In this document: piece by piece, positions 1 to 64,000 of the stretch
Layout of the letters: each line of letters begins with the position of its first letter
How positions within the stretch are numbered: position 1 is the stretch's first letter
Source of the DNA: an uncultured Fidelibacterota bacterium
GTDB taxonomy: Bacteria; Fidelibacterota; Marinisomatia; Marinisomatales; Marinisomataceae
Direction of reading: 5' to 3'
Length of the DNA stretch: 64,000 bases
NCBI GenBank assembly: GCA_902526795.1
Contig: CABZMF010000002.1
Location: forward strand, 97,199 to 161,198
Translations under genes and position numbers: made by a program
Notes under the pieces: model-generated
The model's input: only the letters and a program-made list of their open reading frames with translations
Told to the model about the DNA's origin: nothing
Database searches by the model: none

Positions 1-91
1 TCTCATTTGAGGAATAAACAACATACCCCCTTTGAATTGGCACATTATAATCAGATAAAAGTTCTTTAGCCTGGAATTCGTGAATTTTCAT
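1..91 (-). CDS. sucC: Succinate--CoA ligase (ADP-forming) subunit beta, N-terminal fragment cut by window edge
   Basis: Minus-strand ATG at 91 translates as MKIHEFQAKELLSDYNVPIQRGYVVYSSNE, the typical SucC N-terminus (M-x-HEYQAK-x-L). Confidence 0.8.
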   Translation of the reverse strand, partial: MKIHEFQAKELLSDYNVPIQRGYVVYSSNE

Positions 92-1714
92 CTATTCTTC
101 ATTCATGAATGGATATCTGTAGTTGTGAGGAGGTTTAAAAGTTTCTTTGATAGTTCTTGGAGATGTCCATCTTAATAAATTAAGCATTGATCCACCTTTA
201 TCATTCGTACCAGATGCTCTGCTTCCTCCAAACGGTTGTTGTCCAACAACAGCACCAGTAGGTTTATCATTGATATAGAAATTACCTGCTGAAAATCTTA
301 ATTTTGATTTAACTTCATCAACAATATCTCTATTTTCTGAAAAAACACAACCTGTAAGAGCATATGGTGAAGTATTATCAATTAATTCTAATGTTTCATT
401 CCAATTCTCGTTTTCATATACAAAGATGGTAAGTACTGGACCAAATATTTCTTCCTCGAGAGTTTTGAAATGGGGGTTTTTTGCTAAAATAACAGTTGGT
501 TCTACAAAGTATCCTTTGGATTTATCATATCCGCCACCACATAATATTTCACAATCGTTACTTATTTTAGCATAATCTAAATAAGATGCAATTTTATCAA
601 AGGCCGTTTCATCAATAACAGCATTTACAAAGTTCTTGAAATCTTCTGGTGGACCTACATCAATTGTTTTGATTTCAGTTACTAGTTTTTCTTGAATTTC
701 ATCCCATTTTGATTCTGGCAAATATGCTCTAGACATAGCGGAACATTTCTGTCCTTGATATTCAAAAGCTCCTCTGACCATTGCCGTAACTAAGCCTTGA
801 ATATCGGCTGATTCATGTGCTATACAAAAATCTTTACCACCTGTTTCACCAACAATTTTTGGATAATTTCTATATATATCTAAATTATTTGATACTTTCT
901 TCCAAAGATGTTTGAAAGTCTTCGTAGAACCTGTGAAATGAACTCCAGCTAATTCCTTATGACTCAATACTTGATCACCTATGTTTGGACCATCTCCAGG
1001 AATAAAATTAATTACTCCATCAGGAAGACCTGCTTCCTTATAAAGCTCCATAATATAGTATGCAGAATAGACAGCACTTGGTGCTGGCTTCCACAAAACA
1101 GTATTACCAACAATGGCAGGGGATATAGCCAGATTACCGCCAATACTAAAAAAATTAAAAGGCGCAATTGCAAATACAAAACCTTCAAGTGGCCTAAATT
1201 CTAATTCATTTTTCATTCCGTCAGGTGATATCGGAGTGAAAGAATTTTGCATTGTGTTAGCAAATTCAATATTAAAATTTAGAAAGTCGATTAGTTCACA
1301 TGATGCGTCAACTTCAGCTTGAAAGACACTTTTACCAATATCTAGCATTGCAGCGGCATTAATTTTATACCTATAAGGTCCTGCTATTAAATCTGCAACT
1401 TTCTTAAAAATCTTTGCTCTTTCTTCTAATGATGTATTAGACCATGTTTTCCATGCTTCCAAAGAAGAATCTATCGCCATTTGAATTTCTTTTGGACCAG
1501 CTTCATGATAATGTCCTAAAATATGACTATGATCTTGAGGTTTTGTACAAGGTTTTGTATTGCCAGTTCTAATTTCTTTTCCATTGATTATAATTGGAAT
1601 ATCTTTTTGTCTGCAAGATTGTCTTTCAATTTCTTTAAGAAGTAATTCTCTATGTTCCGAACCAGGTTCAAAATCAATGATTGGTTCGTTAGTTGCTTTA
1701 AAATTTTTGTCCAT
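92..1714 (-). CDS. pruA: L-glutamate gamma-semialdehyde (1-pyrroline-5-carboxylate) dehydrogenase
   Basis: 540-aa ORF; aldehyde dehydrogenase motifs (VGETGGKD, QGQKCSA, EEEIFGPVL). Confidence 0.9.
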   Translation of the reverse strand: MDKNFKATNEPIIDFEPGSEHRELLLKEIERQSCRQKDIPIIINGKEIRTGNTKPCTKPQDHSHILGHYHEAGPKEIQMAIDSSLEAWKTWSNTSLEERAKIFKKVADLIAGPYRYKINAAAMLDIGKSVFQAEVDASCELIDFLNFNIEFANTMQNSFTPISPDGMKNELEFRPLEGFVFAIAPFNFFSIGGNLAISPAIVGNTVLWKPAPSAVYSAYYIMELYKEAGLPDGVINFIPGDGPNIGDQVLSHKELAGVHFTGSTKTFKHLWKKVSNNLDIYRNYPKIVGETGGKDFCIAHESADIQGLVTAMVRGAFEYQGQKCSAMSRAYLPESKWDEIQEKLVTEIKTIDVGPPEDFKNFVNAVIDETAFDKIASYLDYAKISNDCEILCGGGYDKSKGYFVEPTVILAKNPHFKTLEEEIFGPVLTIFVYENENWNETLELIDNTSPYALTGCVFSENRDIVDEVKSKLRFSAGNFYINDKPTGAVVGQQPFGGSRASGTNDKGGSMLNLLRWTSPRTIKETFKPPHNYRYPFMNEE

Positions 1715-1723
1715 AATTTTCCT

Positions 1724-2710
1724 TTAGTTTTTGTGCCTAATATTAGACAAAATATCTTTCATTTCAGAATAATTCTTTGCTAAAACAAATTTTTTTCGAT
1801 AAAAAGATGCGCTTTTAAGTCCTTTAAAATACCATGCAAAGTGTTTTTTCATATTATTACTTCCAACAACTTCACCATGGGTTTGTATTAGTAATTCGAG
1901 GTGTTTTTTACATATCTCAAGTCTTTCATCTATGGTAATTTCTTCAAAATCTTCGTTTAACAAATATTTTTTAATCTGAGTAAAAAACCATGGATTGCCC
2001 AAAGCTGCTCTTCCAATCATGATTCCATCACATTTAGTATGACTAAACATTCTATTTATATCATCTATACTTTTAACATCACCATTTCCAATTACAGGAA
2101 TTTTCACATTCTCTTTTAATTCTTTTATTAAATCCCAATTAGCTGATCCTTTATACATTTGAACGGTTGTTCTTGGATGTAATGTGATTGCTTTCACTCC
2201 AATTTTTTCAAGATTGATACCAGCTTCTGTGCTTACAATACTTTCAGAATTCCAACCTGCCCTCATTTTTACGGTTACAGGTATTTTATCTACTGCTTTT
2301 ACAACAGCTTCAGTTATATCTTCCATTAAGCATAAATCTTTGAGTGCTGCTGATCCAGCACCTTTATTTGTAACTTTTGGTACTGGACAGCCATAGTTAA
2401 TATCAATTAAATCTGGTCTAAATTTGTCGTAAACCAATTTTGCTGCATTTTCCATAACCTGTGGTGTATCGCCAAAAATTTGAATTCCAATTGGTCTTTC
2501 AAATTCTGAAAATTTTATCATATTTAATGTTTTTTCGTTTTTTCTTATGATTCCATGCGCGGAGACAAATTCAGAATAGACTACGCCAGCTCCAAATTCT
2601 TTTGCAATTACTCTGTATGCATAATCTGTAACACCTGCCATTGGAGCTAAAAAAAATGGAAAATCAAGTTTTAGGTTTCCAATTTGAATTTTTTTATTTA
2701 TATCAAACAT
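1724..2710 (-). CDS. dusB: tRNA-dihydrouridine synthase (DusB-like)
   Basis: 328-aa ORF; LAPMAGVTD, DINYGCPVPKVTNKGAGSAAL, GIMIGRAALGNPWF. Confidence 0.92.
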   Translation of the reverse strand: MFDINKKIQIGNLKLDFPFFLAPMAGVTDYAYRVIAKEFGAGVVYSEFVSAHGIIRKNEKTLNMIKFSEFERPIGIQIFGDTPQVMENAAKLVYDKFRPDLIDINYGCPVPKVTNKGAGSAALKDLCLMEDITEAVVKAVDKIPVTVKMRAGWNSESIVSTEAGINLEKIGVKAITLHPRTTVQMYKGSANWDLIKELKENVKIPVIGNGDVKSIDDINRMFSHTKCDGIMIGRAALGNPWFFTQIKKYLLNEDFEEITIDERLEICKKHLELLIQTHGEVVGSNNMKKHFAWYFKGLKSASFYRKKFVLAKNYSEMKDILSNIRHKN

Positions 2711-2789
2711 ATAGTTTTTGTTTGTTCAGTACGATTATTGGTTTAAATTTCTCGTGTTTAATTTGAACTTAAACATAAAAGGTTAAAAA

Positions 2790-3026
2790 ATGTCAAGAGT
2801 TTGTGAGGTAACAGGTAAAAAAGTGATGTATGGTAATAATGTAAGCCATGCTCACAATAAGACAAGAAGAAGATTCGATATTAATCTTCAAAAAAAGACT
2901 TTTTGGGTGGAAACACTAAATAAAAAAGTTACATTGAAAGTATCTGCTAAAGGTTTAAAAATAATTGATAAAAAAGGCATTGATTCAGTAATAAAAGACT
3001 TAATGGCTAAGGGCAAAAAATTTTAA
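2790..3026 (+). CDS. rpmB: 50S ribosomal protein L28
   Basis: 78 aa, [29 protein letters not shown]. Confidence 0.96.
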
Positions 3027-4468
3027 TTTTGTAATTTCTTTTTAAGTTCAGAGATAATTAATTCGTGATTTACTTTTCCTTTGGTTTCCCTATTAATTTG
3101 GCCAATAAAAAAACCAATAAGTTTTTCCTCGCCATTTTTATATCTTAACACTTCATTTTGATAAATTGATAATACATTATCTATAATGTTTTTAATATTT
3201 ATTTTCGAGGAATCAAAATTTCCTTTTTTTAATACATCTTTCAATCCTTTACCAGTTTCGAATAATTCTCGCAAAATATTTTTTCCAGAATTTTTTGTAA
3301 TTTTATTTTGTTCGATAAGTTCAATTATTTCTTTCAAATCTTTTGCAATCACTTTTTTTGAATTAAAGTCGGAATTGGATTCATTAAATAATCTAAATAG
3401 CTCTGTTGATACCCAAGAACTAACCTTTTTTGGTGAAACTTTAAAATTGACAACATTTTCAAAATATTCAGCGATTTCCTTTGAAGAAGAAAGTATTGAA
3501 CATTCATTTAAAGATAAATCATACTTTTTCATCCATTTTTTTTCATACTCAAATGGAAGTACTGGCATTGATAATTTAATATTATTAATAAATGATTTAT
3601 TTAAGCTTACTGGAGGAAGGTCAGGATCTGGAAAATATCTATAATCATCTGCATTTTCTTTTACTCTCATTATTTCAGCAGTATTCTTGTCATTATTCCA
3701 TGTTAAAGTTGCCTGTTGAATTTTATCTCCATTATTTAAAATTTTATTTTGTCTTCGAATTTCTGATTCAATAGCTTTTTGAACATTTTTAAAAGAATTG
3801 ATATTTTTTATTTCTGTCTTAACACCAAAATTTCCACTTCCTTTTTTTGAAAGCGAAATATTAGCGTCACATCGAAGCTTTCCTTTTTCCATTTCAGCAC
3901 TTGAAATATCAATGTAATTAACAATCTGCTTAACTCGCTGCATAAAGATTTTTGCTTGCTCTGGATGGACTAGCACTGGCTCTGTTACAATTTCAATTAA
4001 TGCTGCGCCACTTCTATTGTAATCTAAATTACTAGTATTGCTTAGGTTGTTATGAGATGATTTTCCTGCATCTTCTTCTAAATGTGCTCTAGTTAAATTT
4101 ATTCTATACTCTTTATCATTCCACCAAATTGGAATGGAGCCACCAGATATAATAGGTTGATCAAATTGTGAAATTTGATATCCTTTAGGAAGATCAGGAT
4201 AAAAATAGTGTTTTCTTGCAAAAGTGAAACTTTCACTTACGTTACCATTCACTGCTTGACCAAACAAAATTGCTGATTCAATAGCAGTTTGATTTACACT
4301 AGGAAGAGCTCCAGGAAGACCTAATGATGTCGGACAGGTTTGACTGTTGGGTGCATTATCATATTCGTATTCACAATTACTAAAAATTTTTGAATTACAT
4401 TCAAGTTGAACATGTATTTCAAGGCCAATAATAAAATCCCAATTTTCATTTATGTCATTTATGTTCAA
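3023..4468 (-). CDS. gatB: Aspartyl/glutamyl-tRNA(Asn/Gln) amidotransferase subunit B
   Basis: 481 aa, [51 protein letters not shown]. Confidence 0.95.
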
Positions 4469-6723
4469 TTTGATTTTTTTGCAATTAAATTAAGAGCTGA
4501 TCCAGCTTTGAACCAACCAATTTGATTTTCAGAAAAAGTATGAATCGTTTCTAATAATTCAGAATTACCATCAGGTTTATTTAAATTTAATTTTATATTT
4601 GTTTTGCAATCAAAATCTTTGAGATTGATTGTAGAAATTGTATCATTTGATTCAATTTTATCATAGTCACTTTTATTTTTAAATATTAAAGGGATGATAC
4701 CCTGTTTTTTTAAATTTGTTTGTGCAATTCTTGCAAAACTTTTTGCAAGTATAATCTTACATCCCATAAATCTTGGTTCCATAGCTGCGTGCTCTCTACT
4801 AGAACCTTCACCATAATTTTCATCTGCAACTGCGATCCAGTTTATATTATTTTTTTTATATGAATTTGCAACTTCATATATATTATTAATTTTGTTATTT
4901 AAGAGATTAATTGCTTCTCCATTTGAACCTGTAAATCCATTTAGAGCACCTGAATACATATTTTGAGAAATATTTTCTAAATGTCCTCTATATTTTAGCC
5001 AAGGTCCAGCAGGAGATACATGATCAGTTGTACATTTTCCTTCAGCTTTTAAAAGAATTTTTAAGTTAATCATTTCTTTTCCATCCCATTTAGAAAAAGG
5101 TTCTAAAACTTGTAATCTGTCACTTTCTGAATTAATGACAACTTGAGTGTTAGGTCTAAGTTCAGCTTTCAAAAAATCATCACTTCCAATTTTTTCGAAA
5201 CCCATTTCAGGAAGTTCAGACCCAGATGGTGATTCAAAATAAAAATTACTTCCGTCACTAAGTTTGATTCTATCTTTTGAAGGATTAAAACTTAATTTTC
5301 CTGATATCGCAAGTGCTGTAACTATTTCAGGACTTGCAACAAAAGATTCTGTTGCAGCATTTCCATCATTTCTTTTTGCAAAATTCCTGTTAAAAGATGT
5401 AATTATAGTATTTTTTTCACCTTCATTAATGTCTGATCTTCTCCATTGACCAATGCATGGACCACAAGCATTTGCTAAAACTTTTCCACCTAATTCTTCA
5501 AAAACTTTTGTATAGCCGTCTCTTTCCATAGTAGCTTTAATTTGATTTGATCCAGGAGTAATGTAGAACTCTGATTTAGCTTTTAAACCTACACTTAATG
5601 CTTGTTTAGCGACATGTGCAGCTTTCTCAATATCCTCATAAGAAGAATTTGTACAACTTCCAATTAAACCCACTTTTAGATTATCATCATAACTATTTTT
5701 AGTGACTGCTTCAGGCATATCAGAGATTTCTCTCGATAAGTCAGGACTATATGGTCCAACGATATGCGGTTCTAATTCAGATAGATTAATTTCAATAACT
5801 TCATCATAATATTTTTCTGGATCATTTTGAACTTCATCATCAGCTTTTAGATGTTTTTTTATTTTATTTGCTAATTTGGCAATATCTCCTCTATCTGTAG
5901 CAGATAAATATTCACTCATTTTTTTATCGTAAGGAAAAATTGAAGTGGTTGCACCAACTTCAGCCCCCATGTTTGTAATTGTTGCTTTCCCTGTACAGCT
6001 TATGGTTTCAGTACCCTTTCCAAAATATTCGATAATTTTTCCAGTACCACCTTTAACAGTTAGGATACCCGCAAGTTTTAAAATAATATCTTTTGGGGAA
6101 GACCAGTCTGACAATTGCCCAGTTAATTTAACTCCAATGATACCTGGCCAATTTACTTCCCATGGAGAATTTGTCATCACATCTACTGCATCAGCTCCTC
6201 CAACACCTATAGCAATCATACCTAGACCTCCAGCATTTGGAGTATGCGAATCAGTTCCTATCATCATTGTACCTGGCACAGCATAATTTTCTAAAATCGT
6301 TTGATGGATTATTCCTGCACCTGGTTTCCAAAACCCTATACCATACTTTGCACAAACTGATTTTAAAAAATCATAGACTTCTTTATTAGTTATCAAGGCG
6401 TTGTTTAAGTCATCATCAGCTCCTTTAATCGCGGTGATTAAATGATCGCAGTGAACTGTGGTAGGAACGGCAGTAGTTTGCATTCCAGCATTTATAAATT
6501 GTAATAAGGCCATTTGTGCTGTCGCATCTTGCATTGCAACTCTATCTGGGGCAAGAGTACAAAATGTTTTTGTTCTATCCGGAATATTATTCAAATTTTC
6601 AGATAAGTGTGAAAATAGAATCTTTTCTGTATAGGTAAGTGGTCTATTAAAAAAGGATTTTGCATCTATGATTTTTAATTGGTAATTATCATATATTTGT
6701 TTAATAATTTCTGTCTGGTTCAT
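4465..6723 (-). CDS. Aconitate hydratase (mitochondrial-like type)
   Basis: 752 aa, Fe-S cysteines in GSCTNSSYED and ANACGPCIGQW; swivel domain ENYGEGSSREHAAMEPR. Confidence 0.93.
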   Translation of the reverse strand: MNQTEIIKQIYDNYQLKIIDAKSFFNRPLTYTEKILFSHLSENLNNIPDRTKTFCTLAPDRVAMQDATAQMALLQFINAGMQTTAVPTTVHCDHLITAIKGADDDLNNALITNKEVYDFLKSVCAKYGIGFWKPGAGIIHQTILENYAVPGTMMIGTDSHTPNAGGLGMIAIGVGGADAVDVMTNSPWEVNWPGIIGVKLTGQLSDWSSPKDIILKLAGILTVKGGTGKIIEYFGKGTETISCTGKATITNMGAEVGATTSIFPYDKKMSEYLSATDRGDIAKLANKIKKHLKADDEVQNDPEKYYDEVIEINLSELEPHIVGPYSPDLSREISDMPEAVTKNSYDDNLKVGLIGSCTNSSYEDIEKAAHVAKQALSVGLKAKSEFYITPGSNQIKATMERDGYTKVFEELGGKVLANACGPCIGQWRRSDINEGEKNTIITSFNRNFAKRNDGNAATESFVASPEIVTALAISGKLSFNPSKDRIKLSDGSNFYFESPSGSELPEMGFEKIGSDDFLKAELRPNTQVVINSESDRLQVLEPFSKWDGKEMINLKILLKAEGKCTTDHVSPAGPWLKYRGHLENISQNMYSGALNGFTGSNGEAINLLNNKINNIYEVANSYKKNNINWIAVADENYGEGSSREHAAMEPRFMGCKIILAKSFARIAQTNLKKQGIIPLIFKNKSDYDKIESNDTISTINLKDFDCKTNIKLNLNKPDGNSELLETIHTFSENQIGWFKAGSALNLIAKKSN

Positions 6724-6768
6724 ATTAGTTTTTTATTATTATAAATTTAGTTAAAAAAAAACAATTTT

Positions 6769-7335
6769 ATGGGTATAATATTAGCATCTAGTTCTCCAAG
6801 ACGAAAGAAAATTTTAGAAAAATTAGGATACAATTTTGAGATTGTTTCACCTAACATTGATGAAGATAATATCAATAATCTAAATCCAATAGACTACGTT
6901 ATTGATGTCTCTATGAGAAAAGGTTTAAAAATCCATCAAAAATATCCAAATGATTTTGTTTTATCTGGAGATACAATAATTGAATTTGATAATGAAATTA
7001 TTGGTAAACCTACTTCAAAAGTTGATGCATTAAAAACTTTAAATTTTTTATCAGGAAAATCTCATTACGTTGTTAGCGCTTTATCATTAACATTTTCCAA
7101 TAATCAAATTAATATTTTTGACAGCACAAAAGTTTCTTTTAAAGTTTTAAGAAATGAATTAATTCAAGAATATATAAATAATTTTAATATTTTAGATAAA
7201 GCTGGATCATACAACATAGAAGATCTTGATAAAAATTTCATTAAAAATATTGACGGATGTTATAATAATATTGTAGGTTTCCCAGAAGAAAAATTTTTAA
7301 AAAGCAAAATTAAACAAATTCTTGATTCACTATGA
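6769..7335 (+). CDS. maf: Maf-family nucleotide pyrophosphatase
   Basis: 188 aa, ILASSSPRRKKILEKLGYNFEIVSP, SGDTIIEFDNEIIGKP. Confidence 0.92.
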   Translation: MGIILASSSPRRKKILEKLGYNFEIVSPNIDEDNINNLNPIDYVIDVSMRKGLKIHQKYPNDFVLSGDTIIEFDNEIIGKPTSKVDALKTLNFLSGKSHYVVSALSLTFSNNQINIFDSTKVSFKVLRNELIQEYINNFNILDKAGSYNIEDLDKNFIKNIDGCYNNIVGFPEEKFLKSKIKQILDSL

Positions 7336-8141
7336 TTTTTTATAATAAATACAAAAAGTTCAGAACCGAAAATAATATTGATTTGAAAGATATTTCAAAA
7401 AGAACAAAAATTGATTTAAAATATTTACAAGCAATTGAAAAGGGAAAATTTGCTGAAATACCCTCAGTTTATGTTAAGCTATTTTTTAAAGCTTACATCA
7501 ATGAAATAGGTATTGATATTAATGAAGCAATATTTGAATTTGATAGTTTTTTTAATCAAAAAAAAGGTTCAAAATCTTTGAAATTTGTTCCAGAAGAAGA
7601 AGGTTATAAATTTGACTTTTTAGATAAAGTTATAAATGAAAATTTATTTAATTCTTCTATATTTATTGGATTAATATCCTTCATTTTTATTCTTATTTTG
7701 AGTTTTTCATTAAACTCAAATAATCAAATTTCTCAAAAAGATATTGAAGATGAATTGAGAATTACAAAATCTGATCTAATTGAATTTTATTCGTTACGAA
7801 GTGAAGAACTTTTATTAATAGATGATATTTCAAGCCCAATTACTATAAGATTTAAATCAAATGTTGAGAATTTTATTAATATGTATGACAGTTTTTCAGG
7901 TAAAGAGTTTTTTATTTTTGAAGATAGCATGAACAATCAATCAAACGCATTTACTGAGCAATGGACAGGAGAAGAAAAGTCATTTTTAATTGCAAATACT
8001 GTTGATTATGAATTAATTATTTTTTCCGACAATTCTTACAAAGATTTTTCAAATAATATTATAAACGATTTTCCAGTTGTAATAACTCTTAATTCAAATC
8101 CATTTTCAATAAGAATAAAAAAATATCTCCCTAAAAATTAG
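7332..8141 (+). CDS. RodZ-like protein: N-terminal HTH, one transmembrane helix, C-terminal extracytoplasmic domain
   Basis: HTH_25-like N-terminus (FRTENNIDLKDISKRTKIDLKYLQAIEKGKFAEIPSVYVKLFFKAY) then TM near residue 115. Confidence 0.7.
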   Translation: MIFYNKYKKFRTENNIDLKDISKRTKIDLKYLQAIEKGKFAEIPSVYVKLFFKAYINEIGIDINEAIFEFDSFFNQKKGSKSLKFVPEEEGYKFDFLDKVINENLFNSSIFIGLISFIFILILSFSLNSNNQISQKDIEDELRITKSDLIEFYSLRSEELLLIDDISSPITIRFKSNVENFINMYDSFSGKEFFIFEDSMNNQSNAFTEQWTGEEKSFLIANTVDYELIIFSDNSYKDFSNNIINDFPVVITLNSNPFSIRIKKYLPKN

Positions 8142-8175
8142 TATTTAATTTTTTTCTCTTTTTACAGAATTTTTA

Positions 8176-8205
8176 TTGACATAAACTCCCTCTGCATTGT
8201 AAGAT
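8176..8205 (+). promoter_or_regulatory. Putative sigma70-type promoter of the dcw cluster
   Basis: TTGACA (8176-8181), 18-bp spacer, TAAGAT (8200-8205) in the intergenic gap upstream of mraZ. Confidence 0.6.
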
Positions 8206-8206
8206 A

Positions 8207-8222
8207 AGTGGTTAACAGTGGG
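8207..8222 (+). promoter_or_regulatory. Putative MraZ-binding repeats
   Basis: AGTGGT at 8207 and AGTGGG at 8217, exactly 10 bp apart, matching the known TGGGN + 5-nt spacer MRB periodicity. Confidence 0.55.
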
Positions 8223-8240
8223 TTAAAATCCCTTACTATT

Positions 8241-8699
8241 ATGAGTAGCCAATATACATTTACTGGAGAATTTACGTTTTCAATTGATTCAAAGAACAGA
8301 ATCAACATACCTGCTACTCTTCGAAAACAATTTTTAAGCAGAGATAAAAAAACTTTCGTTGTTACCAGAGGAATAGATCAATGTGCATGGATTTATCCAA
8401 TGAGTGAATGGGAAATAATTCAAAAAGAGCTCAAAGAGTTATCATCATTATCAAAAACAAATAGAATTTTTTTAAGAAATCATCTTAGACATGCAAATAT
8501 AATTAAATTTGATAATCAAGGAAGATTTGTTTTACCTCAAAGCCTGGTTGATTACTCAACAATCAAAAAAGATGTTACGATAATAGGAGTTTTAAATAAA
8601 ATAGAAATATGGAACCCCCATTTACTTAAAAAAGTCGATCAATCAGATGAGGTTGATGAACAATCTTATGAGGAACTCTCTGAAAGGGTCAATATCTGA
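8241..8699 (+). CDS. mraZ: Transcriptional regulator MraZ
   Basis: MSSQYTFTGEFTFSIDSKNRINIPATLRKQF; start moved from the ORF track to the ATG at 8241. Confidence 0.92.
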   Translation: MSSQYTFTGEFTFSIDSKNRINIPATLRKQFLSRDKKTFVVTRGIDQCAWIYPMSEWEIIQKELKELSSLSKTNRIFLRNHLRHANIIKFDNQGRFVLPQSLVDYSTIKKDVTIIGVLNKIEIWNPHLLKKVDQSDEVDEQSYEELSERVNI

Positions 8700-9589
8700 T
8701 GGTAATTGCTTCATCAGCTAATTACCGACATATTCCTGTTATGCTGATGGAGACATTAGAAAATTTAAATATTAAGAATAATGGAATTTATGTTGACGGA
8801 ACCTTGGGTCTTGGTGGACATTCAGAACAAATCTTAAAAAAAATTGATTCTGGTCTTCTTTTAGGAATTGATAGAGATAAAGATGCTATTGGAATTGCAG
8901 AAGAAAGATTATTAAAGAATAAAAATTTTAAAATTATTCATAACAGCTATAAAAATCTTAAAATCATTTTAAATGAGCTTAAAATTGATGCTGTAGATGG
9001 TATTCTTCTTGATTTAGGCCTTTCTTCATTCCAGCTTGAAAATAACGAGAGGGGATTCTCTCATAAATACAAATCTTCTCTTGATATGCGATTTGATATA
9101 AGTTCAAAAGATTATACCGCTGAAGAAATCATTAATAAAAATAAGTTAAAAGATTTAACTCATGTTTTTAAAGAGTTTGGTGAGGAAAAACACGCATATA
9201 AAATTGCAAAATTAATTAAAGAACTTAGAGGTGAAATTGATGTTTTATCAATTACATCTATTATAGACAAAGTAACTCCATACAAGTTCAGACTAAAGAC
9301 TTATTCAAGAATTTTTCAAGCTTTAAGAATAGCTGCAAATAATGAGCTAGATCATTTGAAAAATTTTCTTAGCAGTTTTATTGATGTTCTGAACCCTGGA
9401 GGTAGGATCGTTGTAATTAGTTACCATTCTGTTGAGGATAGGATTGTAAAACACAAATTTAAAGATTTAAAACAAAATGACATGATCAAATTGATTTACA
9501 AAAAACCGTTGATTCCATCTGAAATCGAAATTAATCAAAATAAAAGAGCGCGAAGTGCCAAAATGAGAGTAGGAGAAAAGATTGGTTAA
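8699..9589 (+). CDS. rsmH: 16S rRNA (cytosine(1402)-N(4))-methyltransferase
   Basis: 296 aa, HIPVMLMETLENL, YVDGTLGLGGHSEQIL, NKRARSAKMR. Confidence 0.95.
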   Translation: MVIASSANYRHIPVMLMETLENLNIKNNGIYVDGTLGLGGHSEQILKKIDSGLLLGIDRDKDAIGIAEERLLKNKNFKIIHNSYKNLKIILNELKIDAVDGILLDLGLSSFQLENNERGFSHKYKSSLDMRFDISSKDYTAEEIINKNKLKDLTHVFKEFGEEKHAYKIAKLIKELRGEIDVLSITSIIDKVTPYKFRLKTYSRIFQALRIAANNELDHLKNFLSSFIDVLNPGGRIVVISYHSVEDRIVKHKFKDLKQNDMIKLIYKKPLIPSEIEINQNKRARSAKMRVGEKIG

Positions 9590-9887
9590 GAAAAGAAGAT
9601 TAAGTAAAGCTGAAAAGTTGAAAAGAGAAAATATTAAGTGGGTTTTTATGTTTGTTATACTTGTTTTGACAATAACAGTTTATTTAGCGTCATTTATAGA
9701 ATTAGATAAAACACAATCAAGTATAGATTTTAATAAGAAAACTCTGACACAGCTTAATGAGGAATTGACAATAATAAAAAACTCTGTTGAAAGAATGAAA
9801 AGAGCTGATATTATTTCTAAAAGAGCAAAAGAACTTGGCTTGGTTTCTAGTAAGCCTGAAACTATAACAATAAATATTAATGACTAA
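9582..9887 (+). CDS. ftsL: FtsL-like cell division protein (TTG start)
   Basis: Small single-TM coiled-coil protein between rsmH and ftsI. Confidence 0.65.
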   Translation: MVKKRRLSKAEKLKRENIKWVFMFVILVLTITVYLASFIELDKTQSSIDFNKKTLTQLNEELTIIKNSVERMKRADIISKRAKELGLVSSKPETITININD

Positions 9888-11808
9888 AAATTATATCAAA
9901 TTTAAGAATAGGATAATTTTAGTACACGTAATAGTAATGCTTGTATGGATAGGGTTTGGTTTTAGACTTTTTAATATTCAAATCATTAATAAGATTAATA
10001 ATCCTCAAGGAATCAAAGTTGAAACTGTTAACGGTTTAAGAGGAAACTTTTATGATATAAATGGTGAAAGTCTTACTCAAAATTTAACCTTTTATAGAAT
10101 TGGCGTACATTTAAATAAAATTCCAAATATAGAAAAGTTTTCAAAAGAATTATCATCTTGCACAGGTACTAATCAAGAAACATACATTAATAAGTTAAAT
10201 GATGGTAAAGATTATATCGAATTAGAAAAGAAAACTAATAAAAATTGTGAATCTCTTCAAAAAAGATATCCAAATGCTTTAAATATTAAGAAAAGTTTTA
10301 AAAGATACTATCCGGAAGAAAATTTATTATCTCAAATAATAGGTTTTACAAGTATAGATGACAAGGGTATATCAGGTTTAGAATTAAAATATAACTCAGA
10401 ATTAGAACCGACAAATGGATCTAAGGTTTCAAAAAGAAATGGTTTAGGAAAAAGAATTTCAGATCCAACCTTACCCTCACAGGATGCAAAAAATGGGACT
10501 GATATATTTTTAACTATTGATAAAAGGTATCAAGCTATTTTAAGAAATGAATTAATTGAACAGGTTGAAAAAGTAGGAGCATATTCCGGAAGAGGACTTA
10601 TTATAAACCCAATGAATGGGGCAATATTAGCTATGGTAAATGTCCCAGATTATAATCCAAATTTTCCAAATAATTATGATATAGAATTACAAAAAAATAA
10701 AATTGTAACCGATTTGATCGAACCAGGTTCAACTTTTAAGGTTGTCACAATGGCAGCTGCAATTGAAGAAAAAGTACCAATCTCAAAAACTTTTCCTGTT
10801 AAAAGTCCTTGGCACTACAAACAAATAAAATGGATTGAAGACACAATTCCACAAAATGAACCGATTGATTTGAAAGAAATTTTAAAATATTCAAGTAACA
10901 TAGGAACTATAAAAATTGCTGAAGAGATTGGAAGAAAAAAATTATATTTACAAGCAAAGGAGTTTGGATTTGGAAGAAAAACTGGCTTTGACATTAATTC
11001 TGAACCAAATGGTACTTTAAAAGATTCATCTTCCTGGACTGAATCATCAATGCACAGTATTCCACTAGGTTATGAGGTATCTGCAACTCCTCTACAAATA
11101 GCAATGGCATATGCCTCAATTGCAAATGGTGGGTATATTTTAGAACCAATAATAAGAAAAAAAGGGCGAGAAGAAGGAGTAAATAATTTAGATCCCAAGC
11201 GTCCGAGAAGAATATTAACTATAAAAAATGCTACAGCTTTAAAAAGAATGTTAGAATTTGCTGTTGACGAAAAACACAAAGCATTTATTGAAGGTTGGAA
11301 TGTAGCTGGAAAAACAGGCACTTCAAAAAAAGTTATAAATAATACTTATTCTGATTCTGAGTTTATTTCAAGTTTTGTCGGTTTTTTACCAGCTGACAAA
11401 CCCCAACTTTTATGTATAATAATACTGGACGGTGCTGATGCATCTTTAAAAATGCATTATGGTGCAGAATCTGCAGCTCCTGTTTTTAAATCCGTAATTG
11501 AAAGAATTTTATCCTTGGACGATTTTAGTGTACTAAAACGTGGTAAAGCAATACTAGCCAGCAATAAAGTAGAAGTAGAAAATAATGAGTCTAAAAGAGA
11601 AATGGTTTATGTCACTATGCCTGATTTGATAGGAAAAGATAAATTAGAAGCAGCACATATTCTAAGAAAAGTTGGTTTAAAAACGGCATTTAGATCTGGT
11701 TCAGGATTTATTAAATATCAAAGCTTAAAAGGAGGAGAGGAAATTTCTCCAGGAGATAAAGTAGAAATAGGAACAAGAATTTATTTAAAAGCAGAAATGA
11801 AAGAATAA
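9880..11808 (+). CDS. ftsI: Penicillin-binding protein, septal transpeptidase (FtsI/PBP2B type) with C-terminal PASTA domain
   Basis: EPGSTFKVV (SxxK), KTGTSKK, PASTA-like VYVTMPDLIGKDKLEAAHILRKVGL. Confidence 0.92.
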   Translation: MTKNYIKFKNRIILVHVIVMLVWIGFGFRLFNIQIINKINNPQGIKVETVNGLRGNFYDINGESLTQNLTFYRIGVHLNKIPNIEKFSKELSSCTGTNQETYINKLNDGKDYIELEKKTNKNCESLQKRYPNALNIKKSFKRYYPEENLLSQIIGFTSIDDKGISGLELKYNSELEPTNGSKVSKRNGLGKRISDPTLPSQDAKNGTDIFLTIDKRYQAILRNELIEQVEKVGAYSGRGLIINPMNGAILAMVNVPDYNPNFPNNYDIELQKNKIVTDLIEPGSTFKVVTMAAAIEEKVPISKTFPVKSPWHYKQIKWIEDTIPQNEPIDLKEILKYSSNIGTIKIAEEIGRKKLYLQAKEFGFGRKTGFDINSEPNGTLKDSSSWTESSMHSIPLGYEVSATPLQIAMAYASIANGGYILEPIIRKKGREEGVNNLDPKRPRRILTIKNATALKRMLEFAVDEKHKAFIEGWNVAGKTGTSKKVINNTYSDSEFISSFVGFLPADKPQLLCIIILDGADASLKMHYGAESAAPVFKSVIERILSLDDFSVLKRGKAILASNKVEVENNESKREMVYVTMPDLIGKDKLEAAHILRKVGLKTAFRSGSGFIKYQSLKGGEEISPGDKVEIGTRIYLKAEMKE

Positions 11809-11817
11809 GGAGAAAAC

Positions 11818-13008
11818 ATGTTATTTGAATTTGATGAATTTTCAACACAGAAAGCAAGAATTAAGGTCTTAGGGGTCGGCGGTGCTGGGGGTAATGCTAT
11901 TAATAGAATGATTACATCTGGTATGGATGGAGTTGAATTTATTGCCATCAATACTGATGCACAAGATTTGGATAGTAATCCAGCTGAAACTAAAATCCAG
12001 ATTGGTAAAGACCTAACCAAGGGATTGGGTGCAGGAGCAAAGCCTGAAATTGGAAGAAAAGCAATTATGCATGATAAAGAGGCAGTCTCTTCTATAGTAG
12101 CAGGAGCAGATTTAGTATTTGTTACTGCAGGCATGGGCGGTGGAACTGGTACTGGAGCTGCTCCAGTTGTTGCGAAAATTTGTAAAGATCTTGGTATTCT
12201 AACTGTATGTATCGTAACACTTCCTTTTAATTTTGAAGGTCCAAAGAAGATGTCTGCAGCAATGAAAGGCATTTCAACAATGAGGAACTTTTGTGATACT
12301 TTAATTGTAATACCTAATGAAAAGTTATTATCAGTGATTGACTATAATACAACACTTGAAGAAGGATTTTCAGAGTCAGATTCTGTTCTATTGCAAGCCG
12401 CTCAAAGTATTTCTGACTTAATTAATAAGCAGGGTAATGTAAATATTGACTTTGCAGATGTTGAAACTGTAATGAGCGGAATGGGCGACGCTGTGATGGG
12501 TACTGGTACTGCGAGAGGTGAAGAAAGAGCTGTGCTTGCTGCACAACAGGCAATTTGTAGTCCACTCCTAGATAATCAATCAATTAAAGGAGCAAAAGCT
12601 GCATTAGTAAATGTAACAGGAAATAAAAAAATGACGATGAGAGAAGTTGATGCTGCTACAAAACTTATTTATGAAGAAGCTGGGCAAGAAGTTCATTTAA
12701 TCTTTGGATGTGTAGTTGATGAAAATATGGATGATGAATTAAAAGTCACAGTAATTGCTACTGGATTTAATCGAACTCCAATTGAAGATATTGAGTATAA
12801 AAAAGAAATTCAAAAAAACGAATTTCATAAAAACACAAATGAATTAATGGAAACTTCAAATACAACTCTTTTTAATCAAAAAAACAAAGGTCATGTTGAA
12901 GATGAAGTTTTTGAAGAAGAGAATGATGGACCAACTTTAGTTTTTGATGATTTTGATCAAAGTGCAGATTTAGAGGTTCCAGCATACATAAGAAAACAAA
13001 GTAAATGA
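11818..13008 (+). CDS. ftsZ: Cell division protein FtsZ
   Basis: 396 aa, GVGGAGGNAINRMI, GMGGGTGTGAAPVVA, C-terminal peptide DLEVPAYIRKQ. Confidence 0.98.
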   Translation: MLFEFDEFSTQKARIKVLGVGGAGGNAINRMITSGMDGVEFIAINTDAQDLDSNPAETKIQIGKDLTKGLGAGAKPEIGRKAIMHDKEAVSSIVAGADLVFVTAGMGGGTGTGAAPVVAKICKDLGILTVCIVTLPFNFEGPKKMSAAMKGISTMRNFCDTLIVIPNEKLLSVIDYNTTLEEGFSESDSVLLQAAQSISDLINKQGNVNIDFADVETVMSGMGDAVMGTGTARGEERAVLAAQQAICSPLLDNQSIKGAKAALVNVTGNKKMTMREVDAATKLIYEEAGQEVHLIFGCVVDENMDDELKVTVIATGFNRTPIEDIEYKKEIQKNEFHKNTNELMETSNTTLFNQKNKGHVEDEVFEEENDGPTLVFDDFDQSADLEVPAYIRKQSK

Positions 13009-14339
13009 AATTTGAAGGAAAAAAAATAGGTATTATTGGTCTAGGAAAAAGTGGATATTGGGCCTCTAAGCTAGCAAAAAGCATAGATTGTAATGTTTTT
13101 GCATCTGATTCAAATTCAAATCTTGATTTATCAATTATCGATGATTTAAAAAATATTGGAGTTGAGGTTGAAACCGGAGAACATTCAAATAGGCTACTTG
13201 ATTCAGATATTATTATTAAATCACCTGGCATATCAAATGATATAGAAATATTAAAAAAATTAGAAAAATCTAATACTCAAATAGTAAGTGAAATTGAGTT
13301 TGCTGGAATGATTTCAAATGTAAATAATATTTGTATTACAGGGACTAATGGTAAAACAACAACAGTTTCTTTAATTACAAAGATTTTAAGTGAAGAGTTA
13401 AATGTTCTAAAGTCTGGAAACATAGGTATACCTTTTTCTCAAATTGTTTTTGAACACAAGCTTTACAAAGATAATGATATTGATTATTGTATATTAGAAT
13501 TATCAAGTTTTCAGCTTGAACATTGTTCACATCTAAAAAAGGAAATATCAGCATTTATTAATATTTCAACTGACCACATGGACAGGTATGATAATTTTGA
13601 TGATTATTTTAATACAAAACTAAAAGTCTTTGAAAATTCAAAACACTGTTTTTTTAATAATGATGATAAAATACTAAGAGAGAGAATGATAAAAAGTAAA
13701 TCTAATAAAGAATCTTTTTCTACAAAAAAAGAAATTGGAAATTTCTTTTTTAAAGAAAATAAAATCTTTACAAATGATCTAAGATTATCTTTAAATGTAG
13801 ATGAAATTTCTTTAAAAGGAGTTCATAATATTTCTAATATCATACTTGCAGCTGAAGTAGCTATTAAAGTAGGAATAAAGAAAGAAAATATTTTTAAAGC
13901 TATAAAAAATTTTAATGGTCTTGAGCATAGGTTTGAATTTTTTAAATCATCTAAAGGTGTAGATTATATTAATGATTCCAAGTCAACGAATGTTAATTCA
14001 ACTGTAAAAGCATTAGAGTCAATTACTAAAAATGTAATTTTAATTCTTGGAGGAACTCCGAAAGAAAGTAATTTTAGTGAAATCCTGTTACATAAAAGTA
14101 AAATTTTGAAAGTTATTGTATACGGAGAAGCAAGAAATTTGATTTATGATTCTCTTTCAGAAGAAGTTAAGGTATTTAAAATTGAAAAATTTGAAGATGC
14201 AGTTCACTTAGCAATTAAAAGCTCAATGAAAGACAGTATTATTTTACTTTCTCCTGCATGTGCAAGTTTTGATCAATTTAATAATTATGAAGAAAGAGGA
14301 TATAAATACAAAGATATTATTGAGAGGTATTGTGCATGA
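13005..14339 (+). CDS. murD: UDP-N-acetylmuramoylalanine--D-glutamate ligase
   Basis: ITGTNGKTTTVSLI, NDSKSTNVNST, LSPACASFDQFNNYEERG. Confidence 0.95.
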   Translation: MKFEGKKIGIIGLGKSGYWASKLAKSIDCNVFASDSNSNLDLSIIDDLKNIGVEVETGEHSNRLLDSDIIIKSPGISNDIEILKKLEKSNTQIVSEIEFAGMISNVNNICITGTNGKTTTVSLITKILSEELNVLKSGNIGIPFSQIVFEHKLYKDNDIDYCILELSSFQLEHCSHLKKEISAFINISTDHMDRYDNFDDYFNTKLKVFENSKHCFFNNDDKILRERMIKSKSNKESFSTKKEIGNFFFKENKIFTNDLRLSLNVDEISLKGVHNISNIILAAEVAIKVGIKKENIFKAIKNFNGLEHRFEFFKSSKGVDYINDSKSTNVNSTVKALESITKNVILILGGTPKESNFSEILLHKSKILKVIVYGEARNLIYDSLSEEVKVFKIEKFEDAVHLAIKSSMKDSIILLSPACASFDQFNNYEERGYKYKDIIERYCA

Positions 14340-15469
14340 ATATTAAAGAGCAAAAAGAAGATAGATTTTTATTTATCACCATAGTAGGATTGATTTCGTT
14401 TGGGTTATTTATGCTTTTTAGTGCCAGCTGGGTAAAATCATTAGAATTTACTGGAGGAGAGTCGAGCTCATTTTATTTGGCGAGTCAAATGATGAAACTA
14501 ATACCAGCCTTTTTTATTTTTGTTTTATTGACCAAAATTAATTATAGAAAATTACAATTTTTATCTCCTTACTTATTGTTTATATCTTTTTTATTGTTGA
14601 TCTATACTAGGTTACAAGGTTGCGACGGAGATTCTTGCAGATGGTTATCTATTGGACCTATTTCTTTCCAAACTTCTGATATTGCTAGATTTTCAATAAT
14701 AATTTTTCTAGCAAGTTATATTGATAATAATTACAAGCATATGCAGGAATTTGTAAAAGGTTTATTAATTCCACTTTTAGCAATTTTTCCAATAGCATTT
14801 ATGATATTTATCCAGCCGGATAATTCAACAACCATAATTTTATTAATGATTACTTATATATTATTATTTGTCGGTGGTGCCTCATTCATTCAGTTGGCAA
14901 CAATTGGTGTTTTATCTGCGGGTACCTTTGGAGTTTTTTTATTAAATGAAAAAAATTATGCTTTAGGAAGAATTTTATCATTTATAGATCCTTCAAGTTC
15001 GGCTTCAATGGGTTATCAGTCTAACCAAGCTTTAATTGGTTTAAAACAAGGTGGATGGACAGGAATGGGTATTGGAGAAAGTATACAAAAGTATTCATAT
15101 TTACCTGAGACTCATACAGATTTTATTTTCGCAATTATAGGAGAAGAGATGGGGTTTATCACCGGTAGCATTTTAATGCTAGTTTATTATATAATATTTT
15201 ATAGAGCTGTACAAATCTCTAAAAGATCAAATGATATTTTCGGTATAATGTTATCAATTGGATTCGGATTAAGTATTACAATATATGCATTCATCAATAT
15301 TGGAGTAGTGATTGGTATCATTCCTGTAACTGGTATTCCTCTACCATTTATTAGTTATGGGGGTTCATCATTAATAATAAACTTAATGATGATTGCAATT
15401 TTACTTAATATAAGTAAAGCACAAAGAAAGCTTAATATCAAAAGATGGAGATTAAGAGTAGATGCATAA
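14336..15469 (+). CDS. ftsW: Peptidoglycan glycosyltransferase FtsW
   Basis: SEDS protein; PETHTDFIFAIIGEEMGF, PVTGIPLPFISYGGSS; ATG at 14336 preferred. Confidence 0.93.
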   Translation: MNIKEQKEDRFLFITIVGLISFGLFMLFSASWVKSLEFTGGESSSFYLASQMMKLIPAFFIFVLLTKINYRKLQFLSPYLLFISFLLLIYTRLQGCDGDSCRWLSIGPISFQTSDIARFSIIIFLASYIDNNYKHMQEFVKGLLIPLLAIFPIAFMIFIQPDNSTTIILLMITYILLFVGGASFIQLATIGVLSAGTFGVFLLNEKNYALGRILSFIDPSSSASMGYQSNQALIGLKQGGWTGMGIGESIQKYSYLPETHTDFIFAIIGEEMGFITGSILMLVYYIIFYRAVQISKRSNDIFGIMLSIGFGLSITIYAFINIGVVIGIIPVTGIPLPFISYGGSSLIINLMMIAILLNISKAQRKLNIKRWRLRVDA

Positions 15470-16544
15470 AAAAAATATACTTTTATGCGGAGGTGGTACT
15501 GGCGGCCATTATTATCCTTTAATGGCCATAAAAAAAGAATTAGAATCAAAATCTAATTTCAATTTTTCATTTGTTGGATCAAAAAAAGGAATAGAAAATA
15601 CTAGAATAAAAAATGAAAAAATCAAATACAAGCTTTTAGAGATATCTGGAGTAAATAGAAAAATTTCAATTAAATCTTTTCTTGATAATATTAAGGTTTT
15701 ATTTAATGTATTTATTGGATTATTCGTAGTTGCACGTTTTTTTAAAAAACAAAAACCTGATCTAGTAGTATCAACTGGAGGTTATTCATCATTTTTGCCT
15801 CTTCAAATGGCAAGATTATTTAAAATTCCATATGTTCTTCATGAGCAAAATTCGTACCCAGGTCTTGTAACAAAAATGTTTTCAGCAAATGCAAAAGTAG
15901 TTTTTTTGGGCTTTGAAAACGCAAAAAATCATTTAAATAAATCCAATACAATTTTTTCAGGAAATCCAGTTTTAATATCTAATTTTGAGCCCTTGGTTCT
16001 TAATTTTAAACAAAATTTAAAAACACTTTTAGTTTTTGGTGGTAGTCAAGGATCTCGATTTTTAAATGATAAAATTGCGAATTTAATTCAAAGCAATAAA
16101 CTTAGTTTTTTAAATGTTGTTTGGATTGTTGGTAAAGACAATTATCAATCATATAAGCATTTAAAAAATAATAATGTAATAATTTATGATTACTGCAATC
16201 AAATGTCATCAATATATAAAGAAGTTGACATTGTTGTTTCTAGATCTGGAGCTATGACAATTTCTGAGTTAATAAATTTTAAAATACCTTCAATTATGGT
16301 ACCTTTTAAATATTCATCTGAAAACCATCAGCTATTTAATGCAAAATTTCTTCAAAATAGTTTATGTTCAAATTTAATTGAAGAAGACAATTTTAGTGAA
16401 AAAACTTTTTTGGTTACATTAAAAAATATGATTAAAAATCAAAGAATTTTAGATTCAATGAAAAGTAATTTTAACAATATTACTACACCAAACAGTTTAA
16501 ATATCATTTCAACTTTTATTGTTGAGGAAAAATATGCTTTATAG
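15462..16544 (+). CDS. murG: UDP-GlcNAc--undecaprenyl-PP-MurNAc-pentapeptide N-acetylglucosaminyltransferase
   Basis: ILLCGGGTGGHYYPLMAI, STGGYSSFLPL, VSRSGAMTISEL. Confidence 0.95.
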   Translation: MHKKNILLCGGGTGGHYYPLMAIKKELESKSNFNFSFVGSKKGIENTRIKNEKIKYKLLEISGVNRKISIKSFLDNIKVLFNVFIGLFVVARFFKKQKPDLVVSTGGYSSFLPLQMARLFKIPYVLHEQNSYPGLVTKMFSANAKVVFLGFENAKNHLNKSNTIFSGNPVLISNFEPLVLNFKQNLKTLLVFGGSQGSRFLNDKIANLIQSNKLSFLNVVWIVGKDNYQSYKHLKNNNVIIYDYCNQMSSIYKEVDIVVSRSGAMTISELINFKIPSIMVPFKYSSENHQLFNAKFLQNSLCSNLIEEDNFSEKTFLVTLKNMIKNQRILDSMKSNFNNITTPNSLNIISTFIVEEKYAL

Positions 16545-17901
16545 CGTTAAAAAAATTCATCTCATTGGAATTGGTGGAATAGGAATGAGTGGCATAGCTG
16601 AGCTGCTTTTTAATAAAAATTTTTTTATAACAGGTTCAGACATTTCTGACTCTCCAAATGTTCAAAGATTAAAAGATCTTGGAATTAAAATTTTTATCGG
16701 ACATGATAAAAAAAATATTACAAATTCTGAACTAGTGATTTTTTCAGATGCTATTCCTAAAAATAATATTGAGCTTAAAGAAGCTTTTAATAAAAATTTA
16801 TTGGTTTATCCAAGAGCTAAGATGATTTCAGAAATTGCAAAGCTAAATAATTCCACCGTTGGAATTGCAGGTACACATGGAAAAACAACTACAACTTCAA
16901 TGGTTGGAAATATTTTACAGAATTTAAATTTAGATCCAACTGTAATTGTTGGTGGTGTAGTTAAATCTCTAGAATCAAATTCATTATTAGGTAGTGGTGA
17001 AACTTTTGTGGTTGAAGCAGATGAATATAATAAAAGTCTTCTTCATTTAAATCCAACAATTGCAGTAATCAATAATATTGATTTTGAACATATTGAATGT
17101 TATAAGAATTTAAATGATTTAAAGAATACTTTTATTCAATTTGCAAATTCGGTTCCTTTTTATGGTAAAGTATGTATTTGTATAGATTATGAAAATACAA
17201 AATCAATTATCAAAAAGATTGACAAGCCATTGATTACATATGGTATTGAAAATTTGGATGCTGATATTATAGCTGATAGTATTAAACAGAAAAAAGGTAA
17301 AACAACTTTTAATGTAGTCATAGATAACCAAAAATTTTTCGTTAATTTAGCTGTGCCTGGAAAATATAATGTTTATAATGCTTTAGCAGCAATTTCTGTT
17401 TGTTATACAATGGGAATAAACACTGAAAAGGTTTGCAATGCTTTAAGTAGTTTTAGAGGAGTAAAAAGAAGGTTTGACATAAAGTCAAAAAAAAATGTGA
17501 TGATCGTAGATGATTATGCACACCATCCTGTTGAAGTTTCGAATGTAATTCAAGCCACTAAAAAGAACTGGAACAAAAAATTAAATGTTATTTTTCAACC
17601 TCATCTTTTTTCAAGAACTAAAAAATTCCACAAAGATTTTGCAGATGCCTTAATGAAGGCTGATTGTGTAATGATTACTGAAATTTTTGGCTCAAGAGAA
17701 AAAAACGATATTTCTATTAGTTCTCAATTAATTGTTGATGAAATGATAAAATTAAAACATCCAAATGTATCTTTTATAACATTTGATAAGATAGTTGATA
17801 AAGTCAAATCAATTGCAACTAACGAAGATATTTTTTTAACAATGGGAGCAGGAAATATATGGAGATGTTCGGAAGAATTAGGAAAATTTTTTAATGATTA
17901 A
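16534..17901 (+). CDS. murC: UDP-N-acetylmuramate--L-alanine ligase
   Basis: HLIGIGGIGMSGIAELL, AGTHGKTTTTSM, DDYAHHPVEV; ATG at 16534 preferred. Confidence 0.95.
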   Translation: MLYSVKKIHLIGIGGIGMSGIAELLFNKNFFITGSDISDSPNVQRLKDLGIKIFIGHDKKNITNSELVIFSDAIPKNNIELKEAFNKNLLVYPRAKMISEIAKLNNSTVGIAGTHGKTTTTSMVGNILQNLNLDPTVIVGGVVKSLESNSLLGSGETFVVEADEYNKSLLHLNPTIAVINNIDFEHIECYKNLNDLKNTFIQFANSVPFYGKVCICIDYENTKSIIKKIDKPLITYGIENLDADIIADSIKQKKGKTTFNVVIDNQKFFVNLAVPGKYNVYNALAAISVCYTMGINTEKVCNALSSFRGVKRRFDIKSKKNVMIVDDYAHHPVEVSNVIQATKKNWNKKLNVIFQPHLFSRTKKFHKDFADALMKADCVMITEIFGSREKNDISISSQLIVDEMIKLKHPNVSFITFDKIVDKVKSIATNEDIFLTMGAGNIWRCSEELGKFFND

Positions 17902-18820
17902 AAATACTTTAGAAAAAATTAAAAATAAAACCTCATCAATTTGTAGATTAGATGAGCCTCTCAAGAAGCATACAACATATCGTATTGGAGGACCAGCAGA
18001 ATTAATGATATTTCCAAAAAATAAAGTAGACTTAATTAAAACTATCCAAATAATTAACGAAAACAAAATTCAATTAACAATTCTTGGATCAGGTTCAAAT
18101 GTTTTAATAAGTGATAAAGGAATTAAAGGTGCAGTAATTTCATTAAAAAATTCACTGAAGCAGGTTAAAGTCAATAGAAATGAATTGTACGCTGAATGTG
18201 GAGCTATGTTGGGCAAGATTGTAAAATTAGCAGTTAAAAATAATTTAATTGGTTTAGAAAATTTAAATGGAGTTCCTGGCACTTTGGGCGGAGCTTTAAT
18301 TATGAATGCTGGAGCTTGGGGTGGTGAAATTTCAGAAAATTTATCATGCGTTGAACTAATTAATTCAAAAAATGAGTTAAAAAAAATTAAAAAGGATGAA
18401 ATTAATTTTTCATATCGAAAATCATCTTTTGATAATAGCGACATTTTATTATCAGCTGAATTCAAACTTAGAGAAGCAGAAAAAAGTATAATTAGTGAAA
18501 ATTTTCTTAAAGCACAAAGCGGAAGAAGAAATACACAGCCTCTAGATAAAAGATCAGCCGGAAGTTTGTTCAAAAATCCAAAAAATAATTCAGCAGGAAA
18601 GCTCATCGATGAAGCAGGATTAAAGGGTTTTGTTATTGGAGATGCAAAAATTTCTGATAAACATGCTAATTTCTTTATAAATAATGGTGATGCGTCATCA
18701 GAAGATATGCTCAAATTAATAAAAAAAGCGCATTCAACGGTCAAAGAAAAATTTTCTATAGATCTTGAGCTTGAAGTAAAATTAATGGGTTTTGAGGAGA
18801 GTCAAATAAAAGGGTTATGA
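17894..18820 (+). CDS. murB: UDP-N-acetylenolpyruvoylglucosamine reductase
   Basis: HTTYRIGGPAELMIFP, LGSGSNVLI, SYRKSSF, SAGSLFKNP. Confidence 0.94.
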   Translation: MIKNTLEKIKNKTSSICRLDEPLKKHTTYRIGGPAELMIFPKNKVDLIKTIQIINENKIQLTILGSGSNVLISDKGIKGAVISLKNSLKQVKVNRNELYAECGAMLGKIVKLAVKNNLIGLENLNGVPGTLGGALIMNAGAWGGEISENLSCVELINSKNELKKIKKDEINFSYRKSSFDNSDILLSAEFKLREAEKSIISENFLKAQSGRRNTQPLDKRSAGSLFKNPKNNSAGKLIDEAGLKGFVIGDAKISDKHANFFINNGDASSEDMLKLIKKAHSTVKEKFSIDLELEVKLMGFEESQIKGL

Positions 18821-19560
18821 TAAAAAAATTTTATACATCTATCTTAAGTTTTTTCATTACAATTTCCTTAATAATTGTATTTTGCCTTTTATCATTGAAA
18901 TGGGCAGATTTCAAAAAGATTTATCAAATAAATGAAGTAAATATTTATGGATCAAATTTTTTTGATCAATCCCTTATTGATAAAGAAAGTTTATCTATTA
19001 AAAATAAAAATATGTTTCTAGGAAATTTAAAATACCACAAAAATGAGCTATTAAAGTTTGATCATATAGTAGATTGTAAAATATCAAGAAAATTTCCATC
19101 AACAATTAATATAACTATCTACGAAAGAGAACCAATTGCTCTTATCAGTAGTGATGAACTAATCATTTTAAGTTCAGATGGTGTTTGTTTGCCGGTTGAA
19201 TATTGTGATTTATCTTTACCCATACTAACCAATTTTAAAACTAACCCTGAATTATATCGAAAGGGTTCTAAAACCGCTTCGGTAAATGTTATGAATTCTG
19301 TTGAATTGATGAAATATACAAAAGATAATCACCCTTTAGTTTATGATATGATTTATGAATTCGTTTTTAATGAAAATAGTGAGTATGAAATAGTTTTAAA
19401 GAATGGTAAAACTAAAATACTTCTTGGTTATAACAATCTTTCAACCAAAATAATTTATCTAGATTCATTTCAGAAAACTATCAAAGAGGAAAAGAATATT
19501 ACTGATTTCAAATACATTGATTTAAGATATGATGAACAGGTAATTGTAAAAGAAACATAA
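18817..19560 (+). CDS. ftsQ: FtsQ/DivIB-type cell division protein
   Basis: N-terminal TM followed by POTRA-like region (INEVNIYGSNFFDQSLID), position between murB and ftsA. Confidence 0.75.
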   Translation: MIKKFYTSILSFFITISLIIVFCLLSLKWADFKKIYQINEVNIYGSNFFDQSLIDKESLSIKNKNMFLGNLKYHKNELLKFDHIVDCKISRKFPSTINITIYEREPIALISSDELIILSSDGVCLPVEYCDLSLPILTNFKTNPELYRKGSKTASVNVMNSVELMKYTKDNHPLVYDMIYEFVFNENSEYEIVLKNGKTKILLGYNNLSTKIIYLDSFQKTIKEEKNITDFKYIDLRYDEQVIVKET

Positions 19561-20801
19561 TGAGAAATAAGATTCAAATTGCCTTTGATCTCGGATCCCA
19601 TAGCATAAAAGGTGCTGTAGGAAGAATTTTACCAAATGATAAAATAGAAGTTTTATCTATTTCAGAAATAAAAAGTGAAAGTATTGATTGTGGAGATATA
19701 GTTGATAAAAATTTATTATTAAACCATTTAGAAATTTTAATTGAAAAAATGGAAAAAGATGCAAAAATAAATATAGATGAAGATGCTTGGGTTTCTGTTT
19801 CTGGAAGAGGAATTAGGTCAATTAATTCATCAACAAGAATTAGATCACGAGAAAATACTGATTTTGAAATAGATGAAGAAATTAAACAAAAACTCCTTAA
19901 TCAGTGCTCTGATGTTCAAGTTTCTGCAGATAGATATGTTTTACATAATGTTGAACAAGGATATTATATTGCAAACTCACCATTAATTCGAAATCCTATT
20001 GGAATGGTTGGAAATTCAATTGATGCCAAAACACATGTTATTCATGTACGAAATTTTAACCTTACACAGCTAGATCATTGTTTTAATGATGACCTTAGTA
20101 TTGAACCATTCCCAGTTTTTGACGGATATGCAGCAGCATCATCGAATTTAACTCATGATGAAAAAGAATTAGGAGTTATTTTTATTGATATAGGTTCCGA
20201 TAAAACCAATATATTAATTTTCAAAGATAATTATTTAATACATTCCAAAGTTATTCCTTTAGGTTCAAGATTGGTAACCAAGGATTTGGCAGCTTACCTT
20301 CAATGCTCAATAAAAGAAGCTGAAAAACTCAAAATAAACAAGGTATCTTCATTCTCAGATTTTGCAGATGAAGAAAATATCTTTGAAATAGAAATTCCTA
20401 ATGATGATTTAAAAAGGAACGTTAATGAAAAAGAAATTTCTAAAATAGTTGAACTTAGATTTGAGGATATAATTGATCAAATACAGGTTCAAATTAAAAG
20501 CATAGGAAAGTCAATTCCAGATTTTAAATCTGGAATTAGAATCTCTGGAGGAGGATCAAAAATTAGAAATTTAGATTTATTGTTTAAAAAACACTTCCCG
20601 GAAGTTTCAACAGATTTTTTGAAGTTGAATAATATTGTTTATAAGGAAAGCTTAGAGGATAGAAGAGAATTCGTCACTTTAATAGGATTATTAGCTTGGC
20701 CGATTTTTAATGTTGAGGATAAATCTTCATCATTACAAATAAAAGACATTAACAATCTAAAAAAGAGTATTTCATCTCTTTGGAAAGGTATTTTTGAATA
20801 A
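19560..20801 (+). CDS. ftsA: Cell division protein FtsA
   Basis: IAFDLGSHSIKGAVGRI, VIFIDIGSDKTNILIF, GIRISGGGSKIRNL; C-terminal amphipathic region ISSLWKGIFE. Confidence 0.93.
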   Translation: MRNKIQIAFDLGSHSIKGAVGRILPNDKIEVLSISEIKSESIDCGDIVDKNLLLNHLEILIEKMEKDAKINIDEDAWVSVSGRGIRSINSSTRIRSRENTDFEIDEEIKQKLLNQCSDVQVSADRYVLHNVEQGYYIANSPLIRNPIGMVGNSIDAKTHVIHVRNFNLTQLDHCFNDDLSIEPFPVFDGYAAASSNLTHDEKELGVIFIDIGSDKTNILIFKDNYLIHSKVIPLGSRLVTKDLAAYLQCSIKEAEKLKINKVSSFSDFADEENIFEIEIPNDDLKRNVNEKEISKIVELRFEDIIDQIQVQIKSIGKSIPDFKSGIRISGGGSKIRNLDLLFKKHFPEVSTDFLKLNNIVYKESLEDRREFVTLIGLLAWPIFNVEDKSSSLQIKDINNLKKSISSLWKGIFE

Positions 20802-20819
20802 TTTTGGTTGGCTACCATA

Positions 20820-20862
20820 AAAAAGATCGCTCCTGATTTCTACGAAATTAGGAGCATCTTTT
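20820..20862 (+). terminator. Rho-independent terminator after ftsA (possibly bidirectional)
   Basis: AAAAGATcGCTCCTgATTTC-TACG-AAATtAGGAGCATCTTTT long hairpin ending in a T-run. Confidence 0.8.
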
Positions 20863-20902
20863 AACCTTTGCTATATATTAATGTTCTATTAAATTCTGAA
20901 CT

Positions 20903-21214
20903 ATGACAAACTTTTTAGAAGATTTAAAAAAGAATATTTCTGAATGGAGTGTAGTTGCTTCTGAAAAAGCTGAGGAATTTACTCACGTAAGTAAGCTCAG
21001 GATAGATATAATCCAACTAGAAAGAAAATTATCAAGTAAGTATGTAAAATTAGGACTTTATGTTTTTTCTAAAACAAAAGAAAAAAATGTACTGAACTTT
21101 GTTGGTGACAAAAAATATCTTTCAGTCATAGATTCCATTGACAAGATTAAATCAAATATCTTAGATATTAAAAATGAAATTAATAATGATAAAAGCTTAA
21201 AAGATGCTAAATAA
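20903..21214 (+). CDS. Small coiled-coil protein of unknown function
   Basis: 103-aa ORF with no TM segment; its end overlaps the next ORF. Confidence 0.65.
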   Translation: MTNFLEDLKKNISEWSVVASEKAEEFTHVSKLRIDIIQLERKLSSKYVKLGLYVFSKTKEKNVLNFVGDKKYLSVIDSIDKIKSNILDIKNEINNDKSLKDAK

Positions 21215-22091
21215 TAAAAAATTTTCATTCCAGTTTCTTTCTTCTGAAAAGCTTCATCAAATAAATTTTTCTGTTTCGAATATATTAATTTTTTTAACAG
21301 TATTCGCAACATCTTTTTTATCATTAAATTACTTTCTTTCTCAAAAATTTTCAGACGAATATTACAAGGTTAAATTAAAAGAAACCGATGAAAAATATTC
21401 TGAAGTTTCAAAGGAATTACTTGATAAAATTGCTAAACTTGAAGAAGAACTAAAAATTATTGAAGAGAAAGATTCTGAATTAAGAACTTATGCAACACTA
21501 GCACCATTAAGTGACGATGTAAAAGCTCAAGGCAAAGGTGGATCAATAGAAAATGTTTTTGAAGATGATAAAAGCACATTAATGTCATTAAAGGATAGGG
21601 TTGACTCTTTAGCTTTTGCAGTTAATATCCAAAAAGATAGTTACAACACAATTTTTACTAAAATCAAATCTAATGAAGAAATGTATAGACATATTCCATC
21701 CATTGCACCTGTCAAAGGTTATATAGGTTCAAAGTACGGTTATAGAACTGACCCAATAGACGGAAAAAGAAGGATGCATTCCGGTCTTGACTTTCCAGTT
21801 AATTTAAACACAGATGTAGTTGCGACTGGAGATGGAGTAGTTTCGAAAGCACAGTATGACGCTGGATGGGGTAGATATATAAAAATTGATCATGGTTATG
21901 GATATGAAACGATTTATGCTCACCTTTGGAAAATTAACGTTAAAAAAGGTCAGAAAGTTAAACGTGGCGATAAAATTGGTAAGTCAGGAAATAGCGGAAG
22001 AGCTGCAGGTTTTCATTTGCATTATGAGGTTCATAAAAATAATAAAACCGTCGATCCTTTGAGATATTTTTTTACTGGATATATTGATTAA
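21204..22091 (+). CDS. M23 (LytM/Gly-Gly type) peptidase with N-terminal TM and coiled coil
   Basis: HSGLDFPVNLNTDVVATGDGVV, HGYGYETIYAHL, GFHLHYEV. Confidence 0.92.
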   Translation: MLNNKKFSFQFLSSEKLHQINFSVSNILIFLTVFATSFLSLNYFLSQKFSDEYYKVKLKETDEKYSEVSKELLDKIAKLEEELKIIEEKDSELRTYATLAPLSDDVKAQGKGGSIENVFEDDKSTLMSLKDRVDSLAFAVNIQKDSYNTIFTKIKSNEEMYRHIPSIAPVKGYIGSKYGYRTDPIDGKRRMHSGLDFPVNLNTDVVATGDGVVSKAQYDAGWGRYIKIDHGYGYETIYAHLWKINVKKGQKVKRGDKIGKSGNSGRAAGFHLHYEVHKNNKTVDPLRYFFTGYID

Positions 22092-23416
22092 TGAATACTT
22101 CTGTAATAAAAAAATTTGCTATTCAAACTTATGGCTGTCAAATGAACGTTGCAGATTCAGAGCTAGTTGAAGGTATTTTAACAAATTTAGGTTTAGAAAA
22201 GACATCAGATTATGATGAAGCAGATGCAATTTTTTTAAATACTTGTGCGATTAGAGAAAATGCTGAAACTAAAGTACATTCCAAACTAGGAAACCTTCAA
22301 AAAATAAAAATTAATAAACCACATTTAATTATTGGTGTTTTGGGATGTATGGCTCAAAACCTTAAAGATGATTTATTAAAAAATAAACCTTACGTTGATA
22401 TTATTCTCGGACCAGATTCTTATAGAAAAATACCTGAATTAATCAATAGACATTTAGCTGATAACAAAAGTATCGTAGATACAAAACTTTCAAGACACGA
22501 AGTTTATGAGAATCTTTTTCCATCAAGAGGAGATACTTTTAATGCATGGGTTTCAATAATGAGGGGTTGTAATAAATTTTGCTCATTTTGTATTGTTCCT
22601 TTTACAAGAGGTAGAGAGCGTAGTCGAAGTGTTTTAAGCGTTGTTGATGAAGTTAAAAAAGCTGTAGACCAAGGTTTCGTAGAAATTACTTTATTAGGTC
22701 AAAATGTTAACTCTTATAATTTTGAAGGTAAGTCTTTCTCGGACTTACTATTAGCTGTATCTAATATTGATGGAGTAAAAAGAATAAGATATACATCACC
22801 CCATCCTCAAGATATAAATGTTGAACTACTTGAGGTCATGGCTTCCAGAAAAAATATCTGTAATTATGTTCACTTTCCGATGCAGTCAGGTTCAAATGAA
22901 ATACTTAAAAGAATGAATCGCACATACACTAGAGAGCATTTTTACGATATGGCTGTAAAAATTAGAGATATTATGCCCAATTGTGGTTTATCTACAGACA
23001 TTATCGTAGGATTTCCTGGAGAAACAGATGAGCAATTTAGAGAAACATTAGATTTGATGGATGCTATTAAGTTTAATTCAGCATTTACATTTAAGTATTC
23101 TCCAAGACCTTATACTAAAGCAGAACAATTCTCCGATCAAATTTCTGAAGAAATTAAAAAAGCACGCTTAGATGAAATGTTAATTCTTCAAAGAAAGCAT
23201 TCTTTAGAATTAAATCAAAAAATGGTTGGCTCTTATCAACAGGTTTTAATTGAAAAAGAAAGTAAAAAATCAGACAAACATTGGGCTGGAAGAACAGATT
23301 CCAACGAATGGGTGATAATTGAAAAAAATAATAGTAATATTAAGGACATATTGCCTGTAGAAATAACTAGTGCCACAGGTGTAATATTGCATGCTAAAGA
23401 AATCACAGGAGCATAA
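22091..23416 (+). CDS. miaB: tRNA-2-methylthio-N6-dimethylallyladenosine synthase
   Basis: IQTYGCQMNVADSE, RGCNKFCSFCIVPFTRGRERSR, C-terminal TRAM. Confidence 0.96.
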   Translation: MNTSVIKKFAIQTYGCQMNVADSELVEGILTNLGLEKTSDYDEADAIFLNTCAIRENAETKVHSKLGNLQKIKINKPHLIIGVLGCMAQNLKDDLLKNKPYVDIILGPDSYRKIPELINRHLADNKSIVDTKLSRHEVYENLFPSRGDTFNAWVSIMRGCNKFCSFCIVPFTRGRERSRSVLSVVDEVKKAVDQGFVEITLLGQNVNSYNFEGKSFSDLLLAVSNIDGVKRIRYTSPHPQDINVELLEVMASRKNICNYVHFPMQSGSNEILKRMNRTYTREHFYDMAVKIRDIMPNCGLSTDIIVGFPGETDEQFRETLDLMDAIKFNSAFTFKYSPRPYTKAEQFSDQISEEIKKARLDEMLILQRKHSLELNQKMVGSYQQVLIEKESKKSDKHWAGRTDSNEWVIIEKNNSNIKDILPVEITSATGVILHAKEITGA

Positions 23417-23730
23417 TGTTTAGAATTATCAGAGTGTTAATGATATTGGGACTTCTTGCAGGTACCTTTTTACTTTTTGATAAAAATAGTGAGAGCATAA
23501 CCATTTATTTTTTTAGGGATAATGGTTATGATATTCCAGGCTATCTTGCTTTCATCGGATTCATTATGATTGGTGTAATAGTGGGATACATTATTTCTTT
23601 AAAGACAGTTTTCTCCTACAGATCAGAAATTTCTAAACTAATTAAAACAAATAAAGAAATTTCAGATGAGCTAGATAGTTTAAGAAATGTTGCAGTAGGC
23701 GAAGAATTAAGTTTTTCCAAAAAGGATTAA
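23416..23730 (+). CDS. LapA-like (DUF1049) membrane protein
   Basis: Two TM helices separated by a short periplasmic turn then a cytosolic coiled coil; directly upstream of a LapB-like TPR gene. Confidence 0.6.
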   Translation: MFRIIRVLMILGLLAGTFLLFDKNSESITIYFFRDNGYDIPGYLAFIGFIMIGVIVGYIISLKTVFSYRSEISKLIKTNKEISDELDSLRNVAVGEELSFSKKD

Positions 23731-23734
23731 TCCT

Positions 23735-24784
23735 TTGGAATTTTTAGCTTTAAGCAATTCACAGATTTTACTAATATTTATTTCAGCCATTGCTTTAGTA
23801 ATATTTTTTTTAATTAATAATCGTTCAAAAAATATACCAACTGATACAGAAGCATTTAATTATGCCTTAAAAGCATTAGTTGATGGTGACAAAGATAAAG
23901 CCTATAACCTCTTAAGAGAGATCATTGCTAAAGATTCAAATAATATAGATGCTTTCCTATTACTTGGAGATATTGTTAGAGAAAAAGATGTTAACCAAGC
24001 AATCAAGATTCATCAAACAATCGTCCTGAGACCTCAACTAAATAAAGAAAAGAAAATTGAGGCACACAAAGCTCTAGCTAAGGACTTTCTATGTCTAAAA
24101 AATAATACTAGAGCTGAAATTGAATTAAATAATATTTTATCAATAAATTCTTTAAATAAGTGGGCTTTAAGAAAACTCAAAAAAATTGCAACAGAAAATA
24201 AAAATTGGAAAGACGCTCTTAAGTTTGAAAAAAAATTAATGAAAATAGATATTCATCATAAAAAAAATGACGAATCCATGTTGAATTATTTCATTGCCAT
24301 GGATTATAAGTCAAAAGAAAATAAAAAAAATTATATATATTACCTTGAAAAGAGTGCAAATGCTGAAAAAGTATATCCTGATTCTGCAATAGAACTTGCC
24401 CATCATCATAAAGAGGACGTTGACCTTGCAATATACTATTACAAACTTTATGCAAAAAATTTTCCATCACAAAGAACAATGGCTTATAATAAAATAGAAA
24501 ATATCTTGTTTGATAATCAAAAATATGATGAAGTCGAGGAACTTTATAGAAATATCCTTGAAAATGATTTTGATGGTTTTGCCTTAAACAGATTAGTAGA
24601 TATTTTGCTTGAGAAAAATGATACCTCAGTAGCAAAAGAATTAGTAGAAAAATTTATGAAAAGCAATAATACCTGTCATTCCATAAGATTAAATAAATTA
24701 AAACTCGATTCAGGTAGTTTTGAAGTTCGAAAATCTATTTCAACATTATGTAATGAAATGATAAGTGATGAAATTATTAAGTAA
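23735..24784 (+). CDS. LapB/YciM-like TPR protein (TTG start)
   Basis: N-terminal TM then TPRs with LapB-like LLLGDIVREKDVNQAIKIHQTIVLRPQLNKEKKIEAHKALAKDFL. Confidence 0.65.
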   Translation: MEFLALSNSQILLIFISAIALVIFFLINNRSKNIPTDTEAFNYALKALVDGDKDKAYNLLREIIAKDSNNIDAFLLLGDIVREKDVNQAIKIHQTIVLRPQLNKEKKIEAHKALAKDFLCLKNNTRAEIELNNILSINSLNKWALRKLKKIATENKNWKDALKFEKKLMKIDIHHKKNDESMLNYFIAMDYKSKENKKNYIYYLEKSANAEKVYPDSAIELAHHHKEDVDLAIYYYKLYAKNFPSQRTMAYNKIENILFDNQKYDEVEELYRNILENDFDGFALNRLVDILLEKNDTSVAKELVEKFMKSNNTCHSIRLNKLKLDSGSFEVRKSISTLCNEMISDEIIK

Positions 24785-25403
24785 AGTAATAACATTTTGT
24801 TATTTATTTTTTTCTTTATCAGCTCAAGATAAAGATTTAAGTCTTAAATATGAACAAGCTATAAATCTTGAGAACGGAGATGAAGCTTTAAAAATTTATG
24901 ATGAAATAATTAATACAAATCTTGATTCAGATTATGTTTGGCTCTCAAAATTAAAAAAAGGTGAAATGTTTTATGCCCTAGGTTCATATATAACTTCTTC
25001 AAGTATCCTTAAAGAATTTAATTTAAATGCTCCTTTACACCTTCAGAACGAATCTGCAAAAAATTTATTATTCAAATCTTTAAATGCTACTGGAGAGTCA
25101 GATTCGTTAAAAGTTTATCAAAAATTACTATCTTCAAAAAAAACAAAAAAAAATAAAATCAAAACCTCTAGTAATAAAGTATGGTTCATTCAGTTTGGAG
25201 CATTTTCAATATTTGATAATGCGCAAGTCTTGAAAGATTCATTAAATGAGGAAAAAATATTTGATATTCAAATTGATCAGGTCTTAAAAAATGGAAAAAT
25301 GATATTCTATGTAAGAAGTTCTCATTATGTTTCATATGAGGAGGCATTTAATCAAAGCAAAAAACTTGCAAATAAAACAAAGTTCACAATAAGTGGCTTT
25401 TAA
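24765..25403 (+). CDS. Exported protein with C-terminal SPOR-like domain
   Basis: Signal peptide; WFIQFGAFSIFDNAQVLKDSLNE ... FYVRSSHYVSYEEAFNQSKKL. Confidence 0.75.
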   Translation: MMKLLSKVITFCYLFFSLSAQDKDLSLKYEQAINLENGDEALKIYDEIINTNLDSDYVWLSKLKKGEMFYALGSYITSSSILKEFNLNAPLHLQNESAKNLLFKSLNATGESDSLKVYQKLLSSKKTKKNKIKTSSNKVWFIQFGAFSIFDNAQVLKDSLNEEKIFDIQIDQVLKNGKMIFYVRSSHYVSYEEAFNQSKKLANKTKFTISGF

Positions 25404-25405
25404 AG

Positions 25406-27247
25406 CTATTTTTTTGCTAATGAAAATAATCTTTGAAGGATAAATAAAATTAAAACAACTCCAACAATATCATTGAATGGAGCGGAAAGTGATAAGGTTG
25501 GCCAATAGTTTTTATCAAAAAATAATGGAACTGCAATAAAAATTGCCATTAATGCTTCTCCTGTTATTAAACCTGAAGCTATTAATAATCCATTATTTTT
25601 TCCTTCAGCTGTTGCGCTTTTATTAGCAAAATGATTTAGCATTCCTCCAATGAAAATAGGAAGTGTGAGCTCAATTGGAAGATATATACCAATTGCCACA
25701 GCTAGTATAGGAACTCTAAAATCAGCTTTTTTATAAGCCTGATATTGATCAATTAAGATAATAATCACTCCTAAAAAAGCTCCAGCATAAATCATCCCCC
25801 ACTCTAAATTACCCGCAAATACCCCATTTGCTACATTTGTCATCAAAACAGCTTGAGGTGCGGGTAAATCAGAGCTTCCAATACCGTATGCCTCATGCAG
25901 AAGCGTTAAAACGATTCCAAGTGTTAAAGCAGCGCTTATAACTCCAACAAGTTGCATAAGTTGTTGCTTCCAAGGAGTTGCACCTACGATATTTCCAGTT
26001 TTTAAATCTTGAAGATTATCACCGCCAATTGCTGCTGCGCAACAAACAACTGCACCAATTAAAATGGCTGCTGCAGCTCCTTTTGATGAATCAACATCAA
26101 AAAAGGTTATAATTAGTAATGAACTGAATAATATTGTTGCTATTGTTACACCTGAAATTGGATTATTTGATGAACCAACTACACCAGCCATATAAGCTGC
26201 CACAGCAGAAAAAAGAAAACCAAAAATTGCCATTACAAAAGACAATATAATAGCGGAAGTCCAAGAGCCAATTATTCCAAAATATGTTAAAGAAATTGGC
26301 ACTAACATCATTACAATAGCTATAAAAACGTAATTAATTGGTAAGTCTCTTTCTTCAAGCAAAATATTTTCAGAGTTTTCTTTCAATGTTTTTAAACTTA
26401 GTTGGATGCTTTCAATTAATGGTTTTGCTAACTGAATAACTGACCAGATTCCTCCAACAACCATTGCACCAACACCCAGATAACGTATCTTGGCATTCCA
26501 AATTACATTAGCGCTTTCAAAATAATTTTCTCCTTCAAATCCATACAAATAAGTATAAATTGGGATTGCTATTACCCACGAAATAATTCCACCAGTGAAT
26601 GCAAGAATACCAATATTTCTACCAACAATATAACCAACACTAAACAGTGAGGGAGATAGACTTGCTCCCATTCCAAATATTGCACCTTTTATAGCTATTG
26701 CTCCTCCTAGTGCACTTGACCAAACACTAAAAGCCAATTCTCCTAGTTTTACAATTCCACCTACAAGAGCAGATAAGCCAATTAATCTTAAACTTTGATT
26801 AGATTTTTTAGAATCTGTTTCATGTCCTGTTTTTAAAACAGCTGCTGTTGCAACACCTTCTGGGAAACGTAGTTGCGCTTTTAGTATCAAAGCTCTTCTC
26901 AAAGGAACAGTAAATAATGCACCAAGGATTCCACCTACCATTGCAATTTTTGTAACTTCTAAATAACTGATTGTATCCCAATAACCAACTAGGAGAAGAG
27001 CAGGTAAGGTAAAAATTACTCCAGCTGCTAATGATTCTCCTGCTGAGGCAGCAGTTTGAACAATATTGTTTTCTAATATATTAGATTCCTTAAAAAGTCT
27101 TAGTATTCCCATGGACATAATAGCAGCAGGAATAGATGCAGAGATGGTCATTCCAGCATAAAGGCCTAAATAAGTCATTGCAGACGATAAGATTATTGAT
27201 AGAAAAATACTTAAAAAAAAGGCTTTGACTGTAATCTCATTTTTCAT
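25406..27247 (-). CDS. OPT-family (oligopeptide/metal-chelate) transporter
   Basis: 613-aa polytopic protein; GLYAGMTISASIPAAIMSMGILR, RFPEGVATAAVLKTG, GGDNLQDLKTGNIVGATPWKQQ. Confidence 0.9.
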   Translation of the reverse strand: MKNEITVKAFFLSIFLSIILSSAMTYLGLYAGMTISASIPAAIMSMGILRLFKESNILENNIVQTAASAGESLAAGVIFTLPALLLVGYWDTISYLEVTKIAMVGGILGALFTVPLRRALILKAQLRFPEGVATAAVLKTGHETDSKKSNQSLRLIGLSALVGGIVKLGELAFSVWSSALGGAIAIKGAIFGMGASLSPSLFSVGYIVGRNIGILAFTGGIISWVIAIPIYTYLYGFEGENYFESANVIWNAKIRYLGVGAMVVGGIWSVIQLAKPLIESIQLSLKTLKENSENILLEERDLPINYVFIAIVMMLVPISLTYFGIIGSWTSAIILSFVMAIFGFLFSAVAAYMAGVVGSSNNPISGVTIATILFSSLLIITFFDVDSSKGAAAAILIGAVVCCAAAIGGDNLQDLKTGNIVGATPWKQQLMQLVGVISAALTLGIVLTLLHEAYGIGSSDLPAPQAVLMTNVANGVFAGNLEWGMIYAGAFLGVIIILIDQYQAYKKADFRVPILAVAIGIYLPIELTLPIFIGGMLNHFANKSATAEGKNNGLLIASGLITGEALMAIFIAVPLFFDKNYWPTLSLSAPFNDIVGVVLILFILQRLFSLAKK

Positions 27248-27278
27248 AAAGTTAACTTAATGATTTTTTAAAGTAAAA

Positions 27279-27563
27279 ATGAAAAAAACTATTATAAGTA
27301 TAACCCTCTTTTCTTTTACCTTCCTTAGTTTACATGTACATACACATGAACATGATCACGAATTAGATTCTGATTATGATTCATATTATATTACGGTTGA
27401 GGAAGATTGTGGTTTTTGTCTTTTTAATAGTGAAAATTCATTAGCAGAATCGTTGACATTTTCTGTTCAATTACACTTTAAAAAAATATTCTTTAACAAG
27501 TATATAGTAAATTATATACCATTCAAATTATTTTGTTTTTTAAACAAATCACCCCCTCAATAG
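27279..27563 (+). CDS. Small exported His-rich protein with CxxC motif
   Basis: 94 aa: signal peptide then HVHTHEHDHELDSDYDS ... EEDCGFCLF. Confidence 0.7.
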   Translation: MKKTIISITLFSFTFLSLHVHTHEHDHELDSDYDSYYITVEEDCGFCLFNSENSLAESLTFSVQLHFKKIFFNKYIVNYIPFKLFCFLNKSPPQ

Positions 27564-27613
27564 CTAGCTATTAACAAATGGATATCAAAATTTGATATCT
27601 TAGTTTTAACTAA
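27561..27613. promoter_or_regulatory. Cluster of dyad-symmetric elements in the leader of the TonB receptor gene
   Basis: TAGCTAGCTA (27561-27570), GATATCAAA-A-TTTGATATC (27581-27599, perfect 9-1-9), TTAGTT-TT-AACTAA (27600-27613). Confidence 0.5.
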
Positions 27614-27630
27614 TCATTTTAGGAGAAAAA

Positions 27631-29952
27631 ATGAAAAACTATTTTAGTTTAATAATATTAATAAGTGCATTATTTGCACAGAACGAAGTAGCTGAATCTG
27701 ATTCATTGAATCCGTTAGCACTTGAAGGCGTTGAAGTTTACTCATCTTTAAGGAGTGTAAATGAGGGAGACCTTGCTGCTTCAGCTATTATTTTTAATGA
27801 AGAATTGAAAATAATGGAAGGACAGCACTTTAGCGACCTACTATTGCGAGTACCTAATTTGAATTATGCTGGTGGCTCTTCAAGACCGAGATATTTTCAA
27901 ATTAGAGGTGAAGGTTCCGTAAGTAGATATTCGGACCAAGGACCTCCAAGTCCATATGTAGGATTAGTTTTAGATGGAATGGACTTATCTGAACTTGGAA
28001 TGATCACACCATTATTTGATATGCAACAAGTTGAAGTATTAATGGGTGTTCAAACCAGTTTATTTGGTGCTTCAGCATCTTCAGGGTTAATTAATTTTAA
28101 AACAAACGACCCAACAGATGAAAAAGGTGGATATGTTATGACCCAATTTGGTTCATACAACACATATACCAATGGTCTTGTATACAATTTACCATTTGAA
28201 AATGGATGGAAAGTTAGATTAGTTGGACACTCTAATGTATCTGATGGTTATAAAGAGAATGTTTCATTAGGTAATTATGCATCTGCAGATAGAAATGAAA
28301 CATCTTTAAGATTAAAAATGCTCAAGGAAGGTGATTTAATCACTCAAAAGTATACTATTATTTCATCTGACTTTGATAATGGTTATGATAATTGGGCACC
28401 AGATAATAACACTGATAACATCACGTATTCTGATAACCCAGGAAAAGACAGTCAAAAGTCACAAATCTTTATTGCTGATTATAAATATGACTTAGGTGAG
28501 CAAATCATTGACTTTAATGTTGGAATGTCAAGCAATGAAACATTGCATAGTTACGATTCAGATTGGGGTAGCTATGACTTCTGGATAAATTTTGATGGTG
28601 ATGATCATCATGATGATGAACATGATGACCACGGTGATGACCATGGCGATGATGATCATGATGATGAAGATGGAGATGACCATGATGATTTTGACTTTAT
28701 TTCATATGATTTCTTCGATTCATTTGAAAGAGATATTGATACAAGAACAGTTGATTTAAGGTTTAGATCAAATGTTAACGATAATAATAGAGCAGACTAT
28801 GTTTTTGGATTATATAATTCTACTTATGAAGAAACAACAGATGCTGCTGGATACGTTTTTGGCGGATCTGCTACTGGATTATCTACAGGGTATGATATTA
28901 TTACAAAGTCAGTATATGGTGAACTAGCATATAATTTCAAAAATTCATCAACTTTAGCTGTTAGTTTCAGACATGAAGCAAGAGACATTGATTATTTTGA
29001 TTTTGAAAATGCTAGCGGAAGTTTTGAGTTAGATGGAAATTGGAATACATCTTTTAAGGTCTCATATGAGATGAAACCAACAAGCAATCTTCATTGGTAT
29101 ATTTATGCTGCTGAAGGTTATCATCCAGCAGGAGTTAATCAAAATCCATATTTAGAAATGGAAGATAAAACCTATGACGATGAAATCTATACTGATGTAA
29201 CAACAGGAATTAGATGGTATACAGATAACATTAAGTTATCAACTTCATTGTTTTATTTAGAACATGATGGTCACATTTTTGAGACTTCAGAGCAGTTAGA
29301 TCCATCAAATCCAAATGCTTTTGCATTTTTTAAACAAAATGCTGATTCAGGATATGAGTATGGATCTGAAACAAGCGGTGAATTCAAACTTAATGATAGA
29401 TTCTCAATGGGATTATCGCTTGGCTTATTGAGTAGTGAAATTGAATTCGGGGACCATGCTGAGCACGGTGATGAGCACGGTGATGAGCACGGTGATGAAC
29501 ACGGTGAAGATGATCACGATGAAGATCATGATGAAGATCACGATGAAGATCACGATGACCATGGAGATGACCATGATGACCACGGTGGACATGAAGGACA
29601 TGCTGAGCATGGACAAAAAGCTCATGCTCCAAATTGGAATTATAGCTTAACGTTTAACTACAATTTCACAGAAGATAGTTCATTAATGGTAGAAATTGCA
29701 GGTAAAGATGCATTCATCTTTGATTCTCAAAATGATTCATACGAATCTGATCCATATCATTTATTGAATGCATATTATTCACATTCATTCAATAAGCTAA
29801 GATTAGGAGTGTATGCTAAAAATATTCTTGATGAGTCTTACGCAGACAGAGGATTTATTTTTGGTCTAGAACCTCCTAATTTTCAACAAGAGCTATATAA
29901 ATCATTTGGCCCTCCAAGAGAAGTTGGAATGTCATTAACATATAGTTTCTAA
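27631..29952 (+). CDS. TonB-dependent outer-membrane receptor with two His/Asp/Glu-rich loops
   Basis: Signal peptide; plug domain (FSDLLLRVPNLNYAGGSSRPRYFQIRGEG, QVEVLMGVQTSLFGASASSGLINFKT), terminal aromatic YSF; SD aggag before ATG. Confidence 0.9.
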   Translation: MKNYFSLIILISALFAQNEVAESDSLNPLALEGVEVYSSLRSVNEGDLAASAIIFNEELKIMEGQHFSDLLLRVPNLNYAGGSSRPRYFQIRGEGSVSRYSDQGPPSPYVGLVLDGMDLSELGMITPLFDMQQVEVLMGVQTSLFGASASSGLINFKTNDPTDEKGGYVMTQFGSYNTYTNGLVYNLPFENGWKVRLVGHSNVSDGYKENVSLGNYASADRNETSLRLKMLKEGDLITQKYTIISSDFDNGYDNWAPDNNTDNITYSDNPGKDSQKSQIFIADYKYDLGEQIIDFNVGMSSNETLHSYDSDWGSYDFWINFDGDDHHDDEHDDHGDDHGDDDHDDEDGDDHDDFDFISYDFFDSFERDIDTRTVDLRFRSNVNDNNRADYVFGLYNSTYEETTDAAGYVFGGSATGLSTGYDIITKSVYGELAYNFKNSSTLAVSFRHEARDIDYFDFENASGSFELDGNWNTSFKVSYEMKPTSNLHWYIYAAEGYHPAGVNQNPYLEMEDKTYDDEIYTDVTTGIRWYTDNIKLSTSLFYLEHDGHIFETSEQLDPSNPNAFAFFKQNADSGYEYGSETSGEFKLNDRFSMGLSLGLLSSEIEFGDHAEHGDEHGDEHGDEHGEDDHDEDHDEDHDEDHDDHGDDHDDHGGHEGHAEHGQKAHAPNWNYSLTFNYNFTEDSSLMVEIAGKDAFIFDSQNDSYESDPYHLLNAYYSHSFNKLRLGVYAKNILDESYADRGFIFGLEPPNFQQELYKSFGPPREVGMSLTYSF
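28594..28692 (+). repeat. First His/Asp-rich low-complexity segment inside the receptor
   Basis: Encodes DGDDHHDDEHDDHGDDHGDDDHDDEDGDDHDD. Confidence 0.9.
29451..29626 (+). repeat. Second His/Asp/Glu-rich segment with approximately 12-bp tandem repeats
   Basis: Repeats of gatgagcacggt and gatgaagatcac; encodes DHAEHGDEHGDEHGDEHGEDDHDEDHDEDHDEDHDDHGDDHDDHGGHEGHAEHGQKAH. Confidence 0.92.
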
Positions 29953-29963
29953 TATCTTATTTT

Positions 29964-29999
29964 CATAATTTAGCGGGTAATACAACCCGCTAAATTATG
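29964..29999 (+). other. 15-bp perfect inverted repeat overlapping the polA start codon
   Basis: CATAATTTAGCGGGT-aataca-ACCCGCTAAATTATG; last three bases are the polA ATG. Confidence 0.9.
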
Positions 30000-32711
30000 A
30001 GCCCAACAAAACAAAAAAGATTATTTATTATTGATGGTTATGCTACCTTATACAGGGCGCATTATGCATTAATTAGAAATCCACTTACCAACACTGCAGG
30101 AACTCCAACAAGCGCTATTTTTGGTTTTGCTAATCAAGTATTTCAGTTAATTGATGAAGAAAAACCAGATTATTTAGTAGCAGCATTTGATTCAAAAGGG
30201 AAAAATTTTAGACATGAAATTTTTGAAGAATACAAAGCTAATCGATCTGAAATGCCAGATGAAATTCAAACTCAATTACCATACTTATGGAAACTACTCA
30301 AAGGAATGAATATTCCTGTGTTGAGGGTTGATGGTGTTGAAGCTGATGATATTATTGGAACTGTTGCAAGACAATGCAATGATAGTAATGTACAGTGTAA
30401 TATTGTGAGTGGTGATAAAGATTTTATGCAACTAATTAATGATTCAACATTTCTATATGCTCCTCAAGCTAGAAAAAGAGAAAAAGAAATATTTGATATT
30501 AATAAAGTTGTACAAAAATGGGGGGTAGGTCCCGAAAACATCATTGATCTTCTTGGTCTAATGGGAGATAGCTCTGATAATGTTCCTGGAGTTCAAGGAG
30601 TTGGCCCAAAGACAGCTATGAAGCTTATAAAAGAGCATGGAAATATTAATAATATTTATGAAAACATAGATTCTATTAAAAATGAAAAAATGAAAGATAA
30701 ATTACTTTCAAATAAGGATAATGCTTTATTGAGTAAACAACTTGTGACGATTCTTACTGATGTTAATATTGATTCATCTTTGAGAGATTTTGAAATCAAG
30801 GAAATGAATACATCAAAACTTGAGGATATTTTCAAAGAGTTGGAGTTCTCTGGTTTGCTTAAAAAAATTGGATCTTCTGAAACTATTGAACAAAAATCAG
30901 TAGACAGAAAGAAAGATTACAAAAACATTCTAAATTTAGAAGATTTGATTGGTTTTGTTGAATCGCTTGAGCAGAAGAAATGGTTATCAGTTGACTTGGA
31001 GACCACCTCTGTAAATCCAATGGCAGCTGAAATTGTAGGATTTAGTTTTTCAACGAAGAAAGATACTGGATTTTATGTTCCAATTTTATTTAAAGATAAA
31101 AATGAGAATTTATTTGGGAACAACGATTTAGAAGAAGTGATTAGAATATTAAAACCATACTTAGAAGATGAAAATATTCCAAAAACAGGGCAAAATATTA
31201 AGTATGATGCTCTTATTTTGAAACGTTATGGAATCGAACTTAGAGGTATTGAATTTGATACTATGATTGCTGCACATTTATTAAACCCGAACGCTAGATC
31301 ATACAAGCTTGATAACTTATCGTTAGCTCATTTGAACTACAAAATGGTACCAATTAAAGATTTAATAGGTGTTGGAAAAAATCAAATTACTATGGACCAA
31401 GTTTCTTTAGATGATATATCATTTTATGCTGCAGAAGACGCAGATGTTGTTATTGAATTAACTGAAATTTTTATGAAAGACTTAAAAAAACAAAAATTAT
31501 TTAATTATTTCAAGTCAATTGAAATTGATTTATTACCAGTGCTTATAGATATGCAATTCAACGGTATTTTCATTGACAAAGACTACTTGGAAAACAGATC
31601 TATTGAGATTGGCAAAAAAATTGAGTCATTGGAATCACAAATAATTAATTTGGCTGGTGAAGAGTTTAATCTTAACTCATCACAACAGCTTGCTGTGATA
31701 CTTTTTGACAAATTAAAACTTCCTATGATTAAGAAAAGGTCTACTGCAGAAGCCATTTTAAGCGAGCTGAAGGATAAACATCCTTTGCCGGAGTTAATTC
31801 TTTCATACAGAAAGCTTTATAAGTTAAAAAATACTTATTTAGACCCATTACCATCCTACATTGTTGCAGATACCCAACGAGTACACTCATCATTCAATCA
31901 AACTATGACCGCAACAGGAAGATTGTCTACAAGCAGTCCTAATTTTCAAAACATTCCAATTAGAACAGAAGATGGTAAAGAAATAAGAAAAGCAATTAAA
32001 GCTCAATCAAATGAATATCAAATTTTTTCAGCGGATTATTCGCAAGTAGAATTAAGAGTAATGGCGCATCTTAGCGGAGATAAATCACTAATATCTGCAT
32101 TAAATAATGGTGAAGATATACATACTTTTACTGCAAAAAATATTTTTAATGTTGATAATGATAATATGGTCCTTCCAGAAATGAGAAGAATTGCTAAAAT
32201 TGTAAATTTTGGAATTATGTACGGAGCAGGTCCATTCAGACTAAGTCAAGAGCTTGACATTCCGTTTGGAGAAGCAAAGCAAATTAAAGATGCATACTTT
32301 GAAAAATATCAAGGAATTGAACAATATATTGAAAATTCTAAGTTACAAATTAAAGAAACGAAATCTGTTGAAACTCTTTTAGGAAGGAAAAGAGCTGTTT
32401 GGGACTCAGATAGTCAAAATAAAATTCGAAGAGATGCGGCTGAGCGAATGGCAATTAATATGCCAATTCAAGGGACTGCTGCAGAAATGATAAAACTGGC
32501 CATGATTAAAATTCATCGTCAAATAAATAAAGAAAATTTAAAATCTAAACTTATCATGCAAATTCATGATGAGTTGTTATTAGAAGTGCATCAAGATGAA
32601 ATTGATTATATTTCTAAAATGGTAATTCAACACATGAGAGATGCTATGAAATTAGATGTACCAATTGAAATAGACTTTGGTGTTGGTCCTTCATGGTATG
32701 AGGCGCATTAA
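29997..32711 (+). CDS. polA: DNA polymerase I
   Basis: 904 aa, 5'-3' exo (LFIIDGYATLYRAHYAL), 3'-5' exo-like (LSVDLETTSVNPM), polymerase motifs (DYSQVELRVMAHLSGD, MQIHDELLLEV). Confidence 0.97.
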   Translation: MSPTKQKRLFIIDGYATLYRAHYALIRNPLTNTAGTPTSAIFGFANQVFQLIDEEKPDYLVAAFDSKGKNFRHEIFEEYKANRSEMPDEIQTQLPYLWKLLKGMNIPVLRVDGVEADDIIGTVARQCNDSNVQCNIVSGDKDFMQLINDSTFLYAPQARKREKEIFDINKVVQKWGVGPENIIDLLGLMGDSSDNVPGVQGVGPKTAMKLIKEHGNINNIYENIDSIKNEKMKDKLLSNKDNALLSKQLVTILTDVNIDSSLRDFEIKEMNTSKLEDIFKELEFSGLLKKIGSSETIEQKSVDRKKDYKNILNLEDLIGFVESLEQKKWLSVDLETTSVNPMAAEIVGFSFSTKKDTGFYVPILFKDKNENLFGNNDLEEVIRILKPYLEDENIPKTGQNIKYDALILKRYGIELRGIEFDTMIAAHLLNPNARSYKLDNLSLAHLNYKMVPIKDLIGVGKNQITMDQVSLDDISFYAAEDADVVIELTEIFMKDLKKQKLFNYFKSIEIDLLPVLIDMQFNGIFIDKDYLENRSIEIGKKIESLESQIINLAGEEFNLNSSQQLAVILFDKLKLPMIKKRSTAEAILSELKDKHPLPELILSYRKLYKLKNTYLDPLPSYIVADTQRVHSSFNQTMTATGRLSTSSPNFQNIPIRTEDGKEIRKAIKAQSNEYQIFSADYSQVELRVMAHLSGDKSLISALNNGEDIHTFTAKNIFNVDNDNMVLPEMRRIAKIVNFGIMYGAGPFRLSQELDIPFGEAKQIKDAYFEKYQGIEQYIENSKLQIKETKSVETLLGRKRAVWDSDSQNKIRRDAAERMAINMPIQGTAAEMIKLAMIKIHRQINKENLKSKLIMQIHDELLLEVHQDEIDYISKMVIQHMRDAMKLDVPIEIDFGVGPSWYEAH

Positions 32712-33817
32712 TGAGTTATTTAGGTCCTAAAGTACATATTGATTTACATCAGCTTAAAAAAAACTATCAATTAGTAAAAAATGAAGTTAAAGACATTCAT
32801 ATTATGGCTACAGTAAAGGCAAATGCTTATGGGCATGGAGCTATAAAAATATCCAAAGCTCTTGAAGAAGAAGGAGTAAGGTATCTAGCTGTATTCACAA
32901 TTGATGAAGCAATTGAATTACGAGATGCTGGTATTAAAACAGATATTTTCATTTATGCAAAATTTGATCCAACAAGAATTGAAGAAGCTGTAAAGTATAA
33001 CTTAACTTTAAACATTTCATCTTTTGATGATTTAAAAGCGCTTAAAAGTCATGATGGAAATACTATCAAAGTTCATTTAAAGATTGATACAGGTATGACG
33101 AGATTAGGAGTTCCATTAGATCAAGCAGAAGTCTTTTTAAAAGAAGCAAATCAGATTGAAGGCATTGAATTGGAAGGATTGTACTCTCATTTTGCAACTG
33201 CAGATGAAGGAGACCTTTCTTTTGCGAATAGTCAGCTTGGTAAGTTTAATGAGGTTGTGAAAATTTCAAAAAAATTAGATATATATCCTACTTTAATTCA
33301 TTGTAGTAACAGTGGAGCCATTTTAAATGTAAAAGAATCTAAATTTAATATGGTAAGAGCTGGAATGCTTCTTTATGGAGCTTTTCCTTCAGATGAAGTT
33401 CCACATGAACTTCCCATAAAACCAGTGATGACTTTTTCTGCTCCTGTTGTTGAAATTAGAGATGTTAAAGCAGGAACCCATATCAGCTATGGTGGAGTCT
33501 ATACTACCAAATCAGATACTCGTATAGCTGTTGTACAAGCTGGTTTTGCTGATGGAGTACCTCGTCCTTGGTATACTGATGGTTTTGTAAAGTTCAAAGA
33601 TCAGAATTTTAAAATTACTGGAAGAATCTGTATGGATCAGTTAATGATAGACATTGGATCAGCAGACATTCATTACGGAGATGAAGTTTTAATTTTTGGG
33701 TCAAATGAACACGGAAGTATTGATATTAATCACATTGCAAAAAAAATTGATTCCACATCTTATGTTTTAGTTACTGCTATTGGTATTCGCCCAAAAAGAG
33801 TCTATAAAATTGATTAG
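32711..33817 (+). CDS. alr: Alanine racemase
   Basis: ATVKANAYGHGAIKIS PLP-lysine motif; MDQLMIDIG. Confidence 0.95.
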   Translation: MSYLGPKVHIDLHQLKKNYQLVKNEVKDIHIMATVKANAYGHGAIKISKALEEEGVRYLAVFTIDEAIELRDAGIKTDIFIYAKFDPTRIEEAVKYNLTLNISSFDDLKALKSHDGNTIKVHLKIDTGMTRLGVPLDQAEVFLKEANQIEGIELEGLYSHFATADEGDLSFANSQLGKFNEVVKISKKLDIYPTLIHCSNSGAILNVKESKFNMVRAGMLLYGAFPSDEVPHELPIKPVMTFSAPVVEIRDVKAGTHISYGGVYTTKSDTRIAVVQAGFADGVPRPWYTDGFVKFKDQNFKITGRICMDQLMIDIGSADIHYGDEVLIFGSNEHGSIDINHIAKKIDSTSYVLVTAIGIRPKRVYKID

Positions 33818-33818
33818 T

Positions 33819-33918
33819 TTAAAGAGGAGCAAACTAAAAGCCTAACCAAGGGTAAGAGAAAGGAATTAAGAGGTAATTTTAAACTTTAACCTGCTCCTCA
33901 TTAATACTATGTTTTTTT
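33819..33918 (+). ncRNA. Possible structured RNA or long-loop terminator downstream of alr
   Basis: TTAAaGAGGAGCA (33819-33831) complementary to TGCTCCTCaTTAA (33892-33904), with a T8 run shortly after (33912-33919); no ORF. Confidence 0.4.
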
Positions 33919-33967
33919 TAAAAAAAAGTTCCTCCTTTTTCTATTTATAGTTATTATACAAACAGAT

Positions 33968-34041
<74 letters not shown>

Positions 34042-34071
34042 CTAACCTCCAAATGAAAAAGGATACAAATA

Positions 34072-35280
34072 ATGAAATTATGCAAATCTTTTTTAATCGT
34101 TCTTTCAACGCTGCTAATTATGAATTGTAATTCCAATAATGATGAACAGTTGATGAAAAAAGCTAAAGAATTATCTCAAAAATTTATTATAACAGATGGT
34201 CATATTGATACTCCATGGAGAATGCATAAGTGGGGTTATGAAGATATTTCAAAAAGGTCTCCAGGTGACTTTGATTATGTTAGAGCAAAAGAGGGTGGTC
34301 TAGATGTTCCTTTTATGGCTATTTATGTTCCTGCAACTTACCAAGTAACTGGTGGAGCAAAAGAAAAAGCAGAAGAGTTAATTGCTATTGTTGAAAGAAT
34401 TGTTTCTGATCATCCAGATAAATTTGAGATTGCTCATAGCCCTGAAGAAGCTGAAAGAATTGTATCTGAAGGAAAAATAGCATTACCGATGGGTATGGAA
34501 AACGGAGCTCCGCTGGAAGAAGATTTATCCAACGTTCAATATTTTCATGATAAAGGTATAAGCTACATTACCCTCACGCATTCAGAAGATAATTTAATTT
34601 GTGACTCTTCATACAATCTAGGAGAACGTACACATAATGGTCTAAGTGCTTATGGAAGAGAGGTTGTCAAAGAAATGAATCGTGTAGGTATTATGGTAGA
34701 TATTTCACACGTTTCTGATGACGCATTTTATCAAGTCATGGATGTTACCCAAGTTCCAGCGATTGCCTCTCATTCTTCATGTAGACACTTTACTCCTGAT
34801 TGGGAAAGAAATATGGATGATAATATGATTAAAAGACTTGCAGAGAATGGAGGAGTTGTCCAAATAAACTTTGCATCATATTTTGTTGATCAAGCATCAA
34901 AAGATACCAAAGCTCCAATTGATGCTGATGTAGCAAAGTATATTAAAGATAATAATTTAGATCCAACTGATTATGCCTCTTATGATGAATATAGAAGGGA
35001 GCAATACGATAAAAGATTTTTATATGTTAGCTCTGAAAAAGTTGCTGATCATATTGATCATGTTGTCAATTTAGTTGGTATAGACCATGTTGGTTTTGGT
35101 TCTGATTTTGACGGAGTTGGTTACACGCTTCCTACTGATTTGAAAGGTCCCGAAGGGTTCCCGATTGTAATTTATCATCTTTTGAAAAAAGGTTATTCAG
35201 AAGAAGAAATTGAAAAAATTTGCTATAAGAATGTCTGGAGAGTTTGGAAAGCAACTGAAGAGTTTGCTAAGCTTAGCTAA
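34072..35280 (+). CDS. Membrane dipeptidase (peptidase M19), probable lipoprotein
   Basis: TDGHIDTPWRMHKWG, MGMENGAPL, VDISHVSDDAFYQVM, GFGSDFDGV; lipobox LIMNC. Confidence 0.9.
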   Translation: MKLCKSFLIVLSTLLIMNCNSNNDEQLMKKAKELSQKFIITDGHIDTPWRMHKWGYEDISKRSPGDFDYVRAKEGGLDVPFMAIYVPATYQVTGGAKEKAEELIAIVERIVSDHPDKFEIAHSPEEAERIVSEGKIALPMGMENGAPLEEDLSNVQYFHDKGISYITLTHSEDNLICDSSYNLGERTHNGLSAYGREVVKEMNRVGIMVDISHVSDDAFYQVMDVTQVPAIASHSSCRHFTPDWERNMDDNMIKRLAENGGVVQINFASYFVDQASKDTKAPIDADVAKYIKDNNLDPTDYASYDEYRREQYDKRFLYVSSEKVADHIDHVVNLVGIDHVGFGSDFDGVGYTLPTDLKGPEGFPIVIYHLLKKGYSEEEIEKICYKNVWRVWKATEEFAKLS

Positions 35281-36016
35281 GTACTTGTCTTAATCTTTCA
35301 AATACTATGGCACTTACAGCAGTAGCAACATTTAAAGAATTCATATCATAAGACATAGGAATTGTTGCAAGAAAGTCAGAATTTTTAAGTACCTGCTTAC
35401 TTATACCACTTCCTTCACCACCAAAAATCAAAACAGATTTACTTTTCAAATCAATAGAATACCAATTTTTTGCTTCAATATTATTTTCAAAGCTTGTTAT
35501 CCAGAAATCATTACTTTTGAAATGGCTTATAGCTTTATTGATATTTGTCACTGAGAATAAAGGAACTTTTGAAAACCCACCTTGACTAACTTGAGCTACA
35601 GCACTCGTCATTGATACACTGTTTCGATCTGTAATAACTACTCCATCAATATTTCCACCAGCACAAATCCTTAATATTTGTCCAAGATTGTGAGGGTCTT
35701 GAACTTGATCTAATATAACAAAACAAGCAGTTTCTTTTTCAATATTCGGAAGTTCGTGAAAAGTTTTAGCTTGAGCTTTAATAAAAATACCTTGAGCTCT
35801 ATTATTATCAACGAATTTTTTAAAACTTTCCGAATCTACTTTTTCAATAAGATTTTGAGATATTTCGCCTAATACAGTATTGATTTTATCGTTATTTTCT
35901 GCAGGAGAATTTCTTTCAATGATTACTTGATTGACATCAATAATTGATGATTTAATAGCATCATGACATCCATTTATGCCAAAAACTGTTATTCTATGTT
36001 TTGTAAAACTATTCAT
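35273..36016 (-). CDS. rlmB: 23S rRNA (guanosine-2'-O-)-methyltransferase, TrmH family
   Basis: VILDQVQDPHNLGQILR, FGGEGSGISKQVL, IPMSYDMNSLNVATA; ATG at 36016 preferred. Confidence 0.88.
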   Translation of the reverse strand: MNSFTKHRITVFGINGCHDAIKSSIIDVNQVIIERNSPAENNDKINTVLGEISQNLIEKVDSESFKKFVDNNRAQGIFIKAQAKTFHELPNIEKETACFVILDQVQDPHNLGQILRICAGGNIDGVVITDRNSVSMTSAVAQVSQGGFSKVPLFSVTNINKAISHFKSNDFWITSFENNIEAKNWYSIDLKSKSVLIFGGEGSGISKQVLKNSDFLATIPMSYDMNSLNVATAVSAIVFERLRQVLS

Positions 36017-36048
36017 AAAAATTTCTGTAAATTTTATAAACAATTTTA

Positions 36049-36447
36049 ATGATAAAAATTAAAGAATCAGAGTTACATTTTACCTTTGTTAGATCTAGCG
36101 GACCAGGGGGGCAACATGTCAATAAAGTCTCAACAGCTGTTCAATTAAAATATAATATATATGAATCAGATATTTCTGATGATATGAAGCAAAGATTTAT
36201 ATCTGTTTATGGAAATAGAATTTCAAAAAATGGATTTATTACAATTATCGCTCGATCTTTTAAATCTCAGAAAAAAAATAAAGAAGATGCCATAAATAGA
36301 TTAGAAAAATTATTTTACGATATTAAAATACAAGCAAAAAGAATTCCTACGAAACCTTCTAGGAGTTCTAAAGTAAAAAGAGTTGAAACTAAGAAAAAAA
36401 GATCAAAGCTTAAAAAAAGTAGAATGAAGGTAGGTTTGGATGATTAA
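36049..36447 (+). CDS. arfB: Alternative ribosome-rescue factor (codon-independent release factor)
   Basis: 132 aa, FVRSSGPGGQHVNKVSTAVQL, basic C-terminal tail. Confidence 0.9.
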   Translation: MIKIKESELHFTFVRSSGPGGQHVNKVSTAVQLKYNIYESDISDDMKQRFISVYGNRISKNGFITIIARSFKSQKKNKEDAINRLEKLFYDIKIQAKRIPTKPSRSSKVKRVETKKKRSKLKKSRMKVGLDD

Positions 36448-36979
36448 GTATATTTTATCTCTATTATTTTTTGTCAGTCTTAATGCACAAGATGTAATTG
36501 ATGGTACTTCAGACAATATTCAACCTTTGTTAGTGGAAGAATTATCTGATTTAGAATTAATGCTCATAGCAAATATTAATACAAACGAAACCCTTGAAAC
36601 TTTTTTTAAAATAGATTTTTTAAACGAATCAATTAAACTCAATGCTCCTAGATACGATAGATTTGCTAGAAAAAATAATACAGGCATGTTTTTGCCTGTA
36701 AATACTTCTACATCTCTTTATCTTGATGCTGGATTACCTGGTTGGATTAAGGCAAGTAAATATATTTCTAATAATAATGATTTTTATTCAACCAGTTTTT
36801 TCAATTCATCTTTGGATAAGTTCACATATTTCAATTCAAGAAAAGGTTTTTTAGATACGAACAATTATTTTAAAGATCCATGGGACCAAAGATCGCTGGA
36901 TGATTACATTAGATATATGCACATGCCTCCAGTTATAAATCATTCTGAAATAAATACTATTTATGATAGAAATAAATAA
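36440..36979 (+). CDS. Exported protein of unknown function
   Basis: 179 aa with signal peptide ending LNAQ; overlaps murE start. Confidence 0.6.
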   Translation: MIKYILSLLFFVSLNAQDVIDGTSDNIQPLLVEELSDLELMLIANINTNETLETFFKIDFLNESIKLNAPRYDRFARKNNTGMFLPVNTSTSLYLDAGLPGWIKASKYISNNNDFYSTSFFNSSLDKFTYFNSRKGFLDTNNYFKDPWDQRSLDDYIRYMHMPPVINHSEINTIYDRNK

Positions 36980-38402
36980 AGTATTGAATTCTATTTTAGA
37001 TGAATTTACGGAACTACCAAATGAATTAGTTCAAGGTCTTACTAATAATTCCTCAAAAGTAAAAAAAGGATTTATTTTTTTTGCATTCAAAGGAGATAAA
37101 TACGATGGTAATGACTTTATAGAACATGCATTTAAAAATGGAGCTTGCTTAGCAATTACTGATAGTGAAAAGATAGGAATTCAAAAAAATGTAATTAAAG
37201 TTCAAGATGTAAGAACTGCAGCAGGCATTGCTTGTTCAAATTTTTACAATTTTCCACAAAATAAAGTAAGGTTGATAGGAATTACAGGGACAAATGGAAA
37301 AACCTCAACTTCAACCATCTTAAAAAGTATTTTAGACTCTGAAAATGAAAAGACCTTACAAGTTGGAACAAGTGGAATTAAACCTTCTTTAGAAATCAAT
37401 CCTGGCCTAACAACACCGGATATTTTTGATTTGTATGAAATTTTAAGTCATGCTGAAAATCATGGTTTCAAAAATGTTGTTTTAGAAGTTTCTTCACATG
37501 CTTTATCACAAAGAAGAATAGAAAATATTTTTTTTGATATTACTGCATTTACAAATCTTTCACTAGATCATTTGGATTATCACGAGACGATGGAAGAGTA
37601 CTTTAGTGAAAAACTTAAACTCTTTGATTTAAATAAAGAAAACGGCTCTTCGGTTGTATTGATTGATAATGAATATGGTAAGAGAATTTTAGAGAAAAAT
37701 TCATGTACCAAATGTATTTCTATTGAAAACGAAGATGTAGATTATTCTTGTACTACCTATGGTATTAATGATTCAGGAATTAAAGGAACTTTAGCATGGG
37801 ACTCCAAAACTTTAGACTTTGAATCCAAGCTTATTGGTTTATTTAATTTAGAAAACCTCATTCTTGCTGCATCTATTGCTATTGAGCTGAACATTTCAGG
37901 TAGATCTATTTCACAAGGAATTAAAAATTGTACAAATATTGTTGGAAGACTTCATTTGGTAAAAAATAAAGCCGATCAAATGATATTTTTAGATTATGGA
38001 CACACACCGGATGCATACTTAAAAGTGTTAAAAACTCTAAAAAATAGCTTTTGCCGTCCATTAAAAGTTGTTTTTGGCGCTGGGGGTGGAAGAGATAAAT
38101 CAAAAAGACCAAAAATGGCAGAAGTTGTTGAAAAATATTCTGAAGAATGTTATTTAGCACCTGATAATCCTAGATTTGAAGATATCGAGTCAATAAATGA
38201 TGATGTTAAAAATGGATTTTCTAATAATAATCATCATTGTTTCAATGATAGAAAAGAAGCACTTGAATTTGCTTTAAAAAATTTAAAGCCTGATGAAATA
38301 TTAATTATTTTCGGAAAAGGAATCGAAGAATATCAAGAAATTAATGGTAAGAAACATTTTTATTCGGATAGTAATATAATTAAAGAATTTTATGAGAATT
38401 GA
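36963..38402 (+). CDS. murE: UDP-N-acetylmuramoyl-tripeptide synthetase MurE
   Basis: GITGTNGKTSTSTIL, LEVSSHALSQRR, FLDYGHTPDAYLKVL. Confidence 0.94.
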   Translation: MIEINKVLNSILDEFTELPNELVQGLTNNSSKVKKGFIFFAFKGDKYDGNDFIEHAFKNGACLAITDSEKIGIQKNVIKVQDVRTAAGIACSNFYNFPQNKVRLIGITGTNGKTSTSTILKSILDSENEKTLQVGTSGIKPSLEINPGLTTPDIFDLYEILSHAENHGFKNVVLEVSSHALSQRRIENIFFDITAFTNLSLDHLDYHETMEEYFSEKLKLFDLNKENGSSVVLIDNEYGKRILEKNSCTKCISIENEDVDYSCTTYGINDSGIKGTLAWDSKTLDFESKLIGLFNLENLILAASIAIELNISGRSISQGIKNCTNIVGRLHLVKNKADQMIFLDYGHTPDAYLKVLKTLKNSFCRPLKVVFGAGGGRDKSKRPKMAEVVEKYSEECYLAPDNPRFEDIESINDDVKNGFSNNNHHCFNDRKEALEFALKNLKPDEILIIFGKGIEEYQEINGKKHFYSDSNIIKEFYEN

Positions 38403-39630
38403 TTTAAAAGAAAAAAATCATTTTTTAGCAGTTTTTGAGACTTTTTTCAATCAACCTCTTAATAGGCCAATAGATGGAATATCGATAGACAGCAGAAATA
38501 TTAAAAAAAATGATTTATTCATCGCTATTAAAGGCAAAAACTTTGACGGAAATGATTTCGTTGATCAAGCTTTAAAAGATGGTGCAAGTTATACGTTATC
38601 AACTTATAAAAATGAAAGTAGATATCATCTTTTAGTTGAAAACTTACATATTTTTTTAAAAGAGTTATTAAGAAGTTGGCTACAGCGCTACGATGGAAAA
38701 ATTGTAGGAATCACAGGTTCAAACGGTAAAACTACAACAAAAGATTTGATAGCTCACTTTCTCAAATTAAAGTTTAAAGTTGAAAAAACTTTAGGTAATC
38801 ACAATACCTCCATCAGTGTTCCTTTATCTATTTTATCTTTTTCACTTGATTCTGAAATATATGTTTTGGAATTAGGAGCAAATAAAGTTGGAGATATTGA
38901 ATATTTATCTTCAATAGTTAAACCAGACTATGGAGTAATTACAAGTATTGCTGCCGCACACCTTGATGGATTTGGTTCAATAGAAAATATTGAAAAAGAA
39001 AAAAAATCTTTACTAAAACATTCAATAAAGAAATATAACTTCAATGAATTGAAGCCCAATATTTTATCAATAAATTTTAAGGATCATAAAAGTAATATTT
39101 TTTTAAAAAATTTAGAAATCGCTGCTCATGTCACAAATGATATCTTCAAAGATTCTAACTTTCCTGATTTAAATGGAGATTTATTAATTAATTGTTTAGA
39201 AAGTTTCAAAATGCCTCATGGGAGAGGAGGAATTTTATCATTAAATAAGATAAAAATTATAGATGATTCATATAATGCGAATCCAGAATCTGTTAAAGCA
39301 GCATTAGATCATCTAAATTGTTTTAAACAATATAGAAAATTTTTTGTTTTTGGAGATATGAAAGAGCTAGGAGATAAAGAGGAGAGCTATCATGCAGAAG
39401 TTGGTAAATATGCAATTGGCAAAGCAGACATTTTTCTTACTGTTGGCAGGTTGGCTGAAAATGCACAATCTAATAGTAATAACTTTGCTTTAAGCTTACA
39501 TTTCAGTGATAATTTTTCTTTATTAGAAAAGTTAAATGAACTTTTAACAGACGGAGATATTGTTTTGATAAAGGGTTCCAGAAGTATGCGACTTGATCAA
39601 TTAATAAATGAATTAAAAGATGTTAAATGA
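38392..39630 (+). CDS. murF: UDP-N-acetylmuramoyl-tripeptide--D-alanyl-D-alanine ligase
   Basis: GITGSNGKTTTKDLI, DDSYNANPESVKAAL, FGDMKELG. Confidence 0.94.
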   Translation: MRIDLKEKNHFLAVFETFFNQPLNRPIDGISIDSRNIKKNDLFIAIKGKNFDGNDFVDQALKDGASYTLSTYKNESRYHLLVENLHIFLKELLRSWLQRYDGKIVGITGSNGKTTTKDLIAHFLKLKFKVEKTLGNHNTSISVPLSILSFSLDSEIYVLELGANKVGDIEYLSSIVKPDYGVITSIAAAHLDGFGSIENIEKEKKSLLKHSIKKYNFNELKPNILSINFKDHKSNIFLKNLEIAAHVTNDIFKDSNFPDLNGDLLINCLESFKMPHGRGGILSLNKIKIIDDSYNANPESVKAALDHLNCFKQYRKFFVFGDMKELGDKEESYHAEVGKYAIGKADIFLTVGRLAENAQSNSNNFALSLHFSDNFSLLEKLNELLTDGDIVLIKGSRSMRLDQLINELKDVK

Positions 39631-40729
39631 ATTATTATTACCGCTAAGAGAATATTTTGGTTTCTTAAATCTTTTTGAGTATATCACTTTTAGAGCTGGT
39701 GCAAGTGCGATTCTTGCTCTATTAATTAGTTTTATATTTGGTCCTTTTATTGTGAATAAACTAATTAATCTTCAAATAGGAGAATCAATAAGAGATCACG
39801 GCCCAAATTCTCATAAGAAGAAACAGGGGACTCCAACTATGGGAGGAGTATTAATCATTCTGGCTACAATTATCCCTACCATTCTCTTGGCAGATTTAAA
39901 TAATTTATTCATACAAATAATTTGTGTTTCAATGGTTTGGATGGGTTTAGTTGGTTTTTATGATGACTATTTAAAAGTAGTAAAAAAAAGAAAAGACGGT
40001 TTAAGTGGGAGATATAAATTATTAGCTCAAACTTTTCTTGGAGTATTCATCTCATACATACTGATAAGTACAAATATATATGGAGACTATACTCTTTTAA
40101 CTTTTGTTCCTTTTTTGAAGAATGTTTCAATTAATTTCTTCTTTCCTATAATTTATGCTATTTTTATAATCCTTGTTGTTTCAGCTACTTCAAATGCAGT
40201 AAATCTTACGGATGGTCTTGATGGCTTAGCTGCTGGATTGTTGGCTATTTCTGTAAGCGTTTTTGGTGTAATTGCTTATATATCAGGAAGAGTTGATTTC
40301 ACTGACTACTTATATATTTCTTACTTACCATTAGCTAGTGAACTCACGATTTTTGCTACTGCATTTTTTGGTGGATGCCTTGGTTTTTTATGGTTTAATA
40401 CAAAACCGGCAATGATTTTTATGGGAGATGTAGGGTCTTTATCAACTGGGGCTGCTTTGGGAACGTTAGCAATCCTTTTAAAGAAAGAAGTATTATTATT
40501 GATTGTAGGAGGTGTTTTTGTTTTAGAAACTTTATCTGTAATAATACAAGTTATTTACTTTAGGTATACCAAAAATAAATACGGTGAAGGAAAAAAATTC
40601 TTTTTAATGGCACCTATACACCATCATTTCGAACTTAAAGGGTGGCCAGAATCAAGAATAGTTACAAGATTTTGGATCATTGGAATATTATTTGCACTTT
40701 TGTCTTTAACTACCTTTAAAGTGAGATAA
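39620..40729 (+). CDS. mraY: Phospho-N-acetylmuramoyl-pentapeptide transferase
   Basis: KKQGTPTMGGVLI, NAVNLTDGLDGLAAG, MAPIHHHFELKGWPESRIV. Confidence 0.97.
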   Translation: MLNELLLPLREYFGFLNLFEYITFRAGASAILALLISFIFGPFIVNKLINLQIGESIRDHGPNSHKKKQGTPTMGGVLIILATIIPTILLADLNNLFIQIICVSMVWMGLVGFYDDYLKVVKKRKDGLSGRYKLLAQTFLGVFISYILISTNIYGDYTLLTFVPFLKNVSINFFFPIIYAIFIILVVSATSNAVNLTDGLDGLAAGLLAISVSVFGVIAYISGRVDFTDYLYISYLPLASELTIFATAFFGGCLGFLWFNTKPAMIFMGDVGSLSTGAALGTLAILLKKEVLLLIVGGVFVLETLSVIIQVIYFRYTKNKYGEGKKFFLMAPIHHHFELKGWPESRIVTRFWIIGILFALLSLTTFKVR

Positions 40730-40730
40730 C

Positions 40731-42515
40731 ATGAGAAGAAAAACATTAAGTGTAAAAGTTGGTAATTTATATATTGGCAGTAAGCATAATATCAAAACTC
40801 AATCTATGACAACAGCTTCAACTGCTGATACTCAATCTAGTATTGATGAGGCTTCAAGAATTTTTGATGCAGGAGGAAAATTAGTTAGATTTACAGCTCC
40901 AAGTATAAAAGAAGCAAAAAATCTTGAAAACATTAAAGATGGTTTAATAAAGAAAGGATATACAAAACCACTTGTAGCAGATATTCACTTCACACCTAAT
41001 GCTGCAATAGTTGCATCAGGAATTGTTGAAAAAGTCAGAATAAATCCCGGAAATTTTGTCGACAAGAAAAAATTTGAAGTAAAAGAGTACGATGACGTCT
41101 CTTATCAAGAAGAAGTAAAAAAAATTGAAAAAAAGTTAATTGATTTAATTGATTCATGTAAAAAAAATAGCACAGCATTAAGAATTGGTACAAATCATGG
41201 ATCTTTATCAGATCGTATAATGAACAAATTTGGAGATACACCTATTGGTATGGTTGAATCTGCAATGGAATTTTTAAGGGTTTGTAAAAATGAAAATTTT
41301 GATCAAGTAATATTATCTATGAAGTCTTCTAATCCAATTGTTATGATTCATGCATATAGATTATTAGTTAAAAAAATGGAATCAGAAAATATGTTTTTTC
41401 CTCTGCATTTAGGAGTCACAGAAGCAGGTGATGGACTTGATGGAAGAATCAAATCTGCATTAGGCATAGGTACTTTATTATCAGAAGGCTTAGGTGACAC
41501 TATTAGAGTTTCATTAACAGAAGATCCTGAACATGAAATACCTGCAGCTGAAAAAATATTATCTAAAATCGAATCAATACCAATAAGAAAATCAAATTTT
41601 AATAATATTAGAGCTTTTTCATTCTATAAAAGAGAATCATTTGAGGTTGAAAATATTGGTAATCAAAATCCTCCGATTATTATTTCAAGCGATGAAAGTC
41701 TTTTTGAAGACAATTCACCCGATTACATCTTTAAAGAAAAATCATCCTTGTTTCAAAAAGATAAAAAATATATTCTTCCATATAGCGAATGGAATAAAAT
41801 TAGAATGAAAAATTCTTTCCCTTTCTTTTCTTCGATCAAAGAATTTAGAAAAAGTGGTAATATTTCAGATAAAATTAATTTTATTAAACTAGATTTTAAT
41901 AGAATTAAAAATACTATAAATCAATCATTTAAAAGTAAAGTGGTTTTTGTTTTAGATGTTACAAAAAAATCAAGACATGAATTAATAGATTCAATTAAAT
42001 TTTTTGAGGAACAAAGTATTACAAATCCAATAGTTTTTAAGGGAGATTATGATGATGCAGACTTTGAAAAGGTAGCTATCGATGTGTCGATTGATATAGG
42101 ATCACTATTTTTAGAAGGAATGGGAAATGGAATTTGGATTTCTTCAAATAAAAATAAAGAAAAAATTAATGAATTATCTTTTCTCATTTTACAAAACACA
42201 AGAACAAGAATCTTTAAAACTGATTATATATCATGCCCTTCCTGCGGAAGAACTAAGTTTGATCTTCAGCAAACAACCGCAATGGTTAAGGAAAATACTA
42301 GTCATCTAAAAGGTTTGAAAATTTCTGTAATGGGTTGTATTGTAAATGGTCCAGGTGAAATGGCTGATGCAGATTACGGATATGTAGGATCGGGAACTGG
42401 TTTCATTTCATTATATAAAGGCAAAGAATTGGTAAAAAGAAATATTCCAAGCAAGCATGCTGTTGAAGAATTAATTTATTTGATTAAAGAAAATGGAGAT
42501 TGGCTAGAGCCATAA
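40731..42515 (+). CDS. ispG: 4-hydroxy-3-methylbut-2-enyl diphosphate synthase, large (insertion-domain) form
   Basis: 594 aa; QSMTTASTADTQSSIDE, CPSCGRTKFDL, MGCIVNGPGEMADADYGYVG. Confidence 0.93.
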   Translation: MRRKTLSVKVGNLYIGSKHNIKTQSMTTASTADTQSSIDEASRIFDAGGKLVRFTAPSIKEAKNLENIKDGLIKKGYTKPLVADIHFTPNAAIVASGIVEKVRINPGNFVDKKKFEVKEYDDVSYQEEVKKIEKKLIDLIDSCKKNSTALRIGTNHGSLSDRIMNKFGDTPIGMVESAMEFLRVCKNENFDQVILSMKSSNPIVMIHAYRLLVKKMESENMFFPLHLGVTEAGDGLDGRIKSALGIGTLLSEGLGDTIRVSLTEDPEHEIPAAEKILSKIESIPIRKSNFNNIRAFSFYKRESFEVENIGNQNPPIIISSDESLFEDNSPDYIFKEKSSLFQKDKKYILPYSEWNKIRMKNSFPFFSSIKEFRKSGNISDKINFIKLDFNRIKNTINQSFKSKVVFVLDVTKKSRHELIDSIKFFEEQSITNPIVFKGDYDDADFEKVAIDVSIDIGSLFLEGMGNGIWISSNKNKEKINELSFLILQNTRTRIFKTDYISCPSCGRTKFDLQQTTAMVKENTSHLKGLKISVMGCIVNGPGEMADADYGYVGSGTGFISLYKGKELVKRNIPSKHAVEELIYLIKENGDWLEP

Positions 42516-42568
42516 TGATAATTTTGTCAATGCTTGAACAATTAAACTTTTATTTGTAATGTTCTTTC

Positions 42569-43615
42569 ATGGGAATAAAAAACTATATACCAGCAAATTT
42601 AATGCTTTGGATTGAACCATTAGTTACAATAGCATTAGGAATTCTTCTAGGATTATTTTTCAAAAAATTTCTTGTTTCAAGATTAAAGTCATTATCTGAA
42701 ACAAATAATTGGCAGAGCGATGATGTTGTAATTAATGCAATTGATTCAGTTATTGTTTTTTGGTTTTTTTTAGGTTTTTCATCAATTGCTGTAGGAAATT
42801 CAGATTTACCCGGCCCTGAAGACATTTATCAAAAAATCATTTCTGCTTTTTTGATTATTTCCATTAGTATTACAGTATCAAAAGTTGTTTTAGGTTTACT
42901 TGATATTTGGTCTCAAACAAACAAATCACTTCCTTCAACAGGCATTTTTAAGGGTTTAACAAATGTTGCAATTTTTTCTATTGGAATTTTATTTATTCTC
43001 CAATCTTTTGGCATTTCAATTACACCTCTAATTACAGCTCTTGGTGTTGGAGGTTTAGCAGTATCATTAGCATTAAAAGATACACTATCTGATCTTTTTG
43101 GAGGAATTAATATACTTCTTAGCAAAACAATGCAAGAGGGCGACTATGTTCAATTAGATAATGGATACCAAGGTTACGTTGAAAATGTTGGTTGGAGGTA
43201 TACTACAATACGTGAAAGAGCAAATAATATTATATCAATTCCTAATTCAGTTTTATCTGGTTCAATATCAAAAAATTTTTCAACTATGGACTCAGCTTTT
43301 AGAGTACCAATTCAAATTGGAGTTTCTTATGATAGTGACTTAGATCATGTTGAGAAAGTAGCTCTCGAAGTTGCGAATGAAATTTTTGAAGAATTAGAAT
43401 GTGTGAACAAATCTTATAAACCTGTTATTAGATTTCGAGAGTTTGCTGATTCAAGTGTTAATTTTTTCATTTATTTTCAAGGTAAAAATTTTGGTGATCA
43501 TAATACAATTCTCAATAGTTATATTAAAAAACTTCACAAAAAATTTAAAAAAGAACAAATTGATATACCTTATCCAATAAGAACTCTAATTCATAAAAAT
43601 GAAGTTAAGGATTAA
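42569..43615 (+). CDS. MscS-family mechanosensitive ion channel
   Basis: 348 aa; ALGVGGLAVSLALKDTLSDLFGGINILL, SIPNSVLSG. Confidence 0.9.
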   Translation: MGIKNYIPANLMLWIEPLVTIALGILLGLFFKKFLVSRLKSLSETNNWQSDDVVINAIDSVIVFWFFLGFSSIAVGNSDLPGPEDIYQKIISAFLIISISITVSKVVLGLLDIWSQTNKSLPSTGIFKGLTNVAIFSIGILFILQSFGISITPLITALGVGGLAVSLALKDTLSDLFGGINILLSKTMQEGDYVQLDNGYQGYVENVGWRYTTIRERANNIISIPNSVLSGSISKNFSTMDSAFRVPIQIGVSYDSDLDHVEKVALEVANEIFEELECVNKSYKPVIRFREFADSSVNFFIYFQGKNFGDHNTILNSYIKKLHKKFKKEQIDIPYPIRTLIHKNEVKD

Positions 43616-44036
43616 GGCTTTTAACGACAGAGCGAAAAAACTCTATGAAAATCATACACATTTTCATAATGGTGATGCAGGTTTAGATTTATTTGTTGTT
43701 GAAGATCAAACCATACCTGCAAAAAGCACAAAGTCTATTCCACTGCAAATAGCTTGTGAAAACTTAGATAACAAAGCTTACTATTTATTCCCAAGATCTA
43801 GTATTTCTAAAACTCCGTTAAGACTTGCTAACTCAATTGGCCTAATTGATGGTGGATATAGAGGTGAATTAATTGGGATGGTTGATAATATTTATGATAA
43901 AGATTTTCACGTTAAAAGAGGAGAAAGATATTTTCAGCTTGTAGCTGTTGATAATTCTCCAATAGAGTTTCAACTGGTAGATGAATTATCTGAATCAAGT
44001 AGAGCAAAAGGTGGATTTGGTAGTACAGGTAGATAA
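43599..44036 (+). CDS. dut: dUTP diphosphatase (dUTPase-like)
   Basis: 145 aa; GDAGLDLFV, PRSSISKTPLRLANSIGLIDGGYRGELIGMV, RAKGGFGSTGR. Confidence 0.9.
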   Translation: MKLRIKAFNDRAKKLYENHTHFHNGDAGLDLFVVEDQTIPAKSTKSIPLQIACENLDNKAYYLFPRSSISKTPLRLANSIGLIDGGYRGELIGMVDNIYDKDFHVKRGERYFQLVAVDNSPIEFQLVDELSESSRAKGGFGSTGR

Positions 44037-44102
44037 TTAAAATTTCATTTGTTATTCTAAATACTACATTTTAAAATTACCGTGCAAAATAATTAAATGT
44101 AC

Positions 44103-44159
44103 CATTTTTGTATAAATGAACATTTATATAAATTTTGGCATCATTTTTGCATAAATGAA
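44103..44159 (+). promoter_or_regulatory. Direct repeats with internal dyads upstream of groES
   Basis: CATTTTTGTATAAATGAA (44103-44120) and CATTTTTGCATAAATGAA (44142-44159), 17/18 identical, 39 bp apart. Confidence 0.5.
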
Positions 44160-44193
44160 AATATGATTTTTTAATAAAATAAAGGGTAAAAAA

Positions 44194-44484
44194 ATGTCAT
44201 TAAAAATTAAACCGCTCGAAGATAGAGTAGTTGTAGAAGCAATGGCTGCCGATGAAACAACAGCTAGCGGAATCATACTTCCAGATACTGCTCAGGAAAA
44301 GCCTCAGCAAGGTACTGTTGTTGTTGTTGGACCAGGAAAAAATAATGAAGATGGTACTACTGGCAAAATGAGCTTAAAAGCTGGAGACGTAGTATTATAC
44401 GGTAAATATTCAGGTACAGAAATCACCTATGAGGGCAAAGATTTGCTAATCATGAGAGAAAGTGATATTCTGGCAATTTTATAA
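44194..44484 (+). CDS. groES: Co-chaperonin GroES
   Basis: [27 protein letters not shown]. Confidence 0.97.
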
Positions 44485-44494
44485 GGAGGAGTAA

Positions 44495-46138
<1,644 letters not shown>

Positions 46139-46171
46139 TGCTAACTTCATTCTATTTTGAAAATAAAATAC

Positions 46172-46198
46172 AAAAACCCTCAATTTTGAGGGTTTTTT
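46172..46198 (+). terminator. Rho-independent terminator after groEL
   Basis: AAAAACCCTCAA-TT-TTGAGGGTTTTTT. Confidence 0.92.
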
Positions 46199-46215
46199 GT
46201 TCGTAAAATATCATT

Positions 46216-46725
46216 ATGATTAAAAATAAAGTTTATTTATCTATTGGTTCTAATATTGGTGATAAAGAATCAAATATTGCCTCATCAATAGCTATTCTAG
46301 GTTCATATGTAGAAATTTCTAAAATTAAATCCTCATCTTTTTATAAAACAGAACCTTTGTATAATGAAAATCAACCATCTTTTTTAAATATCGTTTTACA
46401 ATTAGAAACTACTTTTACTGCCTTTCAGCTTTTGGATAAAATTCGTGAAATAGAAAAAATGCTTGGCAGAGATGAAAAAAGAGAAAAAAACCAGCCAAGA
46501 ACTATTGATATTGATATTGTAATTTTTAAGGATAGTTATATTGATACTCCAGAATTACAAATACCTCATCCAGGAGCTATGTTAAGAAAATTTGTATTAA
46601 CTCCTTTGGCTGAGCTAGTACCAGATGAGATTTTTCCTAAAACAAATATTAAAATTGTTGATTTACTTAAAAAGTGTCCTGATACTTCAGTAGTTCAAAA
46701 ATATATAATAAATAAAAAAGCATGA
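46216..46725 (+). CDS. folK: 2-amino-4-hydroxy-6-hydroxymethyldihydropteridine pyrophosphokinase
   Basis: YLSIGSNIGDKESNI, LGRDEKREKNQPRTIDIDIV, IPHPGAMLRKFVLTPLAEL. Confidence 0.95.
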   Translation: MIKNKVYLSIGSNIGDKESNIASSIAILGSYVEISKIKSSSFYKTEPLYNENQPSFLNIVLQLETTFTAFQLLDKIREIEKMLGRDEKREKNQPRTIDIDIVIFKDSYIDTPELQIPHPGAMLRKFVLTPLAELVPDEIFPKTNIKIVDLLKKCPDTSVVQKYIINKKA

Positions 46726-47363
46726 AAGAGTTAGAAACATACATTGCAATAGAAGGGCCAATTGGCGTTGGAAAAACAAGCCTAGCTGAACTGATTGCAG
46801 ACAAATTAAATGCTAGAAAAGTATTTGAAAAATTTGAAAAAAATCCTTTTCTTAAAGATTTTTATGATGATCCAGAGTCCAATGCATTTCAGACTCAAAT
46901 CTTTTTTCTCCTACAAAGATATCAACAACAACAAAAAGATATTAAACAATTAAATTTGTTACAAAAAGGAGTTGTCTCAGATTATATGTTTGAAAAAGAT
47001 AGACTGTTTGCTGACTTTACTCTTAATTCAAAGGCAGAGTTTAAGCTCTACTGTCATGTGGCTGATATTTTAGAAAAAGATATTGTAAAGCCTGATTTGG
47101 TCGTTTATTTACAAGCTGATACTGCTAGACTAATGAAAAATATTAAAAAAAGAGGCAGAGATTTTGAGAAACATGTTACGCAAGATTATATAAATCAAGT
47201 AAATGAAAGATATCAGGAATTTTTTGTAAACTTTGAGGAGGGACCACTTTTAATAATAAATACAAATAATATAGATTTTGTTGAAAGTTCAGAAGATTTT
47301 GATAACTTATTAAGTGAAATTCATAAGCCACATAAAGGAATAAAATATTTTAATCCATCATGA
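46722..47363 (+). CDS. Deoxynucleoside kinase family protein
   Basis: IAIEGPIGVGKTSLAELIA P-loop; DRLFADFTL; LQADTARLMKNIKKRGRDFE. Confidence 0.88.
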   Translation: MKELETYIAIEGPIGVGKTSLAELIADKLNARKVFEKFEKNPFLKDFYDDPESNAFQTQIFFLLQRYQQQQKDIKQLNLLQKGVVSDYMFEKDRLFADFTLNSKAEFKLYCHVADILEKDIVKPDLVVYLQADTARLMKNIKKRGRDFEKHVTQDYINQVNERYQEFFVNFEEGPLLIINTNNIDFVESSEDFDNLLSEIHKPHKGIKYFNPS

Positions 47364-47364
47364 T

Positions 47365-47508
47365 ATGTTTAAGTATTTAATAGCAATTTTAATTTTATGG
47401 ATGATTTATCGATTCACAAAAAAAAGAGAAAACAAAATAATTATTAATAAAAATACAAAAATAGATTTTAAAAAAGTAAAAGATGCTGAATTTGAAGATA
47501 ATGAATAA
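47365..47508 (+). CDS. Small single-TM protein (47 aa), not in the supplied ORF track
   Basis: ATG at 47365: MFKYLIAILILWMIYRFTKKRENKIIINKNTKIDFKKVKDAEFEDNE*; 1-nt gap after dNK and overlap with next gene start. Confidence 0.5.
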   Translation: MFKYLIAILILWMIYRFTKKRENKIIINKNTKIDFKKVKDAEFEDNE

Positions 47509-48085
47509 AGTAGTATTAATGATATTAGTAGTGATCACTACAACTTTTTTAAATGCACAAGATAAAATGCAAAATATTAATTTTCTTTTTGCAAATAACG
47601 GATATGGTTTTGGTTATGAATACGAAGCATTTAGAAAATCAAATGTTTCAATTGGTGTTGATTTAAGATTTTACGATATCAGAAATGACGAATTTCCAGT
47701 ATATAATCCTTATTATAATCAATTTACAGTTGCAGGAGAAAAAGACATTCTACTATTTCCCATATTTTTTAAAACAAGTTATTATTTATTCGACGGCCAA
47801 ATTGCTAATAGTTTTAGACCTTATCTTACTTTCTCGGTTGGTCCATTTATTGCAGTAGATGGAGACGAAACAATTTCAAGTTTTTCAAAAAAATGGAGAA
47901 GCACTGAATCTCAAACTAATTTAGGTGCGTCATTAGGTTTTGGGGTTAATTTTTCACAATCTTCGGGAAATACTTTATCACTAGGGTTAGGTTATGATTA
48001 TCTGAATGTCGAAAAACCAATTCATTCAAAAGAAGATTTTGGTGGTGGTTACTTATTTTTAAAATATCAGATAAATCGTGAGTAA
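47501..48085 (+). CDS. Exported, probable outer-membrane beta-barrel protein
   Basis: Signal peptide MNKVVLMILVVITTTFLNAQ; alternating Gly/aromatic strands; ATG at 47501 preferred. Confidence 0.6.
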   Translation: MNKVVLMILVVITTTFLNAQDKMQNINFLFANNGYGFGYEYEAFRKSNVSIGVDLRFYDIRNDEFPVYNPYYNQFTVAGEKDILLFPIFFKTSYYLFDGQIANSFRPYLTFSVGPFIAVDGDETISSFSKKWRSTESQTNLGASLGFGVNFSQSSGNTLSLGLGYDYLNVEKPIHSKEDFGGGYLFLKYQINRE

Positions 48086-48803
48086 TTTTTCTTTTATTGA
48101 TAAAAAAAATATCAAGAATTCAAATTTCTTGCTTGATGAGAGTGAATCACACCATGTTGCTTCTGTCCTAAGACTAAAAGAAAATTCTTATTTGACTTTA
48201 ACAGATGGAAAGGGTTCAGTTTATTACGCAATCATTAATGAGATAAATAAAAAAAATGTCAAAGGAAAAATTTTAAAAAAAGAAAATTTACTTTTTGATC
48301 AAAGTTATTATGTTCATCTAGCTATACCTTTAATAAAAAATAGTAGATTCAAAATAGCTTGTGAAAAATCTGTTGAACTTGGAATCAACGAATTAACCCC
48401 AATTAAATTTGATAAATCCGTAAAATCATCAATAAATCACAATAAAATTCTTCATTCAATTAGATCGGCATGCAAACAAAGTATGAGAGCTTATTTCCCA
48501 AAACTAAATAAACTCACTTCTTTTCAAGAATGGTATGATTCTGATGCAGTTAATATTGTTTGCATCATTGAATCAAAAGCAACCATTCTTGATAAATTAG
48601 ATGTAATTAAAGATGGGTTAAGCAAGAATAATAAAATTAATTTAATTGTAGGTCCTGAAGGCGATTTTTCTAGAAAAGAAAAAAAATTTATAAATGAAAA
48701 AAATTTCATTAAAGTTAACCTTGGAGGAACTATATTAAGGTCTGAAACAGCAATATTATCTTTGGTGTCAATCATTAATGAATTATTGATTAATAATGAC
48801 TAA
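48078..48803 (+). CDS. rsmE: 16S rRNA (uracil(1498)-N(3))-methyltransferase (GTG start)
   Basis: ESHHVASVLRLKENSYLTLTDGKG, LIVGPEGDFSRKE, VNLGGTILRSETAILSLVSII. Confidence 0.9.
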   Translation: MSNFSFIDKKNIKNSNFLLDESESHHVASVLRLKENSYLTLTDGKGSVYYAIINEINKKNVKGKILKKENLLFDQSYYVHLAIPLIKNSRFKIACEKSVELGINELTPIKFDKSVKSSINHNKILHSIRSACKQSMRAYFPKLNKLTSFQEWYDSDAVNIVCIIESKATILDKLDVIKDGLSKNNKINLIVGPEGDFSRKEKKFINEKNFIKVNLGGTILRSETAILSLVSIINELLINND

Positions 48804-49140
48804 AACAATATTTGAAAAAATTATTTTAAGAGAAATACCAGCAAATGTCCATTATGAAGATAATGAAATTATTGTAATTGATGATATAAATCCAACTGCT
48901 CCAATTCATTTGCTAATAATTCCAAAAAAGAAAATTGAAACATTAAATGATATTAAAGATGACGATTTAAAATTAGTTGGCAGGTTGTTTCAAATTGCAA
49001 AAAATATGGCTTCAAAGTTTGGAATAGATAAAACTGGGTACAGAACCATTTTTAATTGTAATAAAGATGGTGGGCAAACCGTATATCACATTCATTTACA
49101 TTTACTTGGTGGTCGATCTCTTGGATGGCCACCAGGGTAG
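48796..49140 (+). CDS. HIT-family hydrolase (HinT-like)
   Basis: APIHLLIIPKKKIETL, GQTVYHIHLHLLGGRSLGWPPG. Confidence 0.94.
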   Translation: MTKTIFEKIILREIPANVHYEDNEIIVIDDINPTAPIHLLIIPKKKIETLNDIKDDDLKLVGRLFQIAKNMASKFGIDKTGYRTIFNCNKDGGQTVYHIHLHLLGGRSLGWPPG

Positions 49141-49144
49141 AATA

Positions 49145-51250
49145 ATGAACATTACAAAATTAGAAATTTTTGGCTTCAAATCATTTGCAAAAAAAGAAAC
49201 AATTCTTTTCAACAAAGGGATTACTGGAATTGTTGGTCCAAATGGCTGTGGTAAAACAAATATCGTAGATGCCATAAGATGGGTTTTAGGTGAGCAAAAA
49301 ACCAAAAGATTAAGAAGTTCTAAAATGGAAGAGGTTATTTTTAATGGAGCTTCAAATGTAAAGCCTTTGGGTTTATGCGAAGTTTACCTAACAATTGAAA
49401 ATAATAAAGGACTTTTGCCTATTGAATATGACGAGGTGGAAATTGGTAGGAGACTTTATCGTTCAGGTGAAAGTGAATATTTCATTAATAGAAACAACTG
49501 TCGATTAAAAGATATTTCAAATCTATTCGTTGATACAGGTCTAACTTCAGATGCATACTCAGTTATTGAATTAAATATGATAGAGCAAATATTGTCAAAT
49601 AAAGATGATAGTAGAGTACAAATGTTTGAAGAGGCAGCTGGGGTAAATAAGTATAAAGCTAAAAGAAAATCAACCCTTAAAAAATTTGATTTAAATGCAA
49701 GGGATTTAGAAAGAATTGATGACATTATTTTAGAAATCCAAATTCAGGTAAAAGCTTTAGATTTACAACTTAAAAGATTTAAAAGACACAAAAAGCTAAC
49801 TGCTGAATTAAAATCCTTGGAGATAAATTTATCTTCAGCTAGAATAATTGATCTCGATAATATAATTAATCCACTCGAAGTCATGCTAAAAGAAAAAAAT
49901 AAACTATTAAAAAAAAATACCTCGAAAAAGGAAGTTAAAAGTGTTGAATTTGATAGGGCTAGAGACAATTATTTGAAAGAAAAAGAATCACTCTCAAAAA
50001 AGAAAGCTAAAGTTGATAAATTAACAGAAAAGCTACTTTCAGAAATCCAAGAAAAAAATAAAGAATCATCAAAAGGTGTTGGACTTCTAGAAGACGAGCT
50101 TCAAAAAAAAATAAATCAGTTAAATAAATTTGACAATGACTATATCAAAATTGTAACAGATAATGATGTCAATCATAGTTTATCAGATGAAAGCAGAAAA
50201 AAATTCAATGATAAAAATTATACTGTTATTGAAACAGATAAAAAATATGAAAAACTTAAAGCTAGTATTGAAGACTACAAAAATAAAATAGATATTTATA
50301 AGAGAGAGAAAGAATTTGATTTTTCAAAAATGGATGAGTCAATTAAAGATATTCAAGCCAAGATTAATTTAAATAATTTAGATCTTGAACATAAAGAAAA
50401 TGATGTCAATAAAGCATTTATTAAAATGGAATCTATTAGGGCAAAGATGGATTCGGATAAATTTAGCAAAGATGATCTTTTTTATGAGATAAAAGAAGCA
50501 GAAATGAAAATTGCAGAGTCCAAATTAAGAAAGTCTCAAATTATGCAAAATCTTGTTGAAAAATTTGGAAAGGATACAAGTATTATTTCAATTAAAGATT
50601 ACAGTATATCTGATATGGTTTACAGGATTGAAAAAATTAAAAGAAGTATTGAGTCAATTGGTCCTATAAATTGGGCTGTAAAAGATGAACATGAAGAAAA
50701 ATCGGATAGGTTAAAAAACTTATTAAATCAAAAATCAGATTTAATAGATGCAGAAAATAATTTAAAGGAAGCAATAAAAAAAATCGATACTGTTGCTCAA
50801 GATCATTTTTTAGAAACTTTTAATGAAGTGAGTGATAATTTTAAAAAAATGTTTACGGTGTTTTTTAATGGTGGTAAAGGTGCAATAAAGTTATCAGAGC
50901 CTAGTGATCCATTAAATTCTGATATAAATATTTTTGCTCAGCCTCCTGGGAAAAGAAATGACTCATTAAAAATGCTTTCTGCAGGGGAAAAATCATTAAC
51001 AGCAATTGCTTTATTATTTTCAATTTATCAATATAAACCAAGTCCATTTTGTATATTAGATGAAATAGATGCTCCTCTTGATGATATAAACATTAAAAAA
51101 TTTACTGATGTAATTAAAGACTACAGTAGAACCACTCAATTTATTATGGTAACACACAATAAATTAACGATGGAATCTGCAGATTGTATTTATGGAGTTA
51201 CTGCTGAAAAACAGGGAATTTCAAAGTTGATATCTATCGACTTTTCATAA
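49145..51250 (+). CDS. SMC-like ATPase, strongly shortened and apparently hingeless
   Basis: MNITKLEIFGFKSFAKKETILF, Walker A GPNGCGKTNIVDAIRWVLGEQ, signature LSAGEKSLTAIALLF, Walker B FCILDEIDAPLDD; only about 701 aa; ATG at 49145 preferred. Confidence 0.88.
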   Translation: MNITKLEIFGFKSFAKKETILFNKGITGIVGPNGCGKTNIVDAIRWVLGEQKTKRLRSSKMEEVIFNGASNVKPLGLCEVYLTIENNKGLLPIEYDEVEIGRRLYRSGESEYFINRNNCRLKDISNLFVDTGLTSDAYSVIELNMIEQILSNKDDSRVQMFEEAAGVNKYKAKRKSTLKKFDLNARDLERIDDIILEIQIQVKALDLQLKRFKRHKKLTAELKSLEINLSSARIIDLDNIINPLEVMLKEKNKLLKKNTSKKEVKSVEFDRARDNYLKEKESLSKKKAKVDKLTEKLLSEIQEKNKESSKGVGLLEDELQKKINQLNKFDNDYIKIVTDNDVNHSLSDESRKKFNDKNYTVIETDKKYEKLKASIEDYKNKIDIYKREKEFDFSKMDESIKDIQAKINLNNLDLEHKENDVNKAFIKMESIRAKMDSDKFSKDDLFYEIKEAEMKIAESKLRKSQIMQNLVEKFGKDTSIISIKDYSISDMVYRIEKIKRSIESIGPINWAVKDEHEEKSDRLKNLLNQKSDLIDAENNLKEAIKKIDTVAQDHFLETFNEVSDNFKKMFTVFFNGGKGAIKLSEPSDPLNSDINIFAQPPGKRNDSLKMLSAGEKSLTAIALLFSIYQYKPSPFCILDEIDAPLDDINIKKFTDVIKDYSRTTQFIMVTHNKLTMESADCIYGVTAEKQGISKLISIDFS

Positions 51251-51333
51251 AATAAATCATTTGTAGTATTCATTACTTTTAAACAAATTACGCCAGTTTT
51301 AATAAAAAAATAAAAAAAGAGAATTATAAATTT

Positions 51334-51966
51334 ATGGCAACGAAAATTAGACTGAAAAGAATTGGTCGAAGAAATAGACCTTTTTATAGAATTATCATTA
51401 TCGATTCGAGAAAAAGAAGAGATGGATCTGCAATTGAGCAGGTTGGCTGGTACAATCCCATCGAAAGTAATAAAGAAAAAAATTATAATCTAAAAGAAGA
51501 TAAAATACTTGAATGGTTAAAGCTTGGCGCTCAAGTCACTGATCCTGTTAATAAGTTAATGAAAAGATCAGGTTTAGCTTACAGATGGCATCTAATGAAA
51601 CAAGGTTTAGCTGAAAAAGAGATTGATAAAGCTATTGAAAAATGGAAAAAAGAAAGAGATAAGGTAATCCAGGATAGAATTAAAGCAAATAAAGCTAAAA
51701 TAGAAAATGCAAAAGCTGAAAAAGCTGCTGCTAAAGTTTCAGAAGAAACTCCACCTGAAGAAGAAAAAGCTGAGGAAGCTCCGGTAGAAGAAGAAAAAGC
51801 TGAAGAAACTCCAGCTAAGGAAGAAAAAGCTGATGAAGCTCCAGCTGAGGAAGAAAAAGCTGATGAATCTCCAGCTGAAGAAGAAAAAGCTGAAGAAGCT
51901 CCAGCTGAGGAAGCTCTAGCTAAAGATGAAAAAGCTGAAGAAGCTCCAGCTGAAGAAGAAAAATAA
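51334..51966 (+). CDS. rpsP: 30S ribosomal protein S16 with long Ala/Glu/Lys repeat C-terminal extension
   Basis: KIRLKRIGRRNRPFYRIIIIDSRKRRDGSAIEQVGWYNP then acidic repeats. Confidence 0.95.
   Translation: MATKIRLKRIGRRNRPFYRIIIIDSRKRRDGSAIEQVGWYNPIESNKEKNYNLKEDKILEWLKLGAQVTDPVNKLMKRSGLAYRWHLMKQGLAEKEIDKAIEKWKKERDKVIQDRIKANKAKIENAKAEKAAAKVSEETPPEEEKAEEAPVEEEKAEETPAKEEKADEAPAEEEKADESPAEEEKAEEAPAEEALAKDEKAEEAPAEEEK
51756..51963 (+). repeat. Approximately 30-bp tandem repeats in the rpsP 3' end
   Basis: Period-10 aa unit EEKA[ED]E[ATS]P[AV][EK], about six imperfect copies. Confidence 0.88.
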
Positions 51967-51992
51967 TTATTCATTAAAAGTTTTTGAAACAA

Positions 51993-52688
51993 ATGGAAGT
52001 TTTTATCATAACACCTTTTCCAAAAACAATAGATGTGTTAATCGAAAACAATATCATTAATCAAGGTAAGAAAAAAAATCTCTTAAATATTGAAGTTGTA
52101 AATCTTCGTGATTTTTCGGACAATAAATACAAAAAGATAGATGATGAACCTTATGGCGGCGGAAGTGGAATGGTTATGATGTGCAAACCTTTATTTAATG
52201 CGATTGAGTATTGTATTTCGAAATCAAAAAAAAAACCAAAAGTGATTTATCCTTCGCCAAAAGGAAAGTTTTTAAGTCAAAAAATGAGCAGTAATCTTAG
52301 TAAAGAGAAATCACTTATTTTTATTTGTGGTCATTACAAAGGTATTGACGAAAGAGTTATTGAAAAATACGTTGATTTAGAAGTGTCAATCGGAGATTTC
52401 ATAATTTCTAATGGAGAATTATCAACAATGATAATTTTAGATTCAATAGCAAGATTAGTACCTGGAGTTTTAAACGATTTAAATTCTGCAATGACTGATT
52501 CTTTTGTTGACGGTTTATTAGATGCTCCTTATTTTACTCGTCCTGATGAAATTGATGGATTAAAAGTTCCAAAAGTATTATTATCTGGCGATCATAAAGC
52601 AATTGCTAAATGGCGGAATGATAAAAAATTTGAAGTTACAAAAGACAGAAGGCCTGATCTTTTAAATGAAAAAAAAAGTTATGACTAA
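51993..52688 (+). CDS. trmD: tRNA (guanine(37)-N(1))-methyltransferase
   Basis: [62 protein letters not shown] at 51993 preferred. Confidence 0.96.
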
Positions 52689-53001
52689 TACATTGAGAGA
52701 AGATATACCAAATTTTAAAGCCGGAGACGTTCTATCTATTTTTGTCAACGTTAGAGAAGGTCAAAAAGAAAGACAACAGCTTTTTAAAGGGACTGTCATT
52801 TCTAGAAAAGGTTCTGGAATTGCTGAAACGATTACCGTAAGAAAAATTTCTAATGGTATTGGAGTTGAAAGGATTTTTCCAATTCATTCTCCATCAATTG
52901 CATCTATCAAAATTGATAGAGTAAATAAAGTAAGAAGAGCAAAATTATACTATCTACGTGGTTTATCTGGTAAAGCTGCTCGTCTTGCAGAAAAGAAGTA
53001 A
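52666..53001 (+). CDS. rplS: 50S ribosomal protein L19
   Basis: [55 protein letters not shown]; start may be 52681. Confidence 0.96.
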
Positions 53002-53004
53002 AGC

Positions 53005-54144
53005 TTGCCTGCAAGATACATTCTATTTGTTCTAAGTTTATCACACATGTCAAACCACATCATTATGATGTTAATACCTAGCATTTACATTAATTTAATT
53101 GAATATTTTTCCCTAATTGCTTCAGAAGTAGGTCTAATATTTGGTGTTGTAAGTTTTTGTTTTGGTGTTGGTTCATTGCCAATGTCTTTTTTATATAATA
53201 AATATGGACCAAAAAAATTAATTGTATTTTCTCAACTTGGAATTTTTATTTCTGCTTTATTGGTTAGTATTTCAAATAATGTTTTAATGTTCTCATTTAG
53301 CAGTATAATATTAGGTCTTTTTGCAAGTATTCATCATCCGGTTTCTTTGACTCTAATTTCAGAAACTTTTGATAAAGATATTGCAAAAGCAAATGCCTTT
53401 CATGGAGTTTTCGGTTCAATTGGAGTTTCACTTGGACCTCTAATATCTTTTTTTGCTTTACAACATTTCAGTTGGCATTATGCATTTATTTTCACAGCAA
53501 TTCTTAATATTTTTTTGCTGCCTCTTTCTTTAAAATTTATTCCAAATACAGAAAAAATGGATATTATTAGCTCGAATGATTTTTATGACAAAAGGCAAAA
53601 CTCAATCTTAACAATATTTTTTATTATTTCGTTTGTAGTTGGCTTATCATTTACGATTTTTAATACATTTATACCTTCTGTGTTCAATATAGATTTTGGT
53701 TCAAATTCTAATTCAATTGTTTCAGCAATAATGTTAACAGGATTTTTAGGACAAATTTTATCAGGATATCTTGGTGACAAATTTGATAGGATTAAATTAC
53801 TTTCTATAGTTTTTCTTTTACTTATACCTCTTTATATATCAATAATTTTTGTTGGAAAAACATTAATTATATTTGTTTCAGTTCTCTTAGCAATTATAAT
53901 GTATTCAATTCAGCCTTTAATTAATTCAATAATAAAAGATATAACTCCCCTTAAAATAAGATCCGTAGTATTTGGTTTAAATTTTTTCTTAATGTTCGGA
54001 CTATCTGGACTTGCAGCATACCTTGGAGGTCTTATAGCAGATAATTATAGTTTTAAATTAATTTTCCCTATATTTTCACTACTGTTTCCGATAGGAATAT
54101 TTTTATTATATTTATTGAAGATGAAAAAAAGGGTTAATGCTTAA
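53005..54144 (+). CDS. MFS transporter (TTG start)
   Basis: 379-aa polytopic protein, about 12 TM, GLFASIHHPVSLTLISE, GFLGQILSGYLGDKFDR. Confidence 0.85.
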   Translation: MPARYILFVLSLSHMSNHIIMMLIPSIYINLIEYFSLIASEVGLIFGVVSFCFGVGSLPMSFLYNKYGPKKLIVFSQLGIFISALLVSISNNVLMFSFSSIILGLFASIHHPVSLTLISETFDKDIAKANAFHGVFGSIGVSLGPLISFFALQHFSWHYAFIFTAILNIFLLPLSLKFIPNTEKMDIISSNDFYDKRQNSILTIFFIISFVVGLSFTIFNTFIPSVFNIDFGSNSNSIVSAIMLTGFLGQILSGYLGDKFDRIKLLSIVFLLLIPLYISIIFVGKTLIIFVSVLLAIIMYSIQPLINSIIKDITPLKIRSVVFGLNFFLMFGLSGLAAYLGGLIADNYSFKLIFPIFSLLFPIGIFLLYLLKMKKRVNA

Positions 54145-54944
54145 TGCTAGTCAGTATGACAGGTTTCGGTTCTGCAAGTTTTGAAGATTCAAATTTATCA
54201 ATAAATATTGAACTAAAATCATTCAATTCAAGATATTTTGAACTAAATACTAGATCTTTTGATTTTTCAGGACCATTAGAATACAAGATTAGATCGTACC
54301 TCAAAAAACAACTTTTTAGAGGGTCAATTTCATTAATTGTTAAAGTTGACTCAAAAGATTCATTTAAATATAATAGTCATAAAACATCAAGCGTATTAAA
54401 GGCATATAAAGAGATTGAAAAAAAGTTTGGCGTCAAACTAAACTATAGCCAACTTCTTAAAAACAATGATATTTTAACACATAATTCGCACAGTTCATCT
54501 ATTCAAAGAAAAATATTTTCAACATTAAAATTGGCTACAAAAGAATTGGTGAAAATGAGAAAAAAAGAAGGAATGCAAATTGAGAAGGAATTTTTTAAAT
54601 ATTTAAATATTGCTCATAAAGATTTAAAAAAAATAAAAAATATACAAGATAAAGTATTTACCAAAAAAGTTAATTTAAAATCAAATATTGAAACATTTGA
54701 GGAATTAGGAAAAATTGAAATTTCAGAAGAAGTTGACAGAATAAATAGTCATTTAGAACAAATATCTCAATCAATAAAATCTCCACAACTTTCCGGAAAA
54801 AAAATTAATTTTATCCTTCAAGAAATCAATAGAGAGTCTAATACAATAATGTCAAAATTTTTGGACAAGAGAATATCAAAAAGTGCTATTAGCCTTAAAA
54901 TACAAGCTGAAAAATTAAGAGAGCAAATCGGGAACATTTTATGA
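54144..54944 (+). CDS. YicC-family endoribonuclease
   Basis: MLVSMTGFGSASFEDSNLSINIELKSFNSRYFEL; EEVDRINSHLEQ; GKKINFILQEINRESNTIMSK. Confidence 0.9.
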   Translation: MLVSMTGFGSASFEDSNLSINIELKSFNSRYFELNTRSFDFSGPLEYKIRSYLKKQLFRGSISLIVKVDSKDSFKYNSHKTSSVLKAYKEIEKKFGVKLNYSQLLKNNDILTHNSHSSSIQRKIFSTLKLATKELVKMRKKEGMQIEKEFFKYLNIAHKDLKKIKNIQDKVFTKKVNLKSNIETFEELGKIEISEEVDRINSHLEQISQSIKSPQLSGKKINFILQEINRESNTIMSKFLDKRISKSAISLKIQAEKLREQIGNIL

Positions 54945-55501
54945 AAAATTTTTTTATAATTTCAGGATCTTCTGGATCAGGTAAAACAACATTGTTGGAA
55001 TTATTATCAAGGGATCTAAATATTGAAATATCAGTTTCGTATACAACTAGAAAAAAAAGACAATATGAGATAGATGGAGTCCATTACAATTTTATTAGCA
55101 AAGAAAAATTTGAAAACATGATTAATGAAAATTCATTTCTCGAGCATGAGAATGTTCATGGAGATTTATATGGGACTGCATTAAGCAGTTTAACAGAATA
55201 TATTAATGACAGTAAGCTTTTATTTTTTGAATTAGATGTTAATGGAGCCGTAAGTTTAATGAATTACTATCCTGATAATGTAATTTCAATCTTTTTATCT
55301 CCTCCAAATCTAAATGAATTAAGAAAAAGATTAGTTTTAAGGTCCACAGAGACTGATAAAGAAATAAACAAAAGGCTTAGTAGGTTTGAAGAAGAAGACA
55401 AATTAAAAAAAGAATTTGACTATATACTTATTAATGATAACTTCGAAACCACGTTTGAAAAAATAAAAAAAATAGTAAATAGACATAAAAAAGAGGATTA
55501 A
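54941..55501 (+). CDS. gmk: Guanylate kinase
   Basis: FIISGSSGSGKTTLLELL, VSYTTRKKRQYEIDGVHYNFI. Confidence 0.93.
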   Translation: MKNFFIISGSSGSGKTTLLELLSRDLNIEISVSYTTRKKRQYEIDGVHYNFISKEKFENMINENSFLEHENVHGDLYGTALSSLTEYINDSKLLFFELDVNGAVSLMNYYPDNVISIFLSPPNLNELRKRLVLRSTETDKEINKRLSRFEEEDKLKKEFDYILINDNFETTFEKIKKIVNRHKKED

Positions 55502-55502
55502 A

Positions 55503-55787
55503 ATGGCGGTTGAACCAATATCATTTAGTAAATTATTAAAAAAAACAGACGATATTTATGAAGCTGTAGTTGTTTCATCAAAAAGGGCAAAACAGATGCT
55601 TCAAGATAGAATTGTTAAGCAAATGATAGATGAAAACGAAGAGACAGAGGATGGAATTTTAGCTGAGCCTGTTTCAAGAGAAACTATAGATTTTGATAAA
55701 GAAGATAAAGTAACCTCTTTAGCTCTTGACGAATTTCTTGAGGGTGATGTTGACTGGGATAAAACTGAAGAGTCAATTGAACGCTAG
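55503..55787 (+). CDS. rpoZ: RNA polymerase omega subunit-like protein
   Basis: 94 aa; downstream of gmk; DDIYEAVVVSSKRAKQMLQDR. Confidence 0.7.
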   Translation: MAVEPISFSKLLKKTDDIYEAVVVSSKRAKQMLQDRIVKQMIDENEETEDGILAEPVSRETIDFDKEDKVTSLALDEFLEGDVDWDKTEESIER

Positions 55788-56544
55788 TTTCCTTAAAAAA
55801 AAATTTATTAAACAAAATAAGCAACTTTTCGGAAACGAAATATACTTGCGTAAATTATCAAATTCTACATCAAAAAAAGTAAAGATACATGATTCATGGT
55901 ATTTGAGCTTAAAAAATGAGTTTGACAAGGAATATTGGAAAAATCTTTCAAATCAAATCCGTACTCTCTATTCAAAAAAAATTATTTACCCTAAAGCTTC
56001 TATGATGTTCAACGCTTTAAATTCTACGCCTTTAAATAGAATTAAAGTGGTAATTTTAGGTCAAGATCCATATCATGGATATGGGCAAGCAAATGGTTTA
56101 TCATTTAGCGTTAATGATGGAATTCCTTTTCCTCCATCTTTAGTGAACATTTTCAAAGAACTTGAATCTGATTTAAAAATTCCTTTTCCAAAATCTGGTA
56201 ATTTACAACCTTGGGCAAATCAGGGTGTGTTATTACTTAATACAGTTTTAACAGTTGAAAAAGATAATGCAAATTCTCACCGAGGTCTTGGATGGGAAAT
56301 CCTTACAAATAAAATTATTGAAGTCGTCTCATCAAGTGCGCAAAATGTAGTTTTTATACTTTGGGGAAATCAAGCTCAAAATTTTGAAGACGTAATAGAT
56401 TCCTCAAAACATTTGATAATTTCTTCAGCTCATCCATCCCCTTTATCAGCACATAGAGGATTTTTTGGATCAAAACCTTTTTCTCAAACTAATAAATTTT
56501 TAAAGGAAAAAAGCATACAAACTATTGACTGGCAACTAAAATAA
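55777..56544 (+). CDS. ung: Uracil-DNA glycosylase
   Basis: VVILGQDPYHGYGQANGLSFSV, LLLNTVLTVEKDNANSH, ISSAHPSPLSAHRGFFGSKPFSQTN; start uncertain (TTG 55777 or upstream). Confidence 0.93.
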   Translation: MNASFLKKKFIKQNKQLFGNEIYLRKLSNSTSKKVKIHDSWYLSLKNEFDKEYWKNLSNQIRTLYSKKIIYPKASMMFNALNSTPLNRIKVVILGQDPYHGYGQANGLSFSVNDGIPFPPSLVNIFKELESDLKIPFPKSGNLQPWANQGVLLLNTVLTVEKDNANSHRGLGWEILTNKIIEVVSSSAQNVVFILWGNQAQNFEDVIDSSKHLIISSAHPSPLSAHRGFFGSKPFSQTNKFLKEKSIQTIDWQLK

Positions 56545-56630
56545 AAATTTTTAGTATTTAAGGATTATCTTGTCATGTAATTAAAAGATTACTAATCTAT
56601 TAAAATAAATATTTTTAATTGTTGAAAAAG

Positions 56631-56639
56631 TGTGGATAA
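56631..56639 (-). promoter_or_regulatory. Perfect DnaA box upstream of dnaB
   Basis: TGTGGATAA (reverse complement TTATCCACA), 6 bp before the dnaB ATG. Confidence 0.55.
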
Positions 56640-56645
56640 ATAAAA

Positions 56646-57989
56646 ATGGCTGAAAATAAAAAAATCGAGAGTTTAAACCTTCAACCTCAAGCTATAGAAG
56701 CTGAGGAAGCAGTTCTTGGTTCAATGATGATTGATGAAGATGCGGCCAATAAAGCAATAAGTATATTAGATTCTAGTCACTATTTCTATAAAGATTCCCA
56801 TAGGAAAATCTTCGAAGCAATGATTTCTTTAATGAACAATAATGATCCCATAGATACTGTTTCTGTATCTGATGAGCTTAAGAAAGGAAAAAATTTGAAA
56901 TCAATTGGTGGAATCTATTACTTAACTGGCTTAGTGGAAAAAGTCCCAACATCAGCGAGAGTTGAAACTTACGCAGAGATTGTAAAAGAAAAAGGAATGT
57001 TAAGAGATCTAATTACCACTTCTCATGAAATATCAAAAAAAGCTCTTGATGCAGGAGATTCAGTTGGATCAATTCTTGATGAGGCAGAACAATCAATTTT
57101 TAACTTAAGTGAAAACAAAACATCTAAAATTTATGAACATATAGATCCAATTTTAAATAGCACAGTAAAAAGAATTGAAGAAATTGCTGCTAATCCTGGC
57201 TCAACAATTGGAGTTCCTTCAGGACTAATTGATTTAGATAAATTAACCGCAGGTTTTCAAAAAGGTGACTTGATAGTTATAGCTGGAAGACCTTCAATGG
57301 GTAAAACAGCACTAGCTCTAACAATTGCAAGAAATGCTGCAATTGAAAATGATTCAGCAACGGCAATTTTTAGCCTTGAAATGTCAAGTGATCAGCTTGG
57401 TCAAAGATTATTAACCTCAGAAGCAAAGGTAGATAATTCTCTTGTTCGTAGAGGTAGCACAAATATAAAATGGAAAAATATAAATATTGCTGCGGGAAAA
57501 CTATCTCAGGCTCCCCTTTACATTGATGATACTCCAGCTTTATCAATTTTAGATTTAAAAGCTCGAGCAAGAAGGTTAAAAAGAGAAAAAGATATTGAAT
57601 TAATTGTTGTTGATTATTTGCAATTAATGCAAGGTCCAAAAAATGCTGAAAATAGACAAAATGAGATATCACAAATTACGCAATCTTTAAAAGCCCTTGC
57701 AAAAGAGCTAAATATACCGGTTATTGCTTTATCTCAGCTTTCTAGAGCAGTGGAGCAAAGAACTAAAAAAGAACCTATTCTCTCAGATTTAAGAGAAAGT
57801 GGTGCTATTGAGCAGGATGCAGATGTAGTAATATTTTTATTTAGACCTGCTGTTTATGATAAAGATGATCAAGAATTAAAGGGTATAGCATACCTAATTG
57901 TCGCAAAGCAAAGAAATGGTCCAACAGGAAGAGTTAAGGCTAGTTTTATTGATACTTACGCAAGATTTGATAATCATACTGAATTTTAG
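56646..57989 (+). CDS. dnaB: Replicative DNA helicase
   Basis: PQAIEAEEAVLGSMMID, VIAGRPSMGKTALALTIA, LIVVDYLQLMQG, DLRESGAIEQDADVV. Confidence 0.97.
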   Translation: MAENKKIESLNLQPQAIEAEEAVLGSMMIDEDAANKAISILDSSHYFYKDSHRKIFEAMISLMNNNDPIDTVSVSDELKKGKNLKSIGGIYYLTGLVEKVPTSARVETYAEIVKEKGMLRDLITTSHEISKKALDAGDSVGSILDEAEQSIFNLSENKTSKIYEHIDPILNSTVKRIEEIAANPGSTIGVPSGLIDLDKLTAGFQKGDLIVIAGRPSMGKTALALTIARNAAIENDSATAIFSLEMSSDQLGQRLLTSEAKVDNSLVRRGSTNIKWKNINIAAGKLSQAPLYIDDTPALSILDLKARARRLKREKDIELIVVDYLQLMQGPKNAENRQNEISQITQSLKALAKELNIPVIALSQLSRAVEQRTKKEPILSDLRESGAIEQDADVVIFLFRPAVYDKDDQELKGIAYLIVAKQRNGPTGRVKASFIDTYARFDNHTEF

Positions 57990-57991
57990 AT

Positions 57992-60154
57992 ATGAGCAAC
58001 AATGTCATTAAAAATAGTGATGAAGTAATTACTAAAAAAAGTAAAGCACTTCTAAAAAGAATCTCAACAAAAAAAAACAGAAATCAAGTTGAAAACGCGC
58101 TTGAATTTTCAATCAAGATGCATCACGGACAAAAACGAAAGTCTGGATTACCTTTTGTAAGCCACAGTATAGATGTTGCAAATATTTTGATTGATTGGAA
58201 TATGGATTATACTACTGTTATTAGCGCATTATTACATGATGTAGTTGAAGATACTGAAGTTAAGTTATCTGATATTGAAAACGAGTTTGGTTCAGATGTA
58301 GCTTTACTTGTAGATGGAGTAACAAAAGTCGAAAATATTGCATTTCGTTCAAAAGAGCATAAACAAGCAGAAAATTTTACTAAACTCTTCCTATCTCTGG
58401 CAAAAGATCTCAGAGTTATCATTATAAAATTTGCTGACAGATTAAATAATATGGAAACAATACAATTTCTATCACCAGAAAAAAGGAAAGAAATTGCCAT
58501 GGAAACAAAAGAAATCTTTGTACCTCTAGCCCATAGACTTGGAATGGCAAAACTTAAGTGGGAATTAGAGGATTTATCGCTTAAATGTTTAGATATTAGA
58601 GCTTTCAATAGCATAAAAAAGAAAATTGAAAGTTCTTCAAGATCAAATGAGGATATTTTGACGAATGCAATAAAACCTATTAAATCAGAATTAAATTCCT
58701 ATAAAATTAAATCAAATATTTTTGGTAGATATAAATCAATATCATCAATTCACAGAAAAATTAATAGTAGAGGAAAAAAATTTGAAGAGATTTATGATTT
58801 ATATGCTATAAGAATCATTGTTGATAAAATTGAAGAATGTTATCTTGCATTGGGAGTAATTCATAGCATATACCCTCCATTACAAGATAGGTTTAAAGAT
58901 TTTGTAGCAACACCAAAATCTAATGGATATCAGTCTATTCACACAACTGTTTTAACCAAAGATAACCGTTTAACAGAGTTTCAAATTAGGACTAAGGAAA
59001 TGGATCAAACTGCTGAAGTTGGTGTTGCTGCGCACTGGCTTTATAAGGGAAATGACAAACTAAGAGAATTGGATTCTCAAGTACAATGGTTAAGGGATTT
59101 GTTATCAATGTTAAATAGCGATAATTCTGAACCTGAAGAATTAATGGATCTACTTAAAATTGACATGTTTGAGGATGAAATTTTTGTTTTTACACCACAG
59201 GGTGATCTAATCAAACTTCCAATAAATTCAACTCCGCTTGATTTTGCTTTTGCAATTCATGGTGGATTAGGATTCACAACAGTTAGGTCAAAAGTAAATA
59301 AAAAACTAGTTCCTTTAAGTTATAGTCTCAAAAGTGGAGATATTGTTGAAATTGAAACAAATAAAAATCAAACTCCAAATAGCGGATGGTTAAAGTTTGT
59401 TAAAACTTCAAGAGCAAAGCACGAAATTTCAAAATATTTAAGAAAAATTGAACTTGAAGAGAGTATTAAAATTGGTAACGAAATTCTAGAAAAGTCTCTA
59501 AGAAAGCTTAAGATATTAGATAGAATGCCAGATTTCAAAAAAAAATACTCAAAAGCTGGATTTAAAACACTAAATAACATGCTTTCTGATATTGGTAAAG
59601 GTGCAGTAATTGTTAAAGATTTAATTCCAAAAATATTTTCTGATTTAAACAATAATTTGAATAAAGAGATTGAAGAAGTAGAATTTATAAATCGAGCTAG
59701 ATCTGATGTGGAAGGTATTAATCTTGATGGTGTAAAAAATTTAGTCGTTGATTATGGTAAATGCTGTAATCCAATACCTGGAGATGAAGTAATAGGTTAC
59801 ATATCTAGAGGAAGAGGTTTAATTGTTCACGAGCAATCATGTTCAAATTTATCATCACTTTCTTCTAAAAAAGATAGGTTAGTTTCAGTTAATTGGAATG
59901 CTAAGGATGATTTAGCTTTTCGCTCTAAAATTCATATCACATGTATTGATACAGCAGGTATGTTGAATGAGATTGCTAATATAATTTCTAGAAATAACGT
60001 AAACATGTTAGATGTTTCCACCGATGTTAAAGAGGGAGGAATTGCAAATATTTGGATAATCTGTAAGGTTCAAAGTAGAAAGAAATTAGATGCTGTTATT
60101 GACGACATTCAAAAAATAAAAAATGTTGATTCTGTTGAGCGTGTACATGACTAA
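57992..60154 (+). CDS. RelA/SpoT-type (p)ppGpp synthetase/hydrolase
   Basis: HD-domain (HDVVEDTEV), synthetase YDLYAIRIIV, TGS VFTPQGDLIKLP, C-terminal ACT. Confidence 0.95.
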   Translation: MSNNVIKNSDEVITKKSKALLKRISTKKNRNQVENALEFSIKMHHGQKRKSGLPFVSHSIDVANILIDWNMDYTTVISALLHDVVEDTEVKLSDIENEFGSDVALLVDGVTKVENIAFRSKEHKQAENFTKLFLSLAKDLRVIIIKFADRLNNMETIQFLSPEKRKEIAMETKEIFVPLAHRLGMAKLKWELEDLSLKCLDIRAFNSIKKKIESSSRSNEDILTNAIKPIKSELNSYKIKSNIFGRYKSISSIHRKINSRGKKFEEIYDLYAIRIIVDKIEECYLALGVIHSIYPPLQDRFKDFVATPKSNGYQSIHTTVLTKDNRLTEFQIRTKEMDQTAEVGVAAHWLYKGNDKLRELDSQVQWLRDLLSMLNSDNSEPEELMDLLKIDMFEDEIFVFTPQGDLIKLPINSTPLDFAFAIHGGLGFTTVRSKVNKKLVPLSYSLKSGDIVEIETNKNQTPNSGWLKFVKTSRAKHEISKYLRKIELEESIKIGNEILEKSLRKLKILDRMPDFKKKYSKAGFKTLNNMLSDIGKGAVIVKDLIPKIFSDLNNNLNKEIEEVEFINRARSDVEGINLDGVKNLVVDYGKCCNPIPGDEVIGYISRGRGLIVHEQSCSNLSSLSSKKDRLVSVNWNAKDDLAFRSKIHITCIDTAGMLNEIANIISRNNVNMLDVSTDVKEGGIANIWIICKVQSRKKLDAVIDDIQKIKNVDSVERVHD

Positions 60155-60563
60155 AAAATTAATTGGCATTGATTTTGGTCTTGCAAAAATTGGCTTATCA
60201 ATATCTGATCCATCAAAAATTATTTCAATTCCTTTAAAAGTAATTAGTTATAAGAATGAAAATGAACTTTTTACTAAACTTAAGGCCATTGCTCTTGAAA
60301 ATAATGTAGATACTTTTATCATTGGTTATCCATTAAATATGAACAACGACAAGAATAAAATGACAAAGTTAGTTGAAAATTTCAGCGATAAATTAAAGAA
60401 TATGAAATTTAAAGTTTTTTTTCAGGATGAGCGACTATCAAGCGAATCAGCTAAAAAGATAATGCAAGAACAAAATATTAAAATAGGAGAAAATAAAGAA
60501 CAGATTGATTTAATTGCTTCAACCATTATACTTCAATCATTTTTAGATAAAGGATTAGTTTAA
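60147..60563 (+). CDS. ruvX: Putative pre-16S rRNA nuclease / Holliday junction resolvase-like
   Basis: LIGIDFGLAKIGLSISDP, FIIGYPLNMN, FFQDERLSSESA; ATG at 60147 preferred. Confidence 0.92.
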   Translation: MTKKLIGIDFGLAKIGLSISDPSKIISIPLKVISYKNENELFTKLKAIALENNVDTFIIGYPLNMNNDKNKMTKLVENFSDKLKNMKFKVFFQDERLSSESAKKIMQEQNIKIGENKEQIDLIASTIILQSFLDKGLV

Positions 60564-61948
60564 TGAGTAAAAATAACTTATTACTTTCTCTTTTAAGTGG
60601 CTTATTATTAGGATTATCTTTTCCTCCATTTCATTTAGGGTTTCTTGCATGGATTTTTTTAGTTCCCTTATTGATAATTTTTTATCAAAAGAATGAATTC
60701 AAAGAAAAGGTTTCTGCTTTTTATCTTTCCGGATTTACTAGTTATGCTATAATTACCCATTGGGTAGCATTGAATTCAGGTACAACATTACAAGTAGCGT
60801 TTTTATCCTACATTGCAATATGTATTTTTTATCCACTTTATTGGGTAGTTTTTTTAATAATTTTAGATTTTTTTCAAAGAATTAAGTCCTCAAAAAATTT
60901 TCAATTAATTTTGATTCCATTTTTATGGGTATTAATTGAAAATTTAAGAGATTTTGGTCCTTTAGCTGCTCCTTGGTTAAATCTACCTTTAAGTCAAACT
61001 GGTTATGACAGATTAATTCAGGTAGTTGGTATTCATGTAGATTTATCTACTTTGCTAATTATTCTTTTCAACGTACTTATTTATAGTTTTAATGCTTCAA
61101 AAGAAAAAAAATATCTTTATGGCTTTTCATTCATTTTTATTATAAATATGACTATTGGCCATATTGCCATTTATAATTACAATTCGTCTAATTTTTCAAA
61201 AGAAATTAAAGTATCAATTGGTCAGCCTGTCATTTATCCAGATGAAAAATGGAATCCAAGTTTAAGTTATAGAAATGAAATGATCATGGAAAGCCTTCTC
61301 AACCAGTCTTTAAAAGAAAATCCAGACATTATTATTTGGCCTGAAGCTGCCTTAACATCTTTTTTAGCTGAACCAAACTCTAAAAAAAGAATTGATTTAC
61401 AAAAAAAACTCAATAAATCTTCTCTAATAACTGGTATACCTCAAAGAGTTTTTTTAAATAATAAAGTAGAAGTTTATAATAGTGCAATTTTTATGAAGTC
61501 AGATGGATTCTACGATACATATCAAAAAATTTTCTTAGTTCCTTTTGCAGAATATGTTCCTTTTTTTAAAAATTGGTTGACAAAAATTAATCAATTTGAT
61601 GATATGGGTAGTTTTACACCTGGTAAAAATTATAGTACTTTTGAAATAAATAATGTTAAATCATCAATTATGATCTGCTATGATTCAAGTAGCTACAAGA
61701 TAGCTAAAAAAATGGTTGATAAAGGTGCTGAAATAATTTTTGTTATAACAAATGATTCATATGTAGGAAAAGCAATGCCTTACCAACATTTTGAACATGC
61801 AAAATTACGAGCTATTGAGCTGGGTGTTCCAATTGTTCAAAGTGCAAATAATGGTATTTCAGGAATAATTCTCCCATCAGGCGAAGTACTAATTAAATCA
61901 AACATAGATGAAAGAAATGTATTTAATCATTTAATTAAGTTAAAATGA
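60563..61948 (+). CDS. lnt: Apolipoprotein N-acyltransferase
   Basis: LLLGLSFPPFHLGFLAWIFLVPL, IIIWPEAALTSF, GQPVIYPDEKW, FEHAKLRAIELGVPIVQSANNGISGI. Confidence 0.93.
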   Translation: MSKNNLLLSLLSGLLLGLSFPPFHLGFLAWIFLVPLLIIFYQKNEFKEKVSAFYLSGFTSYAIITHWVALNSGTTLQVAFLSYIAICIFYPLYWVVFLIILDFFQRIKSSKNFQLILIPFLWVLIENLRDFGPLAAPWLNLPLSQTGYDRLIQVVGIHVDLSTLLIILFNVLIYSFNASKEKKYLYGFSFIFIINMTIGHIAIYNYNSSNFSKEIKVSIGQPVIYPDEKWNPSLSYRNEMIMESLLNQSLKENPDIIIWPEAALTSFLAEPNSKKRIDLQKKLNKSSLITGIPQRVFLNNKVEVYNSAIFMKSDGFYDTYQKIFLVPFAEYVPFFKNWLTKINQFDDMGSFTPGKNYSTFEINNVKSSIMICYDSSSYKIAKKMVDKGAEIIFVITNDSYVGKAMPYQHFEHAKLRAIELGVPIVQSANNGISGIILPSGEVLIKSNIDERNVFNHLIKLK

Positions 61949-62685
61949 GTAGATATAAAATAACAATTCAGTATAATGGAACAAATTTTTCAGGATTTCA
62001 ATCTCAAAAAAATAAGTCTGGTATTCAAGACAAAATTGAATCATCAATATTAAAACTTAATAATGAAAAAAAAGTAAAAGTCTATGGAGCAAGCAGAACA
62101 GATAGTGGTGTTCACGCTTTAGGCCAAGTTGCACATTTTGATATTAATTCACAATTATCTGAAAATGATCTTAAAAGAGCGATTAATGCTAGGCTTAATA
62201 AAGAAATAAGGGTCTCAAAATTGATAAAAGTGGATGATAATTTCCATAGTAGATTTGATGCAAAAAGTAAAAAGTATGAGTATTTATGCTGTTGTGAAGA
62301 AAACCCTCTCAATTTAATGAATCATTATTTTGTGAGGAATGTAGATTTTGATTTAATGAATGAAGCAGCTAATCTCATTGAAGGTGAACATAATTTTTTA
62401 TCATTCTCAAAATTTTCAGGTAAGGATAATAACCTATGTAATATTTTTAACTCAGAATGGTTTTTAGATGATAAAAATGAAAAAAAAATATCATATATTA
62501 TTCATGGAAATAGATTTTTGCATCATATGGTAAGGTATTTAGTTGGAACTATGATTGCTGTTGGTCAAAATAAAATTACGATTGAATACTTTTTAAATTT
62601 AATAGAAAATCCAAAAAAAGATGCTAAAATATTTAAAGCCCCAAGTAAGGGTTTAATTTTAAAGGAAATTTTTTATGAGGATTAA
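61945..62685 (+). CDS. truA: tRNA pseudouridine(38-40) synthase
   Basis: IQYNGTNFSGFQSQ, GASRTDSGVHALGQVAHFD, FLHHMVRYLVGTMI. Confidence 0.96.
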   Translation: MSRYKITIQYNGTNFSGFQSQKNKSGIQDKIESSILKLNNEKKVKVYGASRTDSGVHALGQVAHFDINSQLSENDLKRAINARLNKEIRVSKLIKVDDNFHSRFDAKSKKYEYLCCCEENPLNLMNHYFVRNVDFDLMNEAANLIEGEHNFLSFSKFSGKDNNLCNIFNSEWFLDDKNEKKISYIIHGNRFLHHMVRYLVGTMIAVGQNKITIEYFLNLIENPKKDAKIFKAPSKGLILKEIFYED

Positions 62686-63739
62686 AACTTTCGTCTTATG
62701 CATAATACTAGTTTTCGGGTGTATTGATAGAAACTTAGATAGTAATGAAGTTTTGATTTCAAAAGATACAGCTATATCCAATGCAGTTGAGATTGCAAGT
62801 CCAGGGGTTGTTGGTATTTACAGGAGTCAGGAATTAGTTGGAAGGACAAGGTGGGGTGGTTATAGAAACCTCAAACCAATTTCTTCTAATGGATCAGGGT
62901 TTATTATTAGTGAAGACGGGTATATTTTAACTAATGCTCATAATATAAAAGATAATGTTAGTTCAAAAGTTTTTACAACAGACATAAACATTACTGTTGT
63001 TGTGCCTGGTGGACAAACTTATAATGCTTCAATAGCAGGAATTGATATGATATCTGATATTGCACTATTAAAAATAAATGGAAACGACTTCGATTATTGC
63101 AATTTAGGTAATTCTGATCTAGTAAAAGTTGGTGAGTGGGCAATCGCTCTAGGAAATCCCAGAAATTTGATTTCAAATGCTCAATATCAGCCAATTGCAT
63201 CAGCTGGCATCATAAGTGCTATTAACGCAGATTTTAACGTTGATTCTCAGTCAGGAAAACTATTAGATAACATGATTCAAACTGATGCCTCATTGAACCC
63301 TGGTAATAGCGGAGGACCATTAATTGATTCAAATGGTAAAGTTATCGGAATAAATACTTTCATGAAAGCAGATTCACAAAACTTAGGATTTGCAATTCCA
63401 ATAAATTTTGCAAAAAAAATTGCAAACGAATTAAAGCTTAAAGGAGTTATTGATAGAAGAGTTTCATTTGGTCTTTCCGCAACACAGTATATTTATGGAG
63501 AAAATCGAGATCAATTAGGATTATTCATTGACAGGGTTGATTACTCTGATTCTGCCCGAAATGAAGAACTATATAGAGGAGATATTATAATAGCAGTAGA
63601 AGGTTATAGAATTGAATCTTTGGAGGAAATTAAAGCTGTTTTGATTAAATTAGACTTAAGGGCTGGAGATAATATAAATATGACAGTAATTAGAGAAAAC
63701 GATTTTGAGAATGTAAGCTTAACCTTGGGAAAGATATGA
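62675..63739 (+). CDS. HtrA/DegP-like trypsin-fold protease with one PDZ domain, probable lipoprotein
   Basis: SGFIISEDGYILTNAHNI, SDIALLKI, NPGNSGGPLIDSNGKVIGIN; lipobox LVFGC. Confidence 0.93.
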   Translation: MRIKTFVLCIILVFGCIDRNLDSNEVLISKDTAISNAVEIASPGVVGIYRSQELVGRTRWGGYRNLKPISSNGSGFIISEDGYILTNAHNIKDNVSSKVFTTDINITVVVPGGQTYNASIAGIDMISDIALLKINGNDFDYCNLGNSDLVKVGEWAIALGNPRNLISNAQYQPIASAGIISAINADFNVDSQSGKLLDNMIQTDASLNPGNSGGPLIDSNGKVIGINTFMKADSQNLGFAIPINFAKKIANELKLKGVIDRRVSFGLSATQYIYGENRDQLGLFIDRVDYSDSARNEELYRGDIIIAVEGYRIESLEEIKAVLIKLDLRAGDNINMTVIRENDFENVSLTLGKI

Positions 63740-64000
63740 AACCAAGAAGTGTTAAATTAATAGTGTTTGGTCTATGTATTGGTGCATTATTAGGCACTTT
63801 AGTTGGCGACATGCTTACTTTTCTTCTTCCTGATGGAAGTGCGGTAAAACAATTCTTTCTGTTATCATACAATTTTAACTTTGGTTCAATGAATAGTGAT
63901 TATTTGATAGATTTAGGAATTATTATAATTGATTTTGGTTTTATTTTAAAATTTAATGTTTGTAGCATTATTGGTTTTGGGATTGCATATTATTTATTAA
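63736..64000 (+). CDS. DUF4321-like small membrane protein, truncated by window edge
   Basis: ATG at 63736: MKPRSVKLIVFGLCIGALLGTLVGDMLTFLLPDGSAVKQFFLLSYNFNFGSMNSDYLIDLGIIIIDFGFILKFNVCSIIGFGIAYYLL... Confidence 0.6.
   Translation, partial: MKPRSVKLIVFGLCIGALLGTLVGDMLTFLLPDGSAVKQFFLLSYNFNFGSMNSDYLIDLGIIIIDFGFILKFNVCSIIGFGIAYYLL

Follow-up and report, generated by a model that had tools for sequence, protein, structure and literature searches.

The window analysed here, a 64,000-nucleotide stretch of DNA from a 0.91-Mb assembly that is 92.6% complete, carries an smc gene on the plus strand as a single unbroken open reading frame that begins with an ATG at 49145, runs for 701 codons, and closes with a stop codon that ends at 51250 (Table 1). 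Another in-frame ATG lies upstream at 49067, from which the frame would overlap the gene encoding the HIT-family protein, and translation is unlikely to start there. Pfam SMC_N spans residues 3-693 of the protein (2.2e-63) and the protein reaches 704.9 bits (cut-off 567.35) with the NCBIfam equivalog model for bacterial SMC, TIGR02168 "chromosome segregation protein SMC", the best stretch (residues 3-302) being collinear with model positions 2-301. A preliminary description of the locus had reported both SMC head halves intact in one uninterrupted frame and these matches agree with it. The Walker A, signature, Walker B and H-loop motifs are all present in the alignment and are the same as in full-length relatives. 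Neck identity to the full-length relatives is 52% on the N-terminal side and 47% on the C-terminal side, which would be consistent with ScpA binding and a role of the protein in chromosome segregation. At the Q-loop position (residues 138-150) the glutamine that is usual in SMC is replaced by E (YSVIELNMIEQIL) in the window protein; this E is common to Marinimicrobia SMCs, both hingeless and full-length (L121-L125), and L128 (Zixibacteria) keeps Q.

Table 1. Features of the hingeless smc locus and of related loci (window coordinates unless a locus is named).
Feature	Position	Strand	Basis or remark
HIT-family protein gene, directly upstream of smc	48796..49140	+	part of conserved gene order
smc, hingeless, 701 aa plus stop	49145..51250	+	ORF; SMC_N and TIGR02168 matches
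ATPase head, N-terminal half, residues 1-164	49145..49636	+	alignment: 68% identity to four full-length relatives
Walker A GPNGCGKT, residues 31-38	49235..49258	+	same sequence in short and full-length SMCs
N-terminal neck and arm, residues 165-339	49637..50161	+	AlphaFold2 helix 167-339; indel-free across 20 species
Apex in place of the hinge, residues 340-366	50162..50242	+	no cysteine in window species; low pLDDT
C-terminal arm and neck, residues 367-540	50243..50764	+	AlphaFold2 helices 367-388, 399-474, 488-505, 512-573
ATPase head, C-terminal half, residues 541-701	50765..51247	+	61% identity to full-length relatives
ABC signature LSAGE, residues 611-615	50975..50989	+	alignment with full-length relatives
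Walker B ILDEIDA, residues 637-643	51053..51073	+	alignment with full-length relatives
Apparent tip-exchange stretch in L110, about 110 bp	L110:7015-7135 (approximate)		
867-aa hingeless SMC (G175)	L204:4217-6817		central CxxC, residue 428 (CKFC)
867-aa hingeless SMC (G174)	L205:4149-6749		central CxxC, residue 428 (CKYC)

The Pfam profile search for the hinge domain (PF06470) gave no match in the window protein, and no CxxC occurs anywhere in the protein, which has 5 cysteines in total and none in the apex. In the AlphaFold2 monomer (mean pLDDT 75.7) the head is followed by one long helix, a low-confidence turn at residues 340-366, and the returning coil helices. No globular hinge is seen in this model; the AlphaFold2 models are of monomers only and their confidence at the tip is low. 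In the PDB the protein best matches 5xei, a P. yayanosii Smc head that includes coiled coil and joint, along with structures of Smc heads. Taken together, the profile matches, the predicted structure and the PDB matches indicate that the protein retains head, neck and joint and has lost the outer arm and the hinge.

The gene directly upstream is part of the order folK-dNK-omp-rsmE-hinT-smc that is common to the hingeless loci and to the full-length smc loci L121 and L122. A paralogue reading was rejected, as the gene order is that of full-length smc loci. The genes scpA and scpB, for which the preliminary description had suggested a search of the genome, are both present between trpS and an rluB-like gene (trpS-scpA-scpB-rluB-like), and the same arrangement is found in a full-length relative. 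Matches to ScpA and to ScpB were obtained in 21 species each among the 24 examined in the window's SAR406 family, the genomes that gave no ScpA or ScpB match being 56-78% complete, and ParB is found in 22 of the 24. Two parS-like sites with 1 and 2 mismatches are located 1.9 kb apart on one contig. The window also carries a ribosomal protein S16 gene (51334-51966) whose product has a long tail of acidic repeats (EEEKAEEAPA-like), and rimM is absent between rpsP and trmD.

The close relatives of the window genome are named Candidatus Marinimicrobia or Neomarinimicrobiota (SAR406) and include many single-cell genomes. The 24 species of the window's family make up one genus, and 8 of the genomes are at least 90% complete. 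A short SMC is found in 23 of these species, the exception being G022, a 72% complete genome that gave no short SMC match; the smc of G001 (L120) is frame-broken, and the copies in G010 and G017 are truncated at contig ends. When counted from the conserved start, the complete short SMCs are 687-709 aa in length, a range that includes the about 701 aa given for the window protein in the preliminary description. PF06470 is present in 191 of the 245 genomes of the phylum and in none of the 24 species of this family, the window genome included. Uncut SMCs outside of the family are mostly about 1170-1200 aa, an 867-aa case aside. No second full-length SMC and no hinge encoded elsewhere were found in the 24 genomes; the next SMC_N match in the window genome (614 aa) was considered as a second SMC and rejected as it is an ABC transporter. 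The window protein groups with the Marinimicrobia SMCs in the tree. Whole-gene pairwise dN/dS values are 0.04-0.13 (about 0.05 in the more divergent pairs), with the arms also constrained.

As the hinge is absent across the lineage, the neighborhood is that of a full-length smc, ScpA, ScpB, ParB and parS-like sites are present, and dN/dS is low, the sequence evidence identifies the window protein as the orthologous smc, the sole condensin SMC of the cell, minus its hinge. The earlier label of an SMC-like ATPase understates the protein, as an orthologous smc with ScpA, ScpB and ParB retained is not an unplaced ATPase. Since PF06470 is missing from the protein, the genome and the family, the protein is classed as a hingeless SMC derivative that is an orthologue by descent and not as a canonical SMC.

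Elsewhere, in family f16 (genera g40-g42 and g44), neither protein nor SMC_N searches found an SMC in genomes G159-G163, G165, G166 and G168, some of which are about 90% complete, and outright loss of SMC in these genomes is possible. RecF- and RecN-sized SMC_N matches are listed for the order and none for the window's genus among the matches listed, and the loss of both RecF and RecN in the genus is possible.

The arms and the tip of the short SMCs were compared for insertions and deletions in 20 complete sequences. No indels are found in the first 339 residues or in the C-terminal arm, and length variation is limited to the tip (the stretch of residues 340-366) and the C-terminal tail. Seven relatives (L111-L114, L116, L117 and L119) have a tip with two CxxC motifs (residues 340 and 353), seven others (L104-L108, L115 and L120) have one CxxC (residue 340), and the tip has no CxxC in the window species, L099-L103, L109, L110 and L118; L115, L119 and L120, whose genes are cut or frame-broken, are included in these counts. 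Judged by their motifs, the two-CxxC tips are zinc-ribbon-like and the one-CxxC tips are zinc-hook-like, with zinc-ribbon Pfam families giving no more than weak matches to the two-CxxC tip (DZR, E 0.036 for L113). The claim in the preliminary description that there is no CxxC zinc hook thus holds for the window species and some relatives but not for those with CxxC tips, which make it a local state and leave tip dimerisation possible.

With the tip left out of tree building, the tree requires five or more changes of tip type, and the cysteine-free tips are nested among the cysteine-bearing ones. The deepest branch (L114 and L119) is of the two-CxxC type, and zinc at the tip may therefore be ancestral in the family, which is a reading and not a reconstruction. 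In L110 the arms group with the two-CxxC species while the ~110 bp of DNA around the tip is nearer to the cysteine-free species, a mismatch that points to recombination at the tip, by which L110 apparently acquired its tip type. In three pairs whose tips bear cysteines, the apex shows strong purifying selection (dN/dS 0.014-0.028). The conservation of the coil flanking the apex is 0.78 versus 0.61 in the remaining arms, and 5 of 250 circular shifts are as high.

The hinge is regarded as essential for SMC function, and it is debated whether the hinge does more than dimerise. The explanation that we favor, and consider reasonably probable, is that the protein serves in the sole SMC condensin of the cell (SMC-ScpAB) as a two-armed ATPase held at or near its tip. 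The ancestor of the window's SAR406 family would have lost the hinge together with the outer half of each arm, leaving the head, neck, joint, about 170-185 arm residues per side, and a short closing turn. ATP would engage the two SMC heads, ScpA-ScpB would bridge them, and the two arms would be joined at the tip or close to it. Zinc would make this connection in many relatives, via the CxxC pairs, and in the window species a zinc-free tip contact would be made by the conserved last ~20-30 coil residues flanking the turn. ParB would be the likely loader of SMC-ScpAB. Zinc binding, tip dimerisation, loading by ParB and a function in segregation are inferred; the explanation is preferred on account of orthology, the lineage-wide loss of the hinge, the partners and ATPase motifs that are kept, low dN/dS, the CxxC types and conservation of the tip, and laboratory precedents. 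When the hinge of B. subtilis Smc was replaced by the Rad50 zinc hook normal growth was observed in rich medium (PMC5344682), and the MukB hinge is able to replace the hook in Rad50 (PMC6969161). Against it stands the cysteine-free tip of the window protein. As the function of B. subtilis Smc is abolished when hinge dimerisation is lost (PMC5344682), an SMC whose tip has no means of dimerising would be expected not to work.

The main rival to the tip-joined model proposes that there is no tip dimerisation in the window species, such that head-plus-rod monomers would be joined by ATP head engagement and ScpA-ScpB only, forming an open clamp and not a two-point ring. A short, variable, low-confidence turn that has no cysteine would fit such a clamp, as would the repeated shifts of tip type within the family and the nesting of cysteine-free tips among cysteine-bearing ones. 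However, the coil adjoining the turn is conserved above the remaining arms, and a single cysteine-free tip type turns up in separate branches, with one copy apparently gained via recombination, which suggests a selected module and not decay. We consider the clamp unlikely, although it deserves to be taken seriously.

It is far less probable that the protein no longer acts in chromosome segregation and is instead a repair ATPase of the Rad50/SbcC or RecN kind. A hinge-free head-plus-coil with CxxC motifs in its relatives does look like Rad50, and the want of RecN-like SMC_N matches for the window's family noted above would leave room for such a role. However, ScpA, ScpB and ParB are retained, no SbcD (Mre11) match above the cut-off was found in any of 41 genomes, and structural comparison places the protein nearest to the Smc head with joint and to Smc heads. 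TIGR02168 is above its cut-off while the Rad50 profile PRK03918 (47.5 bits versus a cut-off of 700) and the RecN profile (35.6 bits versus 407.85) are far below theirs, which does not support the RecN/SbcC-like paralogue named in the preliminary description. An assembly deletion, which it had also raised, or a frame error is hardly credible and was rejected, as ~20 further species share the short SMC in independent single-cell and metagenome assemblies and the gene is one open frame with low dN/dS; nothing was found in its favor.

The window protein can be compared with several known systems. It shares its heads, motifs, neck, gene neighborhood and ScpA/ScpB/ParB partner genes with canonical bacterial SMC (TIGR02168, SMC-ScpAB) but has no hinge, falls short of its near full-length relatives by ~470 residues, and has a new short tip. 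An oceanic hinge-less SMC that also has no CxxC was reported in 2025 from marine Actinobacteria (PMC12153180), and the existence of hinge-less SMCs as such is therefore not new, which qualifies the suggestion of new biology in the preliminary description. In both cases no second SMC was found. The actinobacterial protein, compared here by description only, was drawn from a gene catalogue and assigned to Actinomycetes; the main text of that report makes no mention of ScpA, SAR406 or Marinimicrobia, and zinc-tipped relatives are not described in it. The engineered B. subtilis Smc (PMC5344682) resembles the SAR406 family in having a zinc tip for a hinge, shortened arms, and ScpAB as a partner, but is a laboratory construct with functional short arms of 253-267 aa, whereas the natural arms of ~170-185 aa are closer to 163 aa, the minor natural mode given in that study. 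Rad50/SbcC has CxxC at the arm tip like the relatives of the window protein (not the window protein itself) and differs as the SAR406 proteins have SMC heads by profile, ScpA/ScpB are encoded, and SbcD is not above the cut-off. The archaeal ASRPs (coalescin ClsN, Sph; PMC9389158) are short SMC-related ATPases with a zinc hook, as in those relatives, but form a separate family, the ASRP model giving 68.9 bits on the window protein versus a cut-off of 300.

A search of the open-access literature turned up no earlier account of SAR406 bacteria losing the hinge, of an ScpAB-type SMC with a natural zinc tip, or of exchange of the tip. As far as that literature shows, what is new is the loss of the hinge in SAR406, the ScpAB and ParB retained with it, and the natural bacterial SMCs with zinc-motif tips, a parallel in nature to the replacement of the hinge by a zinc hook in the laboratory (PMC5344682). 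The family provides a natural series of two-CxxC, one-CxxC and cysteine-free tips with arm length otherwise constant and ScpAB and ParB kept, and with such a series one can test what an SMC motor requires at the distal end of its arms and how far the arms can be shortened.

A second hingeless SMC of 867 aa with one central CxxC is found in G174 and G175, which belong to another family of the same class. It has no hinge match and scores 722.3 bits with TIGR02168. In a tree of head sequences it groups with the full-length Marinimicrobia SMCs L125, L126 and L140 (support 90/90) and not with the SMCs of the window's family. A tree in which the 867-aa and ~700-aa proteins share a single origin is worse by 15.9 in lnL (p-AU 0.067); such an origin is disfavored, though not formally rejected, and the 867-aa lineage is probably a second, independent hinge loss. 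A wider reading, offered tentatively, is that SAR406 has swapped the condensin SMC hinge for a natural zinc tip at least twice, with arms ~90 residues apart (CxxC at 340 versus 428), and that the window branch has also dropped the zinc, which would leave it with no recognisable dimerisation domain and make the tips interchangeable cassettes. The arms of the 867-aa protein are longer than those of the one-CxxC type of the window's family by 88 (N-terminal) and 92 (C-terminal) residues. In B. subtilis, Smc viability rises and falls periodically as the arm length changes, one period being 91 aa (PMC5344682), to which this difference, seen in two lineages only, is a suggestive match.
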